Under the pieces are notes generated by a model. That model was not told the origin of the DNA. It worked only from the letters and a program-made list of their open reading frames with translations, and did no database searches. From Alistipes sp. (GTDB lineage Bacteria > Bacillota > Clostridia > Lachnospirales > Lachnospiraceae): 33,643 nucleotides of DNA. Position numbers and translations under genes: made by a program. Location of the stretch: NCBI GenBank assembly GCA_023666775.1, contig JAMPBI010000003.1:1-33643 (forward strand), read 5' to 3'. Each line of letters begins with the position of its first letter. Position 1 is the stretch's first letter. Of this stretch, positions 1 through 33,643 are shown in pieces.

Positions 1-16
1 AAAGGAGATGATGCGA

Positions 17-1462
17 ATGGAAAAAGTAAAAGCCGGCGTCAGTAATTTTTTCAAAACAATCGGCAGCTTTTTCAAAAACTTTGGTGAAGCGGTAGCAAAG
101 GGCGATTTCTTTGTTAAATTGTCCTTAATCTGGGTTGGTGCGGGATATGCACGAAGAAAACAGTATATCAAATCTCTTCTCGTGACCATTATAGAAGTGC
201 TGATGCTGATGTACACGATCTTCTTTGCCCCGCAGTATGTGAGTAAATTCGCAACTCTGGGAACGGTAAAGCAGGAGTCGGTGTTCAATATCCAGACCAT
301 GAAGAACGAATTTAACGACTATGATCACTCGTTTCTCATCTTACTTGTTTCACTGATTTCTTTTGTAATCTGGTTTGCGTTTCTCGTGTTTTATATGTAC
401 AACATGACCGCCGTTTACCGGTTACAGAAGATGTCGGAGCGTGGAGAACACATCAACAATTTTATGGAAGACTGCCATGAACTTCTCAACAGGAAATTCC
501 ATATTACGCTGCTCACCCTTCCGATCCTCGGTATTATCGTTCTGACCATTATCCCGCTTCTGGTCATGATCCTGGTGGCGTTTACCAATTACGACCAGCA
601 GCACATGCCCCCGAGCGCGCTGTTCACATGGACGGGACTTACCAACTTTAAAACGCTTTTTGGCGGCGGCGGACTGACCTCCTCCTTCGGCTACGCGTTC
701 GGCAAGATCTTAGCGTGGACGCTGATCTGGGCGTTTTTTGCCACATTTACCACCTATATCGGCGGTATCCTACTCTCGCTTTTAATTAACAACAGAAAAA
801 CAAAAGCCCCGAAGATATGGAGACTGCTTTTCATTATCACCATTGCCGTTCCTCAGTTCGTTTCCCTCCTTCTGGTGCGGAACTTTTTCGCGGATCAGGG
901 TATCGTCAATGTCATCTGCGCCAATATCGGACTGACCGGGTGGCTGAAAGAGATCGGACTTATCACCACGAATACGATCCCGTTTTTGACCGCGCCCGGC
1001 TGGGTACACGTCATGATCATTCTGATCAATATCTGGGTGGGCGTTCCTTACCAAATGCTGATCGCGACGGGCGTTCTGATGAATATTCCTGCCGACCAGC
1101 TTGAGGCGGCACGCATTGACGGAGCAAACTCCTTCCAGATCTTCTGGCATATCACCATGCCTTATATGCTGTTTGTCACCGGTCCTTCACTGGTAACCGA
1201 CTTTGTAAAGAACATCAACAACTTTAACGTTATCTACCTGCTGACCGCCAATTTCTTCGTCACGCTGGACCAGAAGATGGCAAACGCGCAGGCAAAAGAA
1301 ACCGACCTGCTTGTCACATGGCTGTTTACGCTGACGCAGGACTACTATAACTACAAAATGGCATCCGCTATCGGTATCGTCGTATTCATCATCTGCGCGG
1401 CGTTTACCTTAGTGGCATTCAATCGCATGATCAAGGGCGATAGAGAGGAGACGTTCCAGTGA
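17..1462 (+). CDS. ganP: ABC sugar transporter permease, MalF/GanP-type
   Basis: This is an inner-membrane permease of a carbohydrate ABC importer, probably taking up galacto-oligosaccharides. The protein of about 481 residues has an N-terminal extension with two extra helices (roughly residues 45-65 and 100-125), then the usual transport core. The EAA loop that contacts the ATPase is clear: LEAARIDGA followed by the conserved ITMP, starting near residue 363. Three in-frame ATGs lie close together (8, 11, 17). The AAAGGAG at 1-7 is best spaced for the third, so 17 was chosen. The next permease overlaps its stop, and an endo-galactanase follows; that order matches the B. subtilis galactan operon. 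The binding protein is expected just before the window. The transporter class is secure; the galactan substrate is inferred from context. Confidence 0.85.
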   Translation: MEKVKAGVSNFFKTIGSFFKNFGEAVAKGDFFVKLSLIWVGAGYARRKQYIKSLLVTIIEVLMLMYTIFFAPQYVSKFATLGTVKQESVFNIQTMKNEFNDYDHSFLILLVSLISFVIWFAFLVFYMYNMTAVYRLQKMSERGEHINNFMEDCHELLNRKFHITLLTLPILGIIVLTIIPLLVMILVAFTNYDQQHMPPSALFTWTGLTNFKTLFGGGGLTSSFGYAFGKILAWTLIWAFFATFTTYIGGILLSLLINNRKTKAPKIWRLLFIITIAVPQFVSLLLVRNFFADQGIVNVICANIGLTGWLKEIGLITTNTIPFLTAPGWVHVMIILINIWVGVPYQMLIATGVLMNIPADQLEAARIDGANSFQIFWHITMPYMLFVTGPSLVTDFVKNINNFNVIYLLTANFFVTLDQKMANAQAKETDLLVTWLFTLTQDYYNYKMASAIGIVVFIICAAFTLVAFNRMIKGDREETFQ

Positions 1463-2307
1463 TGAAAAAGAAAACTTACCAAATTATTTTACACAATCTG
1501 TTATTGGCGGTATTGGCGGCTATATGGCTGGTGCCGATCGTGTGGCTCGTGGTCACGTCTTTCAGCTCTTATCCCGGAGTAAACGTTACCACTTTCTTCC
1601 CGAAGGAATGGAGCCTTATCAACTACAAGAAACTGCTGTTTTCCGCCGACACGGTCGCGCAGTTCCCGAACTGGTTTAAAAACACGTTTATCATCGCGAT
1701 CTTTTCCTGCATTATCTCCAGCGCCTTTGTTTTAATGGTAGCTTACGCGACCTCCTGCATGCGCTTTAAAATGCGGAAACCCCTGATGAACATCGCGGTT
1801 ATCCTGAACCTGTTCCCGGGCTTCCTCTCCATGATCGCCGTATACTTTATCCTGAAAACGTTAGGACTTACGAACAATCACTGGGGACTGGTCTTAGTAT
1901 ACTCGGGGTCTTCGGGTCTTGGCTATCTGATCGCGAAAGGTTTCCTGGATACCGTTCCCGTTTCCCTGCGTGAAGCGGCGTATCTGGACGGAGCTTCCGA
2001 GGCGAAGATCTTCTGGAAAGTCGTTATGCCGATGAGCCGTCCGATCATCGTGTACACGGTCATCAACTCTTTCATGGCGCCGTGGATGGACTTTGTCTTC
2101 GCGAAGATTATTTTAAATTCCGGCATTTCTTCCCAGTGGACCGTTGCCATCGGTCTGTTCAACATGCTGGAAAAGAGCCTGATCAACAACTACTTTACAC
2201 AATTCTGCGCAGGAGGCGTACTGGTATCCATACCGATCTCCATTCTGTTCTACATCATGCAGAAATTCTATGTGGAAGGCATTACCGGCGGCGCGGTAAA
2301 GGGTTAA
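1459..2307 (+). CDS. ganQ: ABC sugar transporter permease, MalG/GanQ-type
   Basis: This is the second permease subunit of the same carbohydrate importer, forming the membrane channel as a heterodimer with the preceding protein. It has 282 residues and about six helices. The EAA loop REAAYLDGAS followed by the conserved VVMP starts near residue 171. The start is GTG at 1459, eight bases after GAGGAG (1445-1450) and overlapping the upstream stop by four bases; an ATG at 1462 is the alternative. The tight overlap implies translational coupling. No ATPase gene is present here. That is common for this subfamily, which shares an MsmX-type ATPase encoded elsewhere. Substrate is inferred from the downstream GH53 enzyme. 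Confidence 0.85.
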   Translation: MMKKKTYQIILHNLLLAVLAAIWLVPIVWLVVTSFSSYPGVNVTTFFPKEWSLINYKKLLFSADTVAQFPNWFKNTFIIAIFSCIISSAFVLMVAYATSCMRFKMRKPLMNIAVILNLFPGFLSMIAVYFILKTLGLTNNHWGLVLVYSGSSGLGYLIAKGFLDTVPVSLREAAYLDGASEAKIFWKVVMPMSRPIIVYTVINSFMAPWMDFVFAKIILNSGISSQWTVAIGLFNMLEKSLINNYFTQFCAGGVLVSIPISILFYIMQKFYVEGITGGAVKG

Positions 2308-2311
2308 GGAA

Positions 2312-3487
2312 ATGATTGATTATACAAAAACATTTATCAGGGGAGCGGACGTTTCCTCCCTTTACGAATTGGAGCAGACAGGCGCCAAATTCTATGATAA
2401 CGGACGGGAAAATGATTTATTTGACATTTTACGGTCCTACGGATTTAACTATATCCGCTTAAAATTATGGAACGATCCTTACGGGACTGATGAGAGCGGC
2501 AGAAAAATACCTTACGGCGCCGGCACGAACGACCTTGACACCACGATCAAACTGGCGAAACGTGCCGCGGCGCGTAACATGGGATTTCTTCTGGATTTCC
2601 ATTACAGTGATTTCTGGGCGGATCCCGGAAAGCAGACCATTCCGAAAGCATGGCAGAACCTTGGCGTGGACGGACTGGAACAGGCGGTATACGATTTTAC
2701 GAAAGAAACTCTGCTCGCCCTTATTGAAGCAGGCGTAAAACCTTCCATGGTACAGCCCGGAAACGAACTCACAAACGGTCTTTTATGGCCTTACGGAAAG
2801 AAGCCGGATCTGCCGGAGGACATCGACGCCAAGAGGAGCGAAGCGGACGAAAACCAGTACAAAAACATCGCGCGTTTCGTGAGCGCGGGGATCCGGGCGG
2901 TGCGGGAAATCGACCCGTCCATTCCCGTCATGCTCCATCTGGACAACGGCGGCAATAATAAAATGTACCGCGACTGGTTCGACCACTACATGAAGTACGG
3001 CGAAGATTTCGATATCATCGGTCTGTCCTACTACCCGTTCTGGCACGGCAAAACAAGCGGTCTTGCCTTTAACATGAACGATATGGTAAAGCGCTACCAA
3101 AAACATGTGATCCTTACGGAGGTTTCCACAGGATTTACGATGGAGGATTACGCGCAATACGAACAGCTCCCCGCCGACCGGCGCAAGGGCATGGCGACGA
3201 AACCTTCCCTTGTGGCGGGTATCGAGCATGAAATGACCAAGGACGGACAATGCCGCTTTATGAAAGATATCCTGAATATCATACAAAGCGTACCGGACAA
3301 CATGGGAAGAGGCTTTTTCTACTGGGAGCCGGCATGGCTTCCAAGACCCGGCTCCGAATGGGCGACCTGCGCCGCCCTTGCCTACACGGGCGAAGCGGGA
3401 CCGGGCGGCAACGAATGGGCAAATCAGGCGTTGTTTGACTACGACGGCAACGCGCTTCCCGCCCTTGAAGTTATCCGTGACTTTTAA
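2312..3487 (+). CDS. ganB: GH53 arabinogalactan endo-beta-1,4-galactanase, cytoplasmic form
   Basis: This endo-galactanase hydrolyses beta-1,4-galactan chains. The 391-residue protein carries GH53 hallmarks: FIRGADVSS near the N terminus, the FHYSDFWADPGKQ block, the acid/base glutamate in PGNELTNG (Glu152), the YYPFWHG motif, and the nucleophile in ILTEVSTG (Glu270). The start sits four bases after the ganQ stop, with AAGGA overlapping that stop, so it is cotranscribed with the importer. Unlike the secreted B. subtilis enzyme it has no signal peptide, because the catalytic fold begins at about residue 8. It therefore probably trims imported oligosaccharides inside the cell. Family call is confident; cellular location follows from the missing signal sequence. 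Confidence 0.9.
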   Translation: MIDYTKTFIRGADVSSLYELEQTGAKFYDNGRENDLFDILRSYGFNYIRLKLWNDPYGTDESGRKIPYGAGTNDLDTTIKLAKRAAARNMGFLLDFHYSDFWADPGKQTIPKAWQNLGVDGLEQAVYDFTKETLLALIEAGVKPSMVQPGNELTNGLLWPYGKKPDLPEDIDAKRSEADENQYKNIARFVSAGIRAVREIDPSIPVMLHLDNGGNNKMYRDWFDHYMKYGEDFDIIGLSYYPFWHGKTSGLAFNMNDMVKRYQKHVILTEVSTGFTMEDYAQYEQLPADRRKGMATKPSLVAGIEHEMTKDGQCRFMKDILNIIQSVPDNMGRGFFYWEPAWLPRPGSEWATCAALAYTGEAGPGGNEWANQALFDYDGNALPALEVIRDF

Positions 3488-3490
3488 AAA

Positions 3491-3630
3491 ACTGCGGTAT
3501 CCTGATAAGATATTTGATAAACAGGTTCTATTTTTCCTTTCTCCTGCATATACTAATTGCGGGACAAACTATAATTTTCTGGGAGGAAAAAATTGGACTA
3601 CTATCAAATGACCGTTGAGGATACCGCAGT
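3491..3630 (+). repeat. 13-bp inverted repeat flanking the ATPase ribosome binding site
   Basis: ACTGCGGTATCCT at 3491-3503 is the exact reverse complement of AGGATACCGCAGT at 3618-3630. The first arm begins four bases after the GH53 stop codon and the second lies within the first codons of the P-type ATPase. In RNA the two arms could close a loop holding the ATPase Shine-Dalgarno sequence and start codon. There is no U-tract after either arm, so it is not a simple terminator. Confidence 0.5.
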
Positions 3631-6199
3631 AAAACTTGCTACGGATCCAAAGACCGGATTAACCAATAACGAAGCCTTAAAACGGCTTGCCGAAACCGGC
3701 GAAAACAAACTGACCGGACAAAAAACAAAAAGTCTTTTTATCCGTTTCTTAGGACAGTTTAAGGACGTGATGATCCTTATCCTAATGGCAGCGGCAGCCG
3801 CCTCCTTTTTTATTGCCTTCATGGAGGGCAACGCGAAAAACTTCATTGAACCGGTACTCATTCTTCTCATTGTGATCTTCAACGCCATAATGGGCGTTAT
3901 GCAGGAAAACAAAGCGGAAAAGGCTCTGGAAGCGCTCAAAAAACTTTCCACGCCCCGCTGTCGTGTCCTGCGCGACGGTCATGAGGAAATCATAAACTCC
4001 GCCCATCTTGTTCCGGGCGATATCATCTTTGTGGAAGCGGGCGACTATATTCCCGCGGACAGCCGCATTCTTTCCTGCTCGCTGGCAAAATGCGACGAAT
4101 CCGCCCTGACCGGCGAATCCCTTCCCGCCGAAAAAAACGCTTCCCCCATTTCGGAAGAAAACATTCCTGTGGGCGACAGGACAAACATGCTCTACTCCGG
4201 CTGTTCCCTTACATACGGGAGAGCCTCTGCCGTCGTGTGCGCAACCGGCATGGATACGGAAATGGGCAGGATCGCGGGACTTCTCACCCCCGATACGCCG
4301 TCGCGCACGCCGCTTTCCGTAAGACTGTCCCGGCTTGGCAAAACGCTGGGATTTCTGGCATTATGCGCCTGTCTTGTCATCTTTTTTATCGGTATGCAGA
4401 ACGGTATCCCTGCCCTTGAAATATTCATGACTTCCATATCCTTAGCCGTTTCCGCCATTCCCGAAGGTCTTCCCGCCATCGTTACCATCGTTCTGTCTCT
4501 GGGCGTTGAGCGCATGGCAAAAAAGAACGCGGTGATCCGCCATCTTCCCGCCGTAGAGACGCTGGGAAGCGCCTCGGTCATCTGTTCCGACAAAACCGGT
4601 ACGCTGACCCAGAACCGTATGACGTTGATGAAGACATACACCGAAGCGGGAAAAAATATCGAGGCGGTCACCGCCCACGCGTCCGCCGATATGCAAAAAC
4701 TTTTACAATACGCCTCGCTCTGCTGCAACGGCACCGTTTCCACGGTAAAAAACAGCACCGTCCACATCGGCGATCCCACGGAAACCGCCATTGTATTCGC
4801 TGCGCAAAAATGCGGTCTTGTAAAAGAAAAATTAAACGAAAAATATCCGCGGCTCCTGGAACTTCCTTTTGACTCGGAACGGAAACGAATGACCACGGTC
4901 TGCCGGATCGAAGACGAAAACGTCGTCATCGTCAAAGGCGCTTTTGACATCATCGAAAATTTATGCAGCGAGGGCGACATGAAAGCGGCAAGGGAAGCAA
5001 ACAAAAAAATGAGTTCCACTGCCCTGCGCGTTCTTGCCGTCGCGTATAAAACCGTCGATGAGGTTTCCGAAGACACTCCGGCAGACGAGCTGGAATGCCG
5101 GCTCCATTTTCTCGGACTTCTGGGAATGATGGACCCGCCGCGCCCGGAAGCCTTAAAAGCCGTGGCACTTTGCAAAAAAGCGGGGATCCGCCCGATCATG
5201 ATAACGGGCGACCATATCATAACGGCGTGCGCCGTGGCAAAAGAACTGGGGATCCTTACCGGAGAACAGAAAGCGGTCACCGGAAAAGAACTAGACACCC
5301 TCAGCGACGCCAGACTCGCCGAAGCGCTGGAACAGTATTCCGTCTATGCCCGCGTATCGCCGGAACATAAGATACGCATTGTAAAAGCATGGCAGGCAAA
5401 AGGGCATGTGGTCGCTATGACCGGCGACGGCGTCAACGACGCTCCCGCCCTAAAAACTGCCGATATCGGCTGCGCCATGGGGATCACCGGCACGCAGGTC
5501 GCCAAAAACGCCTCCGACATGACCCTGACCGACGACAATTTCGCCACCATCGTAGAAGCGGTCCGCGAGGGACGGGGAATTTATGCCAACATCAAAAAAG
5601 TGGTCGCCTTTTTGATCGGAACCAACATCGGCGAGGTTATCACCGTTTTTGCCGCCATGTTTTTATGGCATAAAACACCGCTCCTGTCCATTCATCTGCT
5701 TTGGATGAACCTGGTCACGGACAGTCTGCCCGCCATTTCCCTTGGATTGGAACCGATCGAGGCAGCCGTTATGAACGAACAGCCAAAACCGAGATCCGAA
5801 GGGATATTCGCCCACGGGCTGGGTATACAGGTCATTCTTCAGGGAATCCTTTTCGGACTTCTGGCTCTTACGGCGTTTGTCATGGGCGAAAAACAAACCG
5901 GAACCCTTGAAGGCGCACGGACTATGGCGTTTATGGTCCTCTCCCTGTCCCAGATCGTCCAGTCCTACAATATGCGCTCGGGAAAATCCCTGTTTGCCAT
6001 CGGACCGTTTACCAATAAAAGCCTGAATATATCCGCGGGGATTTCCGTCCTTCTCATCGCGCTGATACTGCTTACACCGGTCAACGGGTTATTCGGTCTG
6101 GTTTTCCTGTCTTCCCGGCTTTACCTTACCGCGTTGGGACTTATATTCATACCTTTTATCGTCATGGAACTGGCAAAATATATGAGGCTGATCCGCTGA
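3593..6199 (+). CDS. P-type cation ATPase, calcium (PMCA/SERCA-like) type
   Basis: This P2-type ATPase most likely exports Ca2+ using ATP. It has 868 residues, the usual length. Visible landmarks are the actuator TGES (173-176), the phosphorylation motif DKTGTLTQN (Asp333) just after the PEGLPAIV helix M4, TGDGVND (610-616) in the hinge, and NLVTDSLPA in M6. The M4 glutamate and M6 Asn/Asp are the calcium-site residues of this class. The start is TTG at 3593, six bases after GGGAGG (3581-3586); no ATG fits better. A TATAAT at 3570-3575 could be a -10 element, but no good -35 was found, so readthrough from the galactan operon remains possible. Mn2+ is an alternative substrate. Confidence 0.9.
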   Translation: MDYYQMTVEDTAVKLATDPKTGLTNNEALKRLAETGENKLTGQKTKSLFIRFLGQFKDVMILILMAAAAASFFIAFMEGNAKNFIEPVLILLIVIFNAIMGVMQENKAEKALEALKKLSTPRCRVLRDGHEEIINSAHLVPGDIIFVEAGDYIPADSRILSCSLAKCDESALTGESLPAEKNASPISEENIPVGDRTNMLYSGCSLTYGRASAVVCATGMDTEMGRIAGLLTPDTPSRTPLSVRLSRLGKTLGFLALCACLVIFFIGMQNGIPALEIFMTSISLAVSAIPEGLPAIVTIVLSLGVERMAKKNAVIRHLPAVETLGSASVICSDKTGTLTQNRMTLMKTYTEAGKNIEAVTAHASADMQKLLQYASLCCNGTVSTVKNSTVHIGDPTETAIVFAAQKCGLVKEKLNEKYPRLLELPFDSERKRMTTVCRIEDENVVIVKGAFDIIENLCSEGDMKAAREANKKMSSTALRVLAVAYKTVDEVSEDTPADELECRLHFLGLLGMMDPPRPEALKAVALCKKAGIRPIMITGDHIITACAVAKELGILTGEQKAVTGKELDTLSDARLAEALEQYSVYARVSPEHKIRIVKAWQAKGHVVAMTGDGVNDAPALKTADIGCAMGITGTQVAKNASDMTLTDDNFATIVEAVREGRGIYANIKKVVAFLIGTNIGEVITVFAAMFLWHKTPLLSIHLLWMNLVTDSLPAISLGLEPIEAAVMNEQPKPRSEGIFAHGLGIQVILQGILFGLLALTAFVMGEKQTGTLEGARTMAFMVLSLSQIVQSYNMRSGKSLFAIGPFTNKSLNISAGISVLLIALILLTPVNGLFGLVFLSSRLYLTALGLIFIPFIVMELAKYMRLIR

Positions 6200-6251
6200 A
6201 AAAAGATTGTTGTACCGTATTTTATCTCATGCACTTATTTTTTTATTTTGA

Positions 6252-6280
6252 TTGTAATTTTGTACTATTGATGATATGAT
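6252..6280 (+). promoter_or_regulatory. sigma-A promoter of the type I toxin mRNA
   Basis: TTGTAA (6252-6257) and TATGAT (6275-6280) are separated by exactly 17 bases. The predicted start is near 6287, directly before a GTGGC-GAGA-GCCAC hairpin at 6288-6301. Confidence 0.7.
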
Positions 6281-6286
6281 TGTAAA

Positions 6287-6387
6287 TGTGGCGAGAGCCA
6301 CTAGGAGAGTACCCATGACAGGGTGGTAGCCTCCCGACCCCAAATGCCCTAGCCTGCTAGGAGTACATAGGAAGGGAGGTGCGTGAT
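6287..6387 (+). promoter_or_regulatory. structured toxin leader with sequestered Shine-Dalgarno
   Basis: The roughly 100-base untranslated leader is foldable throughout. It opens with a perfect 5-bp hairpin (6288-6301), which would protect the RNA 5' end. It also contains CCTAG/CTAGG arms around 6348-6361. CCTCCC at 6330-6335 is complementary to the toxin ribosome binding site GGGAGG at 6374-6379. Hiding the ribosome site by internal pairing is a known feature of Firmicutes type I toxin mRNAs. The folding here is read by eye and not modelled. Confidence 0.6.
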
Positions 6388-6507
6388 ATGGCGGCTGCGG
6401 ATATTATTTTGATTTTTACAGGCATACTTAGTCTGTTGATTTCTTTTGGCAGTTTGATCGTTGCGTTTCTGACCTTTCTCGATAAGAGAAACAGTAAGAA
6501 GAAATAA
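6388..6507 (+). CDS. holin-like type I toxin peptide (TxpA/BsrG-like), 39 residues
   Basis: This small hydrophobic peptide is expected to insert in the cytoplasmic membrane and stop growth when its antisense RNA fails. The 39 residues consist of a short MAAAD start, one transmembrane helix (about residues 6-31), and a charged tail DKRNSKKK. This matches the 'putative holin-like toxin' family of Firmicutes type I systems. The ATG at 6388 lies eight bases after GGGAGG. Its 3' end runs into a convergent RNA gene (6505-6636), the arrangement known from txpA/ratA and bsrG/SR4. A dedicated promoter and folded leader precede it. The toxin role is inferred from family and layout. Confidence 0.75.
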   Translation: MAAADIILIFTGILSLLISFGSLIVAFLTFLDKRNSKKK

Positions 6508-6601
6508 AAATGCCTCACCTGTCTGCAACCAGATGAGGCGATGTCCGTAAGGACAAAATAACCTGTTCGGGAGCATCCACTTTGGAGTGGGTGCTTTTCC
6601 T
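6505..6601 (-). ncRNA. antisense antitoxin RNA of the type I locus (RatA-like)
   Basis: A convergent RNA of about 95-100 bases is predicted from position 6601 down to about 6505. It is fully complementary to the 3' part of the toxin mRNA. It contains a 5' hairpin (arms around CCACT/GTGG), a GTCC-TTAC-GGAC hairpin, and a 10-bp terminator stem GCCTCATCTG/CAGGTGAGGC with one G-U pair, followed by ATTTTTATTT. In the opposite direction the first hairpin plus TTTT would end the toxin mRNA. The same promoter and hairpins recur at 23293-23431, which supports a real RNA gene. Its function as antitoxin is inferred from the layout. Confidence 0.75.
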
Positions 6602-6607
6602 ATGTCA

Positions 6608-6636
6608 AATATAACATAATGGATAGAGAATTTCAA
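6608..6636 (-). promoter_or_regulatory. sigma-A promoter of the antitoxin RNA
   Basis: On the minus strand TTGAAA (6631-6636) and TATATT (6608-6613) are 17 bases apart, giving a start near 6601. The same arrangement (TTGAAT, 17 bases, TATATT, then ACATAGG) precedes the second RNA copy at 23293. Confidence 0.8.
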
Positions 6637-6695
6637 CAACTTTTTTCCGGTTTTATACCATTATACCATTCATACACGACTACCTGTTTCCGGTA

Positions 6696-7877
6696 TCACC
6701 TCGCCATCTGTATTTCATACACGGCAATCGTAACGGTTCCGTCCGCGTTTAACGTATATGTTTCAGCCAGCGCCGTCGGTTCATCTGCGCCTATGAGCAG
6801 CATCATGTCGGACATTCCCGGTTGATTATCCGGGAAGTAAAAATCGAGAGGAAAATGTCCTCCGCCGCTTCCCGCTCCGTCCTTTGTCTCCCATTGCGGT
6901 GTGCTGATCATGCCCTTATCGTCCGGTTTTACGGTAAAAACAAGGTTCTCCAGAAGTTTTCCTTCCGCCTGTATCCGCTCTGCGTTCCATTCGCCAAACG
7001 GACTCTCCTCCGCTCCGTCTCCTGCCTCGCCGTCTTGGGAAGGTTCGTCAAAAAACTTCCGGATATCTTCGATAACGGCGTCTGCCGCGGCACGGTCGGC
7101 TCTCGCCGCGTCAAACGGTATCGTAAAAAGCACGGCTTTATCCGCGTACTCCGCTTTTGCCCGGATTTCTCCCGTCTCCGCGCTCATTTCAAACGCGCCG
7201 CCTGCCATTTCATAGCTTATGCCCATGTATACGCCCCTGTCCGCAAACATTTCCAGATTTCCGCATTCCACGATCTGATAACGCACGCCGTCACGGACGA
7301 TCTCCGAAAAACCGTTCGCTCCGTAATCGTCGCCGCTTCCGATCGTCCATGCATTATACCGCCACGGTTCCAGCCCCTTAATAAACGGCGAAACAACAAT
7401 ATTGCTTAATTCGTTGTCAGCCAGCCCGTCTCCCAAACCTTCAAACGCAAAAACCGCATAACTCCTGTTATCGTCCGCGCCCGGCATTCCCGTCAGCACG
7501 TTCACGCCGGCACCCTGCGCAATTCCTAAAAATGTCGCCGTTCCGCCGTCAAAGTTTTTTGTCTCGTTGACATAAACGGCGTTTTCTCCTTCAAATGCCG
7601 CCTCAATCGCGTTTTTATCGCCGAAATTACTTTCCTTCGCGACCTGCTGCGGCGTCAGATATTTTACTCCCGCATACACCGAAACCGATACCCCCGTAAA
7701 CAACAGAAGTCCTGCCGCAACGGCTGCTGCCATCTTTCTTGCTTTCTTATTCATACTCATCGTCTCCTTTGCCCCGTTTAAAATTTTGCGGTTGAGCGCT
7801 TCCCCAGGCTCTTCCTTAACACAAAGGGCTTCCCTCAAAACAGTATCCAGTTCCTGTTCCGTTAATTTACGACTCAA
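6696..7877 (-). CDS. membrane-anchored anti-sigma-like protein
   Basis: This is probably the membrane partner that restrains the ECF sigma factor encoded just upstream. The 393 residues comprise a charged cytoplasmic segment of about 47 residues, one transmembrane helix (about 48-69), and a large extracytoplasmic domain rich in Asp, Glu and Gly. It resembles the ECF-linked DUF4179-type proteins of Clostridia, but I cannot fix the family from sequence alone. The start is TTG at 7877, nine bases after GGAGG, inside the 3' end of the sigma gene (11-bp overlap), so translation is coupled. No strong terminator follows; the antitoxin RNA promoter lies about 60 bases downstream. Confidence 0.7.
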   Translation of the reverse strand: MSRKLTEQELDTVLREALCVKEEPGEALNRKILNGAKETMSMNKKARKMAAAVAAGLLLFTGVSVSVYAGVKYLTPQQVAKESNFGDKNAIEAAFEGENAVYVNETKNFDGGTATFLGIAQGAGVNVLTGMPGADDNRSYAVFAFEGLGDGLADNELSNIVVSPFIKGLEPWRYNAWTIGSGDDYGANGFSEIVRDGVRYQIVECGNLEMFADRGVYMGISYEMAGGAFEMSAETGEIRAKAEYADKAVLFTIPFDAARADRAAADAVIEDIRKFFDEPSQDGEAGDGAEESPFGEWNAERIQAEGKLLENLVFTVKPDDKGMISTPQWETKDGAGSGGGHFPLDFYFPDNQPGMSDMMLLIGADEPTALAETYTLNADGTVTIAVYEIQMAR

Positions 7878-8403
7878 AATAATACGCCTCCAATCTCTGC
7901 CTTAAAACAGCTTTTGCCTTGTGCAGCCTGCTCTTTACCGTCCCCTTCGGTATTCCCAAAGTTTTTGCGATCTCCTCAAGCGGCAGTTCTGCGGAATAGA
8001 ATAAAAGCAGCGGAAGACGGTACCTATCTTCCATTTTTTCTACTTCCAGCCGCACCCTCCGGTTTAAATCCCCTTTCATCACTTCTTCCTCCACAGGATT
8101 TTCCGCGAAGCGCAGCGCTTTTGTATCGGTGTACTCGTCAAGAGTATCCGTTCCCGCAATTCTGTCTCTCCACGCGAATTTGCGTTTCTTATTCTTCCAC
8201 AGACGCAGCGCGATGGAAATCAGATAACTTTTCACATTATCCTCATTGCGGATTTTTGCGGATAACTCCGTCGCTTTCAAAAACGTATCCTGATACAGAT
8301 CCTCCGCCTCCTCATAACTGACCGTTATCTGCCTGCAAAAAGAAAACACATCTTTACCGTAAAGCGCAATATACTCACTCAGCCGTTCTTGTTCTCTGCT
8401 CAT
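7867..8403 (-). CDS. ECF (extracytoplasmic function) RNA polymerase sigma factor
   Basis: This alternative sigma factor directs RNA polymerase to stress-type promoters. Its 178 residues are typical of ECF proteins. Region 2 lies at roughly residues 15-80 (SYEEAEDLYQDTFLKA). Region 4 lies at about 115-170, with the helix-turn-helix LPLEEIAKTLGIPKGTVKSRLHKAK. ATG at 8403 follows AGGAGA. The gene overlaps the anti-sigma-like partner. Upstream there is no good sigma-A promoter, but a TGAACCTTTTTGAAA block (8449-8463) with TGTTTCG (8432-8438) looks like an ECF-type promoter, suggesting autoregulation. The inducing signal is unknown. Confidence 0.9.
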   Translation of the reverse strand: MSREQERLSEYIALYGKDVFSFCRQITVSYEEAEDLYQDTFLKATELSAKIRNEDNVKSYLISIALRLWKNKKRKFAWRDRIAGTDTLDEYTDTKALRFAENPVEEEVMKGDLNRRVRLEVEKMEDRYRLPLLLFYSAELPLEEIAKTLGIPKGTVKSRLHKAKAVLRQRLEAYYFES

Positions 8404-8431
8404 TATTTGTCTCCTTTGTCCGCCCTTTCAT

Positions 8432-8463
8432 CGAAACATTGTAATAACTTTCAAAAAGGTTCA
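8432..8463 (-). promoter_or_regulatory. possible ECF-type autoregulatory promoter
   Basis: TGAACCTTTTTGAAA (8449-8463, minus strand) resembles the AAC-type -35 of Firmicutes ECF promoters, with TGTTTCG (8432-8438) at the -10 position. The sigma-A alternative in this stretch has only a 15-base spacer. Confidence 0.35.
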
Positions 8464-8500
8464 AAAAAAAACGCCTTAGAAAATATTATTTTCTAAAGCG
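8463..8500 (-). terminator. terminator of the cysK-ttcA operon
   Basis: CGCTTTAGAAAATA/TATTTTCTAAGGCG forms a long stem (8472-8500) followed on the minus strand by about nine T (8463-8471). It separates the cysK-ttcA operon from the ECF sigma gene. Confidence 0.85.
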
Positions 8501-8508
8501 GTAATGTT

Positions 8509-9366
8509 TTAATCGTCGTACCATTCCGTAAAGTAATGTTTTACTCCGTTTTCCTTATAAGCGATCACCGTGGCGAGATTGACGTTTTCCACGCTCTTAA
8601 ATATATTTCCCTCCACAAAGGGGTTCGTCTTTTTCAACTCGGCGATCAGATTTTTCACTTCCAGACGTTTGGAATCTCCCGTCCCGCCGCCCTCCGCCAT
8701 GCACCGCTCCGTAAACCGGCACGCGCATTGCAGAAAACGCAGGTTATTATGGTCCCGCCACCGCATGATATCGCTCTCGCGGATCAGATACATGGGACGG
8801 ATCAGTTCCATTCCCGGAAAATTCGTACTGCGGATTTTCGGCATCATGGTCTGGACCTGTCCGCCGTAAAGCATACCCATTAAAATCGTCTCGATCACAT
8901 CATCATAATGATGACCCAGCGCGATTTTATTACAGCCCATTTCCTTCGCCTGATTGTACAAATGCCCCCGTCTCATTCTGGCACACAAATAACACGGTGA
9001 TTTCTCAATATCGTACACCGCGTCAAAAATATCGGATTCAAAAATCGTGACCGGAATATGCAAAAGTTTTGCGTTGGACTCGATCGCTTTTCGGTTCGCC
9101 TCGTTATACCCCGGATCCATCACCAGAAAAACCAGTTCAAAAGGAAACTTATCGTGCCGCAAAAGTTCCTGAAACAGTTTTGCCATCAGCATAGAGTCTT
9201 TGCCGCCTGATATACAGACGGCGACTCTGTCATTTTCCTTTAAAAGTTCATACTGATTGATCGCTTTGGCAAATTTGGAAAAAAGGCTCTTGTGAAACTG
9301 CTTGCGGATACTGTTTTCCACTTCCCCGCAGATATCCCGGTCTTCTCTCAATTCCATATCCTTCAT
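8509..9366 (-). CDS. ttcA: TtcA-family PP-loop tRNA thiolation protein
   Basis: This ATP-pyrophosphatase-type enzyme probably installs 2-thiocytidine in tRNA; the family uses an iron-sulfur cluster to deliver sulfur. Of 285 residues, SGGKDS (53-58) is the PP-loop ATP site. CYLC (Cys125, Cys128) with a later cysteine in the CACRFTERC block (214-222) can supply the cluster ligands. GHHYDDVIET (151-160) is also characteristic. It lies 14 bases after cysK, so the cysteine producer and a sulfur-using enzyme are cotranscribed. Another member of the same PP-loop superfamily acting on a different nucleotide is possible. The family is well supported, the exact tRNA position is not. Confidence 0.75.
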   Translation of the reverse strand: MKDMELREDRDICGEVENSIRKQFHKSLFSKFAKAINQYELLKENDRVAVCISGGKDSMLMAKLFQELLRHDKFPFELVFLVMDPGYNEANRKAIESNAKLLHIPVTIFESDIFDAVYDIEKSPCYLCARMRRGHLYNQAKEMGCNKIALGHHYDDVIETILMGMLYGGQVQTMMPKIRSTNFPGMELIRPMYLIRESDIMRWRDHNNLRFLQCACRFTERCMAEGGGTGDSKRLEVKNLIAELKKTNPFVEGNIFKSVENVNLATVIAYKENGVKHYFTEWYDD

Positions 9367-9380
9367 AAAACATACCTTTA

Positions 9381-10316
9381 CTAATCCGCGAAAAGCGGTG
9401 TGGACAAATACCGGTCGCCGGAATCCGGCAGGAGTACCACGATATTCTTTCCTTTATTCTCCGGACGCTGCGCAACGACCAACGCCGCCTTTAATGCCGC
9501 TCCGGAAGAAATTCCCACAAGAACGCCCTCGCTCACCGCAAAACGTTTTCCTTCCGCGAAAGCGTCTTCATTTTCCACGGTAAGCACCTCGTCGTAAATC
9601 TTGGTATTTAATACTTTCGGAACAAAGCCCGCTCCAATTCCCTGGATCTTATGTGGTCCCGCCGTTCCCTTTGACAAAACGGGACTTGCTTCCGGCTCCA
9701 CGGCTATCACCTGAATATCCGGGTTCTTTGACTTTAAGTATTCGCCCACGCCGGTTACCGTTCCGCCCGTACCTACGCCCGCTATAAAAATATCGACTTT
9801 TCCGTCCGTCTGCTCCCAGATTTCCGGTCCCGTGGTTTCCCTGTGCACCTTCGGATTGGCAGCGTTATCAAACTGACCAAGGATTACGGCTCCTTCAATG
9901 GATTCCTTTAACTCCTCCGCCTTGGCAATCGCTCCCTTCATGCCCTTGGCGCCCTCCGTAAGCACGATTTCCGCTCCGTATGCCTTTAAAAGATTTCTTC
10001 TCTCCACACTCATGGTGTCCGGAAGGGTAAGAATCGCGCGATAACCCTTTGCCGCCGCCACAGAAGCAAGCCCGATCCCCGTATTACCGCTTGTCGGCTC
10101 AATGATCGTCGCGCCCGGTTTTAACACACCGGACTGCTCCGCCTCCTCGATCATCGACAACGCGATCCTGTCCTTAACCGAACCTGCCGGATTAAGATAT
10201 TCCAGTTTCGCAAGAAGCGTCGCGTTCGTCACACCTGCTTTTTTGGAGTAATTGTTCAGTTTTAAAATCGGCGTTCCTCCGATAAGTTCCGCCGCGCTTT
10301 CCTTGATCTTTGCCAT
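9381..10316 (-). CDS. cysK: cysteine synthase A (O-acetylserine sulfhydrylase)
   Basis: This PLP enzyme makes cysteine from O-acetylserine and sulfide. The 311-residue protein has the PLP lysine in NPAGSVKDR (Lys48), the substrate loop TSGNTG, the phosphate-binding GTGGT, and the C-terminal PDSGDRY. An in-frame start 27 bases upstream exists, but CGGAGG eight bases before the ATG at 10316 fixes the shorter start. The gene has its own consensus promoter (10382-10410) and a leader of about 60 bases, followed by ttcA. No regulator site could be assigned with confidence. Confidence 0.95.
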
Positions 10317-10381
10317 ATTCGTTACCTCCGTTTTATTATTCATATTATCTTACTAGGTTTTATATGATTTATTCTGGATTT

Positions 10382-10410
10382 ATTATACAAACGATTCAAT
10401 CATATGTCAA
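10382..10410 (-). promoter_or_regulatory. consensus sigma-A promoter of cysK
   Basis: On the minus strand TTGACA (10405-10410) and TATAAT (10382-10387) are 17 bases apart, a perfect consensus. The start is expected near 10375. Confidence 0.9.
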
Positions 10411-10414
10411 TCCG

Positions 10415-10457
10415 CAAAAAAATATTACGGGTTATAGACTATGCCTATACCCGTAAT
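10415..10457 (-). terminator. terminator of the Panacea/membrane-protein pair
   Basis: ATTACGGGT and ACCCGTAAT arms (10424-10457) form a long stem, followed on the minus strand by ATATTTTTTT. It ends seven bases after the membrane protein stop and just before the cysK promoter. Confidence 0.85.
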
Positions 10458-10463
10458 GTATCC

Positions 10464-11393
10464 TTAATCATCTTTTTTATTAAATGATTTTACTAATACA
10501 AGAATAGAAATCAAAAATAACAGAAGAATAACACAAAATCCCAATACTGTAGTTAATACCGCGTTATTCTTTGCCATAATATCAAACCACTCATTTATTC
10601 CAACAGACTTAATATAATAATACCAAATACTTACGATTAACAGAAATATCAAAATTAAATTCGCCCATGCGATAATGGAATAACTTCTTTTTTCCAATTC
10701 CAATTTTGTCATTTTGGATACAAAAAATATAAAAATAGAAATCAGATTTAATACGCATAATCCCCAAACACACCCTACTATACTGATTTTTATTAATGAT
10801 ATATTTTGAAAGTTACTAAAGATATTATCTAAAGAAGATATGCTTCCGAATATCAAAAATGCCATTGCCGTAAATATACCAACTAACGCTATTAACTGTG
10901 CGTATATTTCCTTTTGCGTCGTTTGTATTTTTTCTTCTAACTGATTTTCCAGCCTATCTCTAATTGGTTTAAGATTTTCTATAAATAAAATTTTCAACTC
11001 ATCATCTTTATCCCATCGCAAGCTTTCGATTTGGCAAATCGCCAGATGAACATGATCATATATTCTCAAAACACAATCCTGAACCTTTTTATTTTCTTCG
11101 CTTTCTAAACCGGAAACAAGCAGCCGTTCTACATTTGATATAAAATTTCCCCTCTGCTGTTCACCAAGTGAAAAAATATACGCACTGATTTCCGAATATA
11201 AAATCCTGTCATAATGTTTTATGTAGTAATTTATGGAAGAAATTGTTTTTTCAGGCATATACACCTCTGCGGAATAATTTAGCGAATCACAAATTCCTTC
11301 CATTCTTCGTTTCATTTCTTCAAAACCGGTTCCCTTCTCTCTTCCCATATTGGTATTGCGAGCCGGCGTCTTAATTAATTTATCAACTGGCAT
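10464..11393 (-). CDS. four-helix membrane protein, candidate toxin/effector of a Panacea pair
   Basis: I do not recognise a named family. The protein of about 309 residues has a soluble N-terminal part (about 1-160) ending in a charged, probably coiled-coil stretch, then four predicted transmembrane helices (about 165-185, 201-225, 240-261, 279-301). The block before helix 1 (KEIYAQLIALVGIFTAMAF) resembles membrane proteins seen in abortive-infection and toxin loci. ATG at 11393 overlaps the stop of the Panacea-domain gene by 11 bases; an in-frame TTG at 11402 is an alternative start. The pair is AT-rich compared with its neighbours and has its own promoter and terminator, a compact cassette that suggests transfer. 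A toxin role is inferred from the partner; an unrelated membrane protein is possible. Confidence 0.6.
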   Translation of the reverse strand: MPVDKLIKTPARNTNMGREKGTGFEEMKRRMEGICDSLNYSAEVYMPEKTISSINYYIKHYDRILYSEISAYIFSLGEQQRGNFISNVERLLVSGLESEENKKVQDCVLRIYDHVHLAICQIESLRWDKDDELKILFIENLKPIRDRLENQLEEKIQTTQKEIYAQLIALVGIFTAMAFLIFGSISSLDNIFSNFQNISLIKISIVGCVWGLCVLNLISIFIFFVSKMTKLELEKRSYSIIAWANLILIFLLIVSIWYYYIKSVGINEWFDIMAKNNAVLTTVLGFCVILLLFLISILVLVKSFNKKDD

Positions 11394-11871
11394 CCCTCTC
11401 AAAATACTCCCTTATAGATTTTTTCGTAATAATATTATTCATACCTTCTTCATAAACATCTTTCCATGGTTTTTGCTGGTGGGTTATTGTTACTAATGCC
11501 GCAGCTGAATAGTCTGAAAATCCGTCTACTATCTGATTAATAATCTGTCTGTCTTCTATATCAATCAGCTTCAGATCAAACTTCTTTTCATTAACTTCCC
11601 AATCATCTGTAACTTCATAATACTTTAATACCGATGGAATATTAGCACTTCCATACTGTTTAAATTCCTGATAAACTTCCGGGACAACCGGTCCAAACCC
11701 CCATGCCTCTATTTCCTCTAAAAAACATGGCTGATTATCTTCGGTAAATGCCAAAAATTCCGCTTGAACAAAATATAACAATTTCTGTAATTTTAAATTA
11801 GAAATACCATATCCTTCTTTATTACTGTAATTTATTATATACCTTGCAACATCTAAAACTTTGTACGACAT
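11383..11871 (-). CDS. Panacea/SocA-domain (DUF4065) antitoxin
   Basis: Proteins of this family are antitoxins that neutralise many unrelated toxins encoded beside them. The 162-residue sequence shows the family pattern: ISNLKLQKLLYFVQAEFLAF (about 23-42), then EEIEAWGFGPVVPEVYQEF (about 52-70). The reading frame opens further upstream, but GAGGTGAT directly before the ATG at 11871 sets this start. A sigma-A promoter lies 27 bases upstream. The downstream membrane protein overlaps its stop, the antitoxin-first order usual for such pairs. The domain call is strong; that it acts on this partner is inference. Confidence 0.85.
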   Translation of the reverse strand: MSYKVLDVARYIINYSNKEGYGISNLKLQKLLYFVQAEFLAFTEDNQPCFLEEIEAWGFGPVVPEVYQEFKQYGSANIPSVLKYYEVTDDWEVNEKKFDLKLIDIEDRQIINQIVDGFSDYSAAALVTITHQQKPWKDVYEEGMNNIITKKSIREYFERDAS

Positions 11872-11897
11872 AATATCACCTCGTTTCCCTTTTTTAC

Positions 11898-11926
11898 AGT
11901 TTATCAAGTTTTTTATTTTTTGTCAA
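11898..11926 (-). promoter_or_regulatory. sigma-A promoter of the Panacea pair
   Basis: TTGACA (11921-11926) and TAAACT (11898-11903) on the minus strand are 17 bases apart, with a start near 11891 and a short leader to the ATG at 11871. Confidence 0.7.
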
Positions 11927-11953
11927 TACTTTTTTCGAACATTTGTTTGTATT

Positions 11954-12196
11954 TCACCACCCAATATGATTATAATGGCTATACCCTTCCAGTTTCTTTC
12001 CATACTCGTCGATCGATTTTTGAAGCCGTTCTTTCTCCCTCTCCGTCAGTTCGCCGCTGCCGCTTTTTTCCTCAAACAGGCGCAGCACTTCCTTATAAGC
12101 CTTGTGCGCTTCGTCCTTATAATTATTTTCCAGATTACTCTGCAACAGCGCCAGCTGCTCGTCAATCTCCGTTTTTTTCTTCTTATTCCAGAACAT
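11954..12196 (-). CDS. small charged orphan protein, 80 residues
   Basis: I do not recognise this protein. The 80 residues begin [14 protein letters not shown] and are dominated by Glu, Lys, Leu and Gln in a pattern typical of amphipathic or coiled-coil helices (about residues 8-70), ending HYNHIGW. No signal peptide or membrane segment is seen. It has a very strong ribosome binding site (GGAGGAGG type, 12201-12209) a few bases before ATG 12196, and its own promoter near 12400 with a leader of about 200 bases containing hairpin repeats. No terminator is visible before the Panacea promoter. The strong translation signal and dedicated leader argue that it is real. Confidence 0.65.
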
Positions 12197-12218
12197 AGTA
12201 CCTCCTCCCGCAGCGCCG

Positions 12219-12248
12219 CGAGGGAACCTGTGGTTCCCGATTCCCTCG
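12219..12248 (-). repeat. two overlapping, mutually exclusive hairpins before the orphan gene
   Basis: GGGAACC (12222-12228) pairs with GGTTCCC (12232-12238) around a 3-base loop. CGAGGGAA (12219-12226) pairs with TTCCCTCG (12241-12248). The two stems share bases and cannot form together. They lie within the 5' leader, about 10 bases upstream of the ribosome binding site of the 80-residue gene. Confidence 0.6.
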
Positions 12249-12278
12249 TGGTTCCTGCCCGTACCGGATCTATTATCA

Positions 12279-12406
12279 TATCATGAATACTTCGTATTCT
12301 ATGATTATCGTATCATGAATACTTCGTATTCTATGATTATCGTATCATGAACACTTCGTATCCTATGATTATCATATCATGAATACTTCGTATTCTATGA
12401 TTATAT
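12279..12406. repeat. four tandem 32-bp hairpin-forming repeats
   Basis: Units lie at 12279-12310, 12311-12342, 12343-12374 and 12375-12406 with no spacers. Each holds GAATAC-TTC-GTATTC flanked by ATCAT/ATGAT, so each folds into its own hairpin. Units 1 and 2 are identical; unit 4 differs only in its last bases. Unit 3 has two changes that disrupt pairing on the plus strand but leave G-U pairs in minus-strand RNA. The absence of unique spacers rules out a CRISPR array. Confidence 0.9.
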
Positions 12407-12428
12407 TATCATAACGGGGATTTGTAAA
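12400..12428 (-). promoter_or_regulatory. sigma-A promoter reading into the hairpin repeats
   Basis: TTTACA (12423-12428) and TATAAT (12400-12405) on the minus strand are 17 bases apart. The -10 lies at the edge of repeat unit 4; other units have GATAAT there. Transcription from about 12393 would cover the repeats and the 80-residue gene. Confidence 0.65.
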
Positions 12429-12438
12429 ATAAATATTT

Positions 12439-13995
12439 TTATTCCGTCGACCAGATCGTCACACCGTGCCACTCGATCCTTTCCACATTTTCCGGATTGA
12501 TCGCAGGCGTAAATTCATAATTAAAATGCTTACGGACATTATTTCCTCCGTTGTTATCACCCATCTTAATATCCGCCGTACTGCCGTCTTTCAGATATAC
12601 AACCGGATAATCCTTCCTGCCCGTCGCGTAAAATTTCATAAAATCAAAATCAGCGTCCACATTCGCGTCCATATCGAGCTGCACGCCGTCAATCTCAAGG
12701 CTGTAAACCGTAATCTTCTGGGATCCGTCATAACCCGGCACTTCCACATTCAGCTCTTGGTTCAGTTCGTCCGCCCCTTTCTCTATGGTAAAAGAAGCCT
12801 CCCAGTTACCTTGTGCCAGTATTTCACTCGTTCTCTCGCAGCTCTTCTTCATCACGACCGTCCCCAGATGTGACATATCGGTATCAACCGGCGTCATTCC
12901 CCCTTGGTTCAGGTCATGATACGCCTCGTCCCAGTTTACGGTATAATACATCTGTAACCTGCCGTCTTCCAGCTCCACAGGCGGTTCGAACGACTGATTG
13001 TAACCCGTGGCGGTACTCTGAAATACCATATTCTTCAATTCTTCCTTTGACGCGGCGTCGCAGACAACCGTCATATAAAACGCTTTTTTACCGCCATATC
13101 GGTTATCCGGTAAAAATTCATAACCGTCGATATAACAATCCGGGTATCGTTCGGAAAAAGAAATCTTATCCGCGTTCTCCGCCTCCGCGATCAGCTCCGC
13201 TACCGTCTTATCCGTTCCGAGATTTTCAAAAACATAATAATCGGTACGGATATTCTCAAGCTCAAAAACGATATCCTTTCCCGTCAGGTCCATATCGTAA
13301 TTCTGGTAACAAATTTCAAACGTCAGAGCGGATAAATCCCCGGCGCAGTCCACAAGTTTCGAGCCGCACCCCACTCCCACTATCCTTTCGCTGCTATCTT
13401 CGCTCTGTACGCCTATCACCATGGTGGTATCGTCAAATGTGCCCGATTTCTTTTCCGTCAGAAACCTTTTCTTATCTCCGTCCACGGTTACATAGATCGC
13501 CTCAATATTCGCCGACGGACTAACCAGAACGTTGTCCGCGTCCTCCGCCGCGAGAGGGGAGCCGTCTGCGGAACGGACGGTTACGTTCACATACACGTCA
13601 TGATCCGTCGCCGTATATTCCCCCCAATCCACGATAATATCCGCCGCCGTATTCTGAACTCCGACTGAATGTACCGCCGCGTCCGGCGCCGCCTCGGCGA
13701 CATGGCTCTTATTCTTTTCCGAAATCGGCTGTTCAAACCCTCTCGTCGCATATTCATAGGCAAATACCGCCCCAACCGATACCACCGCGACTACCGCCGC
13801 CGCAACGGACACCTTAAATATCGTCTTTATACCCCTTTTCTTCGCTTTCTTCATACTCATCACCTCATCGAAACAATTATCCTCCATGTCCGCAAGCAGA
13901 CAGATTTCCTCCAGTTTCCCTTCATCAAACACCAGCTCCGACAGTTCCCTGTCCAACCGGTCTTTAATCCCCTGCCGGTTCTCCCAGTATTTCAA
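12439..13995 (-). CDS. membrane-anchored anti-sigma-like protein, second ECF module
   Basis: This is probably the membrane regulator of the ECF sigma factor upstream. The 518 residues comprise about 56 cytoplasmic residues, one transmembrane helix (about 57-80), and a long extracytoplasmic region with beta-rich, Asp/Asn-rich character. Architecture matches the 393-residue protein at 6696-7877, although the two outer domains differ in sequence and length. The start is TTG at 13995, shortly after AAAGGAGAGG and 32 bases inside the sigma gene, so it is translationally coupled. Ending at 12439, it is followed within 11 bases by the promoter of the repeat leader and shows no hairpin terminator. 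Confidence 0.7.
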   Translation of the reverse strand: MKYWENRQGIKDRLDRELSELVFDEGKLEEICLLADMEDNCFDEVMSMKKAKKRGIKTIFKVSVAAAVVAVVSVGAVFAYEYATRGFEQPISEKNKSHVAEAAPDAAVHSVGVQNTAADIIVDWGEYTATDHDVYVNVTVRSADGSPLAAEDADNVLVSPSANIEAIYVTVDGDKKRFLTEKKSGTFDDTTMVIGVQSEDSSERIVGVGCGSKLVDCAGDLSALTFEICYQNYDMDLTGKDIVFELENIRTDYYVFENLGTDKTVAELIAEAENADKISFSERYPDCYIDGYEFLPDNRYGGKKAFYMTVVCDAASKEELKNMVFQSTATGYNQSFEPPVELEDGRLQMYYTVNWDEAYHDLNQGGMTPVDTDMSHLGTVVMKKSCERTSEILAQGNWEASFTIEKGADELNQELNVEVPGYDGSQKITVYSLEIDGVQLDMDANVDADFDFMKFYATGRKDYPVVYLKDGSTADIKMGDNNGGNNVRKHFNYEFTPAINPENVERIEWHGVTIWSTE

Positions 13996-14512
13996 TAAAA
14001 TCCTCTCCTTTCAACTCCCTTTTTAAATGTTTCCTTGCCCGCTTTAACCAAAACTCAACCGTTGTCCTCGCTATCCCCGTAATGTCCGCGATTTCCTTTG
14101 TGGACAGTTCCTGATAATAAAACAGCACGACAACCTCGCGTAGTTTTCTGTCCAGTCTGCCGATCGCGCGGGAAAGCACCATTCGTTCCTCCACCACATG
14201 AAAATCCGACTTTTTAGGTTCCGCCGCGTCCCGGTCAAGCAGCGACGCAAATTCCTCCACGCTCATGGCAGCCGTTTTGCTTTTTCCGTTATCCGCAAGC
14301 ATGTCCTTGCAAACGTTGATCGCAATTCTGGTGATCCACGACTTCACCTTACTGGCGCCGCGGAATTTCTTATAATTACGGAACACCTTCACAAAAGTTT
14401 CCTGCGTGGCGTCCTCCGCAAGCTGAAAATCCCCCAGATAAAGATAGCACATTCGCAAAATGCCCGTGGCATATTCCCGGTACAACTGCGCTATATCCTC
14501 TTTATAATCCAC
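13964..14512 (-). CDS. ECF RNA polymerase sigma factor, second module
   Basis: This is a second alternative sigma factor, 182 residues. Region 2 covers about 15-75 (DFQLAEDATQETFVKVFRNY). Region 4 covers about 115-165 with the helix-turn-helix LSTKEIADITGIARTTVEFWLKRARK. The start is GTG at 14512; upstream in that frame a stop follows at once, and a GGTGGTGAT element precedes it. The sequence is clearly different from the sigma at 7867-8403, so this is not a recent duplication. A sigma-A-like promoter (14534-14563) and a 16-bp palindrome (14575-14590) lie upstream. Confidence 0.9.
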   Translation of the reverse strand: MDYKEDIAQLYREYATGILRMCYLYLGDFQLAEDATQETFVKVFRNYKKFRGASKVKSWITRIAINVCKDMLADNGKSKTAAMSVEEFASLLDRDAAEPKKSDFHVVEERMVLSRAIGRLDRKLREVVVLFYYQELSTKEIADITGIARTTVEFWLKRARKHLKRELKGEDFIEILGEPAGD

Positions 14513-14533
14513 ACATCATCACCACCCCGCCGT

Positions 14534-14563
14534 CTTATAATTTGATAGAAAATTACGCTGCAA
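14534..14563 (-). promoter_or_regulatory. probable promoter of the second ECF sigma gene
   Basis: On the minus strand TTGCAG (14558-14563) and TATAAG (14534-14539) are separated by 18 bases, predicting a start near 14527 and a short leader. Confidence 0.45.
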
Positions 14564-14574
14564 TTTCTTTATCT

Positions 14575-14590
14575 TGTAAAACGTTTTACA
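14575..14590. promoter_or_regulatory. 16-bp perfect palindrome, possible cre-like operator
   Basis: TGTAAAACGTTTTACA is a perfect palindrome centred on CG, 11 bases upstream of the predicted -35. It resembles a CcpA catabolite-response element with one extra base pair in each half. It could equally be the site of another LacI-family or dimeric regulator. Confidence 0.5.
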
Positions 14591-14642
14591 CTTATTAGAC
14601 TTTTTTTATACGTCCTCTCGTAGTAAAACATTTCCCATTAAA

Positions 14643-14671
14643 AAACAAAAACCGGCAGGAAGACCTGCCGG
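14643..14671 (-). terminator. terminator after the VanZ-family gene
   Basis: CCGGCAGG-TCTT-CCTGCCGG (14652-14671) is followed on the minus strand by TTTTTGTTTTTT. It ends the tyrS/VanZ transcription unit. Confidence 0.9.
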
Positions 14672-14694
14672 CAAAACACTCTATTCTTTTTACG

Positions 14695-16122
14695 CTACCG
14701 GACCGCGGGCACTTCGATCCCCGTTTCCCATTCCCCCGCCCCGGGATCCACAAGATACGCCTCGAACACATAAACCGGCTGATAAAAGCCTTTCGTATCC
14801 AGCTCGTAGGAAAGTTCCACGTCGCCCAGCTCGATCCGGACGCCGTTTAAATCCCTGTCCGAAATCCTCACCCTGCCGTCACGGATCTTCTCAAGCGCCT
14901 CCTGCTCGGAAATCAGCTCAAACTCCTTATACGGTCTGCCGATGATGATCCCGTTGCTGATATTTCCCATTACGCCGTTCTCATAATAGGTACAGCGGAT
15001 CTCGCCGTCATAGATCATCTGATTTTCCAGAGACTGCCTTACTGTAATATAATAAACGCCGTCGCCGTCCGCGCGAAATGTGATATCCTTCGGCAGAAAA
15101 ACGCCGTACCGTCCCAGCGCGTCCATGATTTCTTTGTCCGTGGCGTTCTTCTTTACGTCCACTTCCTTATTTCCGAAACCCACGTCAAAATCCGTATAGT
15201 TGTACACGGCTCCGACATAATCAACCCAGAAACCCTTTGAGTCCGTGCTGTAATAAAACGCCGTCTCGTCATAGTAATCGTTTCTCGTCTCATCAACTGT
15301 GGTGGAAAGCCCCGCGAAAAATTCCTCCGCCAGCCTGTCCGCCCCGTCCTTATCCAGCACGTCCGCCTTATATACCATGGCGGATCCGCCGTCCGCGCCG
15401 TACTCCTTCTGAGAAACGATCTCAAATCCTGTTACCTTTACGATACTTTCCAGTTTCAGATTGCCAAGCTCCTGCCCGTTATACAGCGCGAAAATAATAG
15501 CGAACGCCGCCACGGTTCCCAAAAGGGGGATCTGGAGCGCCAGCGTTTTTCGCGCCGAAGACTTCCTCTTTTTAACGAGATCCGCGATCAGACGGAAAAC
15601 GGCATAGAACCCGTATCCGATCATGGTTCCCAACAGATTGTTCAAAACGTCGTCGCACTCCACAACGCCCATACGGAAAACAAACTGCAGCCCTTCGATT
15701 GCCAGCGTAACGATAAATCCCGCCAGATACGTTTTCCAGAATTTCCGGAAAAAAGCAAACGCCATCGGCAGGAGAAAACCGAAAGGAACAAACATGGCGA
15801 TATTTAAAATCAGATTTCTCCATTCCATGCCATTAAAGGAAATCCATGCCGATTTATACGAATAAAACAACGGATAGATCCTTCCCGCGTACCACGAACT
15901 TTCACCCGGTCTTAAAACCGTAACCAGTGCCAGAACTCCCAGATAGCTGATGAGCAGTAAAACCCACAGCACTCTGGAAAATTTCAGCCTCTTCGTCCCC
16001 TTCATCAATCTCCTGTAGATCAGAAGATACCCCGCCGCGTACACGGATAAGATCAGCGCCGCCGCGATCAGCAGCAGCGGAATACCGTCAAGCAGCCTGA
16101 AAAAAATACTCTTTAGTTCCAT
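14695..16122 (-). CDS. VanZ-family membrane protein with extracytoplasmic C-terminal domain
   Basis: VanZ-like proteins are polytopic membrane proteins; the founding member gives low-level teicoplanin resistance, and most relatives have no known role. The first half of this 475-residue protein has about six helices. It carries the family signature NLILNIAMFVPFGFLLP (about 103-119), then EGLQFVFR and DDVLNNLLGTMIG with acidic residues in place. The last 260 residues are outside the membrane part, after a helix at about 196-214, and I do not recognise a family there. It starts 22 bases after tyrS ends, with no terminator between them, so readthrough from tyrS is likely. The VanZ call rests on the N-terminal half. 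Confidence 0.8.
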   Translation of the reverse strand: MELKSIFFRLLDGIPLLLIAAALILSVYAAGYLLIYRRLMKGTKRLKFSRVLWVLLLISYLGVLALVTVLRPGESSWYAGRIYPLFYSYKSAWISFNGMEWRNLILNIAMFVPFGFLLPMAFAFFRKFWKTYLAGFIVTLAIEGLQFVFRMGVVECDDVLNNLLGTMIGYGFYAVFRLIADLVKKRKSSARKTLALQIPLLGTVAAFAIIFALYNGQELGNLKLESIVKVTGFEIVSQKEYGADGGSAMVYKADVLDKDGADRLAEEFFAGLSTTVDETRNDYYDETAFYYSTDSKGFWVDYVGAVYNYTDFDVGFGNKEVDVKKNATDKEIMDALGRYGVFLPKDITFRADGDGVYYITVRQSLENQMIYDGEIRCTYYENGVMGNISNGIIIGRPYKEFELISEQEALEKIRDGRVRISDRDLNGVRIELGDVELSYELDTKGFYQPVYVFEAYLVDPGAGEWETGIEVPAVR

Positions 16123-16144
16123 TATTGATACTCCCTTTCGTCCC

Positions 16145-17365
16145 TTATTTTACTGTAACCCTCTTAAATACCTTTTTCCCTTTGCGCACGACCAGTCCGT
16201 CCCCAAAATCTTCCTTCATAAAGACTGCCCGCGGATCGCCTACTTTCTCACCGTTTACCGTAACGCCTCCCTGCTCAACGGCGCGCCGCCCTTCCGAGCG
16301 CGTCGGAACCATTTCCGCCTTACAGAGAATACTGATGATATCGATCTTTCCCTCCGCGAAATCCTCGTCCGCAAGCTCTGTCGTCGGCATATTCTGCGCG
16401 TCACCGCTTCCGAACACCGCTCTCGCCGCCTCCTTTGCTTTCGCTGCCTCCTCGTCGCCGTGAACCAGCTTTGTAAGCTCAAACGCAAGGATTTCCTTCG
16501 CCTCGTTTAACTGGCTTCCCTCCCAGCTTTCCATCTTCTCAATCTCTTCAAGCGGAAGGAACGTAAGCATTTTCATGCATTTGATAACGTCGCTGTCGTC
16601 CACGTTCCTCCAATACTGGAAAAACTCATACGGAGACGTTTTATTGGCGTCAAGCCATACCGCGCCGGACTGGGTCTTACCCATTTTCTTTCCTTCCGAA
16701 TTGAGAAGAAGATTGATGGTCATGGCGTATGCGTCCTTACCCAGCTTACGCCGGATCAGCTCCGTACCGCCCAGCATATTGCTCCACTGGTCGTCGCCGC
16801 CAAACTGCATGTTACAGCCGTATTTCTGGAACAGAGCGTAAAAATCGTAACTCTGCATGATCATATAATTAAACTCAAGGAAACTCAGTCCCTTTTCCAT
16901 TCTCTGCTTATAACACTCCGCCGTCAGCATACGGTTTACGCTGAAATGCGGTCCGACCTCGCGCAGAAGCTCCACATAATTCAGATCCATGAGCCAATCC
17001 GCGTTATTTACCATCAACGCCTTTCCCTCGGAAAAATCAATAAAACGGCTCATCTGCTTTTTAAAGCAGTCGCAGTTATGTTGTATGGTTTCCACCGTCA
17101 TCATCTGCCTCATATCCGTTCTTCCCGACGGGTCCCCGATCATTCCCGTACCGCCTCCGATCAGGGCAATCGGCTTGTTGCCTGCCATCTGAAGCCTCTT
17201 CATCAGACAGAGTGCCATAAAATGCCCCACATGGAGACTGTCCGCCGTCGGGTCAAAACCGATATAAAATACGGCTTTTCCCCTGTTTATCAGCTCCTTG
17301 ATCTCCGCCTCGTCCGTCACCTGGGCGATCAGCCCTCTGGCAACCAGTTCATCATAAATCGTCAT
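16145..17365 (-). CDS. tyrS: tyrosyl-tRNA synthetase
   Basis: This class I synthetase charges tRNA(Tyr). The 406 residues show the HIGH-type motif HVGH (45-48) in [16 protein letters not shown], the [12 protein letters not shown] loop, QFGGDDQW, and a KMSKS-type motif KMGKT (227-231). The C-terminal 60 or so residues form an S4 RNA-binding domain ([18 protein letters not shown]). Length and order of domains are normal. A T-box leader with its own terminator and a consensus promoter precede it, so expression should respond to uncharged tRNA(Tyr). Confidence 0.97.
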
Positions 17366-17404
17366 GTTCTTTCTCCTTCTTTCCTAAAAAATCCTGTCAC
17401 AAAA

Positions 17405-17718
17405 CAAAACTCCCGCCCTCTGAAGTTCAAGCGAAAGCTTCTTCAAAGGACGGGAGTGACTAAATCCCGTGTTACCACCTTTATTCACCGTTGGCTCACG
17501 CCGCCGGCCTCATCAGGTACGAAAGCAGCCGCGCCGCTTCTTATACCCTTGACAAATAACGGATGTCATGCCGTCCGGTCCTACTTATCGCGAATGTTCA
17601 GCCGGCTGCTCCGGGACGTATTCCCAAAAATTTCCTCCTGCGCCTCTCATCTGCCGGCTGCTTTCTGTAGGTATCCCTTTTTGGTACTTGTTCCCTTCCC
17701 TGCATTTTCTCTTATACA
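17405..17718 (-). promoter_or_regulatory. T-box leader of tyrS with attenuator terminator
   Basis: The untranslated leader of about 350 bases ends in the conserved T-box GGTGGTAACACGGGA (about 17466-17480) and a strong terminator stem (17409-17457, ACTCCCG/CGGGAGT) followed by TTTTGTTTT. Upstream, CAGCCGGC/GCCGGCTG and CCTAC/GTAGG arms build a Stem I-like structure. Binding of uncharged tRNA to the T-box would release the terminator. A UAC at 17618-17620 is one candidate tyrosine specifier, but I could not settle which triplet is used. Confidence 0.9.
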
Positions 17719-17724
17719 TTCTGT

Positions 17725-17753
17725 ATTATATCCGCGATACGGGAAAATGTCAA
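17725..17753 (-). promoter_or_regulatory. consensus sigma-A promoter of the tyrS T-box unit
   Basis: TTGACA (17748-17753) and TATAAT (17725-17730) on the minus strand are exactly 17 bases apart; the start is near 17718. Confidence 0.9.
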
Positions 17754-17836
17754 GGCGGACGACCGCTATGTTTTGAAAAATGTTAATTTTTTGTTAATTT
17801 TTTCTTTTATATAAGCAGTTGTTTTCCTCACTTTTC

Positions 17837-17865
17837 TTTACAATATTTGCAAAGTTTGATATAAT
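17837..17865 (+). promoter_or_regulatory. sigma-A promoter of the GGDEF gene
   Basis: TTTACA (17837-17842) and TATAAT (17860-17865) are 17 bases apart, giving a start near 17872. It diverges from the tyrS promoter about 85 bases away. Confidence 0.8.
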
Positions 17866-17898
17866 AATGATATATTTGACTAATGGGAGACAACGTTT

Positions 17899-19671
17899 AT
17901 GAAAGTACCTTCATGTCTGACCGACAAAATAAGTAAAATGACATTTTGCTCCGCAGCGTTATCCGATAACTTTCTGACCCTTTTCGGCGATGAATTTTTG
18001 TACAATTTTGTGGGAAAGCATGTTGGCTTTTGTTTTACGGACTTTATCCACCCGGATTTTGTGGAAGAATTTAAGGAGGCGGTCCTTGCGGTTGAGCCTC
18101 ATACCTCCTCCCGTATCGTTACGATGATGGCAGATGTGGACGGGCTGTACCATATGATTGACGTCCTCATCACCAACAACGAGCGGTCTTTAAAGAACGA
18201 GGCGGTCCGTGATCTGACCATTTTTAACGTCTGCTCCACGGAAGCCCGGCATATCAAGTACACGGACGAGATCAATAAGTACCGTACTTATCTGTCCCTG
18301 TACCAGAATTACCTGTTTGATTACGACGTGGAAAAGGACGCGTTTACCGTTCTTCTTTTCATGGAGAGGAAATCGACCGTTCTGTACCGTTCCTCACTGA
18401 AAGAACTCTGGGAATTTGTCCTCTCCCATCTGACGGATAACGACGATATCAATAAGTTTAAGATTTTTTATAAGCACCTTAAAGACGCGATCGGCGATTT
18501 TTCGTGCGAGGCTTCCCTTCCGTCCCTTGGGAACACATCGAAGATCAATAACTACCGGATCGACGGTAAGGTGCTGATCAAGTATAACCAGAAACCGCTT
18601 GTCCAGGGTATTTTAAGACCGACCGATGAAAAATCCGTTCCGTTTTACGCTACAAGGGAGGGTAAAGACCCCGCGACTTCCCTTCTGAATAAGCGCGCCT
18701 GCTACGAGTACACCGCCGATATCCTGACGGTACAGGAAAACCAGAAGCACTATATGGCGGTTATCGATATTGATAATTTTAAGAACATTAACGACAATTA
18801 CGGACATTTATTCGGCGACGAGGTTATTTCCTCCGTTGCCAGTATTCTCAGCAATACGCTCAACGGCAGAGGCATTATCGGACGTTTCGGCGGCGACGAA
18901 TTTTATCTTTTTACCAACGCCATCGACACGGAGGACAGTCTGCGGATCTTTCTCACGGCGGCGCGCCAGCAGATCCGGTATACATATGAGAAGAAATATC
19001 CCGACCTCCACGTTACCCTTTCCATCGGCGTCAGTCTCTATCCCGACGACGGCAAGACCTACGACGAACTGTTCCAGAAGGCGGACAAGTGTCTTTACAT
19101 CGCCAAGAACAAGGGCAAGAACCGTTTTATCATTTATGACGAAGAAAAACACGGAAGTCTGGAAAACGGCGAAAACGTACTCCGTATCACCGTCGATCCT
19201 ACCGAACAGGCGGAATATCTCGCGAGGGTTCTCGCGAACCTTAGTATTACCGTTCTGCGCGAGGGCGTTTCCTGTCTTCCTTCCGTATTCGATACGGTCT
19301 GCTCGAATTTCGAGGTGGACGGTATCCGGATATACTGCGGGGACGACCTGAAGCCTGCCTACGATAACGGCAAATACAAAAAGGTTCCCGATATCGGGCA
19401 CATCTTAAAAGACGAGAAATTTTTGAAGTTTTTTAACAATAACAACTGCCTGCTTATTAACACCGTCGCCAATTTTGAAGCCAATAACAAAGAATTTTGT
19501 ACGGTTCTGGAAGAAAACAATATTCTGGGAACGACGGGTTTCTATTTTGACAGGGAAGACGGAAAGCGGATCTTTTTCTTCTATGATATATTTAACCATA
19601 TAATCCGTTGGAATGAGTCCAACAAAAATTACCTGCTGACGCTGAGCAGGATCATAGCTTCCGTTCTTTAA
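17899..19671 (+). CDS. diguanylate cyclase (GGDEF) with PAS-like and GAF-like flanks
   Basis: This enzyme probably makes cyclic di-GMP from GTP. The 590-residue protein has no membrane segment. A PAS-like N-terminal part (about 20-110) is followed by a less clear middle region, the GGDEF domain (about 260-425), and a C-terminal region of about 150 residues that looks GAF-like. The active site GGDEF (331-335) is intact, and the metal/substrate block IDIDNFKNINDNYGH is present. The product-inhibition RxxD site expected before GGDEF is absent. ATG 17899 follows GGGAGA by eight bases. It has its own promoter and terminator, so it is monocistronic. The signals sensed by the flanking domains are unknown. 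Confidence 0.88.
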   Translation: MKVPSCLTDKISKMTFCSAALSDNFLTLFGDEFLYNFVGKHVGFCFTDFIHPDFVEEFKEAVLAVEPHTSSRIVTMMADVDGLYHMIDVLITNNERSLKNEAVRDLTIFNVCSTEARHIKYTDEINKYRTYLSLYQNYLFDYDVEKDAFTVLLFMERKSTVLYRSSLKELWEFVLSHLTDNDDINKFKIFYKHLKDAIGDFSCEASLPSLGNTSKINNYRIDGKVLIKYNQKPLVQGILRPTDEKSVPFYATREGKDPATSLLNKRACYEYTADILTVQENQKHYMAVIDIDNFKNINDNYGHLFGDEVISSVASILSNTLNGRGIIGRFGGDEFYLFTNAIDTEDSLRIFLTAARQQIRYTYEKKYPDLHVTLSIGVSLYPDDGKTYDELFQKADKCLYIAKNKGKNRFIIYDEEKHGSLENGENVLRITVDPTEQAEYLARVLANLSITVLREGVSCLPSVFDTVCSNFEVDGIRIYCGDDLKPAYDNGKYKKVPDIGHILKDEKFLKFFNNNNCLLINTVANFEANNKEFCTVLEENNILGTTGFYFDREDGKRIFFFYDIFNHIIRWNESNKNYLLTLSRIIASVL

Positions 19672-19679
19672 ACAAGATA

Positions 19680-19713
19680 GAGGCCGCGGTATTTTGCCGC
19701 AGCCTCATTTTTT
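19680..19713 (+). terminator. terminator of the GGDEF gene, shared with the converging ABC operon
   Basis: GAGGCCGCGG and CCGCAGCCTC arms (19680-19706) with ATTTTTT after them on the plus strand. The same stem ends one base before the converging permease stop, with a weaker T-tract on that side. Confidence 0.85.
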
Positions 19714-21873
19714 CTAATATGCCAATGCTTCTAACAGACGCATGGTTGCGTCGTCGATGATACAGTATTTCATATAATCTTTCGTCTGTTCTTTTCCATC
19801 ATCAAGATATATGATCTGTAAAATATTACCCGCCGCGTTTTCCGGTATGGTATCGGCTCCGTCAAGACGCTTTATGACGTCAGAAAATACTCTTCTTATC
19901 TCCTCGTTGGACAGATCGAGTTTTCCGTAAACGGAACTTGCTTCCGTATCACCGTTGCTCCTGCTCTGCGCGCTGCCCCTCAAGGTAAAACTCTCCGCGT
20001 TTGAACCGTCTTTCGGATAAACTTCCATCTCGAGATTGATTTCACGGTAATAGCCGTCCTTCGTTGAACCGGTCTTCCATAATTCATTATCCATACACTC
20101 TTTTAATATCAAAGACGCGGAAAGGTTATTTTTGGAATTGACCAAATTCATATAATAGTTCAAGGTCCGCGGCGTTGCCGTTCCCAGCGCGATATTAAAC
20201 ATTTCGCTTCCTTTTACCCAGCAGCGGATATCGGTCACCCGTTCTTCTTCAACGCCAAGCACGAGACGGTTAAAAACATTTTGCGTATCCCATGTCTTCA
20301 GTTCTTCCAGATAACGCAGATAAATATCATACACTTCTTCTTTCGTCAGTTCCGCATACCGGTAACCGGAAACGCTCCGGATATCATCAAACGGAACCGG
20401 TTCCAGCAAATTCTCCATGATCTGGGGATTTTGCGATAATAACCCTGCCAGCGTGGTACTTTTCCTCTTAGGGAGCGTTATGAGCCGGGTAATCGTTCCG
20501 GATTTTGTATGAAACTCCGCCTGAACCACTGTACGTTCCCCATACCACGAATAGTCCCCGGACTTTATCCTTTCGATATTATTTTGTAATCCGCTTACCA
20601 GCAGTTCCTTAATCTCTTCGGACGTTATATCCGCCTGTTCCGCCTTGCCGCTGTAAAAATTACCCACATAGCCGTAAGGATCGAAATCGATACGGACATA
20701 TTTTATATCCGGAACCTTCGGCACATGGTTCAATACGATATGGTAGGAAGCCAGAAACAGCCCGAAAAATATCACATTGAACGCCACAAGTCCAAGCAGC
20801 CCCGGTATGGCTTTCAGACAATTTTTCAGCTTCTTTGTGGTAACCAGTTCATAAATAAAATAGAACAGTATCGCGATCAGATATAGAGCCACAATGCCAA
20901 AAATCTCTATGCCGTCCATATCGTATTTCTGTATGAAATAGCTGATACAGGTCGCAAGCGGCGCCAGTGAGATCAAAACGGCGGGAACCAGACGGAAAAC
21001 ACACTGCATGATCGGATTAACCGCCGCGCTTGCCGCCGCCTCGGATTTTCTCTTACGGAACAAAAACAGTCCCAGACCGCAGTAAAGGCCTCCCACAACA
21101 AACGTATACAAAGCGCTCTTCCACATGAAAATCGCGTCGTAATCCCCCCGGACCGCAGATCCCGTGACCAGATTGGTAACCGTATTCAGCCGGTCGTCCA
21201 GAATGGAATTGCTAAATGTAAACGGAAGGATCTCAAGGGAGTCCGAAAGCATCAGCATAAAAACCGTGACAATAATCCTCGGAACCGCCAGTATCATCAC
21301 CGCCACCAAAAAATTCGTGAGAATGGTTCCCGTAAGGCTCATGGAAACGGCGAATACGCCAAACATAAAAACGCAGCCGGCGATATAGTTTACCGTAACG
21401 ACCGGAATATCGGAATAATCGATCTGAACATGCTTAAACGCCGCTCCCGCCAAAACCGTAATGATATAGCTTAACAGTAAGATGGCAATATCCCACGTCA
21501 GGACCGAAGCGCCGTAACTCAGGAACAGGCTCGTTCTGGTATCGGGAACCGCGTGGTAAAAATCACACGCGTTTCTTCTGTTCAGAAAATTAAACAAAAC
21601 CATGACCATAAGCGGCGTCAATATCAAAAACATCGTGACGATCAGCGGATTGATCTCCAAAATACCGTATGTTCCGACATAATTTCCCACCTTGGTCCAT
21701 CGTCCGTCCAGATATTCTTCATAATTGGCGTTGCTGATATTATATCCCATCGGGATCAGAAACGCCGCTCCCCCCATAATGATCGCTCCCATAACGCCGA
21801 CGACCCTGAGCTGCCTTATCCCTTCCAGATAAAGTTTCACGTTAAAGAAAGGTTTCTTCTTCACACTATTCAT
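19714..21873 (-). CDS. large ABC-2-type permease of a YtrA-type operon
   Basis: This is the membrane component of an ABC transporter paired with the ATPase that overlaps its start. The 719 residues include an N-terminal ABC-2-like part with about six helices (from residue 20 to about 280), four further helices (to about 385), and a C-terminal soluble region of about 330 residues with no recognised domain. The FYHAVPDTRTSLFLS block is typical of permeases in GntR-regulated operons of Clostridia. ATG 21873 overlaps the ATPase stop by eight bases. Such systems are often induced by cell-wall-active compounds; substrate here is unknown. Confidence 0.8.
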   Translation of the reverse strand: MNSVKKKPFFNVKLYLEGIRQLRVVGVMGAIIMGGAAFLIPMGYNISNANYEEYLDGRWTKVGNYVGTYGILEINPLIVTMFLILTPLMVMVLFNFLNRRNACDFYHAVPDTRTSLFLSYGASVLTWDIAILLLSYIITVLAGAAFKHVQIDYSDIPVVTVNYIAGCVFMFGVFAVSMSLTGTILTNFLVAVMILAVPRIIVTVFMLMLSDSLEILPFTFSNSILDDRLNTVTNLVTGSAVRGDYDAIFMWKSALYTFVVGGLYCGLGLFLFRKRKSEAAASAAVNPIMQCVFRLVPAVLISLAPLATCISYFIQKYDMDGIEIFGIVALYLIAILFYFIYELVTTKKLKNCLKAIPGLLGLVAFNVIFFGLFLASYHIVLNHVPKVPDIKYVRIDFDPYGYVGNFYSGKAEQADITSEEIKELLVSGLQNNIERIKSGDYSWYGERTVVQAEFHTKSGTITRLITLPKRKSTTLAGLLSQNPQIMENLLEPVPFDDIRSVSGYRYAELTKEEVYDIYLRYLEELKTWDTQNVFNRLVLGVEEERVTDIRCWVKGSEMFNIALGTATPRTLNYYMNLVNSKNNLSASLILKECMDNELWKTGSTKDGYYREINLEMEVYPKDGSNAESFTLRGSAQSRSNGDTEASSVYGKLDLSNEEIRRVFSDVIKRLDGADTIPENAAGNILQIIYLDDGKEQTKDYMKYCIIDDATMRLLEALAY

Positions 21874-22789
21874 GTCCTGCCTCCTTTCTGTCCATCAGCA
21901 CATCGGAAAAAGCATATCCAAGCGCTTCCATTTCATAGGTAAATACTTCCTCCAGAGTAAGCGGCAACACTTCCAAAAGAAGCGGGTTCATATTCCTGAT
22001 CCTGCCCACAACCTCGTCGCGCTCCCCGCGCATAATGATATTGGAAACCGAACCGTGCTTCGCAAAATGCAGCATATCCATTCCCTCAAAGACGCTCTTA
22101 TTATAATCCTCTTTAAACGCCACCTGGATCTTGAAAAGTTTTGTCTTTAAGTTCGTGATATCGCTCTCAAACACCAGACCGCCTTTATGCAAAAGCGCGA
22201 GCTGGTCGCAGGTATCCTCCAGTTCCCTGAGCGAATGCGACGTAAGGATTGCCGTTGCCTTCCGCTCCTCTACGTCCTGACAGATCAGGCTTTTCACCAG
22301 ATTTCTCATTACCGGATCCAGCCCGTCAAACGTCTCGTCAAGGAAAAGATACTTCGGTTTGCAGGAAATGGCAAGAATGGTTGCCGCCTGCCTCTTCATT
22401 CCCTTTGAAAATGTGGACAGCGCCTTTTTCGTATTGAGCTGGAACGTATCCGATAAATACTGATACCGCCCGTCATCAAAACCCGGATAGCAGGCACGAT
22501 AAAACTGCGCCATGCGTTCCATATTTGCCCCGTTTAAGAAAAACAGTTCATCGGGAACAAACGCGATCTTCGATTTTACATGCGGATTTTCAAAAACCTC
22601 CTCGTCATCAATAAGGACCTTCCCTTCATCTGCCTTATAAATGCCGGTGATCAATCGGAGAAATGTGGATTTACCCGCTCCGTTTGAACCGACCATTCCG
22701 TAAATGCACCCTTCCGGAATGGTACAGTTTATTGTATCGAGAGCTTTATAATCCTCAAATTTTTTCGTAAGATTTTCCGTCCTGATCAT
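21866..22789 (-). CDS. ABC transporter ATPase (YtrB-like)
   Basis: This is the ATP-hydrolysing subunit for the overlapping permease. Of 307 residues, Walker A is GSNGAGKST (34-42) and Walker B YLFLDE (147-152) is followed by the D-loop. The signature motif is LSTFSKGMKRQ (124-134), where the usual LSGGQ core is replaced by FSKGM, a form seen in this subfamily. The gene start overlaps the regulator stop (ATGA) and the gene end overlaps the permease start, so all three are translationally coupled. Function in export or resistance is inferred from the family. Confidence 0.9.
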   Translation of the reverse strand: MIRTENLTKKFEDYKALDTINCTIPEGCIYGMVGSNGAGKSTFLRLITGIYKADEGKVLIDDEEVFENPHVKSKIAFVPDELFFLNGANMERMAQFYRACYPGFDDGRYQYLSDTFQLNTKKALSTFSKGMKRQAATILAISCKPKYLFLDETFDGLDPVMRNLVKSLICQDVEERKATAILTSHSLRELEDTCDQLALLHKGGLVFESDITNLKTKLFKIQVAFKEDYNKSVFEGMDMLHFAKHGSVSNIIMRGERDEVVGRIRNMNPLLLEVLPLTLEEVFTYEMEALGYAFSDVLMDRKEAGHE

Positions 22790-23163
22790 CTTTTCGCCTC
22801 CTCTTCATAAACCTTGTTCACACAGGCTATTATCTCCTCTTTCGCAATCCCCGCCAAAGCCAGTTCCCTGATCTGACCGTTTAACATTTCCAAATTCTCC
22901 CTTCTCGAAACCTGCAAGGCTTCCTTCGCCTTTTCTGACACAAAACACCCTTTTCCCGGTACGGAATTAATAAGACCCCTTCTGTCCAACTCCGTAACTG
23001 CCTTCTGAATGGTATTTGGATTTACCGAAAGCTCCATGGATAATGAACGCACCGACGGGATTTTGTCCCCTTCCGACAAAATCCCCGTGAGAATAAACTT
23101 CTCCACCTGTCCGATTATCTGTTCATATACGGGGGTTCGTGACATCACATCAATTTGAAACAT
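22786..23163 (-). CDS. GntR-family repressor, YtrA subfamily
   Basis: This is a transcriptional regulator of its own operon. The roughly 125-residue protein has an N-terminal winged helix-turn-helix (about 8-75; PSVRSLSMELSVNPNTIQKAVTELDRRGLI). Only a short tail follows instead of a ligand-binding UTRA domain, which defines the YtrA type. The ATG at 23163 sits seven bases after AAGGAGG; a TTG one codon earlier is less likely. It is the first gene of the operon. An 11-bp inverted repeat spans the predicted transcription start, so autorepression is expected. The inducer is unknown. Confidence 0.92.
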   Translation of the reverse strand: MFQIDVMSRTPVYEQIIGQVEKFILTGILSEGDKIPSVRSLSMELSVNPNTIQKAVTELDRRGLINSVPGKGCFVSEKAKEALQVSRRENLEMLNGQIRELALAGIAKEEIIACVNKVYEEEAKR

Positions 23164-23176
23164 CAATCACCCTCCT

Positions 23177-23211
23177 TAATAAGTGTATTAGTTCATATAG
23201 TACACTTATTA
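23177..23211. promoter_or_regulatory. YtrA-type operator
   Basis: TAATAAGTGTA (23177-23187) and TACACTTATTA (23201-23211) are exact inverted copies 13 bases apart. They cover the predicted transcription start of the GntR operon, the position expected for autorepression. Confidence 0.75.
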
Positions 23212-23216
23212 CATTT

Positions 23217-23245
23217 ATATTAATATTCTTTTCGTGAAATGTCAA
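23217..23245 (-). promoter_or_regulatory. sigma-A promoter of the GntR/ABC operon
   Basis: TTGACA (23240-23245) and TAATAT (23217-23222) on the minus strand are 17 bases apart, with the start near 23210 inside the operator. Confidence 0.8.
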
Positions 23246-23292
23246 GATATTTATTGGAGATTTTATTATCAAATAAAATTAGATTTATATTA

Positions 23293-23321
23293 TTGAATTT
23301 CTTTGTTTTCTATGTTATATT
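23293..23321 (+). promoter_or_regulatory. promoter of the orphan antitoxin-like RNA
   Basis: TTGAAT (23293-23298) and TATATT (23316-23321) are 17 bases apart, with the start near 23328. The geometry and the following ACATAGG are identical to the promoter at 6608-6636. Confidence 0.75.
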
Positions 23322-23327
23322 AGACAT

Positions 23328-23431
23328 AGGAAAAGCACCCACTCCATAGTGGATGCTCCCGAGAATGTTGCTAAATGTCCTTACGGACACCGCCTCATCT
23401 GTGGGTCAGACAGATGAGGCATTTTTATTTC
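23328..23431 (+). ncRNA. orphan second copy of the type I antitoxin RNA
   Basis: This RNA is a diverged duplicate of the antitoxin at 6505-6601. Both start ATAGGAAAAGCACCCACTCC, keep the GTCC-TTAC-GGAC hairpin and end in GCCTCATCTG...GAGGC plus ATTTTTATTT. In this copy the terminator stem is 11 perfect base pairs; where copy one has a U-G pair it has U-A, which supports the fold. The segment between the first two hairpins differs. No toxin gene converges with it: its 3' end instead meets the feoB stop at 23435. It may act in trans, be an unrelated regulator, or serve as the feoB terminator. Confidence 0.7.
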
Positions 23432-23434
23432 TTC

Positions 23435-25795
23435 CTACACAAATATACTCCCCACAGCATACACCAGCAGCGCCGCGATCCACGCCACAACACACTGCCC
23501 TGCTGCCATATACACCGCCCATTTTCCGCCAAGTTCTCTCTTAACGGAAGAAATTGCCGCAACGCAAGGCGTATAAAGCAGACAGAAGATCAACAATGCC
23601 GCAGCCGCTAACGGCGTAATGGCGAGAAGCAGATTTTCCGTGGAACCAAACAAAACCGACAGCGCGGAAACCACGCTCTCTTTTGCCATAAATCCCGTGA
23701 TCAAAGCCGTGGACACTCTCCAGTCCCCGAAACCGAGAGGTTTAAACACAGGCGCGATCACGCCTGCCGCCATGGCAAGAAGACTGTCTCTCGAATCAGA
23801 AACCACATTCATATGCACGTCAAACGTCTGTAAAAACCAGATCAATATCGTCGCCACAAAAATAACCGTAAACGCCCTCTGCAAAAAATCCTTTGCTTTC
23901 TCCCAGAGAAGCTGTCCCACATTTTTTATTCCCGGCATACGATAGTTGGGAAGTTCCATGACAAACGGAACCGGTTCTCCCTTAAACATCGTTCCCTTCA
24001 AAAGAAGCGCCATCAAAATTCCTACGGCAATACCGGTAAAATACAGTCCTACCATAATAAGACCTCCTTTTCCCGGGAAAAATGCCGCCGTAAAAAATCC
24101 GTAAATCGGCAGTTTCGCCGAACAGCTCATAAACGGCGTAAGAAGTATGGTCATTTTGCGGTCACGCTCCGAAGGCAGCGTTCTGCTTGCCATAACGCCC
24201 GGAACCGTGCAGCCGAACCCGATAAGCATCGGCACAATGCTTCTGCCGGACAGACCGATCTTACGCAGCAGCTTGTCCATGACAAAAGCAACCCTCGCCA
24301 TATAACCGCTATCCTCAAGAAGAGACAGAAAGAAAAACAGCGTAACAATAACCGGCAGGAAACTCAGCACGCTTCCCACACCGTTAAAAATACCGTCGAT
24401 CACCAGCGAATGAATGACCCCGTTGACGTCCGCAGCCGTAAGGAGCGCGTCTGCCCGCTCCGTTATCCAGCCGATACACAGCTCGAGAATTTCCGAGAGC
24501 CATGCCCCGATCACATTAAACGTAAGGAAAAACACCAGCGCCATAATACCGATAAAAACCGGGATCGCCGTATATTTTCCCGTAAGGATTTCGTCAATCT
24601 TGCGGCTTCTCGCGTGTTCCCTGCTCTCCCTCGGCTTGATCACCGTCTCCTCACAGACTTTACCGATAAATGTAAAACGCATATCCGCGATGGCTGCCGC
24701 ACGGTCAAGACCGCTCTCCTCCTCCATCTGCAAAATAATATGCTCCAACATCTCTTTTTCGTTCGCGCTCAGACCAAGACTATCCAGTATCAGCGTATCA
24801 CCTTCCGCCAGTTTGCTCGCCGCGAACCGCACCGGTATCCCCGCCGCCTTCGCGTGATCCTCGATCAGGTGCATGATACCGTGAAGACACCTATGCACCG
24901 CACCTTCCTTTCCCTCGCTGCTGCAAAAATCGGTTTTCGCGGGACGCTCCTGATACTTTGCCACATGAATGGCATGGTCGATCAGCTCCCCAATACCCTC
25001 ATTCTTTGCCGCGGAAATGGGAATGACCGGAATACCCAGCAGTTCTTCCATATCGTTTACGAGGATTGCCCCGCCGTTTTCCCGCACCTCGTCCATCATA
25101 TTCAGCGCAAGCACCATCGGAACATTCAGTTCCAAAAGCTGCATGGTCAGATACAGATTACGCTCGATATTCGACGCGTCCACGATATTGATAATGCCCT
25201 TCGGCTTATCCTTCAGCACAAACTCCCTCGTCACAATCTCTTCACTCGTGTAAGGCGACATGGAATAAATGCCCGGAAGGTCCGTCACCAGCGTCTCCGG
25301 GTGACCTTTCATCACACCGTCTTTCCTGTCAACCGTCACTCCGGGAAAATTTCCCACATGCTGGTTTGCCCCCGTCAACTGGTTAAACAGCGTTGTCTTG
25401 CCGCAGTTCTGATTGCCCGCCAGCGCAAATGTGATCGTCTCTCCCGCAGGAAGCGGATTTTCGTCCTCCTTCGTATGGAACTTGCCGCCCTCGCCAAAAC
25501 CCGGGTGCGCCGTCTTCTTAACCTTTCGCTCGCGCGCCTCGCTGTTCTCCTCCGTCTTCCCGTCCCTGATATCGCCGATTTCTATTTTCCTTGCGTCCGC
25601 AATCCTAAGCGTCAGCTCATAGCCATGTATCTGCAATTCCATAGGATCGCCCATAGGTGCCAGTTTCACCATGGTCACTTCCGCTCCCGGGATCACTCCC
25701 ATATCGAGAAAATGCTGCCGCAGCGCCCCTTCGCCGCCCACCGCGCAGATGGTGGCAGTTTTTCCCAGATGAAGCTCATTTAACGTCGTTGCCAT
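23435..25795 (-). CDS. feoB: FeoA-FeoB fusion, ferrous iron transporter
   Basis: This is a GTP-dependent inner-membrane Fe2+ importer. The 786-residue protein begins with a FeoA-type SH3-like domain (about 1-75), then a charged linker, then the FeoB G domain. G1 is GNQNCGKT (127-134), G3 is DLPG and G4 is in NMMDE. The C-terminal half is polytopic with the usual gate regions. FeoA and FeoB are normally separate genes, and fusions occur in some anaerobes. ATG 25795 follows AGGAGATG. A promoter lies at 25821-25849; no Fur-like box was recognised. Its 3' end meets the convergent orphan RNA, whose hairpin probably terminates feoB. Confidence 0.95.
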   Translation of the reverse strand: MATTLNELHLGKTATICAVGGEGALRQHFLDMGVIPGAEVTMVKLAPMGDPMELQIHGYELTLRIADARKIEIGDIRDGKTEENSEARERKVKKTAHPGFGEGGKFHTKEDENPLPAGETITFALAGNQNCGKTTLFNQLTGANQHVGNFPGVTVDRKDGVMKGHPETLVTDLPGIYSMSPYTSEEIVTREFVLKDKPKGIINIVDASNIERNLYLTMQLLELNVPMVLALNMMDEVRENGGAILVNDMEELLGIPVIPISAAKNEGIGELIDHAIHVAKYQERPAKTDFCSSEGKEGAVHRCLHGIMHLIEDHAKAAGIPVRFAASKLAEGDTLILDSLGLSANEKEMLEHIILQMEEESGLDRAAAIADMRFTFIGKVCEETVIKPRESREHARSRKIDEILTGKYTAIPVFIGIMALVFFLTFNVIGAWLSEILELCIGWITERADALLTAADVNGVIHSLVIDGIFNGVGSVLSFLPVIVTLFFFLSLLEDSGYMARVAFVMDKLLRKIGLSGRSIVPMLIGFGCTVPGVMASRTLPSERDRKMTILLTPFMSCSAKLPIYGFFTAAFFPGKGGLIMVGLYFTGIAVGILMALLLKGTMFKGEPVPFVMELPNYRMPGIKNVGQLLWEKAKDFLQRAFTVIFVATILIWFLQTFDVHMNVVSDSRDSLLAMAAGVIAPVFKPLGFGDWRVSTALITGFMAKESVVSALSVLFGSTENLLLAITPLAAAALLIFCLLYTPCVAAISSVKRELGGKWAVYMAAGQCVVAWIAALLVYAVGSIFV

Positions 25796-25820
25796 AATCT
25801 TCTCATCTCCTATTCACAGT

Positions 25821-25849
25821 ATTATATCTCTTTTGACAAAATACTACAA
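25821..25849 (-). promoter_or_regulatory. sigma-A promoter of feoB
   Basis: TTGTAG (25844-25849) and TATAAT (25821-25826) on the minus strand are 17 bases apart, with a start near 25814 and a leader of about 20 bases. Confidence 0.75.
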
Positions 25850-25879
25850 GCACACTCTCCGCCGCGCCGAAAAATATAC

Positions 25880-25908
25880 TTGAAATATCGCAAAATAAGG
25901 AGTAAAAT
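25880..25908 (+). promoter_or_regulatory. sigma-A promoter of the OFA transporter
   Basis: TTGAAA (25880-25885) and TAAAAT (25903-25908) are 17 bases apart, predicting a start near 25915 and a leader of about 135 bases. Confidence 0.65.
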
Positions 25909-25914
25909 GAGCGT

Positions 25915-26049
25915 GGTTTCATTGAGGCTGAAGAAAGACATATACAATTAGAAAAAAGAAAGGATTATGCTGCTGCCCATTTCTCTTCAGCCATACAACA
26001 CATATACGGGCAGTACCACAGGATTTCCTGTATCAGCATAGGTAACTAT
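25915..26049 (+). promoter_or_regulatory. structured leader with possible pseudoknot, OFA transporter
   Basis: Complementary segments: GGCTGAAGA (25926-25934) with TCTTCAGCC (25984-25992); CTGCCC (25973-25978), in the loop of that stem, with GGGCAG (26008-26013); the adjacent TATGCTG (25966-25972) with CAGCATA (26034-26040); and ACAGGA/TCCTGT (26018-26031). Loop-to-downstream pairing is pseudoknot geometry, and the last arm abuts the weak ribosome binding site AGG before ATG 26050. This suggests a cis-regulatory RNA; no known riboswitch class was recognised. Confidence 0.45.
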
Positions 26050-27342
26050 ATGAAAAAACCACAAAACAAATGGGTCTGCGCGGCCATTCCCGCACTGCTT
26101 CTCCATTGCAGTATCGGTACGGTATATTGCTGGTCCTTGTTAAGCGAGAATATTGCTGTCGCAATCGGTATGGGCGCAGAGGGCAAAGGCTCCGTGGAAT
26201 GGGCTTTTAGTTTTGCCATTTTCTTCCTCGGCATGTCCGCCGCGTTTCTGGGAAGCGTTGTGGAAAAAGACATTCACAAATCTTCCCTGATCGCGACGTT
26301 CTGCTTCGCGATCGGCATGGCGGGAACGGGATTTGTTATTTCCATGGCGGATAAACTGGGACCAAGGCTCTCCCTAATTGGAATTTATGTATGCTACGGA
26401 TTTATCATGGGGATCGGTCTGGGAACCGGCTACCTGTCCCCGGTCAAAACTTTGATGTTATGGTTCAAAGACAAAAAAGGTCTTGCGACCGGTCTTGCCG
26501 TGGCAGGCTTTGGCGCCGCGAAAGCGATTGCCAGCCCGATCATGGAAGCGCTTCAAAATTCCGTTGGTATCGTCAAAATGTTTTACATTCTGGCAGTTGT
26601 ATACTTCATTATGATGTTTTTAGGACACCTGCTCCTTTCCAAACCGGAAGGCTGGAAAGAAGAGCCTGTACCAAAGGGCGAAGGCGCGTTAAGCGTACTG
26701 AAATCCAGAACGTTTATCGGTATCTGGCTGATTTTCTATATCAACATCACCTGCGGCCTCATGCTGATCTCGCAGGAGAAATACATCATCAAGGCGATCG
26801 GGCTTGCGGGAATGGTCGGTATCATCAGTTCCGTTACCGCCGTTGCCAATGCCGGCGGACGGCTTGGTTTCTCCGCGTGGGCAGATAAAATGAAAGACCG
26901 CAACACCATTTACAAGATCATTTTCATCTTATCCATCGCGTTTACGGCAGTTACCATTCTGACAAACGGAATTACCAACAGCGTCGTATTCGTGGTAATC
27001 GCCCTGCTTCTGATGGTAAACGCGGGATACGGCGGAGGTTTCAGTAATCTCCCGACGCTCCTTTCCGACCATTACGGAATGAAAGCCATCAGCTCCATAC
27101 ACGGAATCGCGCTTTCCGCATGGGCATTTGCCGGACTTACCGGAAACAACCTTTCCAACTGGATCGTAAATACCTTCGGCAAAGCGATTGAGATTTCCGA
27201 CGGACACGGCGGAATGCTCTCCGTAAACCCTACCGGTTACCAGAAAGTTCTGTTCGTCACCTGCGCGCTGTACATTGTCGCGCTGCTGATCAGTATTTTC
27301 GTGATCAAACCGGTAAATGAGAAAAAAGAAACCGCTGAATAA
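26050..27342 (+). CDS. OFA-family MFS transporter (oxalate/formate antiporter-like)
   Basis: This is a 12-helix major facilitator protein of the OFA family, which exchanges or imports small carboxylates. The 430 residues include the family block GTGYLSPVKTLMLWFKDKKGLATGLAVAG (helix 4-5 region; given in parts: GTGYLSPVKTL, then LMLWFKDKKGLATG). The start at ATG 26050 has only a weak AGG Shine-Dalgarno. The frame stays open for 48 codons upstream but has no ATG, GTG or TTG, so an earlier start is unlikely. It is monocistronic, with a promoter at 25880 and a terminator at 27367. The substrate cannot be named from sequence; pyruvate, oxalate or another monocarboxylate are candidates. Confidence 0.85.
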   Translation: MKKPQNKWVCAAIPALLLHCSIGTVYCWSLLSENIAVAIGMGAEGKGSVEWAFSFAIFFLGMSAAFLGSVVEKDIHKSSLIATFCFAIGMAGTGFVISMADKLGPRLSLIGIYVCYGFIMGIGLGTGYLSPVKTLMLWFKDKKGLATGLAVAGFGAAKAIASPIMEALQNSVGIVKMFYILAVVYFIMMFLGHLLLSKPEGWKEEPVPKGEGALSVLKSRTFIGIWLIFYINITCGLMLISQEKYIIKAIGLAGMVGIISSVTAVANAGGRLGFSAWADKMKDRNTIYKIIFILSIAFTAVTILTNGITNSVVFVVIALLLMVNAGYGGGFSNLPTLLSDHYGMKAISSIHGIALSAWAFAGLTGNNLSNWIVNTFGKAIEISDGHGGMLSVNPTGYQKVLFVTCALYIVALLISIFVIKPVNEKKETAE

Positions 27343-27366
27343 TGCGGTATATTTCAAAAAACAGAA

Positions 27367-27396
27367 AGGCAGGTTCCCGAAAGAGCCTGCCTTTTT
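27367..27396 (+). terminator. terminator of the OFA transporter gene
   Basis: AGGCAGG and CCTGCCT arms (27367-27392) are followed by TTTTT on the plus strand. It probably also serves the converging AbiEii gene on the minus strand. Confidence 0.85.
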
Positions 27397-27413
27397 AAAT
27401 ATATTTTTTATCC

Positions 27414-28415
27414 TTATCCCAACTTATGTATTTCTTCCTGTAATTTTCCAAGAAACGCAAGGATATCCTCAAATTCCGGTATATTTCCATATATCATATT
27501 CCGCATTGCCTGGTAATCCTCCATCAGTTCTTTGAGTATGTTTTCTCTTGGCAAAAGCTCTATACTCCCCAAAGTTGCCGTTTCATAATGAGCCCCTTTC
27601 GCATAGTAAAATTTTTGCTTAAAAGCAACATCCTTTTCCAATAATTCTTTTCTTTTAAATGCGCTATCCTTTACCCATGAATTACCCAGATTATAGACGT
27701 CATACAAATGTCTTGCATAGCGGGCAGGCAGCGGCTTTCCTTCTTGAAAATTCGCGATTTTATGTAATATCGTCAGCTTCTCCCAAAAGGTTCGTTCTAC
27801 ATCAATAGTTAAAACACTTGTTTCCTTCTGCAAAAATATATCCGGATATTTTTCAGCCGCAAAGGAACAAACAAAGGTTTCATGCGAAGGCATCCACTCC
27901 GCCAACGGTCCTATTTCCAATCTGACACAGGAACGCAAATACTCTGTTTTAAAGATTTGTGGATAATAAAAATTCACCACCATTCTGTCCTCTGTATCAA
28001 CAGACACCCAATCTCCCTCTCCCAATTTTTTCTTAAGTTCCCCATTCAGGTTCGGAACCAATTCCTCCCCGTAAAATCTTGCAGCTTCCGCATTGATTTG
28101 TTTGTTAAATAAATCCTGCTTTGTTTTCGATCTTTCACTCCATGGATTTACTTCTTCATTTATTATCTTCCTCCAGTCCAAAATCAGGTCAATATCCTCA
28201 GAAAATCGCTCAATTAAATGATAAGACTTTGAAAGACTCGTTCCGCCTTTAAAGACAAATGCCTTTTTATATTGGCAATCATGAAAAAGATGATCCAGCA
28301 TAAAACAAACCCAAAAATCTTTCTCTACCACATCAGGCTGCATTCCCATTTTAATTGCGGTTGCCCGAAATAATTCAGTTCTATCCCCAATCGGTAATTT
28401 AGCTACTTCTTTCAT
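27414..28415 (-). CDS. abiEii: AbiEii-type nucleotidyltransferase toxin
   Basis: This is the toxin of a type IV toxin-antitoxin or abortive-infection system. Characterised relatives are nucleotidyltransferases, and some modify tRNA acceptor ends. The 333 residues carry the polymerase-beta-fold motifs FKGGTSLSK (56-63 region) and RFSEDIDL (70-77), whose acidic residues bind metal. ATG 28415 is four bases after the AbiEi stop. Base composition is AT-rich and unlike the flanking transporters, as expected for a mobile defence cassette. The fold assignment is confident; the phage-defence role is inferred from the family. Confidence 0.88.
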   Translation of the reverse strand: MKEVAKLPIGDRTELFRATAIKMGMQPDVVEKDFWVCFMLDHLFHDCQYKKAFVFKGGTSLSKSYHLIERFSEDIDLILDWRKIINEEVNPWSERSKTKQDLFNKQINAEAARFYGEELVPNLNGELKKKLGEGDWVSVDTEDRMVVNFYYPQIFKTEYLRSCVRLEIGPLAEWMPSHETFVCSFAAEKYPDIFLQKETSVLTIDVERTFWEKLTILHKIANFQEGKPLPARYARHLYDVYNLGNSWVKDSAFKRKELLEKDVAFKQKFYYAKGAHYETATLGSIELLPRENILKELMEDYQAMRNMIYGNIPEFEDILAFLGKLQEEIHKLG

Positions 28416-28419
28416 GCCA

Positions 28420-29022
28420 TTATAAACATACCTTTCTGATCACTTCACATATCCACTCACTTACACCGGCTGTATCTTTCAAAATCTGTTTTCTTTCCTC
28501 TTCCGGTAATCTGTTTCTCAAGTTCAAAATAACAGCGTCATCTACTCTTTCTTTTCCCAATGTCCTGATTGCCTCCACGACTAACGTCGCAGTTTCCGAC
28601 ATCAATGAAATCTGACGGTTGGTCCGATGTTTAAAGGAAATCGTTACATTATCCCATGAAAATTTTCTATAAGGTCCATCACTTATATAAGACCAGACAA
28701 CAGGAACTTGTGTTGATAAACCAAGTTTATTCAACGCTACATCTCCACATGGTGCGATTGTCCAATGAAATCCCCTTGCAATAGCATACGCAACTCTCTC
28801 CGGGTCAGCCGGAACATATTCTTTCAGCAAATTGCTATATACAGGTTTTTCATAAACTCCGTCAATAATTCGACGAATAGTCTTTTCCTCAACCTGTCTC
28901 CCCAAACATTTTCTAATTGTTGTAATCGTTGCTATATCCGTAAAATCAGATGTTACAAATACCGAACCATCTTCAGCATTCAATATTCTCTTTTTTATCT
29001 CGGTATATATTCCATTGGTCAT
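28420..29022 (-). CDS. abiEi: AbiEi-type antitoxin and autoregulator (DUF6088-like)
   Basis: This is the antitoxin of the AbiE pair. In this family it does not bind the toxin but represses the operon through an N-terminal winged helix. The 200 residues include an N-terminal DNA-binding-like part (FVTSDFTDIATITTIRKCLGRQV, here in parts: FVTSDFTDIATITT and IRKCLGRQV, about 22-45), then the conserved AYAIARGFHWTIAPCGDVALNKLGL region. ATG 29022 is about nine bases after AGGAG. It lies directly upstream of the toxin, and its promoter is bracketed by a perfect 12-bp inverted repeat, the likely operator. Confidence 0.82.
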   Translation of the reverse strand: MTNGIYTEIKKRILNAEDGSVFVTSDFTDIATITTIRKCLGRQVEEKTIRRIIDGVYEKPVYSNLLKEYVPADPERVAYAIARGFHWTIAPCGDVALNKLGLSTQVPVVWSYISDGPYRKFSWDNVTISFKHRTNRQISLMSETATLVVEAIRTLGKERVDDAVILNLRNRLPEEERKQILKDTAGVSEWICEVIRKVCL

Positions 29023-29036
29023 AAGGACACGCTCCT

Positions 29037-29080
29037 TTTTTTGTCACGATTATTATATATTTTTCGTGACAAAAAATCAA
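29037..29080 (-). promoter_or_regulatory. AbiE promoter with 12-bp inverted-repeat operator
   Basis: TTGATT (29075-29080) and TATAAT (29052-29057) on the minus strand are 17 bases apart. TTTTTTGTCACG (29037-29048) and CGTGACAAAAAA (29065-29076) are exact inverted copies that flank the -10, one inside the spacer and one around the transcription start. A bound protein would block RNA polymerase. Confidence 0.75.
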
Positions 29081-29130
29081 TACTCTTTTTCTATATTATC
29101 CCCAAAAACATTTGGATATATAAAAATTTT

Positions 29131-29748
29131 TCACCTCTCCCGCACCCTCATCACCAAAAACGCTCCCCACACCAAAACCACGCTGCCGAAAAGCTGCCAC
29201 CATTTCTCGTAAAAACTCCCAAAGCTCATGGAAAACAGATAAAACACCCCCATTTTATCCTTCAATCCGTAATTCATCACAAACAAGACCATCTGCACCA
29301 TATAGCCCGCGATAACGTTTCCCGTAACGCCCGCCGCAAAAAAGCCGAGGCACCCGAAAAACAGAGCCGAGGCGGTTCCTCCGATAAAATGCCATATCGT
29401 CACGTCGCACTGACAGATTTTCATATAGACCACAAACAGACCTTCCATAACGCACAATGCCGCGGCGGAATACAAAATACGGAACAGACAGACCATGTAA
29501 TAATCCGTCTTGCGCACCCGGACACAGTCGCGGATATTTTTATCCTGCTCCAAAAGGCATATGGGCGTAAAAAGCACCCCTCCGGTCCACAGAAAAAACA
29601 TTTCCAGAGGGCGCGCCGAAGCCAGCCGCGACAACGCAGAAACATTGTAAAAAACAGGTGTCAGCAGCACAACGGCAAGCGCGGCAAAAAACGGTCCCCT
29701 AAACTGATACTTTAGATTTACGGCTAAAATCTTTTTTAAATTGGACAT
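29131..29748 (-). CDS. integral membrane protein, second ABC permease-like subunit
   Basis: The protein of about 205 residues has roughly six hydrophobic helices and no soluble domain. It follows and overlaps (by about 50 bases) the larger ABC permease, so it probably forms part of the same transporter. The start was set at ATG 29748 (MSNLKKIL) behind GGTGG; an in-frame GTG at 29763 would add five residues. It is the last gene of the operon. I see no family signature beyond general ABC-2 character, so the permease role is inferred from position. Confidence 0.65.
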   Translation of the reverse strand: MSNLKKILAVNLKYQFRGPFFAALAVVLLTPVFYNVSALSRLASARPLEMFFLWTGGVLFTPICLLEQDKNIRDCVRVRKTDYYMVCLFRILYSAAALCVMEGLFVVYMKICQCDVTIWHFIGGTASALFFGCLGFFAAGVTGNVIAGYMVQMVLFVMNYGLKDKMGVFYLFSMSFGSFYEKWWQLFGSVVLVWGAFLVMRVRER

Positions 29749-30850
29749 TTCCACCAAAAACACCTCTTCTCTTCCTTGCGTAGATCCAGACGGTCAGCGC
29801 CGTCAGAAGCAGCGCCGCCACAGCATAAAAGCACCGGTTAAACACAAAATCATTCATCTGTCTCATAAAAATCTGCCGCTTCATTAAATTATTATGGCGC
29901 GCTACCAGCGTAAACTTATGGATCGCGCCCGTCAATCTTCCCGAAGAAATGCTGGCAATCCACCAGATACCCTGTGCAAAAACAGCCAGAAGCGGCGAAT
30001 AACATTCGGTCAGCGCCATTCCTACAGCCGTCGCGATCAGAATATTCGGAAGCAGCCAGACCGCCGACAAACTGACGATTGCCGTAAAATCCACGGACAT
30101 TCCCTCATAGACGCCGGAAACCTTCGCCGTTGCCAGAACGGCAAGTAAAAACACGGGAACGGACATACTGATGATAAGCGCGAGAAACCTGTTCAACACC
30201 AGCTTCACCGAGGAAATCTTCCTGGAATAAATAAGCTGCTCCATCTGCGCTTTCCTGTCCCGCTCCGTCAGCGACGCCGCCACAAACACCGGCATGATAC
30301 CGAGAACGATCCCCAGATAATCACAGAACAGCCTTGCGTAAGCTCCGGTTATCCTGTCGTCAAAAACAAGTTCCTCATACTCCCGTTTCGCGTCCTCATA
30401 ATCCGCGGGAACTGTCCCGAAATCGTGCAAAAGGAACTGTTCACTGTACCTGGAACCGCCGCCGATCCGTTTATCCGCCTCCGCCATGTATTCAAGAAAA
30501 GCCTCGTAAGAAAGCGTCCCGTTTTGATACCCCTCTTTTAACCGTTCAAGAATGTCCTTCATTTCCGCCTGCTTCTTATCGTTTAACGTTACTTCCTTAT
30601 AAAAACCGATCGGATACGCTATATAAGCATTATTGGCAACTTCGCTCTCCAGTCCCGCGATTGCCGCCGGAATAATAACGGCGGGATCGTCCGTTTCCGT
30701 CATGCCGTAATTGTCCCGTCCCTCCACCGGCATGATGACCCGGCTCACGTCCGACGAAAACTGCGTAAAGTAAAAACCGCACAACACTCCCAGAAACAAA
30801 AGAAACGTAAACGAACATACCACCTTTTTCATTTCCTTTAATAACAGCAT
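29699..30850 (-). CDS. ABC-2-type permease with large extracytoplasmic loop
   Basis: This is the membrane subunit of an ABC transporter. The 383 residues have one N-terminal helix (about 10-28), a soluble loop of about 150 residues (about 30-180) presumably outside the membrane, then five or six helices, and a basic C-terminal tail. That layout matches ABC-2 permeases of peptide-resistance or bacteriocin-export type systems. The ATG at 30850 shares a base with the ATPase stop (taATG) and lies nine bases after GGAGG; the earlier GTG is too close to that site. Substrate is unknown. Confidence 0.78.
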   Translation of the reverse strand: MLLLKEMKKVVCSFTFLLFLGVLCGFYFTQFSSDVSRVIMPVEGRDNYGMTETDDPAVIIPAAIAGLESEVANNAYIAYPIGFYKEVTLNDKKQAEMKDILERLKEGYQNGTLSYEAFLEYMAEADKRIGGGSRYSEQFLLHDFGTVPADYEDAKREYEELVFDDRITGAYARLFCDYLGIVLGIMPVFVAASLTERDRKAQMEQLIYSRKISSVKLVLNRFLALIISMSVPVFLLAVLATAKVSGVYEGMSVDFTAIVSLSAVWLLPNILIATAVGMALTECYSPLLAVFAQGIWWIASISSGRLTGAIHKFTLVARHNNLMKRQIFMRQMNDFVFNRCFYAVAALLLTALTVWIYARKRRGVFGGNVQFKKDFSRKSKVSV

Positions 30851-31755
30851 TACCACTCACCTCCCGAAACACCTTCCACGTCGCACCCGTTCTTCCACAG
30901 ACAATACATATACGCGTCCTCGCAGTTCGGTTCCTCCAAAACAGCTCCCGCAATTTCGGGAACATTTTCGGAAATAAGCCGGAGTTTTACGGAGCTTCCC
31001 TGCGACAGCATACCCGTAACAATATAATGTTTCTTGATCCGCGGCAGATCTTTCTTTTCCACCGTTACGGAATATACCCTTTCCTGCGCGTCGCCGAGCA
31101 GTCCGGAAACCGTTCCCTGAAACAAAATCTCACCCTCGTTTAAAATGGCAATATTCTCGCAGGTTGCCTCGATATCCCCCACAATATGCGTCGATAAAAT
31201 GACGATACGCTCCTCCGCCACTTCGCACAGCAGATTACGGAAGCGTATCCTCTCCTCCGGGTCCAGTCCCGCCGTCGGCTCGTCCACGATCAAAACTTTC
31301 GGGTCGTGAAGAAGCGCCTGCGCGATCCCGAGCCTCCGCTTCATTCCTCCCGACAAAGCCTTTACTTTCTTTCTTCTCTGCTCCGTAAGGTTCACCTTTT
31401 TTAGCAGACTGTCAATCTGCCTGCCCCTTGCCTCCCTGCTCATGCCCGAGAGCGCTCCCAGATAATCGAGGCACTCGTACACGCTCATATTCGGGTACAT
31501 GGAAAAATCCTGGGGAAGATATCCTGTAATTTCCCGGATTTTTCCTGCCTGCTCGATGGGGATCCCGCAGACCGTGATCTTACCCGACTTCTTCTCGTGA
31601 AGCGCCGCCAGCGTTTTCATCAGCGTGGTCTTTCCCGCGCCGTTTCTCCCCAGCAGTCCGAACATTCCCTGCCGAATGGTCAGATTAATGTCCGCAAGCG
31701 CCCGCTTCTTTCCGTAGAATTTACAGACGTGTTCCAATTCAATCGTATTTTCCAT
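30850..31755 (-). CDS. ABC transporter ATPase, drug/peptide exporter type
   Basis: This is the ATP-binding subunit of the operon. Its 301 residues carry Walker A GRNGAGKTT (36-44), signature LSGGMKR (134-140), Walker B VLIVDEP (154-160) and the H-loop histidine His190. The C-terminal 80 residues form the extra domain common in CcmA/NatA-like exporters. ATG 31755 is eight bases after AAGGGAG. It leads the operon, followed by two permeases, and lies next to a two-component system, an arrangement often seen in antimicrobial-peptide sensing and export. Two imperfect 35-bp-period repeats lie just upstream. Confidence 0.92.
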   Translation of the reverse strand: MENTIELEHVCKFYGKKRALADINLTIRQGMFGLLGRNGAGKTTLMKTLAALHEKKSGKITVCGIPIEQAGKIREITGYLPQDFSMYPNMSVYECLDYLGALSGMSREARGRQIDSLLKKVNLTEQRRKKVKALSGGMKRRLGIAQALLHDPKVLIVDEPTAGLDPEERIRFRNLLCEVAEERIVILSTHIVGDIEATCENIAILNEGEILFQGTVSGLLGDAQERVYSVTVEKKDLPRIKKHYIVTGMLSQGSSVKLRLISENVPEIAGAVLEEPNCEDAYMYCLWKNGCDVEGVSGGEW

Positions 31756-31767
31756 AAAAAAACTCCC

Positions 31768-31838
31768 TTCACAATAGACAGCGAAATTGCGGCGCGCTTT
31801 CCTATCAACAAAATAGAGAAATTACGGAGCAGTTTCCT
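31768..31838. repeat. imperfect direct repeat upstream of the ABC operon
   Basis: Two copies of GAAATT-n-CGG-n-GC-nn-TTTCCT (31783-31803 and 31818-31838) are 35 bases apart, with weaker similarity over the flanking bases. No sigma-A promoter is visible here, and the repeats precede the ATPase start directly. They may be binding sites for the adjacent response regulator. Confidence 0.5.
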
Positions 31839-31845
31839 GTTAAAT

Positions 31846-31883
31846 AAAATAATGGCGCCGGATCGCTCCAGCACCATTATTTT
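31846..31883 (-). terminator. terminator after the histidine kinase gene
   Basis: AAAATAATGG and CCATTATTTT are exact inverted copies closing an imperfect stem; minus-strand sequence after it is T-rich (ATTTAAC). It separates the two-component genes from the ABC operon. Confidence 0.75.
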
Positions 31884-31912
31884 AAAAAAGAATTTTCAAC
31901 TTTTTATCAACT

Positions 31913-33109
31913 TTAACAAAATATCGCGGTAACTTTTCCGCCGACCGCACCGTTCTCCACAACAAGCCGTCCCCCGCACCGCTCGCACAAAATCTTACCG
32001 ATATAAAGACCCATGCCGAAATGCGCCTTATCATTTTCCTTGTCCCCACGGTAAAAAGGATCCGCCGCAAGCCTTAGCCCCTCTTCGGAAAAGCCGTTCC
32101 CGTTATCTTCCACCGTAACCAGAAATTTGGTTTCCGCCGACCATACCGTGACGGTAACCTCCGTTCTGGCAAAACGCGCGCCGTTTGACACAAGGTTCTC
32201 ATAAACCTCCATCACAAGTTCTTCGTCCAAAAACAACGTTTCCGCCGTCATGTCTCCTTTCAAAGAAAACGTTTTCCCACCGCAGAGCATTTCCCCGCTT
32301 TTTCTCATTTTTTCCAGCAGTTCCTTTCCGGAAATTTCCTTTTTGTCGGGATTTAACTCCGATAATTTCTGAACGGCAGTCATCTTTTCCGTATAATTCT
32401 CCAGACGCTCCACCTGCCCGTTTATCATCGACAAAATCTCCGTCATTTTTTCCGTGGAAACCCTGCCGTCCGGCACATAGCAGGTGAGAAAATCCGTATA
32501 CCCCCGGAGTACGGTAAGCGGCGTGCGCAGATCGTGGGAAAACGCCCTGTTAAGCCGCCTTCTCTCCTCCAGAAGATCCCACATCTTACGGTTGTTCTTA
32601 TCCAGTTCCCGGCGCATATCCTCAAAAGACCGGCACAACAGCCCCATTTCGTTCTCTTTTTTGTAGTCGAGGGAAAAATCGAGATTATTCTCCGATATCT
32701 TATGAGAAGCGTCCATAAGCATTGTGATAGGCTTCCTCAGTTCCCGGTTATAAAATACGATTCCCGTGCCGCCAACGCAAAACATTACCCAAAGCGTACC
32801 CCATAATACCTGTCCGTAACTGATGAGCCAGTATATGACCTGATAGCGGCTTAATTGCCCGCCTGCCGCGTCGCCGTCGTTATAGCCGTATCTGCGCCAC
32901 AGGATATTCCCCTGCCCGTCATACCGGATTGCCACACCCTGCATGGAAGGACTCAGACTTATTTTACTGTGCCGCTGCTGATACCAGTCCTGTAACTCGT
33001 TCGTTCCCGTTCCGATCAGATATAACCCGAACCATGAAAGCGCAAGACACACCGGTATATACTTTACAAAACTCCACTTCAGGGAACTTCTTTTCTTTAC
33101 TTTATCCAT
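31913..33109 (-). CDS. sensor histidine kinase
   Basis: This is a membrane sensor that phosphorylates the adjacent response regulator. The 398 residues contain helix 1 (about 13-33), an extracytoplasmic segment of about 60 residues, helix 2 (about 93-118), and a HAMP-like linker. The H-box FSHDLRTPL follows with His192, then the N-box ENLVSNGARFA (Asn305), DNGNG (335-339) and GMGL (365-368). All catalytic motifs are intact. The start overlaps the regulator stop by 13 bases. The position next to an ABC exporter-type operon suggests sensing of an envelope-active compound, which is inference. Confidence 0.93.
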   Translation of the reverse strand: MDKVKKRSSLKWSFVKYIPVCLALSWFGLYLIGTGTNELQDWYQQRHSKISLSPSMQGVAIRYDGQGNILWRRYGYNDGDAAGGQLSRYQVIYWLISYGQVLWGTLWVMFCVGGTGIVFYNRELRKPITMLMDASHKISENNLDFSLDYKKENEMGLLCRSFEDMRRELDKNNRKMWDLLEERRRLNRAFSHDLRTPLTVLRGYTDFLTCYVPDGRVSTEKMTEILSMINGQVERLENYTEKMTAVQKLSELNPDKKEISGKELLEKMRKSGEMLCGGKTFSLKGDMTAETLFLDEELVMEVYENLVSNGARFARTEVTVTVWSAETKFLVTVEDNGNGFSEEGLRLAADPFYRGDKENDKAHFGMGLYIGKILCERCGGRLVVENGAVGGKVTAIFC

Positions 33110-33643
33110 TTATAGCCGATACCCCACACCGTCTCCAGATGATACTCTTCGCCATAACGGGAAAGTTTCTGGCGGATCCTGCGCACATGCTCCGCCACAA
33201 CGCTGCTGTCTCCCTGCGCGTCGTACCCCCAGATCCTTTCGTAAATACGCTCCTTATCAAAAACCTGTCCCATATTCAGGGACAACAGTTCAATGATCTC
33301 ATATTCCTTTTTGGCAAATGTTATATTTTCTTCCTCCGCGCGGACGGATTTTGCCGAATAATCAACCGCCAGTTTTCCGTAAAACCGCACGTTGACCGCC
33401 GCCTGGTTTCTATGCTCCCGACGGATATGCGCCGCTACCCTTGCGCCCAGTTCCTCGATGGAAAACGGCTTTACAATATAATCGTCGCCGCCCGCCGCAA
33501 ATCCCCGGATCTTGTCCGCTTCCTCAATCCTTGCCGTCAGAAACAGGATCGGGCAGCTCACATAATCCCGGATCCTTTTGCATACCGATATCCCGTCCGC
33601 TCCCGGCATATTTACATCGAGAAGAATGATATCCGGCTGTTTT
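33097..33643 (-). CDS. OmpR-family response regulator, N terminus cut by the window
   Basis: This DNA-binding response regulator is controlled by the overlapping histidine kinase. About 180 residues are visible; the frame stays open to the window edge, so the true start lies outside. The first residues read PDIILLDVNMPG, which contains the phosphoacceptor Asp. LFLTAR (switch Thr) and DDYIVKPF (conserved Lys) follow. The C-terminal winged-helix domain (about the last 95 residues) includes the recognition region VVAEHVRRIRQKL and ends GIGYKW. Target promoters may include the nearby ABC operon. Confidence 0.92.
   Translation of the reverse strand, partial: KQPDIILLDVNMPGADGISVCKRIRDYVSCPILFLTARIEEADKIRGFAAGGDDYIVKPFSIEELGARVAAHIRREHRNQAAVNVRFYGKLAVDYSAKSVRAEEENITFAKKEYEIIELLSLNMGQVFDKERIYERIWGYDAQGDSSVVAEHVRRIRQKLSRYGEEYHLETVWGIGYKWIK

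Follow-up and report, generated by a model that had tools for sequence, protein, structure and literature searches.

Among the short, multi-copy, palindromic and lineage-restricted repeats known as REP/RAYT, ERIC, the B. cereus bcr repeats and the Rickettsia palindromic elements, some are transcribed and structured. To our knowledge, no such repeat is placed exactly between a Shine–Dalgarno (SD) sequence and the AUG, and none carries a replacement split SD. The preQ1-II and SAM-II type riboswitches and the E. coli S15 leader have a pseudoknot in the 5′ leader, with the SD in or next to the fold, and control related genes via a ligand or a protein. The only precedent that we found for initiation bridged by RNA structure at split ribosome-binding sites is that of bacteriophage T4 genes 25 and 38, where it is documented (PMC3014915; Nivinskas, Malys). 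Our study describes a family that resembles the first group in consisting of dispersed structured repeats, but differs from the riboswitch and S15 leaders in that its pseudoknot separates SD from AUG and the genes concerned are unrelated. As in T4 genes 25 and 38, an SD lies too far from the AUG, the intervening RNA structure would shorten the effective spacing, and some lineages have the arrangement while others do not. However, the T4 structure spans 22–27 nt and occurs in single genes, whereas here a pseudoknotted element of ~75 nt stands between the upstream SD (SD1) and the AUG, before many genes.

The window, by which we mean the whole stretch of 33,643 nt that was analysed, comes from an uncultured Lachnospiraceae genome that is 78 % complete, and the features of its transporter leader are collected in Table 1. 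The original prediction described a 9-bp stem, 13 contiguous loop bases able to pair with CAGCATA and GGGCAG, a small hairpin bracketed by these two downstream segments, and a last pairing segment adjoining the weak ribosome site. Every one of these pairings was recovered, all Watson–Crick and all contiguous; the loop bases (TATGCTGCTGCCC, 25966–25978) form 7 bp with CAGCATA and 6 bp with GGGCAG, the last segment adjoins A-GGU, and the topology is that of an H-type pseudoknot whose second helix carries an inserted hairpin (P3). The AAAGGA of SD1 and the promoter-like sequence had no part in that prediction; from the predicted promoter the mRNA would start ~10 nt 5′ of the element, and a similar block, TTGAA...GGAGTARAAT, is found upstream in several orthologues. 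The architecture recurred in 1 of 3,000 dinucleotide-preserving shuffles of 25910–26049, and the sub-element 25964–26042 gave a folding z of −3.35 (0/200 shuffles). As the structure is a pseudoknot, the nested fold of the whole leader does not stand out (z = −0.73).

Table 1. Features of the transporter leader and gene in window coordinates
Feature	Position	Strand	Basis
Predicted promoter, TTGAAA-N17-TAAAAT	25880..25908	+	From sequence
P1 5′ arm, GGCUGAAGA	25926..25934	+	Pairs with 25984–25992 (9 bp); family covariation; compensated in L062
SD1, Shine–Dalgarno-like AAAGGA in P1 loop, just 5′ of c1	25959..25964	+	Motif in 80/84 long copies
c1 5′ arm, UAUGCUG, closing the junction beside SD1	25966..25972	+	Pairs with 26034–26040 (7 bp)
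Possible 24-codon uORF, MLLPISLQPYNTYTGSTTGFPVSA, judged incidental	25967..26041	+	Peptide unconserved
c2 (pseudoknot helix) 5′ arm, CUGCCC	25973..25978	+	Pairs with 26008–26013 (6 bp)
P1 3′ arm, UCUUCAGCC	25984..25992	+	Pairing and family covariation
c2 (pseudoknot helix) 3′ arm, GGGCAG	26008..26013	+	Pairing; native versus swapped test in 69 copies
P3 hairpin, ACAGG AUUU CCUGU	26018..26031	+	26018–26022 pairs with 26027–26031 (5 bp); strong family covariation
c1 3′ arm, CAGCAUA	26034..26040	+	Pairs with 25966–25972
Weak SD2, AGGU, 6 nt 5′ of the start codon	26040..26043	+	Weak in 80/84 long copies
MFS transporter, oxalate/formate and L-lactate carrier group	26050..27342	+	NCBIfam SfMCT 222 bits, TIGR00890 118 bits; both below cut-offs

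The window leader is an old, divergent single copy of a dispersed structured RNA family whose elements measure ~80–150 nt. A two-sequence model (R1) led to a third copy, L163, in front of motA in a different genus; a model of the window and L163 (R2) then brought up multi-copy relatives. When a 15-member covariance model (R3), from which the window and its nearest orthologous copy (L062) were left out, was run on the genome of the window, the window itself was the sole match (33.5 bits, E = 0.007). The same model found at least 85 copies at E ≤ 1e-6 in genome G220 (137 at E 0.1), ~59 in G027, ~40 in G305, 15 each in G172 and G192, and 10 in G214. At E ≤ 0.001 it matched at least 22 of 397 sampled Lachnospiraceae genomes, a lower bound because few candidates were scored per genome; at E ≤ 0.01 two genomes of a neighbouring family matched, and a third family gave one weak match. 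There was no match in a 149-genome sample across the phylum, which is weak evidence of absence because the threshold there misses the window itself.

No known riboswitch had been recognised in the leader, and this held against the 4,227 models of Rfam, where the window leader rose above no threshold and gave chance-level matches only at permissive cut-offs. The L062 and L163 leaders gave nothing relevant in Rfam, and at 12 loci with copies the element itself was unmatched. A DNA similarity search in 98 relatives returned chance matches only, the best non-self match lying antisense within an unrelated coding gene. Conserved-motif patterns in viral contigs gave nothing or coding coincidences only, and the element consensus had no match in phage and plasmid records. 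Searches of the open-access literature on pseudoknot leaders and on dispersed or start-codon repeats turned up no account of the element, although an earlier description is possible. Two resemblances were set aside: the P3 loop of L163 is like a CsrA site, but its GGA is not retained in other copies, and the helix order differs from that of an HDV-like ribozyme.

Among ~110 orthologous transporters, the element was present only in the window and in L062, the nearest orthologue with an element, which encodes a protein 89 % identical in a Lachnospiraceae genome of a different genus; ~105 others were without it. All the other leaders viewed were unexceptional: AAAGGA or something similar stands near the AUG in many of them, and in some of these element-free leaders AAAGGA lies ~10 nt from it. 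In L062, P1 is CCGGAGUA/UACUCCGG compared to GGCUGAAGA/UCUUCAGCC in the window, and P3 is GCAG/CUGC compared to ACAGG/CCUGU; the two leaders are identical in the loop AUGCUGCUGCCC, in GGGCAGUA and in CAGCAUA. The fold has thus been retained while the sequences of P1 and P3 were replaced, so that the arms of orthologous leaders change with compensation and not one at a time. The original prediction had cautioned that the transporter frame is open across the leader. The frame is indeed open in the window, but L062 has several stops in the same frame, and there is therefore no protein-level conservation of it. In a tree of the transporters the window, L062 and the element-free L063 group together, with the branching order among the three not separated, and this grouping is consistent with a single ancestral gain, with or without loss in L063.

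Covariation across the family supports the same helices. P1 and P3 pair in 90.7 % of cells, compared to 39–47 % in slid controls, and both sides change in 12 of 20 pairs, a value reached by 0/500 shuffles. For the pseudoknot helix, 69 long copies scored 16.8 with native partners, 14.8 ± 0.3 when partners were swapped and 11.5 ± 0.3 when shuffled. Helix c1 differs in sequence in other copies yet still pairs.

The family is not specific to the transporter. Of the copies examined, 83/98 run exactly up to an ATG from which an ORF of 60 codons or more extends, a placement somewhat favoured by construction, because the search models contain the ATG. The downstream genes, identified by eye from their N-termini and not by annotation, are unrelated and many are housekeeping genes; they include ackA (acetate kinase), tsaD, truA, proB, nusB, pth (peptidyl-tRNA hydrolase) and those for RibD, DapF, CopA, MotA and a Rho-like protein, among others. 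Tandem copies abut exactly at GGGTATA/AGGTTG, which defines the ends of the element and indicates that one copy can occupy the SD2–AUG spacer of another. An SD-like motif lies upstream of 24/80 non-tandem copies, compared to 8/86 control windows. In G220, whose copies seem to be the youngest, ~13/16 copies counted by eye have this motif; most G027 copies have no visible old SD upstream. Of ten loci occupied in G027, the congeneric genome G385 has a diverged copy at two and no recognisable element at the other eight, where a purine-rich SD mostly lies close to the AUG. Insertion into SD–AUG spacers is the simplest reading of these comparisons, and loss instead of gain is possible at some G385 loci. 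The ends of the element, AGGTTGAAAG and GGGTATA, are not inverted repeats of each other as the termini of a MITE would be, and a comparison for target-site duplications met A-rich flanks and was ambiguous.

Long and short copies differ in where the ribosome site lies. Beside the pseudoknot, long copies have an upstream SD-like AGAAAGGA, and their site near the AUG is weak, whereas short copies are without both the SD1 segment and the pseudoknot and usually have a strong site near the AUG. SD1 was present in 80/84 long copies, of which one had a strong SD2 and 80 only a weak one; among 21 short copies, 2 had SD1 and 16 had a strong or medium SD2. The trade-off points to SD1 as the working site of long copies. 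Close to its AUG, L062 has no SD at all, and its sole candidate is SD1, 77 nt upstream; in the window the linear SD1–AUG distance is 85 nt and the site beside the AUG is AGGU, a weak SD2 that might suffice alone. In both leaders the pairing positions give the T4-type combination of a distant SD and a structured segment that would reduce the spacing.

On balance, we consider it probable from these comparisons that the family consists of dispersed insertions in SD–AUG spacers that form a structure-bridged split ribosome-binding site. The copies, whose placement is seen directly, would have been inserted between the ancestral SD and the start codon, and occupancy of that spacer would account for their ending right at the gene's AUG. 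In the long form, P1 and c2, joined by c1 in the window, would place SD1 and the tail with the AUG side by side at a single helical junction; from the pairing map, the folded SD1–AUG gap across c1 is estimated at ~10 nt for the window and ~13 nt for L062. Initiation would then proceed as on the split sites of T4 genes 25 and 38, and expression of the host gene would select for the fold, which would explain the compensatory change seen at one locus. Most G220 and G027 copies have a pseudoknot form without c1, in which the bridged spacing is ~17 nt and bridging is less clear. A switch in which folding of P1 gates SD1 is possible, and is conceivable since the 3′ arm of P1 is complementary to SD1 in most copies.

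The foremost alternative, which we regard as unlikely, is a regulatory RNA, either a riboswitch or a protein-binding leader, that serves a regulon and has on and off states in which the 3′ arm of P1 (UUCUUUC) pairs with the upstream arm or with SD1 (GAAAGGA). The conserved pseudoknot does hold SD1 in a loop; SD1 resembles the 5′ arm of P1, so that in most copies the two are rivals for one strand; and covarying structure in a 5′ leader, kept at one locus across genera, is what a riboswitch or autoregulatory leader would present. Against this, the downstream genes share no common pathway, copy number runs from 1 to >85 per genome, complementarity between SD1 and the P1 3′ arm is weak in L062, and a ligand-pocket consensus is not obvious. 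The original prediction of an RNA controlling translation is therefore borne out as far as a covarying 5′-leader pseudoknot placed for initiation is concerned, but not as control specific to the transporter. Its suggested response to carboxylates finds no backing in a family that precedes unrelated genes and is absent from nearly all orthologous transporters.

Somewhat less likely again is a selfish palindromic repeat: mobility, through single-stranded DNA hairpins of the IS200/IS605 or REP type, would maintain the fold, and the site at the start codon would be no more than tolerated. The many copies, the fixed boundaries of the tandem ones and the differing presence between congeneric species would all fit such a repeat. 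However, the transporter-locus copy has been kept vertically, in single-copy genomes, and retains its fold despite the replacement of P1 and P3, for which mobility alone is insufficient; the SD1/SD2 trade-off points to translation, and terminal inverted repeats are absent.

It is very improbable that a translated leader peptide starting at AUG 25967 couples to or attenuates the transporter: the window does offer a 24-codon ORF ending 8 nt 5′ of the start codon, with an AAAGGA in front of it, but L062 diverges after MLLP and continues past the start, L163 reads AUG-UAA, and the SD–AUG spacing is just 2 nt. Chance base-pairing within former coding sequence, to which the open frame of the window leader lent some colour, has a negligible probability given the shuffling result, the covariation across the family and the stops in the orthologue.

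The structure-bridged split site can also be carried further, to a mobile RNA-structured element that would specifically target SD–AUG spacers and install its own pseudoknot-bridged split SD, acting as a portable 5′ leader through which a single fold-dependent switch governs the translation of many unrelated genes; this extension is tentative, and we consider it rather doubtful. If the split-site reading itself is right, the few bases of a gene under the tightest constraint, from SD to AUG, accommodate a repeat family that is tolerated because it is folded. Structure-bridged initiation would then operate across whole genomes in some gut Lachnospiraceae, and the family would show how a dispersed element can rewire the translation of housekeeping genes. 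It would also provide a testable case of selection retaining a fold while its sequence is replaced, and would affect the annotation of start sites and ribosome-binding sites in genomes carrying the element.

Several further features were observed near copies of the element and elsewhere in the window. In G385, upstream of an ABC-transporter-like gene (L366), there is a P3-like relic, AGTAGTATTGTAAGCAGGCTTGCGATACTGC, that is nearly palindromic throughout and may represent another kind of repeat akin to the element. At four loci (L372 in G385, L253, L313 and L314) P3 has apparently been lost; what is kept is the SD1-like site, a large part of the pseudoknot and the tail leading up to the AUG. 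A RAGATH-18 RNA scored above threshold at L210:899–961, with a copy of the element ~500 nt downstream. Directly downstream of the transporter, on the minus strand (27414–29022), are adjacent ORFs assigned by eye as an AbiEii-type nucleotidyltransferase toxin-like protein and an AbiEi-type partner, the first of which had no NCBIfam match. On its other side, the transporter is flanked by a divergent FeoB gene (23435–25795, minus strand) with an N-terminal FeoA-like domain in the same protein, and a T-box leader at 17443–17709 (minus strand) scored 95.1 bits, above the Rfam threshold.
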